A stretch of 64,000 nucleotides of DNA from Scleromatobacter humisilvae (GTDB lineage Bacteria > Pseudomonadota > Gammaproteobacteria > Burkholderiales > Burkholderiaceae_C), in the NCBI RefSeq assembly GCF_023231945.1, contig NZ_JAJLJH010000001.1, forward strand, positions 248,001 to 312,000. Direction: 5' to 3'. Numbering within the stretch: the stretch's first letter is position 1; each line of letters opens with the position of its first letter. Under the pieces are notes generated by a model, which did no database searches, was not told where the DNA came from, and was given only the letters and a program-made list of their open reading frames with translations. Position numbers and translations under genes: made by a program. Below, in pieces: positions 1 to 64,000 of the stretch.

Positions 1-307
1 GCGTGACCTTGCCGCCGGCGTTGCGCACGCTGTCGCAGACGGCCGCGACATCCGGCACGCCCAGCGCGAGGTGGCCGAACGCGGTGCCGATCTCGTAGCC
101 GGCGACGCCGTAGTTGAAGGTCAGCTCGATCTCGGCCGAGCCGACCTCGCCGTTGCCGTCGTCGGCGCCGTAGCCGAGGAAGGCCAGCGTGTACTGCTGC
201 TCGGGCCGGTCGGTGGTGCGGCGCAGCGTCATGCCGAAGTGGCGCGTGTAGAAATCGATCGAGCGCTGCAGGTCGCCGACGCGCAACATGGTGTGGAGGA
301 ACTTCAT
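1..307 (-). CDS. gloA: Glyoxalase I (lactoylglutathione lyase), partial
   Basis: Glyoxalase I isomerises the hemithioacetal of methylglyoxal and glutathione to S-lactoylglutathione in the cytoplasm. The translation begins [20 protein letters not shown] and continues with a fold typical of the VOC superfamily, including the metal-ligand region [15 protein letters not shown] and the later FGHLALGV stretch. The C-terminal part lies beyond the left edge, so about 102 residues are visible of a usual 130 or so. The ATG overlaps the TGA of the upstream dusC gene (ATGA), which implies translational coupling and settles the start. Confidence 0.93.
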
Positions 308-1395
308 GGCATCTCGAGGCTGTGGAGGGGGATCGCCCGCACGTTAGCAAACATCGCCGCGCCGAGTGCCGCAGGGTCATTGACCAGGCGCAGCTCGTCG
401 TACGCGCGCTGCGCCTGCGGGTAGCGGCGGCGCAGCAGGTTGAGCCACTGCTTGAGCCGCCCCGCGCGATGGCGCGGCTCCACGCGGGCGCTCACGAGGC
501 GCCAGAACTCGGCGAGCTGCGGCAGCAGGTCCTCCCAGGCGACGGCCGGCGGCGCGCCGTAGTCGGCGGGCGACTGCGGGCCGCCGGCCGAGGCCTTGAC
601 GTAGCCGCGCGCGTCGAGCGGGGCCTCGGTCGCATGGCGCGGCAAGGCCGTCGACGGCACGTGGCCCGCGCGACGGCTCGCGCGGATCGCCCGCGCCAGG
701 CCGGGGTCGGCCACCATGCCGCGACCGAGCATGAGGCCGTCGCAGCCGGAGACGCGGCGGCAGCGCTCGGCGTCCTCGGGCGTCCAGATCTCGCCGTTGG
801 CGATCACGGGGATCGCGACCGCCTCGCGGATCGCCGGCACGCGCTCCCAGTAGGCCGGCGGCCGGTAGCCGTCGGCCTTGGTGCGCGCGTGCACGACCAG
901 CTCGCTCGCGCCCCCGCCCGCGAGCGCCTGCGCGCACTCGCGCGCGAGCGAGGCGTCCTCGTAGCCCAGGCGCATCTTGGCCGACACCGGCAGCGCGGCC
1001 GGCACCGCGCGCCGCACGGCCTCGACGATGCGCCCCAGCAGCGCCGGATCCTGCAGCAGCGACGCGCCGCCGCCGTGGCGGTTGACGACCTTGGCGGGAC
1101 AGCCGAAGTTGAGGTCGATGCCGTCGGGCCGGAACGCGGCCAGCGCCGCCGCGTTGTCGGCCATGCACGCCGGATCCGACCCCAGCAGCTGCGGCCGCAC
1201 GGGCACGCCCGCGCGCGTGCGTCCGCCCTGCAGCAGCTCGGGAACGATGCGCGTGAATACCCGGTCGGGCATCAGCATGTCGGTGATGCGGATGAACTCC
1301 GACACGCAGCGATCGATGCCGCCGACGGCGGTCAGGATCTCGCGCAGCGGGTGGTCGAGGAGCCCCTCCATCGGGGCGAGCAACAACAGGCTCAC
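304..1395 (-). CDS. dusC: tRNA-dihydrouridine synthase, DusC type
   Basis: This FMN enzyme reduces a specific uridine in the D-loop of tRNA to dihydrouridine. The protein (363 aa) opens with [19 protein letters not shown], carries the family signature [17 protein letters not shown] with the catalytic cysteine, and has the FMN phosphate-binding VIANGEI and GLMLGRGM segments. The GTG start overlaps the TGA of the upstream aminotransferase gene (GTGA), so a three-gene coupled run is likely. It is longer than usual: an insertion of about 45 residues rich in Pro and Ala (around residues 245-290) separates the barrel from the C-terminal helical domain. The DusC assignment over DusA/B rests on general similarity and is less sure than the family. 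Confidence 0.92.
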
Positions 1396-2588
1396 GCCGG
1401 CCACTCGTCGACCGAGTCCGCCAGGCGCTCGTAGTCCGACTCGTCGTTGTAGACCTGCGCCGCGAGCCGCACGCAGACGTGGCCGTCGATCGCGAGCACC
1501 TGCGCCTCGATGCGGCGTTCGAGGAACAGCCAGTCCTTCAACGCTGGCGCCGCGGACTCGCCGAGTGCATCGATGCGCGCCGGCAGCGCCACGCTGGCCA
1601 TGCAGCCGACCATGGACTCGGGCGTCGTGAACGGTTGGCCCCAGCGCGCCGACAGCTCGTGCGCCATGCGCCAGACGAGGTCGTGGTTCCACGTGCGCAT
1701 CGCAGCCAGGCCCAGCACGTCGCGCATGAACGCGATGCCCGCCGGCGCCGACAGCATCGCCGACGGATCGCGCGTGCCGGTCCAGTCGAACTCCTGCGCG
1801 AGGCCGACGTCGAGTCCCCACGAGATCGTCGGCGGATGGATCGCGACGCGATGCGCGGGCGCCACCCACAGGAAGCCGCAGGCGCGCGGCGCGAAGGCCC
1901 ACTTGTGCAGGTTGCCGACATACCAGTCGGCGCCGAGCGACGAGATGTCGAGCGCGATCGCGCCCGGTGCGTGCGCGCCGTCGATCAGCACCGGCACGCC
2001 GCGCGCCTTGCAGCGCGCCGTCATCGCCGCCACCGGCAGCGTCAGGGCCGTGTGCGACGAGATGTGGTCGAGGATCGCGAGCCGCGTGCGCGGCGTGAGC
2101 GCGCGTTCCACGGCGTCGACGCAGGCATCGGTCGGATCGCCCTGCACGGGAAACGGCGTCGCCACGATGACGACCCGCGCGCCCGCGCCGCGCGCGACGA
2201 ACTCGGCGGCCTTGATCACAGCGCCGTAGGCCTGGTCGAGCACGACGATCTCGTCGCCCGGCTGCAGCGCGATCGAGCGCAGCACGGCGTTGATGCCGGT
2301 GCTGGCATTGTCGACGAACACGAGGTCGTCGCCGCGCGCGCCGACGAATTCGGCGACCGCGTCGGCGGCCTGGCGCAGCAGCAGGCGCGGCGCGCCGGGC
2401 TCGTCGGCCGTCACGCGCATCAGCTCGCGGAACAGGAAGGCGGCCGGCTGCGCCTCGATGCGGCGCTGCCAGGCCTGCTGCGTCTCCAGCACCACGCGCG
2501 GCGTGGCGCCGACCGTGCCGTGGTTCAGGTAGGTGATCGCGGGATCCAGCCACCAGTGGGTGAGGAAGGAACGGCCGAAGGTGGGCAC
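1392..2588 (-). CDS. Class V aminotransferase family PLP enzyme
   Basis: A fold-type I PLP enzyme of about 398 aa, similar to the isopenicillin N epimerase-like branch of class V aminotransferases. The sequence shows the N-terminal YLNHGTVGATPR segment, the region VFVDNASTGINAVLRS that contacts cofactor phosphate, LIDGAHAPGAI with the Asp that pairs with the PLP pyridine, and YVGNLHKWAFAPRACGF with the Schiff-base lysine. The substrate cannot be told from the sequence. The GTG at 2588 is preferred because homologues start close to FGRSFLTHWWLDP; an in-frame ATG lies further upstream, but the intervening residues are low-complexity. It is the first gene of a coupled minus-strand run with dusC and gloA. 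Confidence 0.85.
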   Translation of the reverse strand: MPTFGRSFLTHWWLDPAITYLNHGTVGATPRVVLETQQAWQRRIEAQPAAFLFRELMRVTADEPGAPRLLLRQAADAVAEFVGARGDDLVFVDNASTGINAVLRSIALQPGDEIVVLDQAYGAVIKAAEFVARGAGARVVIVATPFPVQGDPTDACVDAVERALTPRTRLAILDHISSHTALTLPVAAMTARCKARGVPVLIDGAHAPGAIALDISSLGADWYVGNLHKWAFAPRACGFLWVAPAHRVAIHPPTISWGLDVGLAQEFDWTGTRDPSAMLSAPAGIAFMRDVLGLAAMRTWNHDLVWRMAHELSARWGQPFTTPESMVGCMASVALPARIDALGESAAPALKDWLFLERRIEAQVLAIDGHVCVRLAAQVYNDESDYERLADSVDEWPA

Positions 2589-2669
2589 GGGTTTTCCAGA
2601 GCGCGGAGAAGCGGCGATTGTCGCCCGCCGCGCAGGTATAAAGCGCATCACCACAACAGGGAGGACACG

Positions 2670-3146
2670 ATGGACAACAACCGTTTCGCGCCGCCGAAGG
2701 CGAACGTCGAAGGCGCCTACAGCGAGGTCGCGGCCGCGCCGCCGTTGTGGAACCCGAACGCCGCGGCGAGCTGGAGCCTGCTCTTCTCGCCGATCTTCGG
2801 GACCTGGCTGCACCTGAGGAACTGGCAGGCGATGGGAGACCACGAACGCGCGGGCCATGCGCGCAAATGGCTCATTGCGTCGTTCGTCATGCTGCTCGTG
2901 TCCATCGTGCTGGCAGTCTTTCTTCCGCCCCATCTCGGGGGCGTGACCCGCATCTTCAACTTCGCCTTCCTGATCGCGTGGTACTACGCCGCCGCCAAGC
3001 CGCAGGTCGCGTTCGTCAAGGGGCACTACGGCGACCACTACCCGCGCCGGGGATGGCTTGTTCCGATCGCGACGGCGATCGGCGTGATCGTCGCCTCGCT
3101 GGCGGCGCTCGTGGCGCTGGCAATGATGCTCGGCGCGCGCGCCTGA
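2670..3146 (+). CDS. Small membrane protein, function unknown
   Basis: A 158-aa protein that I do not recognise as a characterised family. The N-terminus (NRFAPPKANVEG) is a short Pro-rich cytoplasmic motif seen at the head of several uncharacterised bacterial membrane proteins. It is followed by hydrophobic segments at roughly residues 30-48, 68-88, 95-110 and 130-155, so three or four membrane passes are likely. The start ATG follows a good ribosome binding site (GGGAGG, 6 bp away). It is transcribed divergently from the aminotransferase gene across an 81-bp gap. No catalytic motif is visible. Confidence 0.8.
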   Translation: MDNNRFAPPKANVEGAYSEVAAAPPLWNPNAAASWSLLFSPIFGTWLHLRNWQAMGDHERAGHARKWLIASFVMLLVSIVLAVFLPPHLGGVTRIFNFAFLIAWYYAAAKPQVAFVKGHYGDHYPRRGWLVPIATAIGVIVASLAALVALAMMLGARA

Positions 3147-3153
3147 GCCCGGT

Positions 3154-3378
3154 TCAGTGCAGGTCGCTGAGCTGGACCGCCGGCGACGCGTACTCGCGGC
3201 CGACGCTGCCCTGCGCTCGCAGGAAGCTGGCGCGCGCGCCCTCGGTCATCGCGTCCCACTTCACCTCGCCCTGGTGGTCGCACGGGAAGGCCAGTGCGCG
3301 GCCCGAATGGAACAGCGACTGGAAGCGCAGTTCATAGCGGGCGAGGGATTCGGCGGCGGGCAGCGGGTCGGGGATCAT
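3154..3378 (-). CDS. Conserved small hypothetical protein
   Basis: A cytoplasmic protein of about 74 aa without membrane segments. The pattern LARYELRFQSLFHSGRALAFPCD followed by REYASP resembles a family of short uncharacterised proteins that I recall from many Burkholderiales genomes, but this could not be checked here. The ATG at 3378 starts MIPDPLPAAESLARYELRF; an upstream in-frame ATG at 3420 would add 14 low-complexity residues and is less likely. It is convergent with the membrane protein gene ending 8 bp away. No function can be proposed. Confidence 0.7.
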   Translation of the reverse strand: MIPDPLPAAESLARYELRFQSLFHSGRALAFPCDHQGEVKWDAMTEGARASFLRAQGSVGREYASPAVQLSDLH

Positions 3379-3586
3379 GATGGCCTCGGGTGTTGCTGGT
3401 GAGGACTCGCGGCGTGGCAAGGGCGCCAGGATGAGTTCAGTGTGCGCGCCGGCCCGCGCGCACGATATCGGCGAACTTCCATCGGCAGGCTAGTCGCCGG
3501 CCTCGTCCGCCTGTAGTCGCGGCGGACGACGTCTTGTCAGTGCGCGTCTGACACACTGGCGTTCCGCTGCTCATCCGCACACGCCC

Positions 3587-4171
3587 GTGACCGCCCCGCT
3601 CATCCGCCCCGCCACCGTCGACGACGTCGACACCCTCTGCCGCCTCGGCGCCGCCACCTTCCGCGAGACCTACCGCCCCATCAGCGATCCGCGCGAGGTC
3701 GATGACTACGCCGACGAGCATTTCACGCGCGCCAGGATCGAGGCCTGGCTGCACAGGACGGACGCGCGCACGCTGCTCGCGTCCTTGGCGGACGCGCCGG
3801 TCGGCTACGCCCACGTGCGCCGCGCCGCGGTGCCCGACTGCGTCGCCGACCCCGAGGCCGTCGAGCTGTCTCGCCTGTACCTGTTGGGCTCGGCGCAAGG
3901 CGTGGGGCTCGGCAGCGCGTTGATGGCCGAGGCCATCGCGCAGATCGCCGCGCTGGGCGCCCGCACGGCGTGGCTGGGCGCGTACGACCGCAACGTCAAG
4001 GCGCTGGCCTTCTATGCGCGCCACGGCTTCGTGCAGGCCGGCACGCACGCGTTCGAGTTCGGCGGCCGGATCCACGCCGATCCGGTGCTGACACGTGCTG
4101 TGACACCGGCCGCGCGAGGCCCGTCTATCATTCGCGCCTCGCAAAACATTCCCCGGAGATTGCCCCGATGA
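3587..4171 (+). CDS. GNAT-family N-acetyltransferase
   Basis: Transfers an acetyl group from acetyl-CoA to an amine on an unknown acceptor. Residues 1-165 follow the GNAT fold: IRPATVDDVDTLCRL at strand 1, the acetyl-CoA pyrophosphate loop GSAQGVGLGSALMAEA (the Q/R-x-x-G-x-G/A motif, around residues 104-115), and NVKALAFYARHGF near the C-terminus. The GTG at 3587 gives the expected N-terminus. The last 25 residues after the domain are Arg-rich and atypical; the stop TGA overlaps the ATG of the next gene (ATGA), so the tail may simply reflect read-through to a coupled stop. Confidence 0.88.
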   Translation: MTAPLIRPATVDDVDTLCRLGAATFRETYRPISDPREVDDYADEHFTRARIEAWLHRTDARTLLASLADAPVGYAHVRRAAVPDCVADPEAVELSRLYLLGSAQGVGLGSALMAEAIAQIAALGARTAWLGAYDRNVKALAFYARHGFVQAGTHAFEFGGRIHADPVLTRAVTPAARGPSIIRASQNIPRRLPR

Positions 4172-4617
4172 CTTCCCGCCTGAGTTCCGTCCGCCTTGCC
4201 GCCGCGCTGGCGATCGCCGCCGGCTTCACCGCCGTCGCCCACGCCGACGACGCCACGGCGCTGAACGCGGCCGCCAAGGAGCCGGGTGCGGTCGTCACGG
4301 CCAGCGGCCTCGTGTTCAAGTCGCTCAAGGAAGGCACCGGCGCCAGCCCGAAGGGCACGGACGTCGTCAAGGCCAACTATCTCGGCAAGCTCCCCGACGG
4401 CACCAAGTTCGACGCCTCGGCCGACCACGGCGGCCCGATCAGCTTCCCGCTCAACCGCGTGATCGCGTGCTGGACGGAAGGCCTGCAGAAGATGAAGGTC
4501 GGCGGCAAGGCCAAGCTGACGTGCCCGTCGGCCATCGCCTACGGCTCGCGCAGCATGGGCCCGATCCCGTCGAACGCGACGCTCGTGTTCGAGGTCGAGC
4601 TCGTCGGCATCAACTGA
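4168..4617 (+). CDS. Exported FKBP-type peptidyl-prolyl isomerase
   Basis: A 149-aa periplasmic peptidyl-prolyl cis-trans isomerase that helps proline-limited folding of exported proteins. A Sec signal peptide (about residues 1-24, ending AHADD) is followed by a short linker and a complete FKBP domain: VVKANYLGKLPDGTKFDAS, then FPLNRVIACWTEGLQKMKVG and KLTCPSAIAYGSRSMGPIPS, which hold the usual aromatic and Ile pocket residues and end in LVFEVELV. The size matches single-domain FkpA/SlyD-independent exported FKBPs. Its ATG sits in the stop codon of the acetyltransferase gene, so the two may share a transcript, although their functions look unrelated. Confidence 0.93.
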   Translation: MTSRLSSVRLAAALAIAAGFTAVAHADDATALNAAAKEPGAVVTASGLVFKSLKEGTGASPKGTDVVKANYLGKLPDGTKFDASADHGGPISFPLNRVIACWTEGLQKMKVGGKAKLTCPSAIAYGSRSMGPIPSNATLVFEVELVGIN

Positions 4618-4623
4618 CGACCG

Positions 4624-5568
4624 TCAGGGCTTGTCGTCGGCGTCCGTGTGGCCCGGCACCAGCCCCATGCGCTGGTGCAGGCCGGCCAGCATGGTGTCGA
4701 AGATCGTGCGGTGCGTGTCGGGCACCTTGGCGAGGATGACGTCGCGCCAGTCGTCGTGCGCGCAGTCGCCGGTGCCCACGCAATGCAGCGCCACCTCGAC
4801 GCCGCCGCGGCAGTTGCCCACCAGCTCGCAGCCGACGATCTCGGCGCCCCACTCGTGCAACTGGCGGTCGGTGCCGTCGTCGCCGGCGGAGTTGCCGACG
4901 TCGAGGAAGTCGGCGTTGTTCCGCAGCGCCTCGGCGGCGGCCCAGCGGTCGCCGGTCTTGAGCGCGGCGTCGATGTCGGCATCGGCCGTCTGGCGCGCCG
5001 CCGGCGACACGATGCCGCGGCCGTCGGGCGGCATCAGGAAGTCGCGGCCGCCGCGCTGCTCCATCGCCACCTTGTACAGCGACTGGATGTCGGGGTAGGT
5101 CTCGAGCACGCCGGTGCAGCGCTTCTCGATGTCCTCGATCAGCGCCACCGCGCCTTCGTGGAACGCGTCGTTGCCCGTGTGCGTGGCGGCGATGCCCTTG
5201 TGCTGGTTCAGGTCGTTGCAGCGCTTCCACGCGAGCAGCGCGTAGAACTTGCCGCCTTCCTGCGGGCGGCCCATCGCCTGGCCGATGAAGTCGAGGTAGT
5301 TCGTGGCGCCCTCGAACTCGCTGCGCATCCGGGCCGAGCGCGCGTTCTGCTCAGTGCCGGCCTGCTGCGACGGCGTCAGGCTCCCCCCGCCGCCGGCGGC
5401 CGCGGTGCCGCTCGCGGATACGACGCCGCTCGCTGGCGCGGCCGTCCGCGGCTTCAGGTGATGCACGCGCCTGGACAGGTTCACCAGCGCGACGCAGCCG
5501 AGGATCACCAGCACCAATCCCGCCGTCGAGAGCTTGTGATCGCGGATCCACAGCAGCACCTGGTTCAT
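4624..5568 (-). CDS. Hypothetical membrane-anchored protein
   Basis: A 314-aa protein of no family that I recognise. One transmembrane helix at residues 16-30 (TAGLVLVILGCVALV) is followed by a Gly/Ala-rich linker and a helical domain, probably periplasmic, with cysteine pairs in the C-terminal part (VGCELVGNCRGG and CVGTGDCAHDD) that may form disulfides. The topology resembles other small uncharacterised envelope proteins of Burkholderiales. It is convergent with the FKBP gene (6-bp gap) and reads in the same direction as the araC-type gene upstream, separated by about 100 bp. Confidence 0.75.
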   Translation of the reverse strand: MNQVLLWIRDHKLSTAGLVLVILGCVALVNLSRRVHHLKPRTAAPASGVVSASGTAAAGGGGSLTPSQQAGTEQNARSARMRSEFEGATNYLDFIGQAMGRPQEGGKFYALLAWKRCNDLNQHKGIAATHTGNDAFHEGAVALIEDIEKRCTGVLETYPDIQSLYKVAMEQRGGRDFLMPPDGRGIVSPAARQTADADIDAALKTGDRWAAAEALRNNADFLDVGNSAGDDGTDRQLHEWGAEIVGCELVGNCRGGVEVALHCVGTGDCAHDDWRDVILAKVPDTHRTIFDTMLAGLHQRMGLVPGHTDADDKP

Positions 5569-5671
5569 GCGCGGGCTCCCGCGCGCGCGTCACGCGCGAC
5601 GGCGCGCGAAGGGCGGAGGGTGGACAGGATCAGGGGCATGCGGCGTCCAACGAGAAGCGGACACCCATTCT

Positions 5672-6745
5672 CTACGAGGCCGGTGCCGGCCCGCCGCCGG
5701 TCTCGCGCAGTTCGCGCGGCGTCGCCCCGAACCAGCGCCGCACGGTGCGGCTGAAGTTGGAGGTGTCGGCGTAGCCCAGGCGCGCGGCGATCTCCTCGAC
5801 CGGCTCGGCGGTATGCAGCAGCATCCACAGCGCGCGCTGCTTGCGCGCGGCGTCGAGCAGTTGCTGGAAGGTCGCGCCGTCCTCGTGCAGGCGGCGGATC
5901 AGCGTGCGCGGCGAGATGCCACAGCGCGCGGCGACGTCGGCCATGCGGGGATAGGCGCCGGAACCCGACACATTCGCGACGCTCGCCAGCAGCCCGGCCA
6001 CGCGCTGCGCTAGGCTCGCGCCGGCGACCTCGGCCAGCGCCTCCTCGCACTCGCGGCAGGCGCCCGCATGCGCCTTCGCGTCGGCGCCGATGCAGGGGAG
6101 CGCCAAGTCGCGCTGCACGAAATGGAATGCGAAGGCCGGGCGGTCGAAGCGGATGTCGGCGACGCCGAAGCGCTGGTACTGCTCGCGCCAGGCGGGCGTG
6201 GCCAGCGGCAGCTCGATGCGCAGGTCGGCCGGGATCTGCCCGACGGCCGTCTCGAGCATGCGCAGGATCGCCGACAGCACCGTGTCGATGACGAAGGTTC
6301 GCACCCTGGCGCCGAGATCGGCGCGCTCGGTGGCCTGCATCGTCATACCCGTGGCCGTATCGACGCAGGTCCAGGCCATCGCGTCGTTGCGCGTCGTGCC
6401 GTAGCGCGCGAGCGTCGTCACGGCCTCGCGCAGGTCGCGGCTGGTTACGACCGCATAGCCGAGCGCGCCGTGCGCGGACACGGGCGCCCCGCCGCCCAGG
6501 TCCAGCCCCAGCCACGGCCGGCGCGTGGCCGCCATCGCGCCCTCGGCCAGGCGCACGATGGTGTCGCGGCCGAGGCGCTTGTCGTCGGTGACCAGCGTCG
6601 CCCAGTCGAGGCCGGCCGCGGCCAGCACGCGGTCGCCGTCGACGTCCGCGTGCTGCAGCAGCATGCGCAGCAGGCGGGCGTAGATCGGCGGCACGAGCGA
6701 CGTCGGCTGCGGCAGCGGGGGATGGGCAATGTCGGGGCGCGGCAT
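5672..6745 (-). CDS. AraC-family transcriptional regulator
   Basis: A 357-aa DNA-binding regulator. Residues 20-215 match the arabinose-binding-like sensor domain found in OruR/VirS-type AraC proteins (YARLLRMLLQHADVDGDRVL, then the PAFAFHF segment). Residues 255-350 form the double helix-turn-helix domain: MADVAARCGISPRTLIRRLHE, then PVEEIAARLGYADTSNFSRTVRRWFGATP, with the conserved second recognition helix. It is transcribed divergently from alkB and the GMC dehydrogenase gene, and AraC proteins of this type commonly activate neighbouring alkane or alcohol oxidation genes, so it is the likely regulator of that pair. This is inference from context. Confidence 0.92.
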   Translation of the reverse strand: MPRPDIAHPPLPQPTSLVPPIYARLLRMLLQHADVDGDRVLAAAGLDWATLVTDDKRLGRDTIVRLAEGAMAATRRPWLGLDLGGGAPVSAHGALGYAVVTSRDLREAVTTLARYGTTRNDAMAWTCVDTATGMTMQATERADLGARVRTFVIDTVLSAILRMLETAVGQIPADLRIELPLATPAWREQYQRFGVADIRFDRPAFAFHFVQRDLALPCIGADAKAHAGACRECEEALAEVAGASLAQRVAGLLASVANVSGSGAYPRMADVAARCGISPRTLIRRLHEDGATFQQLLDAARKQRALWMLLHTAEPVEEIAARLGYADTSNFSRTVRRWFGATPRELRETGGGPAPAS

Positions 6746-6804
6746 GTTCCAGGATGGGGCGGCCGTCTCAGTGTCTTCCCTTGAAAGGGGCGCTCGACGG
6801 CCTG

Positions 6805-6825
6805 TTTGTCACTTTATGACGATTT
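6805..6825. promoter_or_regulatory. Candidate regulator site in the araC-alkB divergent promoter
   Basis: The 136-bp gap between the regulator gene and alkB contains the inverted repeat GTCA-N5-TGAC (6808-6820) within the most AT-rich part of the gap (TTTGTCACTTTATGACGATTTG region). Such symmetry fits a binding site or core promoter element. It is a single short palindrome, so the call is tentative. Confidence 0.3.
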
Positions 6826-6881
6826 GTTGGCAGCTGCATCGGTGTCAGCCCCGGACCGGCGCCACCAAACTGGCCGCCACG

Positions 6882-8057
6882 ATGAGTCTCGCCACTGCTC
6901 CCGATCCAGCCGTGCCCTACGTCGACCGCAAGCGTCACGCCTGGGTGTTGTCGCTGCTGGTGCCCACGCTGGTCGGGCTCGGGCCGGTGCTTTACCGTGC
7001 CTGGCCGATGACGCTGATGTTGTGGCTTCCGGTCATCTTCGTCTATTGCGTCGCGCCCCTAATCGACCTCGCGCTGGGCGCCGACACCAGCAACCCGCCC
7101 GAGGACGCGGTGCCGCAGCTGGAGGCGGATCCGTTCTATCGCCGCGTCACCTACGCGCTGGTGCCGCTGCTGTGGGGCGCGTTCGTCTACGGCGCCTGGT
7201 TCTGCATGCGCACGCCGCTCACCTGGGCCGGGCAACTGGCCATCGTGATGACGACGGGCATGGTCGGCGGCTTCTGCATCAACCTCGGGCACGAGCTGGG
7301 CCACAAGAAGTCGAAGCTGGAGCGCTGGCTCGCCAGGATCGTGCTGGCGCCGACGTTCTACGGCCACTTCACGATCGAGCACAACCGCGGCCACCATCGC
7401 GACGTCGCCACCGCGGCCGACCCGGCCTCGTCGCGCATGGGGGAGGGCATCTGGCGCTTCGCGCTGCGCGAGATGCCCGGCGCGTTCCGGCGCGCGTGGC
7501 AGCTCGAGCGCGCGCGCATGAAGGTGGACGGCCTGCCGTTCTGGTCGCTGCACAACGAGCTGCTGCAGCCGGCGCTGATCACCGTCGCGCTGTGGACGAC
7601 GCTGGCCGCCTGGCTGGGCCCGCAGGTGCTCGTCTTCCTGCTGCTCGCGTCGCTGTGGGCCAACTTCCAGCTGACCACGGCCAACTACATCGAGCACTAC
7701 GGCCTGCTGCGCCGCACCGAGGCCGACGGCCGCGTCGAGCGCACCGAACCGCGCCATTCGTGGAACAGCAACCACCTGTTCTCGAACTGGGCCGTGTTCC
7801 ACCTGCAGCGCCACTCCGACCACCACGCGCACCCGATGCGGCGCTACCAGTCGCTGCGCCACTTCGACGACGTGCCGCAGCTGCCCAACGGCTACTTCGG
7901 CATGTTCACGATCGCGTACTTCCCGCCGCTGTGGTTTGCGCTGATGGACGCGCGGCTGGTCGCTGCTGTCCACTCGGATGCCTCGCGCATCAATTTCCAT
8001 CCTCGCAGGCGTGCCGCGCTGATGCGCAGGCACGGGCTGGTCGATTTCCCCACATGA
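6882..8057 (+). CDS. alkB: Alkane 1-monooxygenase
   Basis: A di-iron integral membrane hydroxylase that oxidises medium-chain n-alkanes to 1-alkanols using electrons from rubredoxin. The protein has 391 aa with six hydrophobic segments and all four histidine motifs of AlkB: HELGHKKS (about residues 137-144), EHNRGHH (166-172), NYIEHYGL (268-275) and LQRHSDHHAHP (308-318). The ATG at 6882 is chosen because it begins the homologous region; an upstream in-frame ATG adds unlikely residues, and no strong ribosome binding site is visible for either. No rubredoxin or rubredoxin reductase is fused or encoded next to it. The following GMC dehydrogenase would take the alcohol onward. Confidence 0.95.
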   Translation: MSLATAPDPAVPYVDRKRHAWVLSLLVPTLVGLGPVLYRAWPMTLMLWLPVIFVYCVAPLIDLALGADTSNPPEDAVPQLEADPFYRRVTYALVPLLWGAFVYGAWFCMRTPLTWAGQLAIVMTTGMVGGFCINLGHELGHKKSKLERWLARIVLAPTFYGHFTIEHNRGHHRDVATAADPASSRMGEGIWRFALREMPGAFRRAWQLERARMKVDGLPFWSLHNELLQPALITVALWTTLAAWLGPQVLVFLLLASLWANFQLTTANYIEHYGLLRRTEADGRVERTEPRHSWNSNHLFSNWAVFHLQRHSDHHAHPMRRYQSLRHFDDVPQLPNGYFGMFTIAYFPPLWFALMDARLVAAVHSDASRINFHPRRRAALMRRHGLVDFPT

Positions 8058-8108
8058 TTCCCGTTCAAGAGGTCTTCGTTGACTGAGCAAAAGAAAGAAG
8101 AGCCAAGC

Positions 8109-9785
8109 ATGAATTTCGACTACATCATCGTGGGCGGCGGATCGGGCGGCTGCGTGCTGGCGGCGCGGCTCAGCGAGGATCCCTCGGTGTCGGTGGCGCT
8201 GATCGAGGCCGGCCCGGTCGACAGGAACATCCTCATCCACGTGCCCGCCGGGCTCGCGCTGCTCGCGCAGACGAAGACGGCGAACTGGAACTTCGACTCC
8301 GTGCCGCAGAAGGGCCTCAACGGCCGCACCGGCTGGCAGCCGCGCGGGAAGGTGCTGGGCGGCTCGAGCTCCGTCAACGCGATGATCTACATCCGCGGCC
8401 ATCGCGCCGACTACGACCACTGGGCGGCCGAGGGCAACGAGGGCTGGTCCTACGACGAGGTGCTGCCCTACTTCAGGCGCGCCGAGCACAACGAGCGCAT
8501 CCACGACGAGTACCACGGCAACGACGGCCCGCTCAACGTGATGGACCTGCGCAGCCCCAGCCGCTATGTCCAGGACTTCATCCAGGCGGGCCGCGAGGCC
8601 GGCTATCGCATCACCGACGACTTCAACGGCGCCGACCAGGAAGGCATCGGCCCGTACCAGGTCACGCACAAGAACGGCGAGCGCTTCAGCGCGGCCAAGG
8701 CCTACCTGACGCCCAATCTCGGTCGCAAGAACCTGACCGTGTTCACCGACGCCCACACCACGCGCATCCTGTTCGAGGGCAGGCGCGCGACCGGCGTCGA
8801 GTTCCGCCGCGCGGGCCGCCTCGAGCAGATCGGCGCGAACCACGAGGTGCTGATGGCCGCAGGGGCCCTGCAGACGCCGCAGATCCTGATGCTGTCCGGC
8901 GTGGGCCCGGCCGCGGAACTGGGCCGGCACGGCATCGGCGTCGTCCACGACCTGCCGGGCGTCGGCCAGAACCTGCAGGATCATCTCGACGCCACGCAGG
9001 TGATGGTCGCGCCGCAGATGAAGGAGAGCTTCGGCGTCTCGTTCGGCGGCATCGCGCGCGTGCTCAAGGCCATCCCGCAATGGCGCCAGCATCGCCGCGG
9101 CATCCTCACGACCAACTTTGCGGAGGCCGGCGGCTTCATCAAGAGCCAGGCCTCGGAGCCCATCCCCGACCTGCAGCTGCACTTCGTGATCGCCAAGCTG
9201 GTCGACCACGGCCGAAAGACGGTGCTGGGCCACGGCTACTCGGGCCACGTCTGCGTGCTGCGCCCGCGAAGCCGCGGCAGCGTCACGCTGGCGAGCGGCG
9301 ACCCGATGGCCGCGCCGCGCATCGACCCCAACTTCCTCGGCGACCCCGACGACCTGCAGCGCATGGTGCGCGGCTTCCGCCTGATGCGCGAGATCTTCAA
9401 CCAGCCCGCGCTCGCGCGGCTGGGCGGCAAGGAGCATCCGCGCTCGGCCAACGCCACCACCGACGCCGAGATCGAGCAGTTCATCCGCAACTACGCCGAC
9501 ACCATCTACCACCCGGTGGGCACCTGCCGCATGGGCCCGGGCGCGGCGATGGACGTGGTCGGCGCCGACCTGCGCATCCACGGCCTGGAGGGCATCCGCG
9601 TGGTCGACGCCTCGATGATGCCGCGCCTCATCGGCGGCAACACCAACGCCCCGACCATCATGGTGGCCGAGAAGGCCTCCGACATGATCAAGGCCGCGCG
9701 GCTGGCGCGCGATCAGGCAGATCCCCAGACGCTGCAACCCTTCGCCGACACCGAGTCGCCGTCGATCGAGTCACTGGCGGCCTGA
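8109..9785 (+). CDS. alkJ: GMC-family alcohol dehydrogenase (AlkJ-like)
   Basis: A 558-aa FAD-dependent oxidoreductase of the glucose-methanol-choline family, closest in type to the AlkJ/BetA branch, which oxidises aliphatic alcohols to aldehydes. The N-terminal YIIVGGGSGGCVLAARLSE is the ADP-binding fold; PRGKVLGGSSSVNAMIYIRG and GALQTPQILMLSGVGP are the two GMC signatures; the C-terminal YHPVGTCRMG holds the catalytic His and NTNAPTIMVAEKASDMI closes the FAD site. The ATG at 8109 follows AAGAAGAG at a good distance; an upstream TTG is possible. It lies 51 bp after alkB in the same direction, so the pair probably forms an alkane-to-aldehyde operon. Confidence 0.9.
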   Translation: MNFDYIIVGGGSGGCVLAARLSEDPSVSVALIEAGPVDRNILIHVPAGLALLAQTKTANWNFDSVPQKGLNGRTGWQPRGKVLGGSSSVNAMIYIRGHRADYDHWAAEGNEGWSYDEVLPYFRRAEHNERIHDEYHGNDGPLNVMDLRSPSRYVQDFIQAGREAGYRITDDFNGADQEGIGPYQVTHKNGERFSAAKAYLTPNLGRKNLTVFTDAHTTRILFEGRRATGVEFRRAGRLEQIGANHEVLMAAGALQTPQILMLSGVGPAAELGRHGIGVVHDLPGVGQNLQDHLDATQVMVAPQMKESFGVSFGGIARVLKAIPQWRQHRRGILTTNFAEAGGFIKSQASEPIPDLQLHFVIAKLVDHGRKTVLGHGYSGHVCVLRPRSRGSVTLASGDPMAAPRIDPNFLGDPDDLQRMVRGFRLMREIFNQPALARLGGKEHPRSANATTDAEIEQFIRNYADTIYHPVGTCRMGPGAAMDVVGADLRIHGLEGIRVVDASMMPRLIGGNTNAPTIMVAEKASDMIKAARLARDQADPQTLQPFADTESPSIESLAA

Positions 9786-10219
9786 GCCCGCCGCTCGGCG
9801 GCCACGCCGACGCCCCTACTTCTATGGATGGCGCGAACGCAGCCGACGGTTCACCCTCGTCGAAGCGCTCGCTGGCCAGCGAAGCGTCCTCCAGGGTGGC
9901 GTCGGGCGTGGTCTCCCATGCGCTGTTCGAGCCGCTGACGACACGCATCTCCGGCTATTTCCTCTTGCGCAGCCGCAGCCCGGCCAACATCTTCGCGATC
10001 CTGCAATGGCCGAAGGGCGTGGTGGATGCCGTGACGCGAAAACGGGGCCCGCAGCAACAGGAGCGAGCCAGGAACGGCGTCTGCGTGCGGGTGGATTGAG
10101 CGGCGGTGTCGTGGGCCGCCCGCGCGCGTCATGCGCGTCTTCATCCCATGACTGGAGGATGCCTCACCGAACGGGCGCTCACATACTCGCTCCACAAAAG
10201 AGGACCCAGGGAGTGCGCC
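9786..10219. other. Intergenic region with open frames but no convincing gene
   Basis: This 434-bp gap separates the alkane genes from the patatin cluster. Positions 9823-10099 are open on the plus strand and 9688-9948 on the minus strand, with GC-rich but not strongly coding composition. The minus frame reads RVVSGSNSAWETTPDATLED in its middle, a segment that looks protein-like and that I vaguely associate with scattered short hypothetical proteins of this order. It may be a decayed gene or a dispersed repeat. No intrinsic terminator is visible after the GMC gene. Confidence 0.35.
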
Positions 10220-10306
10220 ATGACAACAAGCAGCCCGGGCAGCGGCAAGCCCGACGCGTTCGACGACGTCGCCGCCCCTGACCATCGCATCCACGGGAGG
10301 GCTTGA
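10220..10306 (+). CDS. 28-codon small ORF preceding the patatin gene
   Basis: The ATG at 10220 follows AGGGAG at 6 bp, and the frame runs for 28 codons (MTTSSPGSGKPDAFDD and on) to a TGA that lies 3 bp before the ATG of the patatin gene. The peptide is polar, with no signal or membrane segment. Its good ribosome binding site and tight spacing suggest a translated leader or a small protein coupled to the big gene, although its own ribosomes would mask the GGGAGG of the patatin start. Purely chance occurrence is possible. Confidence 0.4.
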   Translation: MTTSSPGSGKPDAFDDVAAPDHRIHGRA

Positions 10307-10309
10307 GGC

Positions 10310-13300
10310 ATGGCCAATCCGAGCCTGAAAGGCGCAGCGGCGAACCTGTATGACAACGTCTCCGCCGCCCTTCTGCGGGAGTACCTGTATCTCGGAAAGA
10401 TCACGCCCTCGCAGCGAATCGACCTGCGCAACGCGCTCGCGAATTACCGGCAGAGGCGCCGGACGGCAGTGGAAGCGGACCCCGAATGGCTCCGATCCGA
10501 TCAGGACCTGCTGCAGTTCCTCTACGAATCCATCCATTCGTCGCCCGAGCGCGAACGACCGACGGCGCTCTGCTTTTCGGGCGGCGGCATTCGCAGCGCG
10601 ACGTTCTGCCTGGGCGTCCTGCAAGGCTTGGCCCGCCAGGACAGGTTGCACCAGTTCCGCTACCTGTCCAGCGTCTCGGGCGGCGGCTACATCGCCAGCT
10701 GGCTGACCAGCCTGCTGGGACAGAAGGGGGCCACGTTCGACAGCGTCACGACCATGCTGGCCGACACCGCCGGCGGCTCGGCCCCGGCGATTCCTCCCGG
10801 GCCGGCGCGCGATCCCATGACGGGCGGGCCGCACGACGCCATCAGCCGACTCCGCGCCTACAGCAACTACCTCAGCCCCGTGCTGGGGCTCTCGGGCGAC
10901 ATGCTCGCGCTCATCGCGACCTTCGTCCGCAACCTGGTGCTGAACCTGTGCGTCTGGCTGCCCCTCATGGCGACGTTGCTGCTGCTGCCGCGGATCTTCG
11001 TCCTCTGGATGCTGACGCCGCCCGCCCAGGTCTGCGTCGTGTATGCCAGCCTGGCGGCCGCCATCCTCCTGATCGTCTGGGGCGTCGCCTACATGGTGGC
11101 CGACATGCCCAGCGGCATCGGCCCCGGCAGGCCCGTGCGCGACCGATTCACGCTTGGCTGCTTCATTCCCGTGACGCTGGCGGCCTTCCTGTTCAGCCTG
11201 GTCGGCGTCTGGGGCGACCTCTGGTCGGCCAGCGCCTGGTGGCCTGGCGTGGCGGCGGCCGCAGGCGCCGGAGCCAACCTGGTGGGCATCTGCCTGGGCC
11301 TGCTGTTGCGCAAGCGCCGGCCCAATGCGCCCTTCAAGACGCAGGGGTTCACCGCGCTGCTGCTGATCGCCTGCGGAGCCGTCGGCGGCATCATCCTGGA
11401 CCTCGCCCTCAGCTATGCGCACCACCAACTCGGCAAGGCGCAGGCGCCTGCGCTGCTCTACGCCACGGTCAGCGTTCCGTTGATGCTGGGCTGCTTCTGG
11501 GCCCAGATCACGCTGTGCGTCGGCATCACCGCGCGCTGGACGGACGAGAACATGCGCGAATGGTGGAGTCGAGCCAGCGGCCTCTGGTTGCGCGTCGCGC
11601 TCGGCTGGGTGGGCTTGTTCGCGATCGTCTTCTATCTGGCGCCGATGGCGCTCGCCATGCTGAGCAAGTCGCTCCCCGCCGGCGCGCAGCTGTCTCTTGG
11701 CGGCCTCATCGCAGGGGGTCTCACCAGCGCGATCGGGTATTGGAGCAAGAACGGCGACACGCTGAAGAAAAAGGGCGCGAGCCTTCTGTCCCGATGGGGC
11801 AGCCTCGTGTTCGACGCGATCGCAGGCGTCGTGCTGCTGGCGATCCTGGTCGCGATGAGCCTGGGGGTCTCGCAACTGCTGCAGACCTGCGGGCCGTTCG
11901 CGAACGAGCACGTCTGCCGGACCACGCTCTCGGCCCAGGCCGATTTCCTGCGCGAGGAATGGGCGCTCGAGGACGCCGCGATGGACGACGGCGACCGCCC
12001 CGTCGCCGCCGAGGCCGCCGTCTACGACTTCGTGGCGCTTCACGCCTCCTTCACCCACGCGCTGGCCCTCTGCGCGCTCTGCGCGATCATCGGCGCGGGA
12101 CTGTCCGTGACGATCGGCGCGAACGCCTTCTCGTTGCACGGGATGTACGGCAATCGCCTCGTCCGCGCCTATCTCGGCGCGGCTCGCCGCAATCGGGATC
12201 CGCATTGGCTGACCGGCTTCGACCCGCGGGACAACTTCCGTCTTTCCAGGGCAGGCCGCACCAGGGCGCGCCGCGGCAAGGTGCTGTTCCCCGTCATCAA
12301 CATGGCGCTCAACCTCGTGCAGCCTTCGAGCACGCGGATGGCGTGGCAGCAGCGCAAGGCCGCCTCCTTCACCGCCACGCCGCTGCATTGCGGCAGTGTC
12401 GGAACCGGCTACGTGCGCACGCCGTGCTACGCCGGCCCGCGAGGCATGTCCCTCGGCCGCGCGATGACGATCTCCGGCGCGGCAGCGTCGCCCAACATGG
12501 GCTATCACAGCTCGCCGCTCGTGACGATGATCATGACGCTGTTCAACGTCCGTCTCGGCTGGTGGGTCGCCAATCCTCGGCTCAAGTTCGCGCGGTCCTG
12601 GCGGCAGAAGGAGTTCATGGGCCTGCGCGCGCTGACCAGCGAGGCCTTCGGCTTCACGACGGACGATCGTCGATCGGTCTACCTGTCGGACGGTGGCCAT
12701 TTCGAGAACCTGGGTCTCTACGAGATGATCCGCCGGCGCTGCCATCACATCCTCGTCGTCGATGCCGGGTGCGATCCGCATTACGAGTACGCCGACCTGC
12801 TCGGCGCCGTCCGCAAGATTCGCATCGACTTCGGCGTGCGCGTCGAGTTGCCCGATGTCCTGCCCGGCCAGCCCGGCGCCCGACGCAATTGCCGCATGGC
12901 GGTCGGCAGGATCCGCTATTCGGACCGCGACGCCGCTCCAGGCGCGACAAGCATCGATGGCTTCATCTACATCCTGAAGCCTCTGCTCACCGGCAGGGAA
13001 CCGCTGGACCTGGGCGACTATGCGAGAAGCGCGCGCCCGGGCGAAGGGCCTTTCCCGCAGCAATCGACAGCCGATCAGTTCTTCAGCGAGTCGCAGTTCG
13101 AGAGCTACCGGATGCTGGGGCTGCAGTCGGTGCTGGAGGTCTTTCCGAAGGCAGGGGGCGGCCTGTGGCCCCGCCCGGTCAATCCCAGGCCCGGAGCGCC
13201 GGGCCCGAGGTTCCCGATGGGCGCGTCGAACGACGCCGGTCCGCCGCCACCGGATGACGAGACGATTCCGGAGCCCCCGCCGCCGCCGCCGTCCACCGGC

Positions 13301-13915
13301 ATCGCGGGCATGGTGCAGGGCGTCGGCCCCGGCGTCGCGCTGGCAACCGCGCTCACCGTCGGCGGCACCGTGGGCGTGGTCGGCACCGTCAAGCTCTCGT
13401 CGAACCAGGTCAGCCTGTCCGCGCAGGATCGCAAGCTGCTGCGGGACGCCGCCGAGCAGAAGAATCCGCCGCCCGTGGCGCAGGCGCCCGCCTCCGGATC
13501 GCCGCTCGTGGTGTTCGACGGCGGCGCATCTCCTTCACCGCCGGAGCCGGATGCAGCCATCGCCCAGGTCGTCGAACAGGCGCGCGACGCCGCCCAGGCG
13601 TCCCGCAAGGCCGCGGAGGCGGCGGCGGCGGCGGCTTCCCATGCCGCCGCGTGGACAGCCCGTGTGCCCAGCGCGCCGTCCGGGCCGGACTACTCGAGCC
13701 GGCTCAGCGACATGTCGATCTCGTTGGAACGGATGAACTACGCGCTGAACGGCACGCCGATGTCGCCTGCCGCCGCAGCGTCGTCGGCCGCTGCCGGGAA
13801 GCCCGCGAGCGGAACGGTCGTCGACGGCCTGAACGACATGAAGAAGAAGTTGACGAGCATCGACAGCGCCGTCAACCGCCGGGTCGGAAGAACGACGGGA
13901 GTGTCCGAGCAATGA
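10310..13915 (+). CDS. Large membrane patatin-like phospholipase
   Basis: A 1201-aa protein with a patatin catalytic core split by membrane segments. The oxyanion-hole motif SGGGIRSATFCLGVLQGLAR is at residues 90-109, the serine elbow LSSVSGGGYIASW at 119-131 (nucleophile about Ser123) and the catalytic Asp in YLSDGGHFENLGLYEM near residue 794, so the Ser-Asp dyad is complete. Between them lie about ten hydrophobic segments (residues 200-440, 490-550, 595-620). The C-terminal 250 residues hold a Pro-run (PEPPPPPPS), a Gly/Val hydrophobic stretch and Ala-rich coiled coil. Likely a membrane lipid acyl hydrolase of unknown substrate. The start has GGGAGG 10 bp upstream, and the stop overlaps the next ATG. 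Confidence 0.85.
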   Translation: MANPSLKGAAANLYDNVSAALLREYLYLGKITPSQRIDLRNALANYRQRRRTAVEADPEWLRSDQDLLQFLYESIHSSPERERPTALCFSGGGIRSATFCLGVLQGLARQDRLHQFRYLSSVSGGGYIASWLTSLLGQKGATFDSVTTMLADTAGGSAPAIPPGPARDPMTGGPHDAISRLRAYSNYLSPVLGLSGDMLALIATFVRNLVLNLCVWLPLMATLLLLPRIFVLWMLTPPAQVCVVYASLAAAILLIVWGVAYMVADMPSGIGPGRPVRDRFTLGCFIPVTLAAFLFSLVGVWGDLWSASAWWPGVAAAAGAGANLVGICLGLLLRKRRPNAPFKTQGFTALLLIACGAVGGIILDLALSYAHHQLGKAQAPALLYATVSVPLMLGCFWAQITLCVGITARWTDENMREWWSRASGLWLRVALGWVGLFAIVFYLAPMALAMLSKSLPAGAQLSLGGLIAGGLTSAIGYWSKNGDTLKKKGASLLSRWGSLVFDAIAGVVLLAILVAMSLGVSQLLQTCGPFANEHVCRTTLSAQADFLREEWALEDAAMDDGDRPVAAEAAVYDFVALHASFTHALALCALCAIIGAGLSVTIGANAFSLHGMYGNRLVRAYLGAARRNRDPHWLTGFDPRDNFRLSRAGRTRARRGKVLFPVINMALNLVQPSSTRMAWQQRKAASFTATPLHCGSVGTGYVRTPCYAGPRGMSLGRAMTISGAAASPNMGYHSSPLVTMIMTLFNVRLGWWVANPRLKFARSWRQKEFMGLRALTSEAFGFTTDDRRSVYLSDGGHFENLGLYEMIRRRCHHILVVDAGCDPHYEYADLLGAVRKIRIDFGVRVELPDVLPGQPGARRNCRMAVGRIRYSDRDAAPGATSIDGFIYILKPLLTGREPLDLGDYARSARPGEGPFPQQSTADQFFSESQFESYRMLGLQSVLEVFPKAGGGLWPRPVNPRPGAPGPRFPMGASNDAGPPPPDDETIPEPPPPPPSTGIAGMVQGVGPGVALATALTVGGTVGVVGTVKLSSNQVSLSAQDRKLLRDAAEQKNPPPVAQAPASGSPLVVFDGGASPSPPEPDAAIAQVVEQARDAAQASRKAAEAAAAAASHAAAWTARVPSAPSGPDYSSRLSDMSISLERMNYALNGTPMSPAAAASSAAAGKPASGTVVDGLNDMKKKLTSIDSAVNRRVGRTTGVSEQ

Positions 13916-14541
13916 CGCCATCCACCGCCAGCCTCTCGCGCGCAAGCGCTTCTCTTGCCATCGCGCTTGCACTGGCCGCCTGCGCCGCCACGCCGCCGGC
14001 CCTGCGCGTCGGCGTCTACGCGCAGGTGGCGACGCCCGCCGAACTCGCGCCCACGGCCGCCGGGCAGCCGGCCTCGGCACCGCCCATCGATCCGATGGCG
14101 GGACTGGATTGCGGTGCGGGCTGGAAAGCCACCGAGATCCCGCTGCCGGCAGGGCTGCCGGACGACGGCCCGCGATCGACCCTCCACGTCGCGCTGGTGC
14201 ACGCGCTCGCACCGGAATTGACCTGCGTCACGCTAGAGCTCGACGCGCCCTTGCCGGAGAAGACGAGCTGGCGGGATTGGCTGAGCCGGCCCGACGCGGA
14301 CCACAAGCAGAGCTGGAAGATCAACGTGCCGCGGTTGAAGGCGGATCAACTCTATGTCTGGCGCATCGAGCAGTTCAGGAAGTCGAACGACACCCCCTTC
14401 GACCACTGCCACGTCGTGACCCGCATCGACATCAGCTGCAAGCAGGACGCCGCCTGCCCTCGACACATCGACCTTCCGCTCCAACTCCCCGACCCGACGG
14501 CGCTCGACATCGTCAGCGACTGCGGCAGCCAGCAGAGGTGA
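13912..14541 (+). CDS. Putative lipoprotein of the patatin cluster
   Basis: A 209-aa secreted protein with a type II signal peptide: a hydrophobic stretch ending LALAACAATPP, so the lipobox cysteine is about residue 24. The mature part has several Cys (LDCGAGW, LTCVTLE, FDHCHVV, ISCKQDAACPRH, SDCGSQ) that probably form disulfides in the periplasm. I recognise no domain. The ATG overlaps the stop of the phospholipase gene (ATGA), so the two are translationally coupled and are likely to work together at the envelope. The role is unknown. Confidence 0.75.
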   Translation: MTPSTASLSRASASLAIALALAACAATPPALRVGVYAQVATPAELAPTAAGQPASAPPIDPMAGLDCGAGWKATEIPLPAGLPDDGPRSTLHVALVHALAPELTCVTLELDAPLPEKTSWRDWLSRPDADHKQSWKINVPRLKADQLYVWRIEQFRKSNDTPFDHCHVVTRIDISCKQDAACPRHIDLPLQLPDPTALDIVSDCGSQQR

Positions 14542-14546
14542 TCGCC

Positions 14547-15323
14547 ATGCCCTTCCGCCCAGGCCTCATGCGACGGACCGGCATTGCCGGACTGGCGGGC
14601 GCGCTCGCCGTCGCCGCCAGCGCGGCGCCGCGTTCGGCCGACCAGGTCAAGCACGACCAGGCGTGGCTCGCGGCGCTCACGCAGGACCTGCACGACGACC
14701 TGCAGAGGCGAAAGGATCTCGACGCGTCCAAGGCGCTGCGCCGCCTCGAGCACCTGCGCCTGGTGTACGACCGCACGAGTGTTGCGCACGTCATCGTCCA
14801 GGGCGGCGCGGGCGGCACGACCGTCCATGTCAGCGAGGGCTGGATCGCGCTGGCCGAGGATGTCGCGTTGGCCGACCTGGTGGCGAGATCGACCACCGGG
14901 TCGACCATGTCGAGCCAATGCAACAGCGAGTACCTCAACTACATCGCCACGATCGTGAAGTCCAATCGCGCCTACGAACGCGGCGACCTGAGCACGCCCC
15001 AGGCCATCGAGGACTTCCACCGCTACGTCGATGCGGATCACCCGGAAGCGACCCATTGCCGCGAGCTGGCGGCCATGGCATGGCGCGACACGTGGCGGCC
15101 GCGCTGGCTCGAGGTGCGCACGCGCGTCGAGGCCGGGCTGCTGTGGTGGATGAGCTACGACCTCAATTGCCGCGCTCGCGTGGACATTGTCGTTCCCTGC
15201 CCGTTCAGCGGCGCCGAGGATCGCGACGCGATCGCTCTCGTCGCGGAACTCGGCACGCAGAAGGATCTGGAACAGCCCGTCAGGTTGCTGCGCCTGAATG
15301 CCTTCTCGGAGGTTCCGAACTAG
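14547..15323 (+). CDS. Hypothetical exported protein of the patatin cluster
   Basis: A 258-aa protein with an Arg-containing N-terminus and a hydrophobic signal (GLMRRTGIAGLAGALAVAASA, about residues 6-27), cut near ASA-APR. The mature domain is helical (DLHDDLQRRKDLDASKALRRLEHL) with scattered cysteines (SSQCNSEYLNY, THCRELAA, LNCRARVDIVVPC). No recognised family. The ATG at 14547 has AGAGG 8 bp upstream; a GTG at 14538 that overlaps the preceding stop is an alternative. It completes an apparent three-gene operon with the patatin and lipoprotein genes. Confidence 0.7.
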   Translation: MPFRPGLMRRTGIAGLAGALAVAASAAPRSADQVKHDQAWLAALTQDLHDDLQRRKDLDASKALRRLEHLRLVYDRTSVAHVIVQGGAGGTTVHVSEGWIALAEDVALADLVARSTTGSTMSSQCNSEYLNYIATIVKSNRAYERGDLSTPQAIEDFHRYVDADHPEATHCRELAAMAWRDTWRPRWLEVRTRVEAGLLWWMSYDLNCRARVDIVVPCPFSGAEDRDAIALVAELGTQKDLEQPVRLLRLNAFSEVPN

Positions 15324-15345
15324 GCCTGTCGGCGCCCGTCGATGT

Positions 15346-16101
15346 TCAGACCTTGCGCAGCTGGACGCCGCCCGCGAGCAACGCGCGCGTCACGCGCGCG
15401 GGCGTCTCGCGCGCGACGGCCAGCAGGCTGATCTCCGGCAAGGCCGCCACGACGAAGGGCGACGCCGCCATCAGCTTCTCGGGCGACGCGAGCACCACCG
15501 TCTCGGCCGCGCGGGCGTGCAGCGCGCGCTTGACGGCGGCCTCCTCCGCGTCGCCGGTGCTCAGGCCCGCGTCGGGGTGGACGCCGGTCACGCCGAGGAA
15601 GAACAGGTCGGCGCGCAGGCGCGATGCCGCGGCGATGACGTCCGCGCCCACGTTGACCATCGAGTGCCGGAACAGCCGGCCGCCCAGCAGCAGGATCTCG
15701 ACGCCCGCGTGCTGCGCGAGCTCGATCGCCACGGTGGGGCTGTGCGTGACGACGGTCGCGCGCAGGCCCGGCGCCAGGTGGCGCGCGACCTGCAGCGCGG
15801 TCGTCCCGCCGTCGAGGATCACGACCTGCCCCGGCTCGACCAGCGAGGCGCCGAAGCGCCCGAGCGCGACCTTGTCGGCGGTCGAGACCTGCTCGCGCAC
15901 CGCGAGGTCCCCCATCGCCGCTGACGCCGGCAGCGCGCCGCCGTGCACGCGCTGCAGCAGGCCCTCGGCGGCGAGGTCCCGCAGGTCGCGGCGGATGGTG
16001 TCCTCGGAGGTGCCGAGCTCCTGCGCGAGCGCCTTGGCGACGAGCTGGCCCTCGGCGGCGAGGCGCGCCAGCAGCAGCTTCTTGCGTTGGGTGGTGAGCA
16101 T
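15346..16101 (-). CDS. DeoR-family transcriptional regulator
   Basis: A 251-aa repressor-type protein. Residues 1-57 form the DeoR winged helix-turn-helix (LLARLAAEGQLVAKALAQEL, TSEDTIRRDLRDLAAEGLLQRVHGGA). Residues 75-230 form the sugar-phosphate-sensing domain related to ribose-5-phosphate isomerase, with VILDGGTTALQVARHL, VVTHSPTVAIELA and GVHPDAGLSTGD. The effector is presumably a phosphorylated sugar. The gene is divergent from nudK across 75 bp that contain three CACGAWAC repeats, so it probably regulates itself and nudK. Confidence 0.93.
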   Translation of the reverse strand: MLTTQRKKLLLARLAAEGQLVAKALAQELGTSEDTIRRDLRDLAAEGLLQRVHGGALPASAAMGDLAVREQVSTADKVALGRFGASLVEPGQVVILDGGTTALQVARHLAPGLRATVVTHSPTVAIELAQHAGVEILLLGGRLFRHSMVNVGADVIAAASRLRADLFFLGVTGVHPDAGLSTGDAEEAAVKRALHARAAETVVLASPEKLMAASPFVVAALPEISLLAVARETPARVTRALLAGGVQLRKV

Positions 16102-16109
16102 GCGTCCTT

Positions 16110-16162
16110 CACGAAACCGGGGATTTGGCGGAATCGCGCGTTTGCACGATACTGCACGAAAC
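16110..16162. promoter_or_regulatory. Direct repeats in the DeoR-nudK promoter
   Basis: The octamer CACGAAAC or CACGATAC occurs three times in the 75-bp divergent gap: 16110-16117, 16145-16152 and 16155-16162. The last two are exactly 10 bp apart, one helical turn. Direct repeats of this kind are typical operators of DeoR-family repressors, and their place between the deoR-type gene and its divergent neighbour supports that role. Confidence 0.5.
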
Positions 16163-16176
16163 TACGCAATCATGCC

Positions 16177-16797
16177 ATGCCTTCGCCGAACGTCGATCCG
16201 AGTCCCTTCGCCGGCAACGCCGACATCCGCATCCTCGAGCAGCGCGTGCTGGCGCACGACTGGTACCTGCTGCGAAAGACGACCTTCGAGCACCGCCGGC
16301 GCGATGGCCGCCTGCAGGTGGTCAGCCGCGAGACCTACGACCGCGGCAACGGCGTCGCCCTGCTGCTGTTCAACGCGCCGCGCGGCACCGTCATCCTGAT
16401 CCGCCAGTTCCGCTTCCCGTGCTGGGTCAACGGGCTGGCCGACGGCATGCTGATCGAGGCCTGCGCTGGCCTGCTCGATGGCAACGACCCGGTCGCGGCG
16501 ATGCGGCGCGAGGCCATCGAGGAGACGGGCTTCGCGGTGCAGTCGCCGCGCAAGGCGTTCGAGGCCTACATGAGCCCGGGCTCGGTCACCGAGAAGCTGC
16601 ACTTCTTCGTCGCGGCCTATGACGATGCCGATCGCCGCCACGCCGGCGGCGGCGACGCGCACGAGGGCGAGGACATCGAGGTGCTGGAGCTGCCGCTGCG
16701 CCGCGCGCTGGAGATGATCGCCAGCGGCGAGATCCAGGACGGCAAGACCATCATGCTGCTGCAGCACGCGGCGCTCGTCGGCCTCGACAAGCTCTAG
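16177..16797 (+). CDS. nudK: NudK-type Nudix hydrolase (GDP-mannose pyrophosphatase)
   Basis: A 206-aa Nudix enzyme. The Nudix helix is AGLLDGNDPVAAMRREAIEETGF (around residues 97-119, read with the one-residue-shorter spacing seen in E. coli NudK), including the metal-binding REAIEE. The flanking signatures YDRGNGVALLLFN, ILIRQFRFP and AYMSPGSVTEKLHFFVAAY are characteristic of the NudK/ADP-ribose pyrophosphatase group. It would hydrolyse GDP-mannose or a related nucleotide sugar. The neighbouring sugar-phosphate-type DeoR regulator fits a carbohydrate role. The end overlaps the tetR-type gene by 4 bp in convergent orientation. Confidence 0.9.
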   Translation: MPSPNVDPSPFAGNADIRILEQRVLAHDWYLLRKTTFEHRRRDGRLQVVSRETYDRGNGVALLLFNAPRGTVILIRQFRFPCWVNGLADGMLIEACAGLLDGNDPVAAMRREAIEETGFAVQSPRKAFEAYMSPGSVTEKLHFFVAAYDDADRRHAGGGDAHEGEDIEVLELPLRRALEMIASGEIQDGKTIMLLQHAALVGLDKL

Positions 16798-17420
16798 CCG
16801 TCGACGCAGGCCTGGATCGCCGCGCCGATGGTCGCGACGGTCTTGCGCCGCGTCGCGTCGCCCAGCAGCGGCGAGCCGAGGGCGTGCTTCATGGTCGCCA
16901 GCCCGATCAGGTAGGACGCGATCAGCGCGGCGCGCAACTCGGCGTCGCGCCCGCGCAGCAGCCGGGACAGCGGCAGCACGAAGTCGGCGTGGAAGCGGGC
17001 CGAGACGCGCTCCTGCGTGGCCGGGCTGCCGGACGCGCGCAGCAGGATGCCCAGCGCGTCGAACCTGGCCTCGCGGCGCTCCTGGCTGCCCTCGATGACG
17101 AGCGTGGCGATGACTTCGCCGAACGTGCTCATGTCCATGCCGTCGAAGTGGTCCTTGATCGCGAACGCGTCCACGATCGCCTCGTCGAACAGCTTCTCCT
17201 TGCCGCCGAAGTAGCGGTTGACGAGCGCGGCGTCGACGCCGGCGTCGGCGGCGATGTCGCGCGTGCCGACGTTCTCGTAGGCGTCCTGCGCGAAGCGGAC
17301 GCGCGCCGCCGCCAGGATGCGCGCGCGGGTGTCGCCGGCGTTGCGGGCGGGCTTGGGCAGCGCGCTCATCGCGGCGGGCAGGTCGGCAACGGTTCGCAGC
17401 ATCTTCTGGCGGGAGGGCAT
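16794..17420 (-). CDS. TetR-family transcriptional regulator
   Basis: A repressor of about 208 aa. The N-terminal helix-turn-helix is clear: DTRARILAAARVRFAQDAYENVGTRDIAADAGVDAALVNRYFGGKEKLFDEAI. The C-terminal ligand domain resembles the TetR_C_17/AcrR-like group (FHADFVLPLSRLLRG, AALIASYLIGLATMKHAL). The start is uncertain: ATG at 17420 is used, but ATG 17404 or 17369 would also preserve the domain. It is divergent from an MFS drug-pump gene and so probably represses that gene, with a TGTCA-N8-TGACA palindrome between them. Confidence 0.9.
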   Translation of the reverse strand: MPSRQKMLRTVADLPAAMSALPKPARNAGDTRARILAAARVRFAQDAYENVGTRDIAADAGVDAALVNRYFGGKEKLFDEAIVDAFAIKDHFDGMDMSTFGEVIATLVIEGSQERREARFDALGILLRASGSPATQERVSARFHADFVLPLSRLLRGRDAELRAALIASYLIGLATMKHALGSPLLGDATRRKTVATIGAAIQACVDG

Positions 17421-17453
17421 TCGAGGCACGGGGTGGGGGCGATTCCGGCATTT

Positions 17454-17471
17454 TGTCAGCAGCCGATGACA
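17454..17471. promoter_or_regulatory. Candidate TetR operator
   Basis: TGTCA (17454-17458) and TGACA (17467-17471) form a perfect inverted repeat with an 8-bp spacer in the 116-bp divergent gap between the tetR-type gene and the MFS gene. Size, symmetry and place fit a TetR-family operator. The sequence alone does not prove binding. Confidence 0.45.
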
Positions 17472-17536
17472 TCTACAAGGCCGACGCTTCGTCAGCGGGC
17501 GAAGCACCGCGGTCGTCGCGTCGCTACGATGACGCC

Positions 17537-18937
17537 ATGAGTTCCGACACCAGGTTCCTCGCCGCCGCGGCCGATCGCCCCGCCCCGTCCTTCGCGCTGG
17601 TCGTGCTCGCCACCTCGATGGCCTTCGTCGTCGGCCAGCTCGACGTCACGATCGTCAACGTCGCGCTGCCGGCGATGGGGCGCGAACTGGGTGCGGGCGT
17701 CGACGGGCTGCAATGGGTCGTCGACGCCTACGCCGTGGCGTTCGCCGCGTTCATGCTGTCGGCCGGCGCGCTGGGCGACCGCTTCGGCGCGCGGCGCGCG
17801 TTCCAGTGGGGCATGGGCCTGTTTGGCCTGGCCTCGATCGCCTGCGCCGCGGCGCCCGGCATCCTCGCGCTCGACGCCGCGCGCGTGCTGCAGGGACTGG
17901 GCGCGGCCGTGATGCTGCCCAACTCGCTCGCGTTGCTGAACCACGCGCTCGCGCACGAACCCGCGCGGCGCGCGCGCGCGATCGGCTACTGGACGGCCGC
18001 CGGCGCGATCTCGATCGCGCTCGGCCCGGTGCTGGGCGGCCTGCTGGTGGCCGGCGTCGGCTGGCGCGCGATCTTCTGGGTCAACGTGCCCCTGTGCCTG
18101 GTCGGCGGCTGGCTGTCGACGCGCCTGCGCGAGACGCCCACCGCCGGTGCGAAGCCGCCACTCGACATCGCGGGCCAGGTGCTGGCGACGCTCGCGCTCG
18201 GCGCGCTGATCGCCACGCTGATCGAGGCGCGCGCACTGGGCCTGCACGACTCGCGCATCTGGCTCGGCGGCGCCACGACGCTCGTGCTGGGCGTCGCACT
18301 CCTGTTCGTCGAACGGCGCGCCGCGGCGCCGGTGATCGCCACCGACCTGTTCGCGCTGCGCGACTTCCGCAACGCCGTGTTCTTCGGCACGGTGGTCAAC
18401 GGCACCTACTACGGGGCGATCTTCGTGATCGCGCTGTTCCTGCAGACCGCGCGGCACTACACGCCGCTGCAGGCCGGCCTCGCCTTCCTGCCGCTGACGG
18501 CCGGCTTCTTCCTGTCCAACGTGCTCAGCGGCAGCGCCATCACGCGCTTCGGCACGCGCAGGCCGATGATCGTGGGCGCGCTGGTCGACCTGCTCGGCTT
18601 CGGCGTGCTGGCGCTCGCCTCGACGACGCGGAGCCTGCCGCTGATGCTCGCCGGCTTCCTGCTGATCCCGAGCGGCATGGGCCTGGCGGTGCCGGCGATG
18701 ACGACGACGGTGCTGTCGTCGGTCGACAAGAGCCGGTCGTCGCTCGCGGCGGCGATCCTGAACACCGCGCGGCAGTCGGCCGGCGCGATAGGGGTGGCCG
18801 TATTCGGCGCGCTGGCGCACGGGGACGCGGGGCAGATCGGCCTCGGGTTGCGGATCACCTGCGCGGTGGCGATGATCCTGCTCGGCTTCGCGGCGCTGGC
18901 GGCGGCACGGCTGAAGGGCGTGCCGCCGCACGCCTGA
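17537..18937 (+). CDS. MFS transporter, DHA2 (EmrB/QacA-like) family
   Basis: A 466-aa inner-membrane drug:proton antiporter with about 13-14 hydrophobic helices. The DHA2 signature in helix 1 (QLDVTIVNVALPAMGRELG) is present, as are motif A in the 2-3 loop (GALGDRFGARRAFQWG) and motif C in helix 5 (GPVLGGLLV). The ATG at 17537 is used because it lies 16 residues ahead of helix 1. Divergent from the tetR-type gene, which likely controls it. The substrate is unknown. Confidence 0.92.
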   Translation: MSSDTRFLAAAADRPAPSFALVVLATSMAFVVGQLDVTIVNVALPAMGRELGAGVDGLQWVVDAYAVAFAAFMLSAGALGDRFGARRAFQWGMGLFGLASIACAAAPGILALDAARVLQGLGAAVMLPNSLALLNHALAHEPARRARAIGYWTAAGAISIALGPVLGGLLVAGVGWRAIFWVNVPLCLVGGWLSTRLRETPTAGAKPPLDIAGQVLATLALGALIATLIEARALGLHDSRIWLGGATTLVLGVALLFVERRAAAPVIATDLFALRDFRNAVFFGTVVNGTYYGAIFVIALFLQTARHYTPLQAGLAFLPLTAGFFLSNVLSGSAITRFGTRRPMIVGALVDLLGFGVLALASTTRSLPLMLAGFLLIPSGMGLAVPAMTTTVLSSVDKSRSSLAAAILNTARQSAGAIGVAVFGALAHGDAGQIGLGLRITCAVAMILLGFAALAAARLKGVPPHA

Positions 18938-19006
18938 ACGCGCGCCGCGCGCGCCCTGCGGCGGCGGCGTCACGCGGGCGTCACGGTCGCGCCCGACAGT
19001 CGCGGC

Positions 19007-19867
19007 ATGCGACGCATCGTCAAATCCCGCATCCGCGGCTGGACCACCGACTGCCTGGTCCACCTCGCGCTGGCCCACGGCTCGGCGCCGCGCGGGCGCG
19101 CCGCCATCGCGATCCTGCAGGCGCGCGGGACGCCGGAGATGCTCGCGCGCATCGAGGCGCTGGTGCGCAGCAGCAGCGTGCGTCGGCGCGTGCTCGGGCT
19201 GGAGATCGCGGCGCAACTGCGCGCGCCCGGCCACGCGCACGACTACCAGGCCGATCCCTACGCGCTCGAGGCGACGCAGGCGATGTTCGTCGAGGCCTTG
19301 CGCGACGCCGATCCCCGGGTGCTGCGATCGGCCATCAGCGGCCTGGGCCACCAGCCGCTGCCCGCCGCGCTGCCCGCGCTCCTCGCGCACCTGCGCCATC
19401 CCGACCTGCGCGTGCGCTTCGCGCTGGCCTACACGCTGGGCAGCTATCCCGGCCCGCAGGCGACGGCCGCCCTGATGCACCTGGCCATCGACCGCGACGA
19501 CCTCGTGCGCGAATGGGCGACCTTCGGCATCGGCACCCTCAGCGAGGCCGACGACGACGCCATCCGCACGCTGCTGTGGACGAACGCGCACGACCCCTAC
19601 CGCGACGTGCGCGGCGAAGCCGTGGTCGGCCTCGCGCGCCGCAGCGACCCGCGCGTCATCGAGCTGCTGAAGACACGCCTGCTGGACGACGACTGCCGCG
19701 TCTACGAACTCGAGGCCGCCGAGGAGATGCCCAGCGCCGAGCTGCTGGAGCCGCTGCAGCGCCTGCGCGACGACGCCGAGCAGCGCCAGGATCTCGACCC
19801 GTTCTGGCATCGCCACCTGCTCGAGGCGATCGACGCCTGCGCGACGATTGCCGACGCCACCGCCTGA
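19007..19867 (+). CDS. HEAT-repeat protein
   Basis: A 286-aa cytoplasmic alpha-solenoid. Several helical repeats of about 31-37 residues can be seen: FVEALRDADPRVLRSAISGLGH, LLAHLRHPDLRVRFALAYTLG, LAIDRDDLVREWATFGIGTL, LWTNAHDPYRDVRGEAVVGLARRSDPRVIELLKTRL. These match PBS-lyase-type HEAT repeats, which act as protein-binding scaffolds. No enzymatic domain is attached. The ATG at 19007 follows no clear ribosome binding site. The stop abuts the stop of the convergent ABC exporter gene with no gap. Confidence 0.85.
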   Translation: MRRIVKSRIRGWTTDCLVHLALAHGSAPRGRAAIAILQARGTPEMLARIEALVRSSSVRRRVLGLEIAAQLRAPGHAHDYQADPYALEATQAMFVEALRDADPRVLRSAISGLGHQPLPAALPALLAHLRHPDLRVRFALAYTLGSYPGPQATAALMHLAIDRDDLVREWATFGIGTLSEADDDAIRTLLWTNAHDPYRDVRGEAVVGLARRSDPRVIELLKTRLLDDDCRVYELEAAEEMPSAELLEPLQRLRDDAEQRQDLDPFWHRHLLEAIDACATIADATA

Positions 19868-21757
19868 TCACTCGGCCTCGTCTTCCTCGGTCACGAGCAC
19901 GTCGGCGCGCTGCGGCGGCGCGTCCGCGTCGACCTCCTCGCCGAGGAAGCCGCCGCTCTGGTGCGCCCACAGGCGCGCGTAGAGCCCGCCCTTGGCCAGC
20001 AGCGAGCGGTGGTCGCCCTCCTCCACGATGCGGCCCTTGTCGAGGACGACGAGGCGATCCATCGCGGCGATCGTCGACAGCCGGTGCGCGATCGCGATCA
20101 CCGTCTTGCCCTCCATCAGGCTGTAGAGGCTGGCCTGGATCGCGGCCTCGACCTCGGAGTCGAGCGCGCTGGTGGCCTCGTCGAGCAGCAGGATGGGCGC
20201 GTCCTTGAGCATCACGCGCGCGATCGCGATGCGCTGGCGCTGGCCGCCCGACAGCTTGACGCCGCGTTCGCCGACGTGCGCGTCGTAGCCCTTGCGGCCC
20301 TTGGCGTCGGCCAGCGTCGCGATGAACTCGCCGGCCTCGGCGCGGCCCGAGGCGGCGATCATCTCGGCCTCCGTCGCGTCGGGACGGCCGTAGAGGATGT
20401 TGTCGCGCACCGAGCGGTGCAGCAGCGAGGTGTCCTGCGTCACCATGCCGACGTGCGCGCGCAGGCTGTTCTGCGTGACCCGGGACACGTCCTGGCCGTC
20501 GATCAGCAACCGTCCCGACTCGACGTCGTAGAAGCGCAGCAGCAGGTTGACCAGCGTCGACTTGCCCGCGCCCGAGCGGCCCACCAGGCCGATCTTCTCG
20601 CCCGGCTTGATCGTCAGCGAGAAGCGGTCGATCACCTGGCGCTTGCCGCCGTACGCGAAGCCGACGTCCTCGAACTTCACCTCGCCGCGCGGCACCGCCA
20701 GCTCGGTGGCGTCCGGCGCGTCGACGATCGCGTGCGGCCGCGACAGCGTGTTCATGCCGTCGGTGACGGTGCCGATGTTCTCGAACAGCGAGGCCAGCTC
20801 CCACATGATCCAGTGCGAGATGCCGTTCAGGCGCAGCGCCAGCGCGGTCGACGCCGCGACCGCGCCCACGCCCACGCGCCCCTGCGTCCACAGCCACAGC
20901 GTGACGCCCGCCGTGCTCATGATCAGCCCCATGCTCAGCACGTGGTTCACGATCTCGATGCCGGTGATGTAGCGGCCCTGCTGGTAGGCCGTGACGATGA
21001 ACTCCTGCATCGCCTGCTTCGCGTAGCTCGCCTCGCGGCGCGCGTGCGAGAACAGCTTGACCGTCGAGATGTTGGTGTAGGCGTCGGTGATGCGCCCCGT
21101 CATCAGCGAGCGCGCGTCGGCCTGCAGCTGGCCGACCTTTCCGAGCCTCGGCACGAAGTAGCGCAGCGCGCAGCCATACAGCGCCAGCCACGCGAGGAAC
21201 GGGCCGAGCAGCCACAGGTCGAAGCCGCCGACGACGGCGATCATCGTGACGAAGTAGATGACCACGAAGACCAGGATGTCGGTGATCGTCGTGACGACGT
21301 CGCGCACGCCCAGCGCCGTCTGCATCACCTTGGCCGCGACGCGGCCGGCGAACTCGTCCTGGTAGAAGCTCATGCTCTGCGCGAGCATCATGCGGTGGAA
21401 GTTCCAGCGCAGGCGCATCGGGAAGTTGCCGAACAGCGTCTGGTACTTCAGCGAGGCCTGCACGGCCACCAGGAGCGGGCTCAGCGTGAGCAGCGCCGCC
21501 AGCAGCAGCAGCTTGCCGCGTTCCTGCGACCACAGCTGCGCGGGCTGCACGTGGCTCAGCCAGTCGACCACGTGGCCCATCACGGCGAACAGCAGCGCCT
21601 CGAACGCGCCGATGGTGGCCGTCAGCAGCGTCATGCCCAGCACGAAGCGGCGCACGCCGGCCGAGCAGGCCCAGATGAACGGGAAGACGCCATTGGGCGG
21701 CGGCGGCGGCTCGCCGTCCGGCCAGGGGTCGACGAGTCTTTCGAAGTAACCGAACAA
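19868..21757 (-). CDS. ABC exporter with fused permease and ATPase domains
   Basis: A half-size exporter of 629 aa. Six membrane helices span residues 20-320, followed by the nucleotide-binding domain: Walker A GLVGRSGAGKSTLVNLLLRF (around 400), Q-loop GMVTQDTSLLHRSVRDNILYGR, signature [18 protein letters not shown], Walker B ILLLDEATSALDS and the H-loop IAIAHRLSTI. The TTG at 21757 is preferred because AGGAG lies 6 bp upstream and the protein then starts FGYFERLVDPWPDG, matching the usual length; no ATG fits between there and the membrane domain. The substrate is unknown; the lipid A/multidrug group is the nearest type. Confidence 0.92.
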   Translation of the reverse strand: MFGYFERLVDPWPDGEPPPPPNGVFPFIWACSAGVRRFVLGMTLLTATIGAFEALLFAVMGHVVDWLSHVQPAQLWSQERGKLLLLAALLTLSPLLVAVQASLKYQTLFGNFPMRLRWNFHRMMLAQSMSFYQDEFAGRVAAKVMQTALGVRDVVTTITDILVFVVIYFVTMIAVVGGFDLWLLGPFLAWLALYGCALRYFVPRLGKVGQLQADARSLMTGRITDAYTNISTVKLFSHARREASYAKQAMQEFIVTAYQQGRYITGIEIVNHVLSMGLIMSTAGVTLWLWTQGRVGVGAVAASTALALRLNGISHWIMWELASLFENIGTVTDGMNTLSRPHAIVDAPDATELAVPRGEVKFEDVGFAYGGKRQVIDRFSLTIKPGEKIGLVGRSGAGKSTLVNLLLRFYDVESGRLLIDGQDVSRVTQNSLRAHVGMVTQDTSLLHRSVRDNILYGRPDATEAEMIAASGRAEAGEFIATLADAKGRKGYDAHVGERGVKLSGGQRQRIAIARVMLKDAPILLLDEATSALDSEVEAAIQASLYSLMEGKTVIAIAHRLSTIAAMDRLVVLDKGRIVEEGDHRSLLAKGGLYARLWAHQSGGFLGEEVDADAPPQRADVLVTEEDEAE

Positions 21758-22008
21758 GCGAGGCTCCTGAGGCTGGCGCCGGGCTGGAATGCGGCGCGCA
21801 ACCCGCAAGGCTACGCGAAATCGCGCCGCCGCGTGACGCATTGGGCACCTGCCCCGGCGCGCAGGCGGATAACCGGCGCCTGCAGCCACGATCATGGGAC
21901 GGTCTCCATCGACGACGTGCCCGGAACGAGGCGCGCGCAAAATGGGGTCGTCCGCCAGAAACCGCCTGCCGAACGAGGGTTCGAGCCCGCGAGCCAGCCC
22001 GAAAGGCC

Positions 22009-23121
22009 ATGGTGCAGAACAGCGACGTCGTCTACAGCGCCACCCAGCACATCGACCGGCTCATGCGCCGCGTCGTGCTGCTGATGTTCGGCGCGGGCGT
22101 GCTGGCGGTGCTGGCGATCTGGCACATGGAGGCCGCGGACGGCACGATCGACGCGATCGACCGCGTCGGCTATCCGGCGATGGTGATCGTCTTCAGCGTC
22201 AGCCTCGTGGCGCTCTGGCGCGTTCCACGCGTGCTCGCCACCGTGCGATGGCTGGGCTTCCTGACCATCACGCTGCTGCTGATGCTGGACCTGTGGAACC
22301 AGACCCACATGCCCGGCCCGCTGCTGGACAACTACAACTCGCTGACGCTGTGGAACTGGCTGCCGCTGTGCTACGCGATGGCGTTCTTCATGCTCGCACC
22401 GCGCCACGCCTTCCTGGCCGCGGCCGCCATGCTCGCCTTCTTCGCGGCGTGCACGCTGCTGCGCACCACGGCCCACACGCCCTACGCGGCGCAGGACCGC
22501 TCGCTGATGCTCAACACGCTGATCTCGCACGCGGTGCTTGTCGTCTGCCTGACCGGCATGGTGTGGCTCAAGCACGTCGTCACCGTGCAGGGCGAGCAGG
22601 CGACGCGGCTGAACCTGCTGGCCGCCACCGACCCGCTCACCGGCCTGGCCAATCGCCGCCTCACGCTGCAGCTGCTGGACCAGCTCGCGCGCGACGGCCG
22701 GCTCGACCTCGCCCCGGTGGTGATGCTGTGCGACCTCGACCACTTCAAGCACATCAACGACGGCTGGGGCCACGCGATGGGCGACCAGGTGCTGGTGGCC
22801 GTCGCGAACGCGCTGCGCGCGAGCACGCGCGACGCCGACACCGTCGCCCGCTGGGGCGGCGAGGAGTTCCTGATCGTGCTGCCCGTCTCGCGCGACGTCG
22901 ACGCCTCCGCCCTCGCGGAACGCCTGCGCGCGCGCGTGGAGGCGCTGCAGGTGGCCGACCGCCACCAGTGCCCGGTGCCGGTGACGCTGAGCATCGGCAT
23001 CGCGCCGCTGGCGGCCGGCGAGTCGGGATCGAGCTGGCTCAAGCGCGCCGACGAGGCGCTCTACCGGGCCAAGAACGACGGCCGCAACTGCTGTCGCGTC
23101 GCGGAACCGCCGGAGGCCTGA
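22009..23121 (+). CDS. Membrane diguanylate cyclase (GGDEF domain)
   Basis: A 370-aa protein that would make cyclic di-GMP from two GTP. Residues 20-195 contain about six membrane helices without a recognised sensor domain. The GGDEF domain starts at ATDPLTGLANRR; the active site is ARWGGEEFLIVLP, and the preceding RDAD gives an intact RxxD inhibitory site, so both catalysis and product feedback are expected. The C-terminal YRAKNDGRN is also typical. The ATG at 22009 has AAAGG upstream. A PilZ protein gene 1 kb away could be a receiver of the signal. Confidence 0.93.
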   Translation: MVQNSDVVYSATQHIDRLMRRVVLLMFGAGVLAVLAIWHMEAADGTIDAIDRVGYPAMVIVFSVSLVALWRVPRVLATVRWLGFLTITLLLMLDLWNQTHMPGPLLDNYNSLTLWNWLPLCYAMAFFMLAPRHAFLAAAAMLAFFAACTLLRTTAHTPYAAQDRSLMLNTLISHAVLVVCLTGMVWLKHVVTVQGEQATRLNLLAATDPLTGLANRRLTLQLLDQLARDGRLDLAPVVMLCDLDHFKHINDGWGHAMGDQVLVAVANALRASTRDADTVARWGGEEFLIVLPVSRDVDASALAERLRARVEALQVADRHQCPVPVTLSIGIAPLAAGESGSSWLKRADEALYRAKNDGRNCCRVAEPPEA

Positions 23122-23127
23122 CCACGC

Positions 23128-24045
23128 TCACTGCGACCCGGCCTTGAACGTGTCGCACTGCTCGATCTGCCCGGTCTCGTAGCCCTGCTTGAACCAGTGC
23201 ACGCGCTGCGCGCTGGTGCCGTGCGTGAAGGTGTCGGGCTGGACGGTGCCGCTTGCCTTGCGCTGCAGCGTGTCGTCGCCGATCTGCGAGGCGGCGTTCA
23301 GCGCCTGGTCGATGTCGCCGGCCTCGATGATGTTCTTGGTGGCCTGCGCCCGGTTGGCCCAGATGCCGGCGAAGCAGTCGGCCTGCAGCTCGAGACGCAC
23401 CGACAGCGCGTTGGAACGTACCTCGCTCGAGCCGCGGCGCGCCGCGTCCACCTTCGCCGAGATGCCCATCAGCTTCTGCACGTGGTGGCCGACCTCGTGC
23501 GCGATCACGTAGGCCTGCGCGAAGTCGCCCGGCGCGCCGAGCTTGGTGCGCAGCAGGTCGTAGAAGCTCAGGTCGATGTAGACTTTCTCGTCGCCGGGGC
23601 AGTAGAAGGGCCCGGTCGCCGATTCGCCGCGGCCGCAGGCGGTGGGCGTCGAGTCCCGGAACAGCACCAGCTTCGGATCGCGATACGTGCCGCCGCGCTG
23701 CTGGAAGACCTGCGTCCACACGTCCTCGGTGTCGGCGAGCACGATGGACACGAAGCGCTTCATCGGGTCTTCCTGCCCGTGCGCCACGGGCGCCCCGGGT
23801 TGGCCCGTCTGCGCAGGCACGGGCGCCGGCGCGCTGTGCTGGACAGGGGCGCCGCCGCCGCTGATCACGCCGAGGATCGTGAGCGGATTGATGCCGAAGA
23901 TCCAGCCGCCGATCAGTGCGATGACGATCGTGCCGATGCCGATGTGGCCCATGCCGATGCCGCCGAAGCCGGAACCGCCGCCTCCGCCGCCCTGGTCGCG
24001 CAAGTCCTCGACATTGTCGCTCTCGCGCTGGCCGTCCAGTTTCAT
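23128..24045 (-). CDS. ypfJ: Neutral zinc metallopeptidase, YpfJ family
   Basis: A 305-aa membrane-anchored protein of the putative neutral zinc metallopeptidase family. The N-terminus is a cytoplasmic Gly-rich stretch (DLRDQGGGGGGSGFGG), followed by one membrane helix (IGTIVIALIGGWIFG) and a periplasmic domain with the zinc motif HEVGHHVQKLMG and the downstream ELQADCFAGIWAN that supplies the third ligand. The family is widespread, but its substrates are unknown. It is convergent with the diguanylate cyclase gene (6-bp gap). Confidence 0.92.
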   Translation of the reverse strand: MKLDGQRESDNVEDLRDQGGGGGGSGFGGIGMGHIGIGTIVIALIGGWIFGINPLTILGVISGGGAPVQHSAPAPVPAQTGQPGAPVAHGQEDPMKRFVSIVLADTEDVWTQVFQQRGGTYRDPKLVLFRDSTPTACGRGESATGPFYCPGDEKVYIDLSFYDLLRTKLGAPGDFAQAYVIAHEVGHHVQKLMGISAKVDAARRGSSEVRSNALSVRLELQADCFAGIWANRAQATKNIIEAGDIDQALNAASQIGDDTLQRKASGTVQPDTFTHGTSAQRVHWFKQGYETGQIEQCDTFKAGSQ

Positions 24046-24115
24046 GGTTTGCTCCTTGGGCGTTGGTTGCGACGCCAGGGGGCAATTGTCGGGCCGACTC
24101 GGCAGCGCGGCGAAA

Positions 24116-24544
24116 CTATTGCAGGCCGCCGCTCGCGCCCGGGAACTTGTGCGCGAACTTGGCGATCCACTCGCCGGCCGCTTCCTCGGAGCTCAGCTCG
24201 CGGCCCTCGGCGCGCGCGATCGAGCGCCGGTAGTCCTCGATGTAGCAGACCTGCGCGACCATGCGGGCGCGGAAGACGTCCTCGGCATCGAGGAAGCTGA
24301 CGCCCACCTCGTGGCCGCTGCCGTCCCGGCACGGGCGGCACCACGCGACGCGGGCGCGCGCCTCGAACGCCGGCTCGACGTAGGCGATGCGCACCTCGAT
24401 GAGCGAGCCCGGCTCGACCGGCACGTCCGAATGCACCGCCAGGCCGCCGAGGCTGATGTCCTGGGTCTGGAAGGCGGCGCTGCCGCGCTGCGCCGTCCTG
24501 ATCTCGATCGGGACGTCGAGCGGATGCCGGATGAACTGCCTCAT
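24116..24544 (-). CDS. PilZ-domain cyclic di-GMP-binding protein
   Basis: A 142-aa cytoplasmic protein with a PilZ domain at residues 1-100. The two binding motifs are present: RQFIR (RxxxR) at the N-terminus and DISLGG (D/NxSxxG) near residue 35. The tail after residue 105 is helical and charged (RRSIARAEGRELSSEEAAGEW) and may contact a partner. The signal could come from the GGDEF protein encoded 1 kb away. The target process (motility, polysaccharide) cannot be inferred. Confidence 0.9.
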   Translation of the reverse strand: MRQFIRHPLDVPIEIRTAQRGSAAFQTQDISLGGLAVHSDVPVEPGSLIEVRIAYVEPAFEARARVAWCRPCRDGSGHEVGVSFLDAEDVFRARMVAQVCYIEDYRRSIARAEGRELSSEEAAGEWIAKFAHKFPGASGGLQ

Positions 24545-24716
24545 GCCTGAAACTTCCTGGTGTTCGGCTGCTGTCGCTGAGAGGGCAGGCAGACGATTTG
24601 TACGACTCGGAGCGAAGCCCCGCACCACCAATGGTTGTACAGATGTTCGACGGCCAACGGGCGGATTCGAACGTGGGATTCCCTCCAGATCCGCGCTTTG
24701 CCCGGCGGTGGCCATG

Positions 24717-24741
24717 AAAAAGAGGCCCCGCGGGGCCTCTC
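24717..24741 (-). terminator. Intrinsic terminator downstream of the DUF1993 gene
   Basis: A perfect 20-bp palindrome AGAGGCCCCGCGGGGCCTCT (24721-24740) is preceded on the plus strand by AAAA, hence followed by TTTT on the minus strand. It lies 25 bp past the stop of the minus-strand DUF1993 gene and fits a Rho-independent terminator. Confidence 0.8.
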
Positions 24742-24765
24742 GATCACGCAAGCGGGGCGAAGCGT

Positions 24766-25287
24766 TCACTTGCCTTGCGAGGCGCCGCCGCTGAGGTAGT
24801 CCTTCTTGCCGATCTCGACGCCGCCGTGGCGCAGCAGCGCGTAGGCCGTCGTGATGTGGAAGTAGACGTTCGGGTTGGCCCACTGCGTCAGGTAGACGTC
24901 GCCCTTGAACTCCATCTTGCGGTCGCGCAGCTGCAGCACGATGTCGCGCCCGGCGGCGCCTTCGAACTGGGCTTCGGTGAGGGTGTCGAGGAAGGCGATG
25001 GTCTTGTCGAGGCGGGCCTGCAGCTCGGGGAAGCTCTTCTCGTTGTCCTCGAACTTCGGGATCTCGACGCCGGCCAGGCGGGCGGCGGCACCCTTGGCGT
25101 TGTCCGTGGCGATCTGCACCTGCGACGTGAACGGCAGCATGTCGGGATACAGGCGCGACGCGAGGAAGGCGGCCGGATCGATCTTCTTCGCTTCGCAGTG
25201 CGCTTCGGCCTTGGCGATGACGGCCGAGAGGTTCTTCAGCATCGAGCGGTACGAGGTCACCGTGGCGGTATACATGGACAGGGACAT
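24766..25287 (-). CDS. DUF1993 family protein
   Basis: A 173-aa cytoplasmic protein of the DUF1993 family, a four-helix group related in fold to DinB-like proteins. Visible features are the N-terminal YTATVTSYRSMLKNLSAVI, the central ASRLYPDMLPFTSQVQIATDNAKGAAARLAGVE, and the C-terminal PNVYFHITTAYALLRHGGVEIGKKDYL. The molecular role is unknown. The ATG at 25287 has GGAG 8 bp upstream and begins MSLSMYTATV; an upstream ATG at 25329 is less likely. A strong terminator follows. Confidence 0.88.
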   Translation of the reverse strand: MSLSMYTATVTSYRSMLKNLSAVIAKAEAHCEAKKIDPAAFLASRLYPDMLPFTSQVQIATDNAKGAAARLAGVEIPKFEDNEKSFPELQARLDKTIAFLDTLTEAQFEGAAGRDIVLQLRDRKMEFKGDVYLTQWANPNVYFHITTAYALLRHGGVEIGKKDYLSGGASQGK

Positions 25288-25463
25288 GACGGGTCTCCGG
25301 ATTTCGGGTTTGACGGGAAAGGCCGTCATTGGAGCGCAGCGGGGCCGTTCTTGCTCGCCGCCGCCGGATAGCCCTTTTCGGCTGCGGCGCCGGTGGGCCG
25401 CTGCCGCGCGGCGGGCAATGAGCGCCGCAGGCAGACGCCGCCGACATCGCTAAGATCCCGCAC

Positions 25464-25985
25464 ATGGCCTCGTCCACGCGAAGAATGACCGTCCTGCTGA
25501 TCGGCTTGCAGCTGATCGCATCCGTCGCACAGGCACAAGCCGCCTCGGCGCCTGCCGAACGCAAGAACTGGTTCGACGACCCGTTCATCCAGGCGACCCA
25601 CGGACTCCCCGGCTGCCCGATCCCCGATCCCCCGCTGCTGACCGAGCCCGAGATGCAGCACGAGACCCACTGGCGCGCCGAACGCGGCACGAGTTGCTAC
25701 CGGTCGGGGCGCTGCCGCCTGCCCAACGCCTATCTCTACGACAAGGAGATCGCCCCGCGCGTCGTCAAGGCGATCGATGCCGCAGGCGGCTACGAGAACA
25801 CCACGATCTGGGTCGAAGGCCAGCGCCGCTGGGTGTGGCTCAAGGGCTGCGTGTCGACGCAGGAGCAGGCCGCGGAACTCGAGCGCATGGTGCGCCTGAT
25901 CGACGATGTCGAGGCCGTCATCCCGCAGCTGATCGTCGGCACGACGATGCCGCCGGGCCGGCCGGTCTATCGGCTGCCGCCCTGA
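25464..25985 (+). CDS. Exported BON-like protein
   Basis: A 173-aa exported protein with a Sec signal at residues 8-27 (MTVLLIGLQLIASVAQAQA). The mature part has Cys-containing segments (GLPGCPIPDPP, TSCYRSGRCRLPNAYLYDKEI) and a C-terminal domain of the pattern VVKAIDAAGGYENTTIWVEGQRRWVWLKGCVSTQEQAAELERMVRLIDDVEAV, which resembles a BON domain (periplasmic lipid- or surface-associated). The last 19 bp overlap the convergent GH16 gene. The role is unknown. Confidence 0.75.
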   Translation: MASSTRRMTVLLIGLQLIASVAQAQAASAPAERKNWFDDPFIQATHGLPGCPIPDPPLLTEPEMQHETHWRAERGTSCYRSGRCRLPNAYLYDKEIAPRVVKAIDAAGGYENTTIWVEGQRRWVWLKGCVSTQEQAAELERMVRLIDDVEAVIPQLIVGTTMPPGRPVYRLPP

Positions 25986-26817
25986 GCCGGCGCCTGCCAG
26001 ACGCGCACGTAGTCCACTTCCATCGTCACCGGGAAGATGCTGTCGTCGATGGGGCCGCCCAGGTCGCCGCCGATCGCGATGTTCAGCAGCAGGAACTGCG
26101 GGCCGTCGAACGGCCACGCGCGCGCGGCGCCGGCGGCGCCGACGTCCAGGCGCGGATAGGTCAGGTTGTTGACGCCGTCGACGCCGAACGTGATGTCGCG
26201 CTCGGTCCAGAGCATCTGGTAGCGGTGGAACGCGTCGCAGGCGTCGGCCAGCGTCACCGCGGCGCCCACGCCGTGCGCGCCGCTGCCGGCCGGCGTGTGG
26301 ATCGTGCTCATCACGCGGCCCGGGTTGCGCCCGATGTGCTCCATGATGTCCAGCTCGCCGTTGGCCGGCCAGTCGCCATGCGTGCCCAGCATCCAGATCG
26401 CCGGCCACGTGCCGAGGCCGCAGGGCAGCTTGGCGCGGACCTCGAAGAAGCCGGTCGTCCATTCGGCGAGGCCGCGCGTGAACAGGCGCGCCGACGTGTA
26501 GCGCTGGCCGCCCCAGTCGATCGCCGCGGAGCGCGTCTCCTTGCGCGCCGTGATGACGAGCCGGCCGTCGCGCACCACCGCGTTCTCGGCGCGCGGGCCG
26601 GCGTAGTACTGCTGCTCGTGGTTGAACCAGCCCTTCTGGTTGAAGAAGGTGTCGTAGCCCCACTTCTTCGGATCGGGCAGGCCGTCGACGTCGAACTCGT
26701 CGCTCCACACCAGCTGCCAGCCCGGCGGCGGCTTGAGCGTCTCGGGCGGCGGCGGCGCGTTGGCGGCCGCCGCGGCGCCGGCGAGTGACGCCAGCGAAGC
26801 CGCCAACAGGCGCCGCA

Positions 26818-26818
<1 letters not shown>
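25967..26818 (-). CDS. Secreted GH16 endo-beta-glucanase (laminarinase type)
   Basis: A 283-aa exported glycoside hydrolase. A signal peptide (residues 1-19, ending AAAAA-NAPP) precedes a single GH16 domain. The catalytic signature GELDIMEHIG carries Glu155 (nucleophile), Asp157 and Glu160 (acid/base), with the extra residue of the beta-bulge form typical of beta-1,3-glucanases. Other family marks are WSDEFDVDGLPDPKKWGYD and GTWPAIWMLG. It would cut laminarin or mixed-link glucans outside the cell and feed the ABC transporter. Its ATG overlaps the TGA of the ATPase gene by one base (TGATG), so it is the last gene of the glucan operon. Confidence 0.93.
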
Positions 26819-27873
<1,055 letters not shown>

Positions 27874-27875
27874 CG

Positions 27876-29225
<1,350 letters not shown>

Positions 29226-30092
29226 TTACTTCACTGCCCCGGCGGTCAGGCCGGCGATGAGTTGGCGCGACGTGATCGCGAACAGGACGATGAGCGGAAT
29301 CGTGGCGATGGCGGAGCCGCACATCAGCGCGCCCCACTCGGTGTTCATCGTCGATTGCAGGCTGCGCAGCGCGAGCGGCAGCGTGTAGTTGGGCAGGCTG
29401 CGCATCACGACCAGCGGATTGATGAAGTTGTTCCACGACGTGATGAACGTGATCAGCGCGAGCGTTCCCAGCGCCGGCTTCATCAGCGGCAGCACGATGC
29501 GCCAATAGATCGCGAACTCGCCGCAGCCGTCCATGCGCGCGGCCTCGACCAGTTCCTTCGGCACGGCCGACGACGCGAACTGGCGCATCAGGAAGATGCC
29601 GAACGCGCTCGCGGCGCCGGGCACGTACAGCGCGCGCTGCTGGTCGATCCAGCCGAGGGCGTCCATGATCATGAAGGTCGGGATCATGTTCATGAACGAC
29701 GGCAGCAGCATTGTCGCCATCACGAGCGCGAACAGCGGCTTCTTGAAGCGGAACTCCATCAGCGCGAACGCGTAGCCGGCCATCGAGCAGAACAGCAGCG
29801 TCAGCCCGGTGGCCATCAGCGCGACGTAGATGCTCCAGCCGAGGTTGTTCCAGAACGGGATCCGCTCGGTCAGCAGCTTGAAGTTGTGCGCGAGGTCGTT
29901 GCCGAACCAGACCGGCGGCGGCAGGTTGAAGATCTCGCCGCGCGAGTGCGTCGCGAACACGAACATGAACCAGAACGGCGCAAGCATGAACAGCGCGCCG
30001 ATCGCGACGATCAGATAGGCGATCCAGCGCGCCGCGAGCGCGCCGGGCTCCTGCCGGCCGATCCCGGGGACGGTGCCTGCCGCGGCGCTCAT
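29226..30092 (-). CDS. Sugar ABC transporter permease (MalG type)
   Basis: A 288-aa inner-membrane permease with six predicted helices. The EAA loop that docks on the ATPase is [32 protein letters not shown] (around residues 190-222), with the expected EAA-G spacing. The first helix is [21 protein letters not shown]. This type pairs with a MalF-like partner, which is the gene just upstream. Its ATG overlaps the stop of that gene (ATGA). Substrate is inferred to be a beta-glucan oligosaccharide from the flanking GH1 and GH16 genes. Confidence 0.93.
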
Positions 30093-30997
30093 CGCAGCCC
30101 CTTGCGCGTGCGGAACGCGAGGTTGGTGATCCACGTCAGCAGCGCCACCACCAGGAACAGCAGCCACGACATCGCGCTCGCGCCGCCAAAGTCGTTGAAG
30201 TCGAAGGCCTCGCGGAACAGGTAGACCGCCGACGTCATCGCCGCCTGCTGCGGGCCGCCCTTGCCACCGGTCAGGATGAACGGCTCCTCGAACAGCTGCA
30301 GTCCGCCGATGACGCTCAGCGTGACGCCGAAGAAGATCATCGGCTTGATGCTGGGCAGCGTGATGTGGAAGAACTGGCGCCAGCGGCTTGCGCCGTCCAG
30401 CGTCGCGGCTTCGTAGAGCTCCCCGGGGATGGTCTGCATCGCCGCGAGGTACAGCACCGTGTTGAAGCCGACATAGCGCCAGAACACGATGAACGCGATC
30501 GCCGGCTTGATGCGGCCCACGTCGTGCAGCCAGTCGACGTGCGACATCCCGAACAGCTGCGCGAGCGCCGCGTTGACCATGCCGTAGTCCTGCGAGAACA
30601 GCGCGTTGAACATGATCGCGATCGCGACCGTCGACGTGATGTAGGGCAGGAAGTACACCGCGATCACGCCGTCGCGCAGGCGCTTGAACGCGGTGTGGAT
30701 GAACGCGGCCAGCGGCAGCGCGACCAGGTGCTGCGGCACGCCCGAGGCGACCGCCAGCCACAGCGTGTTGCGCAGCGCCTTCCAGAACCAGGCGTCCTGC
30801 AGCGCGAACGCGAAGTTGGCGAGGCCCACGAACTCCATCGCCTTCAGGCCGCCGGTGGGCTCCCACGACTGGAACGCGAGGTACAGCGAGAAGCACAGCG
30901 GGAATACGCCGAACACCGCGAACAGGATGAGGAACGGGCTGATGAAGACGTAGGGCGCCCACTTGGGCGACAGGCGGAGAAAGACGGGCAGGCGCAT
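30089..30997 (-). CDS. Sugar ABC transporter permease (MalF type)
   Basis: A 302-aa inner-membrane permease with six helices, starting [22 protein letters not shown]. The EAA loop is [31 protein letters not shown] (around residues 195-225). The ATG at 30997 lies 2 bp after the stop of the binding-protein gene; a TTG 6 bp upstream is a weaker alternative. It forms the heterodimeric channel with the MalG-type permease encoded next. Confidence 0.93.
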
Positions 30998-30999
30998 GG

Positions 31000-32298
31000 T
31001 CAACGCTTTGCGCGAAGTTCGAGCAGGCGCGCCACGTCCGACAGCGCCTGGCTGATCGGCATGCCGTCGTCGAGCACGCTGTCAAGCGCGGCGTTGACGG
31101 CGTCCTCGGCGAACTTGGCCTGCTTGTGGACGGCGGTCGCGGTGATGTGCCGCGCGGCCTCGCGCCACAGCTCGCGCGCGCGCTGGCCGCCGAGGAACGG
31201 CTGCGGCTCGTCGATGAGCGGGTCGTCCTGCGCGGCCAGCAACGCGGGGAAGGCGTCCTGGGTCTCCAGCGCGGCGAGCTGGCGCGACGGGTCCAGCGTC
31301 ATCATCTCGATCAGCTCCCAGGCGAGCGCCTTCTTGGCGGGGTCGGAATCGCGCGGGATCGCGTAATACGTGCCCCCGTATGAGACCCAGGTGCTCTCCG
31401 GCAGCTGCGTGGCGCGCCACAGCCCCTTGGTGGCGGGCGCGACCCAGTTGGCCATCTGGCCCACCATCCACGAGCCGCCCAGTTCGGTGGCCGTCATGTT
31501 GCGGCGGAACCCCTCGGCCCACTCGTTGGTCCAGGTCTCGAGGTGGCCCTCGAGGTGGTTGCGCCGCATGCGCAGCGACAGCTCGAAGGCACGATGGAAG
31601 CGCGGCGTGTCCACCAGCACGTTCGAGTCGCTGTCGAAGTAGATGCCCTGGCCCTTGCGCAGGCCGCCGCGGATCATCAGGTCCTTGAACGTGCGGACAT
31701 TGCCGATCAGGTTGGCGCCGGTCGCCTTCTTGATCCTGATGCCGGCGTCGACGTAGGCGTCCCACGACGGCTGCATGTCGGCCGCGGCGACGCCGGCGCG
31801 ATCGAGCAGGTCCTGGCGATAGAGCATCGTGCCCGGGCCGATGTCGGTCGGCGCGGCGACGACCTGCCCCTTGCGGTTGATCGCCTGGTCGTAGGCATAG
31901 GCGACGAAGCGCGCGCGATGGCGCCCGATGTCGTAGCGCGGCTGCAGCAGGTCGGACAGGCCGCCGCCGTCGGAGAACTTGCCGACGTACGACGCCTCCA
32001 GCGCCATCACGTCGGGCAGGTAGACCGCGGTCGACAACGCCGTCGTCATCGCCGTGTGGTGGTCGTCGTACTGCCGCATGACGACGTTGATGGCCACGTC
32101 GGGATGGCGCTTCGACCATTGCGGGATCGCATCCTTGACGATCTGGTCGACCAGCGGGAACGCGGCCACCGTCAGCGTGCGGGCCGGCGCGGCGCGGGCG
32201 CCGGGCACGACCGCCGCGGCCAGGCCCGCGGCCAGCACCGTGCGGCGCGTGGTCGCGAAGGTGCGGGGGCCCGGCTCGACGTCGGAAGATGTTGTCAT
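31000..32298 (-). CDS. Sugar ABC transporter substrate-binding protein
   Basis: A 432-aa periplasmic binding protein of the cluster B (extracellular solute-binding family 1) class. The N-terminus ATTRRTVLAAGLAAAVVPGARA contains paired arginines before a hydrophobic stretch, a possible Tat signal. The mature region shows VAAFPLVDQIVKDAIPQWSKRHPDVAINV, then GPGTMLYRQDLLDRAGV and WELIEMMTLDPSRQLAALE, all usual in this family. It is the first gene of the glucan operon. Palindromes for a LacI-type repressor lie 113 and 216 bp upstream of the start. Confidence 0.92.
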   Translation of the reverse strand: MTTSSDVEPGPRTFATTRRTVLAAGLAAAVVPGARAAPARTLTVAAFPLVDQIVKDAIPQWSKRHPDVAINVVMRQYDDHHTAMTTALSTAVYLPDVMALEASYVGKFSDGGGLSDLLQPRYDIGRHRARFVAYAYDQAINRKGQVVAAPTDIGPGTMLYRQDLLDRAGVAAADMQPSWDAYVDAGIRIKKATGANLIGNVRTFKDLMIRGGLRKGQGIYFDSDSNVLVDTPRFHRAFELSLRMRRNHLEGHLETWTNEWAEGFRRNMTATELGGSWMVGQMANWVAPATKGLWRATQLPESTWVSYGGTYYAIPRDSDPAKKALAWELIEMMTLDPSRQLAALETQDAFPALLAAQDDPLIDEPQPFLGGQRARELWREAARHITATAVHKQAKFAEDAVNAALDSVLDDGMPISQALSDVARLLELRAKR

Positions 32299-32410
32299 CG
32301 GGCCCCGACGCGCGGGCAGGCGGGCGCGTGTTCGCGGGCGCGCGGGGCGGGCGTCGTCTGCATGGTTTGTCTCGGCTGTTCTTTTGTCGGCAACGGGAAA
32401 GCGCTGGTTT

Positions 32411-32422
32411 GAAAGCGCTTTC
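32411..32422. promoter_or_regulatory. LacI-type operator 1 upstream of the glucan operon
   Basis: GAAAGCGCTTTC is a perfect 12-bp palindrome with the central CG of LacI/GalR operators. It lies 113 bp upstream of the binding-protein start. A partial copy (GAAAGCGCTGG) lies just beside it at 32397-32407. The same core is found at 32514 and in front of the lacI-type gene at 35044, which makes a role as its operator likely. Confidence 0.75.
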
Positions 32423-32513
32423 AGCATTGTCGACTGCGGCGCTGTGCGGACGTTACAGCGTAAACCCGAGCATGGATGGCCGCGCGGCGAACGCGTCGTC
32501 GCGTCGCCATCTT

Positions 32514-32525
32514 GCAAGCGCTTTC
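32514..32525. promoter_or_regulatory. LacI-type operator 2 upstream of the glucan operon
   Basis: GCAAGCGCTTTC differs from the perfect palindrome at one position (11 of 12). It lies 103 bp from operator 1, about ten helical turns, which would allow looping by a dimer of dimers. It is 35 bp beyond the stop of the small membrane protein gene that precedes the operon. Confidence 0.65.
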
Positions 32526-32559
32526 ACGACGCCGCCGGCGCGGCGCGGACCGCCTCGGC

Positions 32560-32802
32560 TCACCGGCCCCAGCGCCAGCCAGGCTTCTCGCCCTTGAGCA
32601 GACAGATGCCGACCAGCGCCGCGCAAAGTCCGGCGACCGCGAGGGCGAACCCCAGCGGATCCCGGTCGGGCCGGAACAGCACGGCGCTGCCCGCGAGCAG
32701 CGCGATGAAGCAGGCATACACGAGCCAGCCCTGCCATGTGGTGGCCGGTCCCCAGCCCCAGCCGTAAGTCTTCGCCTTGAACCAGGGACGTGGGTTGCTC
32801 AT
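32560..32802 (-). CDS. Small membrane protein, function unknown
   Basis: An 80-aa protein with two hydrophobic helices (WLVYACFIALLAGSAVLF and LGFALAVAGLCAALVGICLL) flanked by Trp/Gly-rich and basic ends (KTYGWGWGPATTWQGW, GEKPGWRWGR). The ATG at 32802 has AGGAG 8 bp upstream. Similar short Trp-rich membrane proteins are common as unannotated genes in this order. It lies in the same direction as the glucan operon but is separated by 260 bp that hold the operators, so it is probably not part of it. Confidence 0.75.
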   Translation of the reverse strand: MSNPRPWFKAKTYGWGWGPATTWQGWLVYACFIALLAGSAVLFRPDRDPLGFALAVAGLCAALVGICLLKGEKPGWRWGR

Positions 32803-32993
32803 GGTCGACTCCTGTTTGGAACTTCGATGACATCCATCGATCGAGGCAGTGTTGCCGGCCGGGAGTAAGGAACGCATATGGAGCGCGGTCATCCGCCGTT
32901 TCGCGAACGCCGGCCGCATTTCGTCGCAACCGGATCGCCGAGCGCGACCATCCCGGCGATCATCCCGATCTCGCCCGATCTTCCGGACCAGCA

Positions 32994-33926
32994 ATGACTC
33001 CTCTCGAGCACTTCTCGCTGTTCGTCGCCGCACCCGGCGTGTTCGTGCTGGCGTTGATCGAAGCCATCGTGCTGGCGCGCTCGCGAGGCGTCGACTGGCG
33101 CTCGTTCGCGATGTCGCGCTTCGACCTCGTCGCGCGGATCGCCTTCGGGCTGCTGGTGCCGGTGTCGATCGCGCTGCCGCTGCTGCGCTGGGCCGTCCAT
33201 CACCGGGTGGGCAACATCGCGATCGACAATGCGGCGGCCGTGCTGTGGCTCTTCGTCGGCCAGGAGTTCTGCTATTACTGGTACCACCGTGCGGCGCACC
33301 GGGTGCGCTGGTTCTGGCTCGTGCATTCGGTGCATCACTCGCCCAACGAGCTGACGCTGGCCGCGGCGTTTCGCATCGGCATCTTCGGCAAGCTGACGGG
33401 CACCTCGCTGTTCTTCGTGCCGCTGGTCTGGCTGGGATTCGACGTGCGCACCGTGTTCTCGGTGCTGACGCTGAACCTGCTGTACCAGTTCTGGATCCAC
33501 GTGACCTGGATCCCGCGCCTGGGCTGGCTGGAGGTCGTGCTCAACACGCCGTCCTCGCACCGCGTGCACCATGCGTCGAACACCGAGTACCTGGACGCGA
33601 ACTTCGGCGGCGTGCTGATCGTCTTCGACCGCCTGTTCGGCACCTACGTCCCCGAGCGCGACGACCTGCCCTGCCGCTACGGCCTCGTCGAGCCGCAGAC
33701 CAGCTACAACCCGCTGCGCGTCGAATTCGGGCCGTGGGCGAACCTGGCGCGCGACCTCGCCCGGGCGCGCAGCGTGCGGGCGGTGCTGGGGCACCTGTTC
33801 ATGCCGCCAGGCTGGCGGCCCGATGGCCAGGGGCACACCACGGCCGATCTGCGCAAGAGGCAACCGACGGCCGGGGCGCCGGCGCGATCGCCCGATGTGC
33901 GGGGCACGACGACCGGCCCGGCCTGA
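32994..33926 (+). CDS. Sterol desaturase / fatty acid hydroxylase family protein
   Basis: A 310-aa membrane di-iron oxygenase. Three or four helices come first, then the histidine clusters WYHRAAHRVRWFWLVHSVHHSP (HxxxH...HxxHH) and SSHRVHHASN, which match the ERG3/fatty acid hydroxylase superfamily. Bacterial members hydroxylate or desaturate lipid or carotenoid chains; the substrate here is unknown. The ATG at 32994 is preferred because it begins the first helix. The C-terminal 40 residues are basic and low-complexity. It lies between the glucan operon and its repressor gene without an evident functional link. Confidence 0.9.
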   Translation: MTPLEHFSLFVAAPGVFVLALIEAIVLARSRGVDWRSFAMSRFDLVARIAFGLLVPVSIALPLLRWAVHHRVGNIAIDNAAAVLWLFVGQEFCYYWYHRAAHRVRWFWLVHSVHHSPNELTLAAAFRIGIFGKLTGTSLFFVPLVWLGFDVRTVFSVLTLNLLYQFWIHVTWIPRLGWLEVVLNTPSSHRVHHASNTEYLDANFGGVLIVFDRLFGTYVPERDDLPCRYGLVEPQTSYNPLRVEFGPWANLARDLARARSVRAVLGHLFMPPGWRPDGQGHTTADLRKRQPTAGAPARSPDVRGTTTGPA

Positions 33927-33937
33927 TCGGCGACGCC

Positions 33938-34999
33938 TCAGCGTGCCACGCGCCGCGTCGACTCGCGCGCCACCAGCTCCGGCGGCGGCAGCTTGGCCGC
34001 CGGCGTCTCGCCCTTGAGCATGTCCAGCATCGCCGCCGCGGCCTCCGAGCCGATCTCGTAGACCGACTGCCGGATCGTCGTCAGCGGCGGCACCGAGAAC
34101 TTGGCCGGCGCGAGGTCGTCGAAGCCCACCAGCGAGACGTCGTCCGGCACGCGCACGTTGCGCCGGTAAAGGCCCAGCGCGGCGCCGATGGCGGTCTGGT
34201 CGTTGGCCGCGAAGATCGCGCTGAACGCGAGGCCGCTTTCGAGCAGGCGGTTGACCGCCATCAGGCCGCCGGCCTCCGTGAAGTCGCCGTTCAGCACGAG
34301 CGCAGAGTCGAACGCGATGCCCGCGCGCTCCAGCGCCGCGCGGTAGCCGGCCTCGCGATCGAGCGCGTCCTTGTGCAGCGGATCGCCGGCGATGAACGCG
34401 ATGCGGCGGTGGCCGCACTCGATCAGGTGCTGCGTGGCGAGCAGGCCGCCGGTGAAGTTGTCGAAGTCGATTGAGAAGATGCGGTCGGTGTGCAGCTCGC
34501 GGCCGACCACCACCATCGGCACCTGCTGCGAGTAGGCCTGCAGCGCGTCGTTGGACATGCGCCCGGCCAGCACGATCAGCCCGTCGACGCGGCGCGACAT
34601 CAGCGCCTCCATCGCCTTGTGCTCCTCGGCCTCGTGCCAGTGGCCGCTGACGAAGATCGGGATGTAGCCGGCCACCTCGAGCCGGTCCTCGATGCCACGC
34701 AGCGCCTCGCCGTAGAACGGGCTGTTGATGGTCTGCGTCAGCACGCCCACGCTCAGCGTGCGGCCGCCGGCCAGGCCGCGCGCGACGGGGTTGGGCCGGA
34801 AGCCCAGCGTGCGGATCGCCTCGTCGATCGCCTCGCGCTTCTCGGGGCTGACGGTCGCCGTGCCGTTGAGGATGCGCGAGACCGTGCTGGGCGAGACGCC
34901 GGCCGCCTTGGCCACCATCCCGAGCGTCACCGTGCCCGTGCCGGCGGGCGTGGAGGCGGTGCTGGGAGAGCGCTTGCGGCGGGTGGGCGGCTGGGTCAT
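33938..34999 (-). CDS. LacI-family transcriptional repressor
   Basis: A 353-aa DNA-binding regulator. The helix-turn-helix and hinge are TLGMVAKAAGVSPSTVSRILNGTATVSPEKREAIDEAIRTLGFRPNPVARGLAGG, after a basic 22-residue leader. The rest is a periplasmic-binding-protein-like effector domain (VGVLTQTINSPFYGEALRGIE, DGLIVLAGRM, RIAFIAGD, DVSLVGFDDLAPAKFSVPPLTTIRQS). It probably senses a beta-glucoside. A matching operator 45 bp upstream of its start suggests autoregulation, and two more precede the glucan operon, which it likely represses in the absence of inducer. Confidence 0.94.
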   Translation of the reverse strand: MTQPPTRRKRSPSTASTPAGTGTVTLGMVAKAAGVSPSTVSRILNGTATVSPEKREAIDEAIRTLGFRPNPVARGLAGGRTLSVGVLTQTINSPFYGEALRGIEDRLEVAGYIPIFVSGHWHEAEEHKAMEALMSRRVDGLIVLAGRMSNDALQAYSQQVPMVVVGRELHTDRIFSIDFDNFTGGLLATQHLIECGHRRIAFIAGDPLHKDALDREAGYRAALERAGIAFDSALVLNGDFTEAGGLMAVNRLLESGLAFSAIFAANDQTAIGAALGLYRRNVRVPDDVSLVGFDDLAPAKFSVPPLTTIRQSVYEIGSEAAAAMLDMLKGETPAAKLPPPELVARESTRRVAR

Positions 35000-35043
35000 C
35001 GATCGGCGGACGTGGAGGTCGGGAACCCCGCGAGTGTAGGCTT

Positions 35044-35055
35044 GGAAGCGCTTTC
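35044..35055. promoter_or_regulatory. LacI-type operator upstream of the repressor gene
   Basis: GGAAGCGCTTTC matches the perfect palindrome at 11 of 12 positions. It lies 45 bp upstream of the repressor start codon, the expected place for an autoregulatory site. Confidence 0.65.
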
Positions 35056-35069
35056 GCGCGCGCGGGCTG

Positions 35070-36575
35070 CTACCGAGTCGCGCGCGCGGCGGGGCCGAAC
35101 CATCGCGTCAGGGCGCCTTCGAGCTCGCTCGTGCTTGCCGCATCGTCGTCGGATGCCCAGGCCACGACGCCGTCCGGCCGCACCAGCAGCGCCGCCAGAC
35201 CCAGTGCCTTGCCCACGCCGCCGCCGACGACCCGGACGCGCTCGCCCCATCGCGCGGCGGCCTGTCGCAGGCGCTGCGAGCCTGCGAGGTCGACCAGCAC
35301 GCCGCGCCCCTCGCGCAACCATGAGGCGAGCCGGCGGCCGTCGTCGAACGCGAGATCGGGCGCGCTGCGTCCGGTCATCGGATGGCCGCCGCCGAGGTCG
35401 TGCCGCAGCGTCACGCCCCACAGCTGCCCGGCGAACCAGGTGGCCCCGTCGCGGGTCGCGGCCAGCTCGCGCACGATGCCTTCCATCGCGCGCGCCTGCG
35501 GGCCGGGCCGCATGATGGCGACCTGTGCCCGCGACCAGTCCAGCAGCCATTGGCCGACGGGGCGGCGCTCGGCCTCGTAGGTGTCGAGCAGGTCGTCCGG
35601 TGCGCGGCCGCGGACGGTGGCCGCGAGCTTCCAGCCCAGGTTCATCGCGTCGCCCAGGCCCGCGTTGAGGCCCTGGCCGCCGAGCGCCGAGTGGACGTGC
35701 GCGGCGTCGCCGGCGAGCAGCACGCGGCCACGTCGATACGTCGTCGCGAGCCGCGCCCGATCGGTGAACGTCGTGGCCTGGTGCAGTGTCGTCAGCCTGA
35801 CCTCGGTGCCCGAGACGCGGCGCAGCACGGCCTGCAGGTGCGCTCGCGTCACCGGCTGCTCGCGGTCGTGGGCGCCGCCGTCGAAGTCGGCGATCGCGAT
35901 GCGCCCGGGCTGGCTCATGATGAAGCCCCGGGGCGTCGCATGGCGTCCGGGCTTCAGCACCGCGGGATCGGCGATGTCGACCAGCGCGGAATAGGCAGTG
36001 AACTCCGGCTCGGTGCCGGCGAACTCGAAGCCGGCCAACTTGCGCACCGTGCTGCGGCCGCCGTCGCAGCCGACCAGCCAGCGCGTGCGGAACGCGAGAT
36101 CGTTCGCGTGGACGGCCAGCTCGTCATCGCGCTCGTCGAGACCGGTGACGCCGAGCCCGCGGCGGATGACGACGCCCAGCTCGAAGGCCCGCGCCGCGAG
36201 CACGGCCTCCAGGGTCGCGATGTCGGACGCGAGCGTCGTCAAGGCCGGCCCCGCCGCTCGCCACGGCCAGGCCGACGGGTCGACCTTGGCAGCGTCGATG
36301 GCGATGCCCGCGAAGTGGCCCGCCTGCGCCGGGCGCGGCACGGCGTCGAGCAGGTCGTCCAGCAGGCCCCGGCGATCCAGCGCCTCGCTGGTGGCGACGG
36401 ACAGGCCGCGCAGGCCCAGCGGCGCCGAGTTCAGCGGCGCCTCGGGACGCTCGTCGCGTTCGAGGACGAGCACGTCGACACCGGCGAGGGCCAGCTCGCA
36501 GGCGAGGAAGAGGCCCACGGGGCCGGCGCCGGCGACGACGACATCGTGCAGGCGCGAAGAAGAACGGGGATTCAT
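35070..36575 (-). CDS. FAD-dependent aromatic-ring monooxygenase
   Basis: A 501-aa class A flavoprotein hydroxylase of the PheA/TfdB/PobA group, which adds one oxygen atom to an aromatic or polyketide substrate with NAD(P)H. All three family fingerprints are present: VVVAGAGPVGLFLACELALAG (FAD Rossmann), WLVGCDGGRSTVRKLAG (DG motif) and GRVLLAGDAAHVHSALGGQGLNAGLGDAMNLGWKL (GD motif). The C-terminal 100 residues are the thioredoxin-like domain (GVLVDLAGSQRLRQAAARW, ALLVRPDGVVAWAS) usual in this group. The substrate is not identifiable and no pathway genes flank it. Confidence 0.93.
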   Translation of the reverse strand: MNPRSSSRLHDVVVAGAGPVGLFLACELALAGVDVLVLERDERPEAPLNSAPLGLRGLSVATSEALDRRGLLDDLLDAVPRPAQAGHFAGIAIDAAKVDPSAWPWRAAGPALTTLASDIATLEAVLAARAFELGVVIRRGLGVTGLDERDDELAVHANDLAFRTRWLVGCDGGRSTVRKLAGFEFAGTEPEFTAYSALVDIADPAVLKPGRHATPRGFIMSQPGRIAIADFDGGAHDREQPVTRAHLQAVLRRVSGTEVRLTTLHQATTFTDRARLATTYRRGRVLLAGDAAHVHSALGGQGLNAGLGDAMNLGWKLAATVRGRAPDDLLDTYEAERRPVGQWLLDWSRAQVAIMRPGPQARAMEGIVRELAATRDGATWFAGQLWGVTLRHDLGGGHPMTGRSAPDLAFDDGRRLASWLREGRGVLVDLAGSQRLRQAAARWGERVRVVGGGVGKALGLAALLVRPDGVVAWASDDDAASTSELEGALTRWFGPAARATR

Positions 36576-36863
36576 TGAAGGACTCCGGAACGGTCGACCC
36601 CACGCCCGCGCGCGATCGCGTGCGGCGTCGGGAAACGGGTCGACAAGAGGTGAGGTTGGCGGGCGCGGCTCGAACGAGCGCGGCGCGCGAGGTCAGCACG
36701 TCGCCGTCAGGGCAACGTGGTCGAAGGTTCGACAGTGCGAAGAAGAATGGATCCGCTGACCGATAGGCCGCACCGATTGGTGGGAGTCCTGCAATGGCCG
36801 CGCTGGGCGCGCGGGCGTGGCGTGATTCTAGCGAGGCCGGGCGGCGCTTCGTATCATCGACGC

Positions 36864-37406
36864 ATGCCCGTGCCCAAGGACGTTCTCGATTTCTGGTTCG
36901 ATCCCGCGACCGAGCCGAACTGGTGGAAGCGCTCCGACGCCTTCGACGCGACCATCGCCGCGCGCTTCGGCGCACTGCACGAAGCGGCCACGCGCTGCGA
37001 GCTGTTCGCGTGGCGAGCGAGCGCCGAAGGGCGGCTCGCCGAGGTCATCGTGCTCGACCAGTTCTCGCGCAACCTGCACCGCGATTCGCCCCTCGCCTTC
37101 GCGGCCGACCCGCTCGCGCTGGCGCTGGCCCAGACCGCGGTGGCGCTGGGCGTCGACCGCGACCTCGACATCCGCCGCCGCGTGTTCCTGCACATGCCCT
37201 ACATGCACAGCGAGTCGCGCGCGATCCACGAAGAGGCGCTGCGGCTGTTCGCCGCCGACCACTCGGCCAACGACCTCGACTACGAGCGCCGCCACAAGGC
37301 CATCATCGACCGCTTCGGCCGCTTCCCGCATCGCAACGCGGTGCTGGGACGCGCCTCGACGCCCGAGGAACTCGAGTTCCTCGAGACGCCCGGCTCGTCG
37401 TTCTGA
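36864..37406 (+). CDS. DUF924 family protein
   Basis: A 180-aa cytoplasmic alpha-helical protein of the DUF924 family. Typical landmarks are VLDFWFDPATEPNWWKRSDAFDATI, then VIVLDQFSRNLHRDSPLAFAADPLALALA, RRRVFLHMPYMHSES and HKAIIDRFGRFPHRNAVLGRASTPEELEFL. The fold is TPR-like, and the function is unknown. The 288-bp gap upstream holds no recognisable element. It is convergent with the DoxX-like gene (2-bp gap). Confidence 0.93.
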   Translation: MPVPKDVLDFWFDPATEPNWWKRSDAFDATIAARFGALHEAATRCELFAWRASAEGRLAEVIVLDQFSRNLHRDSPLAFAADPLALALAQTAVALGVDRDLDIRRRVFLHMPYMHSESRAIHEEALRLFAADHSANDLDYERRHKAIIDRFGRFPHRNAVLGRASTPEELEFLETPGSSF

Positions 37407-37408
37407 CT

Positions 37409-37822
37409 TCAGCGGGCCCGGGTCAGCGCGCGGAAGCGCTCGTCGCGCAGCCACAGCGCGCCCCAGACGATCGCGCAGATCGCGACGGCGGCGATCGTCG
37501 GGCCGACGATGTCCTCGCCCACGCGCACGTGCGAGGCGACGGCACCGCCGAGGTAGCCAGTGATCAGCAGGCCGCCGAGGAAGGCGGTGCGCGGGATCGC
37601 GTACAGCAGCGTCGCGGCCGCGAGCACGGCGCCGACGCATTGCCACAGCGCGGGCGTGGACGGCCAGCCGATCGACGCCGCGGCGTTCAGCACCGGCGGG
37701 ATGGCCAGCAGCTGCGCCACGGCGTCGGCCAGCAGCACCAGGATGGCGAGCCCGCTCAACGCGAGGCCGATGCGACGCGGCGTCGCGGACGGGAGCGTGG
37801 CTCCCAGCTGGATGGTGTTCAT
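37409..37822 (-). CDS. DoxX-like membrane protein
   Basis: A 137-aa protein with four helices: IGLALSGLAILVLLADAV, VGAVLAAATLLYAIPRTA, FLGGLLITGYLGGAVASHV and IAAVAICAIVWGALWL. The conserved YLGGAVASHVRVG between helices 3 and 4 is characteristic of the DoxX_2-like family. Function is unknown. The start follows a basic N-terminus (MNTIQLGATLPSATPRRIG). It reads in the same direction as the decarboxylase gene downstream but with a 150-bp gap. Confidence 0.88.
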   Translation of the reverse strand: MNTIQLGATLPSATPRRIGLALSGLAILVLLADAVAQLLAIPPVLNAAASIGWPSTPALWQCVGAVLAAATLLYAIPRTAFLGGLLITGYLGGAVASHVRVGEDIVGPTIAAVAICAIVWGALWLRDERFRALTRAR

Positions 37823-37989
37823 GGACTTGGTTTCCCCGATTTGGTTGTGTTCGCCGCGCCAACATCGGCGCGACGGAGACGAACTCTAGGGAACCGGTTC
37901 CAACGCACCAAGCCGCGCGCGACGAACCGCCCGCTCGCGCGGACGGACCGTTCAGGAAGCGGACGGACCGGAAGCCAGCGAACGCGGGC

Positions 37990-39987
37990 TCAGAGCACCG
38001 TGCGGCTCGCCATCGCCTCCAGCTCGCCCGGTGCCAGCACGCGCAGGCAGGGCTCGCCGTCGTGCGTGGCCAGGCCGTGCATCTCGATGGACTTCTGCAT
38101 GCGCATGATGCGCGTCAGGAAGGCAATGATCTCCGGCGTGATCACCTGGCCCGGCACCAGCACCGGGATGCCCGGCGGGTACGGCGTGATCTGGTCGCAG
38201 CACACGCGGCCCGCCAGCGCGGCGTTGGGCTGGCCCTGCTCGTCGAGCAGGGGGATGCGCTCGCCGTACTCGTAGAACGCGTCGCGCGGCAGGCAGGCCA
38301 GGCGCGTGAAGTGCGGCAGCTCGGGCATACGCGCGCTCGTGCGCTCGGGCCGGCGCTCCTTGGCCAGGCGCAGCAGCGCGTCGAACAGGCGCGACACCTT
38401 GGAGCGCGTCGTGCCCACCGTCAGCAGCAACGTCAGCGTGTTGTGCGTCGACTTCTCGACCTGGATGTTGAAGCGCTCGAACAGCTCCTCGCGCAGCTCG
38501 TCCGACGAGAAGCCCGAGGCGGTGATGTCGATCGTGATCTTGGTCGGGTCCAGCCGGATGCCGTCGTTGGCGAGTTCCTCGGGCAGCAGGTCGGCCAGTT
38601 CCAGCGCGCGGAACACCCCGGTCGCGTTGATCTTCTCGCGCAGCTCCTGCGCGTACTTCAGCGAGCGATCGAGCAGCCGGTAGCCTTCCATCACGGCCTG
38701 CTTGCGCGCCACGTCCAGGCTGGCGATCAGGTTGTATTGCGGGCTGGTCGACGCGTGCATGTTGAAGTTCTCGCGGAACAGGTGCTCGTCGAACAGCGGG
38801 TCGTTGACGTGGATCATGCTGGCCTGCGAGAAGGCCGACAGCACCTTGTGCGTGCTCTGCGTGCAGTAGTCGGCGCCGCTCTCCAGCGCGGTCGGCCGCA
38901 GCTCGGGGTGGAAGCGCGCGTGGCCGTACCAGGCCTCGTCGACGATCACCTTGATGCCGGCGGCGTGCGCGGCCTCGATGATGGGCTTCAAGTCGTAGCG
39001 CAGGCCGTCGTAGGTGCAGGACGTGAGGATCAGCACGCGCGCATCCGGATGCTGCTCGATGGCGGCCAGCACCGTGGCGCGCGGCACCGGGCCGAACAGG
39101 CCGTACTTGCGGTTGACCGACGAGTCGAGGTACACGGGCTGCGCGCCCGACAGGATCACGCCGTGGTGGACCGACTTGTGGCAGTTGCGATCCAGCAGCA
39201 TCTTGTCGCCCGGCGCCAGCAGCGTCTGGAAGATCACCTTGTTGGCGGTCGACGTGCCGTTGGTGGCGAAGTAGGTCTTGCGTGCGCCGAACGCCTGCGC
39301 CGCGAGGCGCTGGGCCTGCACGATGACGCCGGTCGGGTGCAGCAGCGAGTCCAGCATCTCCACCGAGACGGACAGGTCGGCGCGCAGCAGGTTCTCGCCG
39401 GCGAAGTCGTAGAAGTCGCCCACCCACGGGCTGCCCTTGTACGAGTCACCGCCAGCGTGGCCCGGCGTGTGCCAGCTGTCCTTGGCCATGCGCACGTAGT
39501 TCTTGAGCTCGTCGTAGAACGGCGTGGCCGACTTCTCGGCGATCTCGGCGGCCAGGATGCGCGCCCAGCCCGCGAAGTCATGTTCGCCGCGATAGAAGTA
39601 GCCGTGCACGACGTTGCTGGCGAGCTGCTCGAGCAGCAGCTTGTTCTCGTCGTCCTCGAGCGTCACGTACAGCGACAGCTCGGGACGCAGCGCGATGATC
39701 TCCTGCGCCATCGCCGCGACGTCCTGGTGGCGCGCCGCGCCCTTGCCCGACCTGGCGGCCGGCGCGTGGTCGCCGTGGTCGATCAGCACGATCTGCACGT
39801 CGCCGTCGGCGCGCACCGCGGCGACGGCGGCGCCCGCGTCGGCGGCGGGCACGGCCAGCAGGTCGAACGGGTTGTCGAGCTTCTGCGCCGCGGCGTTGAT
39901 GCCCGCGACCACCTCGTCGCGCCAGCCCGCATCGGCGCTCACCACCAGGACGTGGCTCATCGGTTTGGTCGTCTTGTTCTCGGGCAT
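37990..39987 (-). CDS. PLP-dependent Lys/Orn/Arg decarboxylase
   Basis: A fold-type I amino acid decarboxylase of 665 aa. The N-terminal 130 residues form a receiver-like wing domain (HVLVVSADAGWRDEVVAGI). The core has YFATNGTSTANKVIFQTLLAPGD, MLLDRNCHKSVHHG, ILTSCTYDGLRYD, VIVDEAWYGHARFHP and STHKVLSAFSQASMIHV, in which the PLP lysine is about residue 379. The C-terminal domain follows (GRVCCDQITPYPPGIPVLVPG). It makes cadaverine, putrescine or agmatine; which one cannot be told. Catalytic size is short of the 710-750 aa of inducible E. coli enzymes. ATG 39987 is used; ATG 39960 is an alternative. Confidence 0.92.
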   Translation of the reverse strand: MPENKTTKPMSHVLVVSADAGWRDEVVAGINAAAQKLDNPFDLLAVPAADAGAAVAAVRADGDVQIVLIDHGDHAPAARSGKGAARHQDVAAMAQEIIALRPELSLYVTLEDDENKLLLEQLASNVVHGYFYRGEHDFAGWARILAAEIAEKSATPFYDELKNYVRMAKDSWHTPGHAGGDSYKGSPWVGDFYDFAGENLLRADLSVSVEMLDSLLHPTGVIVQAQRLAAQAFGARKTYFATNGTSTANKVIFQTLLAPGDKMLLDRNCHKSVHHGVILSGAQPVYLDSSVNRKYGLFGPVPRATVLAAIEQHPDARVLILTSCTYDGLRYDLKPIIEAAHAAGIKVIVDEAWYGHARFHPELRPTALESGADYCTQSTHKVLSAFSQASMIHVNDPLFDEHLFRENFNMHASTSPQYNLIASLDVARKQAVMEGYRLLDRSLKYAQELREKINATGVFRALELADLLPEELANDGIRLDPTKITIDITASGFSSDELREELFERFNIQVEKSTHNTLTLLLTVGTTRSKVSRLFDALLRLAKERRPERTSARMPELPHFTRLACLPRDAFYEYGERIPLLDEQGQPNAALAGRVCCDQITPYPPGIPVLVPGQVITPEIIAFLTRIMRMQKSIEMHGLATHDGEPCLRVLAPGELEAMASRTVL

Positions 39988-40547
39988 GGAGGTCTCGCGG
40001 TGGCGGCCGGCAGCCCATCGATGGGGGCGCCTGGAATCGTTTTGGGAAGGCAGTGGACGCTTCCGGCGACGGCGTGAAACGCGTCACGGAACGGCCGTCC
40101 CTGCAAACCCGCCATCGTAGAACACAACACGATGTGAGAAATTCTGGCAAAATACCAGTTGACGCTGCGAATGCACTTCCAAACCGTCCTCCCGTCATAG
40201 GGAAGACCGCCGAAAAGGCCGCACGTCTTCGCTCATCCCCTCTGACCTTCTCAAGCCGGTCTGCTGCAAATCCCCGACAGAACCAAGGGTTATCCCTGAA
40301 GTTCCTGCCCCGGTGGAAACGCACTCGGAAACGGTTGTGGTCGGCGGCGATGCCGTCGCTACCAGACGTTTCCTGGGCAACAACCCTCCGCTGACCCCCT
40401 TGGTCAAACGCGGTGGCCGCCCCGTTATCTTCTTACGCGACCTGATTGGTGCTGCCGAGTCCTCATCTTGGCAGGCGGCGCCGTGGCGCAACTCCGTGCT
40501 CGGGACAACCCCGAGCGCGTGGGGAGTGCTGTGCTTGAAAGTGATCC
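39988..40547. other. Long leader region ahead of the DEAD-box helicase gene
   Basis: This 560-bp gap holds no convincing protein gene. Its GC content drops noticeably between 40115 and 40290 (segments such as GAAATTCTGGCAAAATACCA), unlike the neighbours, and a TTGACG at 40159 could be a -35 element. From there to the helicase ATG would be a 5-prime leader of over 300 bases. A short minus-strand frame at 40195-40491 looks accidental. Long structured leaders are common in front of RNA helicase genes because of feedback or cold control. Confidence 0.4.
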
Positions 40548-42407
<1,860 letters not shown>

Positions 42408-42444
42408 GCGTGATGCGCGCCACGGCGCGTTGACCTGACCTCGC

Positions 42445-42473
42445 AAGGCCGCCCCGCAACGGGCGGCCTTTTT
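42445..42473 (+). terminator. Intrinsic terminator after the helicase gene
   Basis: A 10-bp perfect stem (AAGGCCGCCC / GGGCGGCCTT) with loop CGCAAC is followed by a run of five T. It lies 38 bp after the helicase stop. Confidence 0.85.
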
Positions 42474-42510
42474 CGTTGGAGCCGAGATTCCTGAAGGGTC
42501 TGGCACGACC

Positions 42511-43593
42511 TCAGCGATCCCCGCGCGCCGCGTTGCGCGCCCGGTTGTCGCGCGTCCGCTGCTTCATCACGGCCACATGGCGCCGGCGCTGGAAGATGTC
42601 GTCGTTCTCGCGATTGGCCTCGCGCAGCAGCTTCTGGAAGCTCACGAGGCGCTCGGGCGACACCTGCTCGCGCACCGCGCAGCCCGGCTCCCGCGCATGG
42701 CGGCAGTCGCGGTAGCGGCACTGCAGCGCCAGCATGCCGATCTCGGGGAACGCGCCGTGGAGCGTGTCGGCATCGGCGTCCAGCCACAGCTGGCGCAGGC
42801 CCGGCGTGTCGATCAGGCAGGCGCCGCCGGCGGTGCGGTGCAGCGTGCGCACCGTGGTCGTGTGGCGGCCCTTGTCGTCGTCGGCGCGTACCGATTGCGT
42901 CGTCGAGGCGGCGCGGGTGAGCGTGTTGGTCAACGTCGTCTTGCCCGCGCCGCTGGAGCCGAGCGTGACCAGCGTGCTGCCGCGCGCGAGCCACGGCGCC
43001 AGCGCCCGGGCCGCGTCGGGCGAGCGGCCGTCGACGGCGATGACGGCGACGTCGTCGCGCGCGTCGCCCAGGTGCGCTCGCACGCGCGCGAGCGCGCCCG
43101 CGACGTCGGCACAGCCGTCGGCCTTGGACAGCACGACGGCCACGCGCGCGTCGGCCGAGTGCGCCAGCACGAGGAAGCGGTCGAGGCGGCGCAGGTTGAA
43201 GTCGTGGTCCAGGCCCATCACGATCAGCGCCGTGTCGATGTTGGCGACGAGGCCTTGCCGCCCGCCGGCGGGGTCGCGCCGCGCCAGGCGGTTGCGCGCG
43301 GGCAGGCGCGCGACGGCCCAGCCGCGATCGCCATCCGACGCGGCCGCGCGCCACCACACCCAGTCGCCGACGACCAGCGGGTCGCGCGACTGTTCGAGCG
43401 CGGCGCGCAGCGTGGGCCAGGGGACGACGGCGTGCGCGTCGACGCCGTCGTGCACGACCAGGTGGTCGCGCTGGATCTCGACGACACGCGCGAGCCGCGT
43501 GCCGTCCGGTCGCGGCCGCGCGAGCGCTGCCTGCACCGTGTCGTGGGAAAGTCCGATGTCGCGCAGCGCGCGAAGATCGAGGGAGTCTTGCAT
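42511..43593 (-). CDS. rsgA: Ribosome small-subunit-dependent GTPase RsgA
   Basis: A 360-aa circularly permuted GTPase that checks late maturation of the 30S subunit. An OB-fold (residues 30-110, GTRLARVVEIQRDHLVVHDG) comes first, then the permuted G domain in the order G4 VLSKADG, G1 LGSSGAGKTTLTNTL, G3 DTPGLRQLW, and finally the zinc motif CRYRDCRHAREPGCAV with three Cys and one His. The C-terminal helix is basic (QRRRHVAVMKQRTRDNRARN). It is convergent with the helicase gene, another RNA/ribosome factor. The ATG at 43593 is preferred; no strong ribosome binding site is seen. Confidence 0.94.
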   Translation of the reverse strand: MQDSLDLRALRDIGLSHDTVQAALARPRPDGTRLARVVEIQRDHLVVHDGVDAHAVVPWPTLRAALEQSRDPLVVGDWVWWRAAASDGDRGWAVARLPARNRLARRDPAGGRQGLVANIDTALIVMGLDHDFNLRRLDRFLVLAHSADARVAVVLSKADGCADVAGALARVRAHLGDARDDVAVIAVDGRSPDAARALAPWLARGSTLVTLGSSGAGKTTLTNTLTRAASTTQSVRADDDKGRHTTTVRTLHRTAGGACLIDTPGLRQLWLDADADTLHGAFPEIGMLALQCRYRDCRHAREPGCAVREQVSPERLVSFQKLLREANRENDDIFQRRRHVAVMKQRTRDNRARNAARGDR

Positions 43594-43776
43594 TGGAAGG
43601 ATTCCGGACGCGCCGCAGCGACGGTCTCGCCGATGCGGCAGCTTCGCCCGCGCTCGATGGCGCACGGGCGAGACAAGGCCTTGCACGGTCAAGGCCGGCT
43701 GTGGGAAAGGTGGGCGTCGGAACCGGCTGCCGTCGGTGCGGGAAGATGCACCGGGGGCGGGGCGTGATCGCGAGGA

Positions 43777-43845
43777 TCAGTGGCCGAAAGCCTTCGAGAA
43801 CCGTGACGGCACGGCGGTCGACGCGCTGGCGAAGTGGCTATCCAT
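43777..43845 (-). CDS. 22-codon small ORF with a perfect ribosome binding site
   Basis: The ATG at 43845 is preceded by CAGGAGG at 6 bp, the best Shine-Dalgarno match in the region, and the frame gives a 22-aa peptide (MDSHFASASTAVPSRF and on, ending FGH). It lies 183 bp upstream of rsgA on the same strand in a 397-bp stretch without other genes. The peptide is short, polar and without a signal sequence. It could be a leader peptide or an overlooked small protein; chance cannot be excluded. Confidence 0.45.
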   Translation of the reverse strand: MDSHFASASTAVPSRFSKAFGH

Positions 43846-43990
43846 GGCGACCTCCTGAAAGTCGATCGGTTGAAGGGAGCCGCGACTTTGCGCGCGCGAG
43901 GCGAGGCTGTCAAGACCGTGCGCCCGCATGGCGTGGCGCGCGCCACACGCCCACAATCGGCGCACCACGACTTGCAACGGACCCGACGCC

Positions 43991-44446
43991 ATGCGCCCTG
44001 CCCTGCTCGCCTGCACCCTGTCGCTGTTCGCGATCCACGCCGTCGCCGCGGCCCTGCCGTCCGAGGCCGACGTCAACGCCACCGCCGCCGAGGTCAAGGC
44101 GGCCGAGATCGCCTTCGCCAGGAGCATGGCCGACCGCCGGTTCGATCGCTTCACCGACTACGTCGCCGAGGACGCCGTCTTCAACGGCCGCGAGATGCAG
44201 ATCGGCCGCGCCGCCGTCCTCAAGACCTGGAAGGCGTACTTCGACGCGCCCAAGCCGCCGTTCAGCTGGGCCCCCGACGCCATCGCGCCGACCGCGGACC
44301 GCCACCACGCGATCTCGACCGGCCTGGTGCACGATCAGGACGGCAAGCTCATCGGCCGCTACACGACGATCTGGCGCAAGGAGGCAGACGGCCACTGGCG
44401 CGCCGTCGCGGACCAGGGCGTCGGCGTGGACTGCCCCATCAAGTGA
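43991..44446 (+). CDS. Exported SnoaL/DUF4440-like protein
   Basis: A 151-aa protein with a Sec signal (residues 1-19, ALLACTLSLFAIHAVAAA) and a cone-shaped NTF2-like domain: VKAAEIAFARSMADRRFDRFTDYVAEDAVFNGREMQIGRAAVLKTWKAYF, then STGLVHDQDGKLIGRYTTIWRKEADGHWRAVADQG. The pattern fits the DUF4440/SnoaL-like group, in which members bind small ligands or act as isomerases. No catalytic assignment is possible. The stop lies 1 bp from the convergent M3 peptidase stop. Confidence 0.85.
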   Translation: MRPALLACTLSLFAIHAVAAALPSEADVNATAAEVKAAEIAFARSMADRRFDRFTDYVAEDAVFNGREMQIGRAAVLKTWKAYFDAPKPPFSWAPDAIAPTADRHHAISTGLVHDQDGKLIGRYTTIWRKEADGHWRAVADQGVGVDCPIK

Positions 44447-44447
44447 T

Positions 44448-46604
44448 TCAGTACTCGACGTCCTCGGGCAGCAGCCCGCGCTTGCGCAGCAGCGGCTCGA
44501 TCGACGGCATGCGCCCACGGAAGGCCGCGTAGGCCTGCTGCGGCGCGACGCTGTCGCCCGCGCCGTAGATGCACTGGCGCAGCCGCGCGGCCGTCACCGG
44601 GTCGAACGCGCTGCCGGCCTCCTTGAAGGCGTCGAAGGCGTCGGCGTCCAGCACCTCGGCCCACAGGTAGACGTAATACCCTGCGGCGTATGCGGAGCCG
44701 GAGAACAGGTGCTGGAAGTGCAGCAGCCGGTGGTTGACGCCCACCTCGGGCGGCAGGTTCAGCCGCGCCAGCGTGGCGGCCTCGAACTCGGGCAGGTCGG
44801 CCGGCGGCTCCTTGTCGGTGCGCGAGTGCACGGCCATGTCGACCAGCGCACTGCCGGCGTAGCGCACCGTCTCGTAGGCCTGGCCCCAGCGGCGCGACTC
44901 CTGCAGGCGGCGCACCAGCGTCTCGGGGATGGGCTCGCCGGTCTGCCAGTGGCGGGCGTGGCGCGCGATCACCTCGGGCTCGAGCAGCCAGTGCTCGTAC
45001 AGCTGCGAGGGCAGCTCGACGAAGTCGCGCAGCACGTTGGTGCCGGACAGCCGCTGGTAGGTCACGTTCGACAGCAGCCCGTGCAGGCCGTGGCCGAACT
45101 CGTGGAACAGCGTGCGTGCGTCGTCGAAGGACAGCAGCGTCGGCTCGCCGGGCGCGCCCTTGGCGAAGTTGTTGTTGTTCATGATGACCGGCAGGTCGAC
45201 CGGGCCGTTGCGCGACTGCAGCCGCAGCGAGCTCATCCACGCGCCGGAGCGCTTGGTCTGGCGCGCGAAGTTGTCGTGCAGGAAGATGCCGATCAGCCTT
45301 CCTTCGCCGCTTGCGCGGCCGCCGCGCTCGGCCGCTCCGGAGCCAGGCCGCGCCCCCCCTGGGGGGTGGTTCGGCGTACCCGCCGAATCGGGGGCCGTGT
45401 CGTCCCACACCTCGTAAGGCACGACGTCGGGGTGGTAGACGGGAATGGCGTCGTTGCGCACCATGCGGATGCCGAACAGCCGATGCGCGCAGTCGAACGC
45501 CGCCTGCACCATGCGATCGAGCGAGAAGTACGGCTTGACCTCGCCGTCGTCGAAGGCGTAGCGCTGCTGGCGCACCTTCTCGGAGCCGTAGCGCCAGTCC
45601 CAGGCCATGTACGGCGCGGCGACGCCCGCATCGCGCAGCGCCTCGTGCACCGCCTTGCGCTCGTCCTGCAGCGCGGCGAGCGCGCGCGAGTAGACGTCGT
45701 CCAGCAGCGTGTTGACCGAGGCCACGTTGCCGGCCATCGTGTTGGCCAGCGCGTACTCGGCATAGCTCGCGTGGCCATGCATCCAGGCCTGCTCCTGGCG
45801 CAGGCGCAGGATGTCGCGCGCGACCTCGCGGTTGTCCGTCTCGCCCTCGTTCTCGCCGCGGCCGACCCAGGCCTTCCACGCGCGTTCGCGCAGCTCGCGC
45901 CGCGTCGAGAACGTCAGGAAGGGCACGATCAGCGAGCGCGACAGCGTCACCACGTGCGTGCCCTCGGCGAGACCGCGGTCGCTCGCGGCCTGGCGCGCGG
46001 ACGCGCGCACGAAGGGCGGCAGGCCGTCGAGCTCGTCGTCCGACAGCTCCAGCTGGAAGCCGGCCTCGTCGGCCAGCACGTTCTGCGCGAAGCGGGTGGT
46101 GAGCTGCGCGAGGCGCTCCATGATCTGCGCGTAGCGCGGCTGCTTGTCCGCGCCCAGCTTCGCGCCGGCGCGCACGAAGTCGACGTGCAGGCGCTCGACG
46201 AGGCGCAGCTGTTCGGGCGACAGGCCGGGCTCGTGCCGCTTCGCATGCACCGCGTCGAGCCGCGCGAACAGGCCCGCGTGCATCATCACGGCGCTGTCGT
46301 GCGCGGCCAGCGGGGCGGCCAGCTCGCGCTGCACGGCCTGGATGTCGGGCGAGGTGTGCGAGGCCGCGAGCGCGTGGAACGCGGCCTCGATGCGCGACAG
46401 CAAGCGGCCGCTGCGATCGAACGCGGCCACCGTGTTGTCGAAGTCTGGAGCATCCGCATTCGCGGCGATGGCCTCCACCTCGGCGCGCTGCGCCTGCATC
46501 GCGGCCTCGAAGGCCGGCGCGAAATGGGACGCCCGGATCAGGTCGAACGGCGGCAGTGCGAACGGCGTCGTCCAGTCGGCGAGAAGGGGATTGGTGGCGG
46601 TCAT
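44448..46604 (-). CDS. prlC: M3 family oligopeptidase A
   Basis: A zinc metallopeptidase of 718 aa that degrades cytoplasmic oligopeptides and signal peptides. The zinc motif is LFHEFGHGLHG (about residues 499-509), with the third ligand Glu in the following FVELPSQLYEHW. The remaining M3 landmarks are VRYAGSALVDMA and FQHLFSGSAYAAGYYVYLWAEVLDADAF. Between EVWDD and RLIGIFLHDNFAR the family normally has few residues; here about 32 low-complexity residues (GTPNHPPGGARPGSG) are inserted in frame, coded by a palindromic repeat (45301-45398). Whether the enzyme is still active cannot be told. ATG 46604 is used; upstream ATGs add nothing conserved. Confidence 0.92.
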   Translation of the reverse strand: MTATNPLLADWTTPFALPPFDLIRASHFAPAFEAAMQAQRAEVEAIAANADAPDFDNTVAAFDRSGRLLSRIEAAFHALAASHTSPDIQAVQRELAAPLAAHDSAVMMHAGLFARLDAVHAKRHEPGLSPEQLRLVERLHVDFVRAGAKLGADKQPRYAQIMERLAQLTTRFAQNVLADEAGFQLELSDDELDGLPPFVRASARQAASDRGLAEGTHVVTLSRSLIVPFLTFSTRRELRERAWKAWVGRGENEGETDNREVARDILRLRQEQAWMHGHASYAEYALANTMAGNVASVNTLLDDVYSRALAALQDERKAVHEALRDAGVAAPYMAWDWRYGSEKVRQQRYAFDDGEVKPYFSLDRMVQAAFDCAHRLFGIRMVRNDAIPVYHPDVVPYEVWDDTAPDSAGTPNHPPGGARPGSGAAERGGRASGEGRLIGIFLHDNFARQTKRSGAWMSSLRLQSRNGPVDLPVIMNNNNFAKGAPGEPTLLSFDDARTLFHEFGHGLHGLLSNVTYQRLSGTNVLRDFVELPSQLYEHWLLEPEVIARHARHWQTGEPIPETLVRRLQESRRWGQAYETVRYAGSALVDMAVHSRTDKEPPADLPEFEAATLARLNLPPEVGVNHRLLHFQHLFSGSAYAAGYYVYLWAEVLDADAFDAFKEAGSAFDPVTAARLRQCIYGAGDSVAPQQAYAAFRGRMPSIEPLLRKRGLLPEDVEY
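45301..45398. repeat. GC-rich palindromic repeat inserted inside the M3 peptidase gene
   Basis: This roughly 96-bp segment has three palindromes in close order: GCTCCGGAGC (45334-45343), CCCCCCTGGGGGG (45354-45366) and TTCGGCG-TACC-CGCCGAA (45370-45387). It corresponds exactly to the extra residues of the peptidase. From memory, dispersed intergenic repeats with a CCCCCTGGGGGG-like core occur in many Burkholderiales genomes, so I read this as one copy that landed in a coding region in frame. No second copy was seen in the window. Confidence 0.7.
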
Positions 46605-46762
46605 GGCGGAAGGTTGGGCTTCTTGTGGAGGCGCTTCGGGCATCGGGTCGACCCGCTGTCGGGCACCCGCGAACGCGGCGATCATGCCAGTGCTCATGCA
46701 TCGGGCACATCGGGAAGGATACGGCCCCCGCCGACCTCCCCATTCATCGAGAGGAGATTGAC

Positions 46763-47293
46763 ATGCGCTGGCTCGTCCGGGTCGCCGCAGGCCTGGTCGC
46801 CGTCGTGCTGCTGGCGGTCGTCGCCGGCTTCCTGCTGCCCGACACCTACCGCGTCGAGCGCAGCGCCGTCGTCAACGCCCCGCCCGAGCGCATCTACCCG
46901 CTGGTGGCGGCGCCGAAGCGCTGGCCGGAATGGTCGATGTGGAACCGCCGCGACCCCGCGATGGCGATGACGTTCTTCGGCCCCGAGTCGGGCGCCGGCG
47001 CCGGCTGGAGCTGGGACAGCAAGACCGAGGGCAAGGGCCGCATGACCTTCCTCACGGCCGATCCCGCCAGGGGCTTCACGTACCAGCTGTACTTTCCCGA
47101 CTACGACTCGACGTCGACCGGCGACATCCGCTTCGAGCCGCAGGGCGACGCCACGAAGATCACCTGGACGAACGCCGGCAGCGTCGGCCGCAACCCGCTG
47201 ATGCACTACATGGCGCGCTTCATGGACCGCATGGTCGGCCCCGACTTCGAGGCCGGCCTGGCCAACCTGAAGACGCTGGCGGAGCGCCGCTGA
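46763..47293 (+). CDS. SRPBCC-family (polyketide cyclase/START-like) protein
   Basis: A 176-aa protein with an N-terminal hydrophobic helix (VRVAAGLVAVVLLAVVAGFLLP), probably a membrane anchor, followed by a START-like lipid/ligand-binding domain: YRVERSAVVNAPPERIYPLVAAPKRWPEWSMWNRRDP, then WTNAGSVGRNPLMHYMARFMDRMVGPDFEAGLANLK. The start has GAGGAG 6 bp upstream. This SRPBCC group is common in proteobacteria, and its ligand is unknown. The prolyl oligopeptidase gene follows in the same direction after about 80 bp. Confidence 0.9.
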   Translation: MRWLVRVAAGLVAVVLLAVVAGFLLPDTYRVERSAVVNAPPERIYPLVAAPKRWPEWSMWNRRDPAMAMTFFGPESGAGAGWSWDSKTEGKGRMTFLTADPARGFTYQLYFPDYDSTSTGDIRFEPQGDATKITWTNAGSVGRNPLMHYMARFMDRMVGPDFEAGLANLKTLAERR

Positions 47294-47372
47294 TCAATGG
47301 CCCGGCGGCGTCATGGGGACGTCGCTCTGCGATGATCCGGCCATCCCGATTCCCGACCGCGACGACCCCAAG

Positions 47373-49454
47373 ATGGCCAACGATCCCGCTGCCTCGACGC
47401 CCGAGTCCGACGACCCTCACCTGTGGCTGGAGGACGTCCTCGGCGACGACGCGCTCGCGTGGGTGCGCGAGCGCAACGCGCAGTCGCGCGATGTGCTCGA
47501 GGCCTGGCCGCGATTCGCGCAGACGCGCGACCGGCAGCGCGCCATCCTCGACTCGAAGGAGCAGATCCCCGGCGTCGTGCGCCGCGGCGACTGGTTCTGG
47601 AACTTCTGGCGCGACGACCGAAACCCGCGCGGCCTGTGGCGCCGCACCACGCTCGACGAATACCGCAAGCCGCAGCCGGCCTGGGACGTCGTGATCGACC
47701 TCGACGCGCTGGCTGCCAGCGAGAACGAGAACTGGGTCTGGCACGGCACCCACTGCCTCGCGCCGAAGTACGAACGCGGCCTGATCATGCTGTCGCGCGG
47801 CGGCTCCGATGCACAGGTCGTGCGCGAGTTCGACATCGCCAGGCGCGAGTTCGTCGCCGACGGGTTCGTGCTGCCCGAGGCCAAGTCCAGCGTCGACTGG
47901 GCCGACGAGGACACGATCTACATCGCCACCGATTTCGGCCCCGGCAGCCTGACCGATTCCGGCTATCCGCGCGTCGTCAAGCGCTGGTCGCGCGGCACGC
48001 CGCTCGAGAGCGCGGTGACGGTGTTCGAGGGCGAGGCCGCGGACGTCGCCGCCGGCGTGCACGTCGACGACACGCCCGGCTTCGAGCGCACGACGTTCAG
48101 CCGCTCGCTGGATTTCTACACCTCGCGCATCTGGCTGGTCACCGGCGAAGACACCGGCGGCAAGCCGACGCTGGCTCTCATCGACAAGCCAGCCGACGCC
48201 AACCTCGCGTTCTGGCGCGAGCGCGTGCTGCTCGAGCTGCGTTCCGACTGGACGATCGCCGGCACCACCTGGCCACGCGGCTCGCTGCTGGTGGCCGATG
48301 CCGATGCCTACCTGAAGGGCGAGCGGCGCTTCGAGGCGCTGTTCACGCCGACGGCCACGCGCTCGCTGGCCGGCTACGGCACGACGCGCAGCAAGGTGCT
48401 GCTCAACGTGCTCGACGACGTGGCGGGCCGCATCGAGGAGATCACGCCGACGGCCGACGGCTGGCGGCATCGCGCCGTCGCGGCGCCGTTCCCGGGCTCG
48501 CTGTCGACGTCCGGCCTCGACGACCCGCACACGCCCGACGACCCGCTGGCCGAGGCCTACTTCCTCAGCTACACCGACTTCCTCACGCCCGACTCGCTGT
48601 ACCTCGCCCACACCGGCAGCGACGAGCGCGAGCTGCTGAAGGCGCGTCCGCACTTCTTCGATTCGACGGGCATGCACGTCGAGCAGAAGTTCGCGGCGTC
48701 GAAGGACGGCACGCGTGTGCCCTACTTCGTCATCTGGCCGAAGGGGGCGACGCACGATGGCGCGAACCCGACGCTGCTGTACGGCTACGGCGGCTTCGAG
48801 ATCTCGCTGACGCCCAGCTACTCGGGCGGCATCGGCACGGCATGGCACGAGCACGGCGGCGTCTGGGTCTACGCCAACATCCGCGGCGGCGGCGAATACG
48901 GCCCGGCCTGGCACCAGGCGGCGCTGCGCGAGCATCGGCAGCGCAGCTACGACGACTTCATCGCCGTCGCCGAGGACCTCGTCGCGACGAAGGTGACGAG
49001 CCCGCGCCACCTCGGCATCGAGGGCGGCAGCAACGGCGGGCTGCTCGTCGGCGCCGTCATGGTGCAGCGGCCCGAGCTGTTCAACGCCGTCAGCTGCCAG
49101 GTGCCGCTGCTGGACATGCGGCGCTACAACAGGCTGCTGGCCGGCGCGTCGTGGATGGCCGAGTACGGCAACCCCGACATCCCGGCCGAGTGGGCCTGGA
49201 TCTCGAAGTACAGCCCGTACCAGAACGTGCACGCCGGCAGGCGCTACCCGGCGATCCTCTTCACCACGTCCACGCGCGACGACCGCGTGCACCCGGGCCA
49301 CGCCCGCAAGATGGCCGCGCGCATGATCGAGCAGGGCCACGAGGTGCTCTACTACGAGAACATCGAGGGCGGCCACGGCGGCGCGGCGGACAACGAACAG
49401 CGCGCCGACATGCAGGCGCTGCAGTTCGCGTTCCTGTGGCAGCAACTGGGATGA
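47373..49454 (+). CDS. Prolyl oligopeptidase family serine peptidase (S9A)
   Basis: A 693-aa enzyme with an N-terminal beta-propeller (residues 1-440) and a C-terminal alpha/beta hydrolase domain. The catalytic Ser is in GIEGGSNGGLLVG (about residue 553), the oxyanion Tyr is in YGYGGFEISL, and the His is near EGGHGGAADN at the end; DDRVHPGHARK contains the Asp. It cleaves short proline-containing peptides. The chosen ATG gives MANDPAASTPESDDPHLWLED; an in-frame ATG at 47313 would add 20 residues. No signal peptide, so it is probably cytoplasmic. Confidence 0.93.
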   Translation: MANDPAASTPESDDPHLWLEDVLGDDALAWVRERNAQSRDVLEAWPRFAQTRDRQRAILDSKEQIPGVVRRGDWFWNFWRDDRNPRGLWRRTTLDEYRKPQPAWDVVIDLDALAASENENWVWHGTHCLAPKYERGLIMLSRGGSDAQVVREFDIARREFVADGFVLPEAKSSVDWADEDTIYIATDFGPGSLTDSGYPRVVKRWSRGTPLESAVTVFEGEAADVAAGVHVDDTPGFERTTFSRSLDFYTSRIWLVTGEDTGGKPTLALIDKPADANLAFWRERVLLELRSDWTIAGTTWPRGSLLVADADAYLKGERRFEALFTPTATRSLAGYGTTRSKVLLNVLDDVAGRIEEITPTADGWRHRAVAAPFPGSLSTSGLDDPHTPDDPLAEAYFLSYTDFLTPDSLYLAHTGSDERELLKARPHFFDSTGMHVEQKFAASKDGTRVPYFVIWPKGATHDGANPTLLYGYGGFEISLTPSYSGGIGTAWHEHGGVWVYANIRGGGEYGPAWHQAALREHRQRSYDDFIAVAEDLVATKVTSPRHLGIEGGSNGGLLVGAVMVQRPELFNAVSCQVPLLDMRRYNRLLAGASWMAEYGNPDIPAEWAWISKYSPYQNVHAGRRYPAILFTTSTRDDRVHPGHARKMAARMIEQGHEVLYYENIEGGHGGAADNEQRADMQALQFAFLWQQLG

Positions 49455-49507
49455 TGACGGGTGGCGCGCGACTTGCCGTATCCCAGCGTCACCTGCCGGA
49501 GAGCCCG

Positions 49508-49786
49508 ATGAACATCGCCGTCACCCACAACGAGTCCCGCCAGCGCTTCGAGGCCACCGTCGACGGCCAGCTGTGCGTGTGCGACTACCAGCTGCGCGGC
49601 AAGGTGATGTGGATGACGCACACCGGCGTGCCCCCGGCCGTCGGCGGGCGCGGCATCGCGGCGGAGCTGGTGCGCGTGGCGCTCGAATGGGCCGAGCAGC
49701 GAGGCTTCAGCGTCGAGCCGTCGTGCAGCTACGTCGAGGTCTACATGCGCCGGCATCCGCAGACGCAGAAGCTGCTGGCGCGCTAG
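49508..49786 (+). CDS. Small GNAT-like acetyltransferase (YjdJ type)
   Basis: A 92-aa protein of the short N-acetyltransferase family related to YjdJ/GTLF3B. Landmarks are VTHNESRQRFEATVDGQLCVCDYQLRGKVMWMTHTGVPPAVGGRGIAAELV, with the acetyl-CoA loop GGRGIA, and a C-terminal CSYVEVYMRRHP that fits the family. Substrates are unknown. The stop overlaps the convergent transporter gene by 4 bp. It follows the prolyl oligopeptidase gene by 53 bp on the same strand. Confidence 0.88.
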   Translation: MNIAVTHNESRQRFEATVDGQLCVCDYQLRGKVMWMTHTGVPPAVGGRGIAAELVRVALEWAEQRGFSVEPSCSYVEVYMRRHPQTQKLLAR

Positions 49787-50787
49787 TTCGCGACCCGCAC
49801 GGATGCGCTGGCGGACGCGTCGTCGACCCGGCGACGGTAGCGCGTCGCCAGCACCGCGCACACCATCAGCTGCATCTGGTGGAACAGCATCAGCGGCAGC
49901 ACGATGGCGCCGACGGACTGCGCCGGGAATAGCACCTTGGCCATCGGGATGCCGCTCGCGAGGCTCTTCTTCGAGCCGCAGAACACGATGGTGATCTCGT
50001 CGGCCTTGTCGAAACCGAGCCGGCGCGCGAGCCAGCCGGTCGACGCCAACGCGCAGGCCAGCAGCACCGCGCAGACCACGAGCAGGCCAGCGAGCGCCTG
50101 CAGCGGCACCTGCTTCCACAGGCCCTCGACGACGGCCGCGCTGAACGCCGTATAGACCACCAGCAGGATCGAGCCGCGGTCGACGACGCCCAGGATCTGC
50201 TTGCGGCGATGCAGCCAGCCGCTGATCCACGGCCGCAGCAGATGGCCGGCGACGAACGGCAGCATCAGTTGCAGCAGGATGCGACCGATGGAGTCGAACT
50301 CGCTGGTCGAGCCGGCGGCGTGCGGCAGCACCACGAGGTTGACCAGCACCGGCGTGACGAACACGCCCAGCATCGTCGACGCCGACGCGCTGCACACGGC
50401 GGCGGGGACATTGCCGCGTGCGATCGACGTGAACGCGATGGCCGACTGCACCGTCGCCGGCAGCACGCACAGGAACAGCACACCCGTGTAGAGCTCGCGC
50501 GTGACCAGCGGCTGCAGCAGCGGCTTGAGCGCCAGCCCGAGCAGCGGGAACAGCACGAAGGTGCAGGCGAACACGAGCAGGTGCAGCCGCCAGTGCGTGA
50601 TGCCCGCGCGGATCGCGTCGCGCGACAGCTTGGCGCCGTGCAGGAAGAACAGCAGGCCGATCGCGAAGGTCGTGAAGTCGTCGAAGAAGCGCGCGGCCAG
50701 GCCCTGCGCCGGCAGCAACGTGGCCAGCGCCACGGTGGCCACCAGCAGCAGCGTGAAGTTGTCGGGCAGGAAGGCGGGGCGTTTCAT
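49783..50787 (-). CDS. Bile acid:sodium symporter family transporter
   Basis: A 334-aa inner-membrane protein with about ten helices, belonging to the SBF-like group (YfeH type). Seen are the N-terminal FLPDNFTLLLVATVALATLLP, then FFLHGAKLSRDAIRAGITHWRLH, VLPATVQSAIAFTSIARGNVPAAVCSASASTMLGVFVTPVLV, and EITIVFCGSKKSLASGIPMAKVLFP. These crossover-helix motifs are diagnostic. The natural substrate is unknown (an organic anion). It is divergent from a LysR gene across 69 bp, so likely under its control. Confidence 0.92.
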   Translation of the reverse strand: MKRPAFLPDNFTLLLVATVALATLLPAQGLAARFFDDFTTFAIGLLFFLHGAKLSRDAIRAGITHWRLHLLVFACTFVLFPLLGLALKPLLQPLVTRELYTGVLFLCVLPATVQSAIAFTSIARGNVPAAVCSASASTMLGVFVTPVLVNLVVLPHAAGSTSEFDSIGRILLQLMLPFVAGHLLRPWISGWLHRRKQILGVVDRGSILLVVYTAFSAAVVEGLWKQVPLQALAGLLVVCAVLLACALASTGWLARRLGFDKADEITIVFCGSKKSLASGIPMAKVLFPAQSVGAIVLPLMLFHQMQLMVCAVLATRYRRRVDDASASASVRVAN

Positions 50788-50856
50788 GGCGCCATTTCAA
50801 CGTCTTCCTGCTCAAAAGAGAAATCGATTTATTCCATGGACTTATGATTGTGACTC

Positions 50857-51753
50857 ATGAATGCCACCCTGCGCCAGCTGCGCGTCTTCCAGTCGGTCGC
50901 CCAGACGCGCAATTTCAGCCGCACCGGCGAGACGATCGGCCTGACGCAGCCAGCCGTCAGCCGCGCCATCGCCGAGCTCGAGCGCGAACTGGGGCTGCGG
51001 CTGCTCGATCGCACCACGCGCGAGGTCGAGCTGACCGAGGCCGGACGCTCGCTGGCCGCGCGGCTGGATCGCGCGCTCGACGAGCTCGACGCCACGCTGG
51101 CCGACGTCGCGGGCCTGGCCGACGCCGATGGCGGCAAGGTGCGCGTGGCCAGCAGCCCGACGCTGTCGGCCTACCTGATGCCCGGCTGCATCGCGGCCTG
51201 CGCGCGCGAGGCGCCGCGCGTGCGCTTCCTGCTGCTCGATCGCATCCAGCAGGACGTGCTGGAGAGCGTGCGCGGCGGCGAAGTGGACTTCGGCGTCGTC
51301 GTCGAGCCGCCGTCGGTGGACGACCTGCACTGCGAGGTGATCCTGCACGACCCGTTCGTGCTGGTGACGCCCGCCCGCCATCGCCTCGCGCGCGCCGCCA
51401 GCGTGCGCTGGAAGGCGCTGGACGGCGAACCGATGGTGTTGCTCGAGCCGTCCTCCGGCAGCCGCCGCTACGTCGACGACGCGCTGGCGCGGCACGGCGC
51501 GGCCTGCACGGTGGAACAGGAGCTCGCGCATCCGACCACGGTGTTCCAGATGGTCGAGGCCGGCATCGGCCTGACCGTCATGCCGCGCCTGGCCGTGCCG
51601 CCCGGCGGGCTGCACGGGCTTGCCGTGCGGCCACTGCTGCCGCGCGTGGAGCGCACGGTGATGCTGGTGCGCCGCCACGACCGCGCGCTGTCGCCGGTGG
51701 CCGAGCGAGTGTGGAGGATCGTCAGCGCGACCGTGCGCGCGGGCGGGCGCTGA
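50857..51753 (+). CDS. LysR-family transcriptional regulator
   Basis: A 298-aa regulator. The N-terminal winged helix is LRQLRVFQSVAQTRNFSRTGETIGLTQPAVSRAIAELERELGLRLLDRTTREVELTEAGRSL. Residues 90-290 form the effector-binding LysR_substrate domain (GKVRVASSPTLSAYLMPGCI, GEVDFGVVVEPPSVDDLHCEVILHDPFVLV). It is divergent from the SBF transporter gene with only 69 bp between, which contain an AT-rich core (CGATTTATTCCATGGACTTA). Such LysR proteins usually act on the divergent gene. The effector is unknown. Confidence 0.94.
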   Translation: MNATLRQLRVFQSVAQTRNFSRTGETIGLTQPAVSRAIAELERELGLRLLDRTTREVELTEAGRSLAARLDRALDELDATLADVAGLADADGGKVRVASSPTLSAYLMPGCIAACAREAPRVRFLLLDRIQQDVLESVRGGEVDFGVVVEPPSVDDLHCEVILHDPFVLVTPARHRLARAASVRWKALDGEPMVLLEPSSGSRRYVDDALARHGAACTVEQELAHPTTVFQMVEAGIGLTVMPRLAVPPGGLHGLAVRPLLPRVERTVMLVRRHDRALSPVAERVWRIVSATVRAGGR

Positions 51754-51781
51754 TGCGTGGCGCGCAGGCGCGCGAGCCGGA

Positions 51782-52153
51782 TCAAGCCGTCATCGAGTGC
51801 AGCGCGACCCGGTTGCCTTCAGTGTCGGCGATGATCGCCCGAAAGCCGTTCGGCGCGATCGAGTGCTTCGCCTTGAGCACCTTGCCGCCGTTGGCCTGCG
51901 CCGCCGCGATCGCCGCGTCGAGCCGGCCTTCGGCGGCGATGTAGACCAGCGGGCCGGTCAGCGACGGCGCGACGCCCTCTTCCGGCTCGATCAGGCAGCC
52001 CCCGACCTCGCCGCCCTGGTGCTCGAACAGCCCGAAGTTGAAGCCGGGGCCGCCGATCCTGCCGACGGGGCGGCCGACCACCGCGCTGTAGAAGCGGATG
52101 GCGCGGTCGAGGTCGGCGACGGGGATGTCGACCCAGACGAAGGTGTTGCTCAT
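51782..52153 (-). CDS. VOC family (glyoxalase-like) protein
   Basis: A 123-aa metal-binding protein of the vicinal oxygen chelate fold: FVWVDIPVADLDRAIRFYSAVVGRPV, then GGCLIEPEEGVAPSLTGPLVYIAAEGRLDAAIAAAQANGGKVL and ADTEGNRVALHSM. The glyoxalase/bleomycin-resistance subgroup with two half-domains in one chain is the best match. The activity is not known. It is convergent with the LysR gene (28-bp gap). Confidence 0.9.
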   Translation of the reverse strand: MSNTFVWVDIPVADLDRAIRFYSAVVGRPVGRIGGPGFNFGLFEHQGGEVGGCLIEPEEGVAPSLTGPLVYIAAEGRLDAAIAAAQANGGKVLKAKHSIAPNGFRAIIADTEGNRVALHSMTA

Positions 52154-52196
52154 TCGATGATCTCCCGATGGATGGGGTGCCGGCGGCTCTCGCCGG

Positions 52197-52508
52197 TCAG
52201 AAATGCCAGGCGGAAACGATCGCCAGCAGCACGACGAGTGCGAACAGGCCCAGCAGCCCGAGCACGATGAAATTGACCACGTAGATCCTGGGCGACTTCT
52301 CCCAGGTCACGGGGCCGCCGCGCGTCTGCAGGGGCGCGCGCTCGCTGAAATTCTGCGCGAGGATCGCGAAGTACGCGAGCTCCCACGCAAGTCCGCCCGC
52401 GAGGGCGAAGCGGCCGCGGTGCGGCTCGTCGACCGCCGCGACCACGATCGCGGCGAACCCGGCGAGTGCCAGCGCCAGCGCGACGAGCGACGACTTGCGC
52501 GCGTGCAT
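52197..52508 (-). CDS. Small membrane protein, function unknown
   Basis: A 103-aa protein with three hydrophobic segments: LVALALALAGFAAIVVAAV, LAWELAYFAILAQ and FIVLGLLGLFALVVLLAIVSAW. I do not recognise a family. The gene sits between the acyl-CoA ligase and VOC genes on the same strand with short gaps (25 and 43 bp), so it may belong to one transcript. Confidence 0.7.
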   Translation of the reverse strand: MHARKSSLVALALALAGFAAIVVAAVDEPHRGRFALAGGLAWELAYFAILAQNFSERAPLQTRGGPVTWEKSPRIYVVNFIVLGLLGLFALVVLLAIVSAWHF

Positions 52509-52533
52509 GCGGGGTCCCGTCCGGCCTCGGCGC

Positions 52534-54303
52534 TCAGGCAGCCCGGCCGGCGTTCTCCTTGTCCTGCAGCAGCCGCCACATCACCTTGCCCGCGCCCGAC
52601 TTGGGCAGCACGTCGACGAACTCGACGAGGCGCGGGGCCTTGTAGGCGGCCATGTGCTCGTGCGCCCAGGCGACGATGTCGCGCTCGGCCACCTTGCCCC
52701 GGGCCTCGGCGCGCAGCACGACGATCGCCTTGACCGTCTCGCCGCGGTACGCGTCCTGGGCCGAGATGACGCAGGCCTCCTGCACGCCCGGATGCTTGTA
52801 CAGCAGCAGCTCGACCTCCGACGGCCACACCTTGAAGCCGCTCGCATTGATCATGCGCTTGAGGCGGTCGGTGATGAAGAAGTAGCCGTCGCCATCCATG
52901 TGCCCGAGGTCGCCGGTGCGGAAATAGCGATGGCCGTCGATCTCGACGAACGCCGCCGCCGTCGCCTCCGGATTCTTCCAGTAGCCGCGGAAGACCATGG
53001 GCCCGCGCGTGACGATCTCGCCGACGTCGCCGGGCGGCAGTTCCTTCAGCGTGACCGGGTCGACGACGCGCGAGTCGACGCCGAAGAACGGGATGCCCAG
53101 GCACTGCAGCTTGGGCCGTTCGGCCGGGTTGGCGTGGCTGGGCGCGGCCGTCTCGGTCAGGCCGTAGCCCTCGCAGAAGTGCAGGCCGAACTCGTCGAGC
53201 AGGCGCTGCGCCACGGCCTGCGGCATCGCGGCGCCGCCGCCCGACAGCCAGCGCAGGCTGCTCAGGTCGAAGCTGCGGTAGTTCGGGCTCGCGAACAGGT
53301 CGATGATCATCGTGGGGATGCACGTCCAGTGCGAGATCTTGTGGCGCGAGATCAGGCGTCCGGCGAGCTCGCGATCCCAGCGCGGCATCACCACCACCGT
53401 GGCGCCGCCGAACATCGGCGAGATCACGCCATAGAGCATCCCGGTGATGTGGAACATCGGCACGACGCCCAGCACGATGCTCTCGGCGCTGCCCGAGCCC
53501 CATTCGGCGCCGCCGATGACGTTGGCCATCAGCGTGCGGTGCGTGTGCATGCAGCCCTTGGGCAGGCCCGTGGTGCCCGAGGTGTAGGGCAGCAGCGCCA
53601 GGTCGTCGGGCCCGTTGACGGTGGGCCCGGGCACATGGCCCTCCGCCAGCGCATCGCGCCAGCGCGCGGTGCCGGGCGGCAGCGGCGGGTCGGCCAGCAG
53701 CCAGTCGCGCATCGCGGGCGTTGGGGCGAGGTCGTCGTCGAAGACCTCAGGCAGTTCGTCGGCGTAGCGAGTCGCGAGCACGCGCGCGACTCGCTGCGAC
53801 GATGGCAACGCGGCGTTGGCGCTGGCGACGATTCCCGCCAGCTCCGCGCCGCAGATCACCACCCGGGTGCCCGGATCGACGATGTAGTGGCCGAACTCCT
53901 CGGCCTTGTTCATCGCGTTGACCGGCACGACGACGGCGTCGGCGCGCAGGATGGCGTGATACGCGACCAGGTATTGCGGACAGTTCTGCATGAACAGCGC
54001 GACGCGGTCGCCGCGCTTGACGCCCTGCGCCTGCAGCCAGCCGGCAAGCGCCTCGGCCTCGGCCCGCAGCGCGGCGTAGCTCTTGGCGCGGCCGAAATAG
54101 ATCGTGGCGGCCTTGGACGGATAGCGCGTCGCCGCCACCTCCACGTTGTGCCACAACGAGGTCTCGGGCAGCGTCACCTTGCGCGCCAGGCGCTTGGGCC
54201 AGAACGCGAAGTGCGGTCGATCGGCGGGCACTTCGCCGGCGTTGGTGTCCACCAGCGAGGGATCGATCGGGGACGAGCGGGACGGGTCTTCGGACACGGA
54301 CAT
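52534..54303 (-). CDS. AMP-binding acyl-CoA ligase (FadD-like)
   Basis: A 589-aa member of the ANL superfamily that activates a fatty or aromatic acid to its CoA ester with ATP. The nucleotide motif is LLPYTSGTTGLPKGCMHTHR (P-loop-like), followed by GYGLTETAAPSHANP, YFRTGDLGHMDGDGYFFITDRLKRMINASGFKVWP and the catalytic lysine region PKSGAGKVMWR. This group is annotated as long-chain-fatty-acid or methylmalonyl/4-chlorobenzoate-type CoA ligases; the substrate cannot be fixed. The ATG at 54303 has AAGGA 6 bp upstream. Confidence 0.92.
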   Translation of the reverse strand: MSVSEDPSRSSPIDPSLVDTNAGEVPADRPHFAFWPKRLARKVTLPETSLWHNVEVAATRYPSKAATIYFGRAKSYAALRAEAEALAGWLQAQGVKRGDRVALFMQNCPQYLVAYHAILRADAVVVPVNAMNKAEEFGHYIVDPGTRVVICGAELAGIVASANAALPSSQRVARVLATRYADELPEVFDDDLAPTPAMRDWLLADPPLPPGTARWRDALAEGHVPGPTVNGPDDLALLPYTSGTTGLPKGCMHTHRTLMANVIGGAEWGSGSAESIVLGVVPMFHITGMLYGVISPMFGGATVVVMPRWDRELAGRLISRHKISHWTCIPTMIIDLFASPNYRSFDLSSLRWLSGGGAAMPQAVAQRLLDEFGLHFCEGYGLTETAAPSHANPAERPKLQCLGIPFFGVDSRVVDPVTLKELPPGDVGEIVTRGPMVFRGYWKNPEATAAAFVEIDGHRYFRTGDLGHMDGDGYFFITDRLKRMINASGFKVWPSEVELLLYKHPGVQEACVISAQDAYRGETVKAIVVLRAEARGKVAERDIVAWAHEHMAAYKAPRLVEFVDVLPKSGAGKVMWRLLQDKENAGRAA

Positions 54304-54517
54304 CGGGATCCTTTGGAGCGCGGGCAAGACGGCCCGACGCCTCCGTTGCTGCACCGCAGCGAGCCTGCGGCGATCGAAACCCCAGACTACTTCGCGACGC
54401 CCGTGCGCACCATAGTGCCAGCCCCGAGCAGGGTTGTCACAGAGGGGACAGCGCCGCTTTGTCCGGTATCGTCCGAATATTGCTGGTGAAGCGCAACAGG
54501 TGCCTAGCCCCCCGTTC

Positions 54518-55084
54518 ATGGCCTCCTCCGCTGACCGCGACCCCGCCGCCGATGTCGACCCTCCGCACGACGGCCTGCCGTGCGTGCTCGACATCGAAGC
54601 CTCCGGCTTCGGACGCGGCAGCTATCCGATCGAGATCGGCTTCGTGCTGCCCGACGGCACGGCCTATTGCACGCTGATCGTGCCCGACGAAGGCTGGACC
54701 CATTGGGACGGCGACGCCGAGCGCATGCACGGCATCTCGCGCTCGCTGCTGCAGCGCCACGGCCGCAGCGCGCGCGAGGTTGCGCTCGAACTCAACCAGC
54801 GCCTGGCCGGACGCACCGTCTACTGCGACAACTGGGCGCACGACTACGCCTGGCTGGCGCGCCTGTTCGAATCCGCCGCGATCAACCCGAGCTTCAAGCT
54901 GCGTCACCTGCGAGAGCTGATGAGCGAGAACGCAGCCGAGCGCTTCGACGACGCGCGCGAGATCGTCGCGCGCAACCTGCAGTTGCGCCGCCACCGCGCC
55001 AGCAGCGACGCCCGCGTGCTGCAACTGAGCGTGGCCAAGGTCTGGCGCAACGGCGCGTCGGCGTCCGACCAGTCGCTGGCCTGA
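54518..55084 (+). CDS. DEDD-type 3'-5' exonuclease-like protein
   Basis: A 188-aa protein related to the DnaQ/RNase T exonuclease fold. The first motif is LDIEASGFGRGSYPIEIGFVL (DxE), then MHGISRSLLQRHGRSAREVALELNQRLAGRTVYCDNWAHDYAWLARLF (second Asp) and a C-terminal DAREIVARNLQLRRHRASSDARVLQLSV with the last acidic/His region partly diverged. It probably trims RNA or DNA ends. The ATG at 54518 is used. It is divergent from the CoA-ligase gene. Confidence 0.82.
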   Translation: MASSADRDPAADVDPPHDGLPCVLDIEASGFGRGSYPIEIGFVLPDGTAYCTLIVPDEGWTHWDGDAERMHGISRSLLQRHGRSAREVALELNQRLAGRTVYCDNWAHDYAWLARLFESAAINPSFKLRHLRELMSENAAERFDDAREIVARNLQLRRHRASSDARVLQLSVAKVWRNGASASDQSLA

Positions 55085-55181
55085 ATCGCTGTCGAAGCGT
55101 CCGCGGTGACATTTCACCCACGCTCGCGTGACGAGTGACGCGTGCCGGTGCGTGCGACGCACGCGACGCGCTCGATTTCGT

Positions 55182-57020
55182 TCACGGCGAGGCACGCGCC
55201 TGCGCGGCCAGGCCCAACGCCGCCATCAGCTCCTTGCGGCCCGCGGGCTTGTCGATGCGCGCGTCGAACAGGCGATCCAGCGTGGCGTCGTCGAGATCGT
55301 TGTAGGCCGAGACGAGCGCGAGAAAGGTGTTCTGGTGCCGATCGCCCGCCTGGCGCAGCCGCTGCGCCACCTGCAGGCCCGTGAGGTCGGGCATCTGCAG
55401 ATCCAGGAAGATCGCCTGGAAATCGCCGGCGGCGGCCGCGGCCAGGCCACTGGTGCCGTCGGCCGCCTCCACGACCTCGATGCCCAGCGATCGGATCACG
55501 TCGGCGATGGCGCGCCGCGCGTCGCGCGAGTCGTCGACGACCAGCACCGGCCGCCGCGCGTCGACACGCGCCGGCGCGTCCACCACCAGCCCGTCGGTGC
55601 CTTCGGTGATCGGCACCTCGAGGGTGACGACCGTGCCCTGGCCGACCTGCGAATCGAAGCGGATCGTGCCGCCCATCAGGTCGACGAGGCTGCGCACCAC
55701 GGCCAGGCCCAGGCCGCTGCCCTCGGCCATGCCGGCCGTCAGCGGCGACCGGTAGAACGGCTCGTACAGGCGCGCCATCGCCGCCGGATCGATGCCCACG
55801 CCGGTGTCGGCGATCTCGATGCGCATCACGCCTTCCTGCGCCAGCAGACGCGCGGAAATGGAGATGCCGCCGCGTTCGGTGTACTTGATCGCGTTGGTCA
55901 GCAGGTTGTCGATCACCTGGCGTAGCCGCGCCGGGTCGGAATAGAGGCGCTGGCTCAGCTCCGGGCCGGCCTCCCAGTGCACGTCGAGGTTGCGGTCGGC
56001 CAGCACTTCCTCGACGTCGCGCAGCGCGGTGTCGATCAGCTTGTCCAGCTGGAAGCCGCGGATGCGGGTCTCCAGCCGGCCCGACGACATCTTGGCGAAG
56101 TCCAGCAGGTCGCTGATGCGGCCGCGCAGCGAGCGCGTGGCCTCCTTGAGGCGCCGGAAGGACGGCTCCGTCGCCTCGACACGGCCGCGCGATTCGATCA
56201 CGTCGATCGTGCTCCAGATCGACTGCAACGGCGTCAGCAGCTCGTGGCTGAGCATGCCGAGAAAGCGACCCTTCTCGCGGTCCGCGGTCTCGGCGCGCGC
56301 GCGCTCGGCCTCGGCCACCTCGGCCAGGTGCTCGGCCCGTCCGCGGCTCGCGCGCTCGCGGCGCGCCACCAGCACCCATTGCGCGGCCAGCGCGACCACC
56401 AGCACCAGCATCGCCACGATCACCGAGATCGCGATCAGCACCTGGTGGCGCACGTCCTCCACCTCGTCGAGGAACACGGCCGACATCGACTGCCGCTGGC
56501 GCGCCTCCCGGCCGATGCGCGCCAGCGCGTCCAGCACGGCCTGCGCGTGCGCCGGGGCGTGCGCGCGCTCGTACGCGACGTGCGCGGGCTGCAGGTCGTC
56601 GGACAGCGTGGCCACCGCCTGCGTCCAGGCCGGCCCCTGCGACAACATCAATGGCCCGGGCTGCCCGATCTCCGCCTGCAACGCGTTGGACGTCTGCGCG
56701 AAGCGCAAGGCATCGGCCTGCAGGCTGTCGGCCGCGGACCGCGATTCGCTCGCGGCCAGGTCCCACTTGACGGCCAGCACGGCCTCCTTGGCGGCGTCGT
56801 GCAGCGTCCAGAAGCGTTCGAAGCGATGCACGGTGGCGTCGAACTTGATGCTCGACTCGTGCAGGCGGTTCTGAAGCAGATCCACCGTGAACCAGGCCAG
56901 GTAGGCCGCCAGCACCAGCACGGCGCCCATCAGCCATGGCATGGCCAGCGCCCACGGGCCTGCGTCGCGCACGCGCCGCGTGACGCGCGCGGGCGCCGGC
57001 GCCGTGGCGGGCGCGGACAC
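55182..57020 (-). CDS. Hybrid sensor histidine kinase/response regulator
   Basis: A membrane signalling protein of about 612 aa. Two helices (PWLMGAVLVLAAYLAWF and VLIAISVIVAMLVLVVALA) bracket a helical periplasmic sensor domain of roughly 165 residues. Then follow a dimerisation/phosphoacceptor domain (FLGMLSHELLTPLQSI, His about 258), the ATPase domain (IDNLLTNAIKYTERGG, DTGVGI, EGSGLGLAVV) and a receiver (VLVVDDSRDARR, FLDLQMPDLTG with Asp about 540, DKPAGRKEL). The start is uncertain: GTG 57020 is used, but an in-frame CTG at 57098 has GGAG 8 bp upstream. The output partner is unknown. Confidence 0.88.
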   Translation of the reverse strand: MSAPATAPAPARVTRRVRDAGPWALAMPWLMGAVLVLAAYLAWFTVDLLQNRLHESSIKFDATVHRFERFWTLHDAAKEAVLAVKWDLAASESRSAADSLQADALRFAQTSNALQAEIGQPGPLMLSQGPAWTQAVATLSDDLQPAHVAYERAHAPAHAQAVLDALARIGREARQRQSMSAVFLDEVEDVRHQVLIAISVIVAMLVLVVALAAQWVLVARRERASRGRAEHLAEVAEAERARAETADREKGRFLGMLSHELLTPLQSIWSTIDVIESRGRVEATEPSFRRLKEATRSLRGRISDLLDFAKMSSGRLETRIRGFQLDKLIDTALRDVEEVLADRNLDVHWEAGPELSQRLYSDPARLRQVIDNLLTNAIKYTERGGISISARLLAQEGVMRIEIADTGVGIDPAAMARLYEPFYRSPLTAGMAEGSGLGLAVVRSLVDLMGGTIRFDSQVGQGTVVTLEVPITEGTDGLVVDAPARVDARRPVLVVDDSRDARRAIADVIRSLGIEVVEAADGTSGLAAAAAGDFQAIFLDLQMPDLTGLQVAQRLRQAGDRHQNTFLALVSAYNDLDDATLDRLFDARIDKPAGRKELMAALGLAAQARASP

Positions 57021-57230
57021 CGGCGCCGCCGCGCGTGCCGCGGGAGGCGCGGGGACGACGGCTGCGGAGTTCGCGACGGTGACGGGCTTGATGGACAGGT
57101 TGAAATCTCCGGGCGCCGTGTCGATGCCGACACGGACGGGGTTCGTCCGGCGATGATACGAGCGGGGTGCCGTCCGCGACCGCGATCGACGGCGAGTTGT
57201 CAGCCTGGAGCCGTCGCCGGTGACATCAGG

Positions 57231-57328
57231 CCCCGAAATGCGGCATTTGGCGCGCCGCGACGCCGCGGCGACTTCGGGCGGCCTGTCGGCGCCGGTGGAA
57301 TTCACGCTGTTTATCGGCCAGTTTGCCG
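57231..57328. promoter_or_regulatory. Two-box element between the kinase and the PFL_4669-like gene
   Basis: Box A, CCCCGAAATGCGGCATTTGG (57231-57250), contains a perfect AAATGC-G-GCATTT inverted repeat. Box B (57307-57328) reads CTGTTTATCGGCC followed by AGTTTGCCG. Both boxes recur at 59847-59952 ahead of the bactofilin operon (20 of 23 and 19 of 22 bases, box B inverted) with similar spacing (53 versus 61 bp). The 361-bp gap between the kinase GTG and the next gene holds nothing else recognisable. Confidence 0.55.
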
Positions 57329-57381
57329 CGCGGTGCCTGCGCACTTCGGACTTACCGTGGAAGCCTTCAACGGAGGCCGAC

Positions 57382-58170
57382 GTGGACGTCAACAACACCC
57401 TTCAACCCGCCATCGCCGAGCGGCCCGCGCCGACCATCGACAGCACCGTCCTGCCCTGCGGCGCGCGCTGGCGCCGACGCGGCGCGGCGATCGAGACGCA
57501 CGAGCATGTCGAACTGCCGCTGGTCGACGCGCCCGAACCGGGCGGCGACACGTCGCGCACGCCGCCGCAGCTTGCCCCGCGCGACGCCGAACTCTGGCTG
57601 CTCGCACGCCGAACCCAGGGCGCCGCGCTGCGCCTCGACTTCGACCTGTGCACCAGCCTCGTGCGCCAGGTCTTCCGGCGCGACTTCGTCTATGTGTCGC
57701 GGCAGTTGCACGGCCTGGAGACGAGCCGCCGCGTGCAGGGCCTCGACCGCGCCTGCCTGAGCGACGCGCTCGCCGCGCTGCAGCATCGCACCGACGACGT
57801 GCTGGCCCTGCTGCGACGCATCGCGACCGACCTGGACGCGACCCTCGCCAGCCACGCCCCGGCCAGCGCCCGCCTCGCATTCGCCCGCCCGGCGCGCTTC
57901 CAGGCCACGATCGTCAGCCCCACCGCGCATCGTTATCTCGCGCTGCTGATCCAGGCCGACGAAACGCTGGCGCGTCTCGAGATGGCGTGGCTGCTGGGCC
58001 TGGTGGCGGCCGCGCATCGCAGCGCGCTGCTGAGCGACTGCCGGCGCGCGCTGCACGGATTCAAGGAGCTGGCGTGCCAGCGGAGACAGGTGGTCGGCGA
58101 GCGGGTGCGGGAAGTGAATGCACGGCACAGGGACGGCGTTCCAACGGGCGCGAACGATGGCGCCGACTGA
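57382..58170 (+). CDS. Hypothetical protein, possibly PFL_4669/DUF1845-like
   Basis: A 262-aa cytoplasmic protein, Arg- and Ala-rich. The GTG at 57382 has GGAGG 5 bp upstream and begins the protein VDVNNTLQPAIAERPAPTIDS. Residues 80-240 are helical; the segment FQATIVSPTAHRYLALLIQADETLARLEMAWLLGLV resembles the pattern of the integrating-conjugative-element PFL_4669/DUF1845 group, but no other conjugation gene is in the window and the match is from memory. It is divergent from the hybrid kinase. No function can be assigned. Confidence 0.65.
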   Translation: MDVNNTLQPAIAERPAPTIDSTVLPCGARWRRRGAAIETHEHVELPLVDAPEPGGDTSRTPPQLAPRDAELWLLARRTQGAALRLDFDLCTSLVRQVFRRDFVYVSRQLHGLETSRRVQGLDRACLSDALAALQHRTDDVLALLRRIATDLDATLASHAPASARLAFARPARFQATIVSPTAHRYLALLIQADETLARLEMAWLLGLVAAAHRSALLSDCRRALHGFKELACQRRQVVGERVREVNARHRDGVPTGANDGAD

Positions 58171-58790
58171 TGCTTGCCGGCCCGGTTCCAGAGCGGGTCC
58201 GGCCGATCGCGGAACGGCGGCCGGCATCCAGCCCGCTCCATGCGAACGACGCGGCCATCGCGACGTCGTCCGTGTCGCGCGAGCCGCCCATCGGCCCCGG
58301 ATGGCGCGCCTCGGGGTCGGACAGCGACGCCGCCGAGTCAGACCGGGACCCACCGCGATCACGTACAAAGCACTGTCGGTACTGACGGTCGCGGTCTCGA
58401 TCCCGCCACGGGCTCACGAAGCCCGCGAGATTGCCGACCGCTTCGACCGCGCGATGCCCGCGGCTGCGCCCCGAGGAACGACGGCGGCAGCAGCCAGAAC
58501 CGTGTCAGGCGGCCGGTCAGGATGCCACTGGGCGTGATCGTCAGCGGCACGATCGCCCGCAGGGGGATCCGCGGGACGCCCGTCTCGATCGCAAGGCCCG
58601 GCGCCCCCCCCATGCCCGGAACCGGCGTTGGTGTGCACGCTCCGGAACGACGACTCGACTTGCGCCGTCCCGGCTCGTCGCCGCCGCTTCAATCCGAAGG
58701 ATGCGACGGTCCCGAGCGGGCGCCCTTGTCAGCCCTCGCAGCCCTCGCCGCCCAGATCAACGCCGCCCAGTCGGCGACGCAGCGCCTTGG
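58171..58790. other. Intergenic stretch without a convincing gene
   Basis: Several short frames are open on both strands in this 620-bp segment (for example 58359-58613 on the minus strand), but none has a clear ribosome binding site, a family match or stable coding composition; amino acid content is dominated by Arg, Ala and Pro. It may be the remnant of a decayed gene or untranslated DNA between the convergent neighbours. No terminator is obvious. Confidence 0.4.
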
Positions 58791-59438
58791 TCAGTCTTCG
58801 CAGCCCTTGGCTGCGCCATTGAGCATCGCCCCGTCGTACAGGTCGAGCCACCCGCTGCGCACATCGCCGTCCACCCGCGCCCCCGGCGCCAGTGTGAGCT
58901 TGCCGCGCGTGGTGATGACGGCGCCGCCGCCGGTGTCGCCGACGGTGCCGCAGACATAGACATCGCCCGAGGCCACCAGTCGCCCTTTCAGGCTGGCGCC
59001 CGAGCGGATGACCACGGGCCCGGCCGTGCAGTGGACGTTGCCGACGACGTCGCCCACCAGCAGCAAGGCCCGGCAGCGCACATAGCCCCGAATGAGCGCG
59101 CCCGCCGGGACGACGAGCGCGTCGTCGAGGCGCAGGCCCGCGGCGGTCGACGCGGCGGCCGCTGCGGGAGGCGAGCCAGTCGTCGTCGCCGCCGCGAGCA
59201 CCTCGCCCGGCAGCGGCGCCAAGCCGGTGCCTGGAATCGGATCGACGAAGCGGGTGGCGGCCGTGTCGGACGAGCGCAGGCGACGCTCGGCAAACGACGA
59301 CTTGGCCATCGGCGAATCGCTTTCGCGGCCGCCGCCCAGGCCGACCACCAGCGCGCGTCGCTGGCGGGCGGCCAGCACCGCCGGAGAGGCCGTTGGCGGC
59401 TCGGGCTTGAGTTCGAGGTCGAGATCGAGCCGTTTCAT
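58791..59438 (-). CDS. Bactofilin-family cytoskeletal protein
   Basis: A 215-aa protein whose C-terminal half (residues 105-212) is a right-handed beta-helix of the bactofilin (DUF583) type: LVVPAGALIRGYVRCRALLLVGDVVGNVHCTAGPVVIRSGASLKGRLVASGDVYVCG, then TTRGKLTLAPGARVDGDVRSGWLDLYDGAMLNG. Bactofilins polymerise without nucleotide and position cell-wall or stalk machinery. The N-terminal 100 residues are Ala/Pro-rich, disordered and longer than in short bactofilins. The ATG overlaps the stop of the upstream gene (ATGA). The membrane protein encoded by that gene may anchor the filament. Confidence 0.85.
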   Translation of the reverse strand: MKRLDLDLELKPEPPTASPAVLAARQRRALVVGLGGGRESDSPMAKSSFAERRLRSSDTAATRFVDPIPGTGLAPLPGEVLAAATTTGSPPAAAAASTAAGLRLDDALVVPAGALIRGYVRCRALLLVGDVVGNVHCTAGPVVIRSGASLKGRLVASGDVYVCGTVGDTGGGAVITTRGKLTLAPGARVDGDVRSGWLDLYDGAMLNGAAKGCED

Positions 59439-59773
59439 GGGCGGGCCCCCTCGGGATCCGGTGCCGGCACAACGCCGGCATCGATCGCCGGGGTCAGGAT
59501 CGCGGACACCGACGCCGCCGCTTCGCCACGAGCCTGGCCCGCGGCGGCGCCACGCATCGCCGCCGGCGCGGCGTCCGCGGTCGGCGTCCTGCCGACGGCC
59601 GGCGCGCCGGCAACGAATACGGCGCCGGTCACGAGGCCGGCCACGGTGCCGAGCAGCGTCGACGCGAATGCCCCCAGCGGCGCTCGCGTCGGGACGGCCG
59701 GTCGTGCGTGCGTGGCGCGCGCGCGCACCGCGCCGGGCGGCGGGGAGACGACGATTCGAGTGGCGGAGCTCAT
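59435..59773 (-). CDS. Small membrane protein in the bactofilin operon
   Basis: A 112-aa protein with one hydrophobic segment (FASTLLGTVAGLVTGAVFVAGAP, about residues 36-58), a basic N-terminus and a low-complexity Ala/Pro tail. No family is recognised. It is translationally coupled to the bactofilin gene. Its upstream region holds boxes A and B shared with the hybrid kinase region. The start has no strong ribosome binding site. Confidence 0.65.
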   Translation of the reverse strand: MSSATRIVVSPPPGAVRARATHARPAVPTRAPLGAFASTLLGTVAGLVTGAVFVAGAPAVGRTPTADAAPAAMRGAAAGQARGEAAASVSAILTPAIDAGVVPAPDPEGARP

Positions 59774-59846
59774 GGTGCAAGCGACCGGGAAGCGGGATGT
59801 GCGTCCATCGTGCGCCAGTGGACGAAAACTGCCCGTGTCCGGACAG

Positions 59847-59952
59847 CCCCGAAATCGGGTATTTGGCGCCGGACGGCGGTGACGATCGTCCGGTCCGCCC
59901 GCCTCGCGCCCCTCGAAGCATTCAACTCCACGGCAAATCGGCCGATGAACAG
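59847..59952. promoter_or_regulatory. Two-box element upstream of the bactofilin operon
   Basis: Box A is CCCCGAAATCGGGTATTTGG (59847-59866) and box B (59931-59952) contains CGGCAAATCGGCCGATGAAC, with ATCGGCCGAT as a perfect palindrome. Box A lies 73 bp upstream of the first start codon. The same pair occurs at 57231-57328 next to the hybrid kinase. The rest of the 485-bp gap (59774-60258) has no gene on either strand that I can support. Confidence 0.55.
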
Positions 59953-60192
59953 TGTCGAGTGCGCCAGGGCGCGCCGCGCCGGGTCGTGCTCGCCCGGCTG
60001 GGGCGCGTCGTGGCCGCCATCCCAGGAACGACGCGCGAGGCGCGCGGTGCCCGCTCACCGCCTCTCGTGTCCACTTCGCAGAAGCGCCGCCGGACGGGTT
60101 TGCGCCCGGCCGCGCGTCGAGTGACGGCTCCCGGCCCCAACGCCGGGCGTCGCGGCGGATGACGCCGTCAAGCACGTCGTCCGTCCTTGCGC

Positions 60193-60220
60193 GCCTCCGA
60201 CCTCGGTCGGGGGCGTTTTT
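60193..60220 (+). terminator. Orphan intrinsic terminator upstream of the DUF72 gene
   Basis: GCCTCCGAC-CTCG-GTCGGGGGC forms a 9-bp stem (one T-G pair) with a four-base loop followed by GTTTTT. No plus-strand gene ends just before it. It may end a small RNA or a leader transcript from the bactofilin upstream region, or act as an attenuator for the DUF72 gene that starts 38 bp on. Confidence 0.65.
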
Positions 60221-60258
60221 CTTTGCAGACGGGCGCGGTGCTTGCTCAAGGCGTGTAC

Positions 60259-61032
60259 ATGCGCAAGCCCTGCAACACCCCGTACATCGGCACCGCGGCG
60301 TGGAGCATTCCGCGCGACGTCGCCGAGCAGTTCCCCGGCGACGGCCCGCACCTGGAACGCTACGCGCGCCGCTTCGCATGCGTCGAGATCAACAGCTCGT
60401 TCTATCGATCGCACCAGGTCGAGACCTACGCGCGATGGGCCGGCATGACGCCGCCGCAATTCCGCTTCGCCGTGAAGCTCCCGCGCGCCATCACGCACGA
60501 CGCCGCGCTGCGCGGCGCGCGCAAGCCGCTGCGCGCTTTCCTCGACGAGGTGGTCGGACTGGGCGACCGGCTGGGCGTGCTGCTGGTGCAATTGCCGCCG
60601 TCGCTGGCCTGGGACGCCCGCGTCGCGCGCACCTTCTTCGCGCTGCTGCGCGAGTCGTGGGACGGGCCGCTCGCCTGCGAGCCGCGCCACGCGAGCTGGT
60701 TCGAGCCGGCGGCCGACCGCGCCCTCGCGCGCCTGCGCGTGTCGCGCGTGGCGGCCGATCCGGCGCGCATCGCCGCGGCGGCGCGCCCGGGCGGCTGGCT
60801 CGGGCCGGACGGCGACGGCGTCGGCGCGCTGCTCTATTACCGTTGGCATGGATCGCCGCGCGTGTACTGGTCGAGCTACGACGACGGCTGGCTGGCGCGC
60901 CAAGCCGGGCAACTGGCCGCGTGGCCGCCGGGCGCCGTGCCCTGGGTCATCTTCGACAACACGGCCTCTGGCGCGGCGACCGCCAACGCGCTGGCGCTGC
61001 AGTCGCTCGCGGCGACGGTCACAGCCCCTTGA
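60259..61032 (+). CDS. DUF72 family protein
   Basis: A 257-aa cytoplasmic TIM-barrel protein of the DUF72 (YecE-like) family. Landmarks: YIGTAAWSIPRDVAEQFPGDGPHLERYARRFACVEINSSFYRSHQVETYARWAGMTPPQFRFAVKLPRAITHD, GVLLVQLPPSLAWD, ACEPRHASWF, and the late YYRWHGSPRVYWSSYDDGWL with VIFDNTASGAATANAL. No biochemical function is established. The ATG at 60259 has AAGG 7 bp upstream. The last 14 bp overlap the convergent SHOCT-domain gene. Confidence 0.92.
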   Translation: MRKPCNTPYIGTAAWSIPRDVAEQFPGDGPHLERYARRFACVEINSSFYRSHQVETYARWAGMTPPQFRFAVKLPRAITHDAALRGARKPLRAFLDEVVGLGDRLGVLLVQLPPSLAWDARVARTFFALLRESWDGPLACEPRHASWFEPAADRALARLRVSRVAADPARIAAAARPGGWLGPDGDGVGALLYYRWHGSPRVYWSSYDDGWLARQAGQLAAWPPGAVPWVIFDNTASGAATANALALQSLAATVTAP

Positions 61033-61948
61033 TGATCTCCGCGCGCTTCTTCTCGTACTCGGACTTGGTGAGCAGGCCCTTGTCGTAGAGACGCTTGATC
61101 GTCAGCAGCCGCTGCTCGGCGTCGTTGGCCGCCGCGGGTGCGGCCGGCGCGGGTGGCGACGGCGGGATCGGCGCGACGACCGCCGGGGCGGCCGGCGCGG
61201 CGGGCGCCGCCATGGCCGGGGCGGGCGGCACGACCGGCGCCGCGGGCGCGGGCGCGGGCGGGGGCGCCACCGGGCGCGGCGGCTCGGGCGGCGTCGGCAC
61301 GAGGCCCAGCAGCAGCCAGTCGGCCCGCTTGTTCGTCGCGCCCGCGCTGATCACCGGCCACGTGCCTTCCGATGTGCGCGAGCCGCTCGTGAAGTGCGGC
61401 GCCATGCCGCTGCCGCGCGCGGCGTCGTAGAAGTCGACGCGGGCGTCGTGCACGATCATGTTCAGGTGGCCGTCGACGACGAACAGCCGCGCCGTGACGG
61501 CCGACATGCTGAAGAAGCTGTTGTCCTCGTGGTGCGCCGAGCTCACGAGCGCGATGTCCTGGTCGGAGCGTGCATTGGCCAGCGCCTCGGCGATGGCCGG
61601 CGAGATCTTGTAGAGCTCGTCGCTCGCGAACAGCGGCCTGGGCTTGCCGTTGCGCAGCACGTTGATCCGCTGCAGCCACGAGCGCAGCGTGTCCGGATCG
61701 ATCGTCCACGGATGCTGGTTGTCGGCCGCGCCCGGTTCGCGCGCGACCAGTTCGACGGTCGTGTAGTCGGCCAGGCGCCACAGTTGGCGGCCGGTCGTGC
61801 CCTTCATCACGGGCGCGGTGCTCGATCGGCCCGTCGACGAATCGGCCTGGAACGCCGGCGCGGCCAGGGAGGTGAGCATCAGGACCGAACCGAAGACGAC
61901 GCTGGCGCCGACCGAGAGGGAAGGTTTGCGAAAGGCCGCGATCGTCAT
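61019..61948 (-). CDS. Exported protein with C-terminal SHOCT domain
   Basis: A 309-aa protein. Residues 1-33 are a signal sequence (LSVGASVVFGSVLMLTSLAAPAFQA). A globular domain of about 190 residues follows (GRQLWRLADYTTVELVAREPGAADNQHPW and on), then a 55-residue Pro/Ala linker and the SHOCT motif AEQRLLTIKRLYDKGLLTKSEYEKKRAEII. SHOCT domains bind partner proteins or help oligomerise. The function is not known. The ATG at 61948 has AGGAG 9 bp upstream. Confidence 0.85.
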   Translation of the reverse strand: MTIAAFRKPSLSVGASVVFGSVLMLTSLAAPAFQADSSTGRSSTAPVMKGTTGRQLWRLADYTTVELVAREPGAADNQHPWTIDPDTLRSWLQRINVLRNGKPRPLFASDELYKISPAIAEALANARSDQDIALVSSAHHEDNSFFSMSAVTARLFVVDGHLNMIVHDARVDFYDAARGSGMAPHFTSGSRTSEGTWPVISAGATNKRADWLLLGLVPTPPEPPRPVAPPPAPAPAAPVVPPAPAMAAPAAPAAPAVVAPIPPSPPAPAAPAAANDAEQRLLTIKRLYDKGLLTKSEYEKKRAEIIKGL

Positions 61949-62045
61949 CGAAAGGATCTCCTGGTGTTGTTCGACGTTGGCGCTGCACGACGGCATGCCG
62001 CGCGTGCACTCTAACGCAGGAGACGCCTGCCTGCCGGGCACGGGT

Positions 62046-63074
62046 TCAGAGAACCACTGGTTCCGGTTCCAGACGGATGCCGAAACGGCCGTAGACGCTC
62101 TCCTGGATCGCCTTGGCGAGCGTCACCACTTCGGCGCCGATCGCATCGCCGCGATTGACCAGCACCAGTGCCTGCTTCTCGTAGACGCCGGCGCGCCCGA
62201 TCGACTTGCCCTTCCAGCCGCAGGCGTCGATCAGCCAACCCGCCGCCAGCTTGAAGGTGCCGTCGGCCATCGGGTAGTGCACGACATGCGGATCGCGGCC
62301 GATGATGTCGCGGCACTGGTCCTCGCTGACGATCGGGTTCTTGAAGAAGCTGCCCGCATTGCCGATCACCGCCGGGTCGGGCAGCTTGGCGCGCCGGATG
62401 CCGCAGATCCAGTCGTGGACCTGGCGCGGCGACGGCTCGGCGATGCCCGTCTCGGCGACCTTGCGCTCGAGCTCGAGATAGCCCAGCACCGGCTGCCACG
62501 GCCGCGGCAGGCGAAAGCGCACGCGCGTGATGATCGCCTTGCCGGCGAGCACGTTCTTGAACACGCTGTCGCGGTAGCCGAACAGGCATTGCGCGCGGTT
62601 CAGCGTGATCCCCAAGCCGGTGACGAGATCGACGCCATCGAGCGAATCGAAGCGGTCGGCCATCTCCAGGCCGTAGGCGCCGATGTTCTGCACCGGGGCC
62701 GCGCCCACCGTGCCGGGGATCAGCGCCAGGTTCTCGAGGCCCGGCCAGCCGCGCGCGATCGTCTCGGTGACGACGTCGTGCCACGTGAGGCCGGCGCCGG
62801 CCTCGACGATGAAGGCGTCGTCGCGCGTCTGCACCAGCCGCAGGCCGCCGACCTCCACCTTGAGCACGACCTCGTCGACGTCGCGCGTCAGCACGAGGTT
62901 GCTGCCGCCGCCCAGCACGAGCTTGGCGGCGCGCCCGACCTCGGGCGAATCGAGCACGCGGCGCACGTCGGCGTCCTCGCGGATGCGCGCGAGGCGACGC
63001 GCGGTCGCGGGCAGGCCGAAGGTGTTCAAGGCCTTCAACGAGACATCGGTTTCGAGCCAGGGGGCTGAGGACAT
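62046..63074 (-). CDS. murB: UDP-N-acetylmuramate dehydrogenase
   Basis: Reduces UDP-GlcNAc-enolpyruvate to UDP-MurNAc in peptidoglycan precursor synthesis with FAD and NADPH. A 342-aa type I Mur[21 protein letters not shown] (FAD pyrophosphate), [30 protein letters not shown] with the catalytic Tyr/Arg region, and NAGSFFKNP with the proton-donor serine. The C-terminal [30 protein letters not shown] is typical. It is divergent from yajQ with 58 bp between the starts. Confidence 0.96.
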
Positions 63075-63132
63075 GGCAGAATTTTCGCAGGTCTCGCCTC
63101 ACCCACCGTTTCAGTCTTCCGGAATTGCCTCC

Positions 63133-63627
63133 ATGCCCAGCTTCGACGTCCTCCTCGAACCCGAGATGCCCGCCATCAAGAACGCGGTGGAAAACACCAA
63201 GAAGGAGATCGGCACCCGCTTCGACTTCAAGGGCACCAGCGCCGCCGTCGAGCTGAAGGAGAAGGAAAAGGAGATCCAGCTCATCGGCGACGGCGACTTC
63301 CAGATCGAGCAGATCAGCACCGTGCTGCTGGGCAAGCTGACGAAGCAGAACGTGCTCGTCAGCTTCCTCGACATGGACGCCAAGATCGAGAAGATCGGCG
63401 GCGACAAGGTGCGCCAGACCTACAAGATCAAGGCCGGCATCGATTCGACCTTGGCCAAGAAGATCGTCACGGCGATCAAGGAAGCGAAGCTCAAGGTGCA
63501 GGGCTCGATCCAAGGCGACACGGTGCGCGTCAACGGCAAGAACCGCGACGACCTTCAGGTGGGGATCGCGTTGCTGCGCAAGGAGTTTCCGGATCAGCCG
63601 TTGAAGTACGACAACTTCAGGGACTGA
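63133..63627 (+). CDS. yajQ: YajQ-family cyclic di-GMP/nucleotide-binding protein
   Basis: A 164-aa cytoplasmic protein of two ferredoxin-like domains. The sequence [61 protein letters not shown] and the late [50 protein letters not shown] match YajQ nearly throughout. Homologues bind nucleotides, and some bind cyclic di-GMP and act as transcriptional cofactors. It adds to the signalling genes of this window. The ATG is preceded by a weak site. Confidence 0.96.
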
Positions 63628-63642
63628 GGCCCAGGCGGCCGG

Positions 63643-64000
63643 CTATTGCTCCCGCGGCCGCGCGGCGGGCTTGATGGCCGAGGCCGTCTGGATCTTGCGT
63701 CGGGGCGACGTCCGTGGTGTATGCGCCGCAGTTCCGGCGACGCTGGCAGCGGGCGCCGCGTCGGGCGGCCCGGACTGGGCAACCGCGGCGGATGGCGCCG
63801 GCCCCGCGCCCGTCGGCGCCTCGTCGATGGCCCGCCGCGCGGCCGCCAAGGCATCCGGAGTCGGCGCGATCGGCCCGGCCGCGGGGCCGGCCTGCAACGC
63901 GGAGGTCGTCGTCGTCTGCGCCGCCGCCGTCTCCTGCCTGGAAAACGCCGCCGCCGCTGCCGCGAAGCGGGACTGCTCCGAATAGGCGCCCGCCACGCGC
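63643..64000 (-). CDS. Ala/Pro-rich protein, partial at the window edge
   Basis: Only the C-terminal 119 residues are visible; the frame is open at the right edge. The sequence SEQSRFAAAAAAFSRQETAAAQTTTTSALQ and the following Ala/Pro/Thr-rich part have low complexity and end in a basic tail (RRKIQTASAIKPAARPREQ). No domain can be identified. The stop lies 15 bp after the convergent yajQ stop. Confidence 0.55.
   Translation of the reverse strand, partial: RVAGAYSEQSRFAAAAAAFSRQETAAAQTTTTSALQAGPAAGPIAPTPDALAAARRAIDEAPTGAGPAPSAAVAQSGPPDAAPAASVAGTAAHTPRTSPRRKIQTASAIKPAARPREQ

Follow-up and report, generated by a model that had tools for sequence, protein, structure and literature searches.

An extra segment inside an M3 peptidase gene of Scleromatobacter humisilvae, lying in the 64,000-nucleotide stretch of DNA that we analysed (hereafter, the window), is very probably one copy of a REP-like dispersed repeat, structured and non-autonomous, that belongs to a betaproteobacterial genus near Rubrivivax, and we regard this as the best explanation of the whole. 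The repeat forms a family within the genome, is inserted in frame in the peptidase gene, is missing from the corresponding sites of relatives, lies preferentially at gene borders and shows covariation between the paired positions of its copies.

The starting point was a sequence-only reading of the window, which had proposed that a GC-rich palindromic segment encodes about 32 extra residues in the peptidase and that no stop codon results. Both parts stand. The palindromes GCTCCGGAGC and CCCCCCTGGGGGG are present in the segment alongside a third (hairpin 3 in Table 1), and a longer pair, GCGCGGCC (45313–45320) and GGCCGCGC (45346–45353), surrounds the first of them. The open reading frame continues across the repeat segment and, when compared with three orthologues of the same genus, the gene has a net gain of 96 bp, or 32 amino acids.

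Table 1. Coordinates, in window positions, of the repeat copy, its hairpins and its host gene
Feature	Position	Strand	Basis
M3 peptidase gene (Dcp-like), carries the insert	44448..46697	-	749 aa ORF
HEFGH zinc motif, residues 532–536, intact	45090..45104	-	ORF translation, homologue alignment
Part of insert with pLDDT <50, residues 436–463 (codons)	45309..45392	-	AlphaFold2
Repeat copy, extent used in the family alignment	45309..45402	+	blastn, covariance model
Covariance-model match of the M3 copy	45315-45396		covariance model
Hairpin 1, left arm, pairs with 45346–45351	45315..45320	+	4/6 helix 1 pairs changed on both sides
Hairpin 1, right arm	45346..45351	+	covariation count, palindrome inspection
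Hairpin 2 (CCCC..GGGG), near-constant	45355..45365	+	no change on both sides
Hairpin 3, TTCGGCG-TACC-CGCCGAA	45370..45387	+	7/8 helix 3 pairs changed on both sides

That the segment belongs to a dispersed repeat, as the earlier reading had surmised, was borne out by two genome searches. With 45295–45405 as the query, blastn placed the repeat at no fewer than 26 sites of the genome, the query itself included (6.27 Mb in 28 contigs; 40 of 214 first-look candidates scored). A covariance model of 82 positions, describing an element of about 80–100 bp with three hairpins, gave at least 39 matches at E ≤ 0.1 and at least 32 at E ≤ 0.001 in the window's genome, and at least 35, 36 and 5 (E ≤ 0.001) in the other three genomes of the genus; the model was built from 19 copies that it later recovered and 150 of 15,223 candidates were scored, and these counts are neither independent nor complete. 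The three additional genomes are fragmented drafts of 210–630 contigs with 2–7% contamination (two of them at 5 and 7%). Within the window, the M3 copy is the sole clear match to the model; the next (15802–15876, minus strand, 17.8 bits, E 0.18) is weak and probably due to chance.

Beyond the genus, a sample of the bacterial family searched with stricter filters had a repeat match at E ≤ 1e-5 in 22 of 150 genomes, two of the 22 belonging to this genus. One genome of another genus (G085) has 17 matches at that threshold, several of them in tandem with a spacing of 87 bases. Tandem arrays also occur in the sister genome G001, with spacings of 96 bases at L214 (3661–4031) and L203 (1501–1679), 111 bases at L241 (2072–2375), and 90 and 89 bases at L206 (1501–1759); the spacings at L214, L241 and L203 are multiples of three. 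The 87-base spacing recurs at L202 of G002 (1501–1663) and at L082/L086 of the window's genome. Searches of existing collections were negative: Rfam, at gathering scores, had no match in 20 copy loci of the window's genome or in window positions 44300–46800, a distant blastn search did not find the repeat in a plasmid collection, and the exact 23-base core was not found in viral contigs. Among the titles listed in searches of a literature collection with few subscription journals, none concerned this three-hairpin family, and a text search for a 14-base core returned no paper.

The evidence for structure comes from comparison between copies. Alignment A3 has 41 rows, 39 of them distinct, and on these 39 we set a three-helix structure by hand. 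Under this structure, 85.1% of paired cells can pair, compared with 70.9% after shuffling and 37–47% when the structure is slid along the alignment, and the covariation score is 0.299, compared with 0.104 and 0.04–0.06, respectively; the shuffle comparison is inflated by related rows, and the model to which A3 had been fitted already contained part of the tested structure (from RNAalifold). The covariation is located in helices 1 and 3, whereas helix 2 hardly varies. The number of pairs changed on both sides (11) is less telling, as it was reached by 35 of 500 shuffles. The RNAalifold structure itself included little of helices 1 and 3. The M3 copy folds no better than dinucleotide shuffles of itself (z 0.33); among five copies, this one and three more (z −0.55, −1.27 and 0.11) are not clearly beyond their shuffles, and one is (z −3.36). 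The folding of single copies is mostly unremarkable; the case for a structured element is built on covariation among them.

The copies are far from randomly placed with respect to genes. For the end tests, the element was oriented as in the window, and its right end is the one that carries a short tag, GTCA or CTCA, in 27 of the 39 copies of the window's genome and 53 of the 77 copies of the relatives, whereas it is present in 3.7% of 12-base stretches taken from the window. The M3 copy is among the 12 of 39 without this tag, which three of the six intragenic copies of the window's genome carry. The stop codon of a neighbouring gene falls within −12 to +8 bases of the right end in 19 of the 39 copies, and an ATG within −3 to +9 bases in another 8, whereas the same test at 3974 random window positions gave 1.1% and 1.0%. 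Together, the copies that meet a stop or a start codon at this defined end number 27 of 39, where 2% would be expected; the opposite end, tested in mirror image, has no stop and two ATGs in 39 copies. Conversely, intragenic copies are depleted, at 6 of 39 (15%) versus 51% of random positions (P 4e-6, conservative test). The 77 copies of the relatives comprised 27 with stops, 9 with ATGs, 6 intragenic, 17 other and 18 unclear, with orthologous copies among them that are not independent. They came from 64 of 69 loci (L103, L106, L109, L111 and L248 were omitted as duplicates of L241, L206 and L091) and 77 of 84 rows (omitting four L094 rows that repeat L214, together with L108 at a contig end, the partial L232 and the weak L223 263–340).

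We also considered the possibility that the element supplies the stop codon of the adjoining gene, and kept this idea in part: 11 of the 19 stops begin 3–7 bases past the end of the model. At 6 of the 19 stop-adjacent copies the stop is TAA or TAG, and not the TGA of the tag. Gene borders may be chosen by the element itself, or be the places where selection has left it; the exactness of the fit would favour some degree of target choice. The sequence-only reading, which had described a single intragenic case, was incomplete, given that this genome has six copies within genes and that, of the others, most abut a gene border at one end.

The same positional data raise the question of whether the element acts primarily at the RNA level, as a 3′-end structure that follows stop codons and stabilizes or terminates the mRNA, with the intragenic copies being strays. 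Such a role is compatible with the best explanation, and we consider it a serious possibility, albeit a less than even one. It would suit both the stop codons that adjoin one defined end in nearly half of the copies and the compensatory changes in helices 1 and 3, but not the 8 copies that adjoin a start codon or the 6 within genes; moreover, no T-run follows the hairpins in the copies inspected by eye, and selection on a DNA hairpin could also explain the covariation.

Returning to the copy in the window, the product of its host gene has both a Peptidase_M3 match (Pfam PF01432, E 2.3e-107, in two stretches, the best at 466–741) and the HEXXH motif that mark a member of that family. Its closest NCBIfam model is PRK10280 (Dcp), at 515.7 bits and thus below that model's own cut-off of 944, and the solved Dcp-type relatives 5l43 and 1y79 likewise match in two stretches. 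The Pfam, NCBIfam and solved-structure matches all break at the segment that the earlier reading had singled out. At this site, the window gene reads EVWDD...RLIGIF, whereas the three same-genus genomes, which lack the segment, have EVHDGDRLIGIF-type sequence. The statement that the family has almost no residues here proved accurate: 37 residues separate the two anchors in the M3 protein, compared with 5–7 in all 73 scorable homologues (5 or 6 in 72, and 7 in one). The homologues derive from 80 loci of named records (80 kept of 104), of which 73 were cleanly translatable over the matched range and 7 were left out due to a stop within it; three of the 73 (L113–L115) are probably the same three same-genus genomes. 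Judged from these alignments, the insertion is one that arose on the lineage of the window's genome.

The insert occupies the position of a beta-hairpin turn and ends ~68 residues before the HEFGH motif in the sequence; the nearness to the zinc active site that the earlier reading proposed is a conjecture. An AlphaFold2 model based on 42 sequences (mean pLDDT 86.7) has residues 436–463 hanging between strands at 426–432 and 467–477, and the insert is, in this predicted structure, an unstructured loop. With the frame open and the zinc motif intact, the proposal that the gene acquired a new loop without being abolished holds. Codon changes unique to the window lineage amount to 8 nonsynonymous and 17 synonymous, and the same count in the three same-genus relatives gives 15/31, 14/44 and 14/41; these small numbers, some of which may predate the insertion, give no clear sign of relaxed constraint or of a dying gene.

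The peptidase is not the only host. A codon-usage scan placed 6 of the 39 copies inside a frame that is open and coding-like on both sides (the weak spans L082 and L201, score 11, were left out of this count), and family searches identified the hosts as the M3 peptidase, a rad3/DinG-type helicase, a hydantoinase A/B, MoeA, a hotdog thioesterase and a glutamine-synthetase-like protein. Alignment with the three sister genomes revealed that the M3, MoeA and thioesterase sites are filled in the window's genome only. The helicase site is filled in the window's genome and G002 and empty in G003, and by our reading the G001 copy has decayed. The hydantoinase site is filled in the window's genome, G001 and G002 and empty in G003, and the glutamine synthetase site is filled in the window's genome and G002, partly filled in G003 and empty in G001.

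Additional copies within reading frames were encountered in the course of this comparison. In G001, uvrA (L212, C301, 1–2688) has an in-frame copy at 1501–1580; the site is empty in the window's genome and G002, and the G003 contig starts too late to be scored. A second, double-length uvrA-like gene of G001 (L237, C503) carries an in-frame copy at 896–970. An acyl-CoA dehydrogenase copy is common to G003 and G001, and at L244 (G001:C144), about 1501–1575, the copy in the acyl-CoA dehydrogenase gene is followed in frame by what seems to be a partial duplicate of its edge (SGLSNVTAPLAALAADGGSGLSN). Finally, a GGDEF-like protein, recognized by eye from its motif, reads on through a copy at its C-terminus (L080, G000:C10:50527–50603).

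The six host genes of the window's genome read the repeat in five different combinations of strand and frame, so the encoded peptides differ between genes. Taken together with the pattern of filled and empty sites, this makes the peptide look like a by-product of the insertion. Several unrelated genes carry in-frame copies, the frame differs between them, and some orthologues have none, as is looked for in an RPE-like way of working. The repeat is GC-rich, so 21 of the 39 copies have no stop in any of the six frames, compared with 506 of 3000 random 82-base stretches of the window, and in-frame insertions can consequently be read through as loops.

An adaptive origin of the M3 loop, as a new regulatory or binding element, is improbable. 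The kept frame, open gene and HEFGH motif would be compatible with adaptation, but the loop is missing from the 73 homologues scored, its predicted structure is of low confidence, and the same repeat, read in differing frames, gives other genes different peptides. We think it more improbable still that the insert is an assembly or binning artefact. It is true that the window's genome is a draft and that the sister genomes are fragmented and contaminated; however, the window's contig is 1.98 Mb long in a genome that is 100% complete and 0.46% contaminated, the protein flanks on either side are 87–95% identical to those of same-genus orthologues, and the helicase, hydantoinase and glutamine synthetase insertions are common to separate assemblies. 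An old, gene-specific insertion that merely resembles repeats, for which the sequence-only reading had named as the sign a lone copy with the same loop in all close relatives, has next to no chance of being correct, because the comparison went the opposite way, with copies across the genome and empty orthologous sites.

The reading of the segment as a dispersed repeat that moves, in the sense that the term “mobile” was applied to it earlier, stands insofar as some same-genus genomes have a copy at a given site and others do not; it does not extend to an enzyme, a clear target duplication or live movement. Y1 (RAYT/IS200-type) transposases were the sole family sought, and the two PF01797 genes found had no model match at E ≤ 1 in their 3.3-kb loci. 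A loose text search of these loci for the core, with ≤3 errors allowed, produced 3 and 11 matches, but the model does not bear out this RAYT linkage. Neither a clear target-site duplication nor terminal inverted repeats, as expected for MITEs, were seen by eye in the filled/empty alignments, whose junctions are too diverged to decide.

We envisage that a non-autonomous hairpin element reaches new sites by a transposition-like process, moved by an enzyme acting in trans, and that copies would survive mainly where one defined end meets a stop or start codon and the insertion is least harmful. Occasional survival within genes would depend upon a length divisible by three and a site that can accept a loop, such that the insert is read through and persists as a neutral, or nearly neutral, unstructured stretch; the M3 peptidase copy is probably one such case on the window lineage. 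Taken to its full extent, this scheme describes an undescribed three-hairpin GTCA/CTCA element, present in part of the bacterial family, that is moved in trans with a preference for stop/start junctions and repeatedly supplies housekeeping proteins and those of DNA repair, that of uvrA among them, with loops of ~25–37 residues; we put it forward tentatively, and doubt that every part of it is correct.

Protein-invading palindromic repeats, which are frequent in Rickettsia, are hereby extended to a GC-rich betaproteobacterial genus. For seven genes, the genus contains orthologues both with and without the insertion, so that the insertions can be dated and their cost tested, and one can ask how small repeats create additional loops in proteins. 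The precision with which one end meets stop or start codons is, in addition, a sharp clue to target choice or selection.

Several known systems resemble this repeat. The enterobacterial repeat units RU-1/2/3 are described as mobile sequences of 103–168 bp that are both intergenic and translated within genes (Delihas, 2007; PMC2759123); ours is, by description, the same kind of intergenic and intragenic repeat in other organisms. The QMITEs of Coxiella are described as small and mobile, and as extending an ORF or entering one in frame on occasion (PMC5896051). They are classed as MITEs, in contrast to our element, in which we recognized no terminal inverted repeats or target duplication by eye. 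GTAG/CGTC REPs are palindromes of 20–40 bp that adjoin the 3′ ends of ORFs and carry a short end tag (Di Nocera, 2013; PMC3733652), and the intragenic ones are, according to the same paper, often in DNA repair genes, uvrA among them. Our repeat shares with them its proximity to ORF ends, a short tag at one end and its presence within genes, including uvrA, but it differs in carrying GTCA or CTCA, and not GTAG, as its conserved end motif, in its size and three helices in place of a single 20–40 bp hairpin, and in the two RAYT-type loci being free of model matches. CGTC REPs have a terminal CGTC (or TGTC, CCTC). The sequence [CT]GTC does occur near the tag end, on the third hairpin's 3′ side, in 25 of 39 copies of the window's genome and 39 of 77 copies of the relatives; however, the stem that PMC3733652 gives for CGTC REPs (8–9 bp, A-T-led, with a 4–5 base loop and a CCA-type tail) is not that of our element. 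Lastly, Rickettsia palindromic elements are described as palindromic repeats (~150 bp in PMC10969869) that lie in frame in unrelated genes and add extra peptides (PMC10969869, PMC3733652), as ours does; the comparison is by description, and the differences are a host with a 6.3-Mb GC-rich betaproteobacterial genome and the placement of most copies with one end at a gene border. We have therefore filed the repeat as a putative separate family that would work like REPs and RPEs, but lies outside the GTAG/CGTC REPs and, by description, outside the RPEs.
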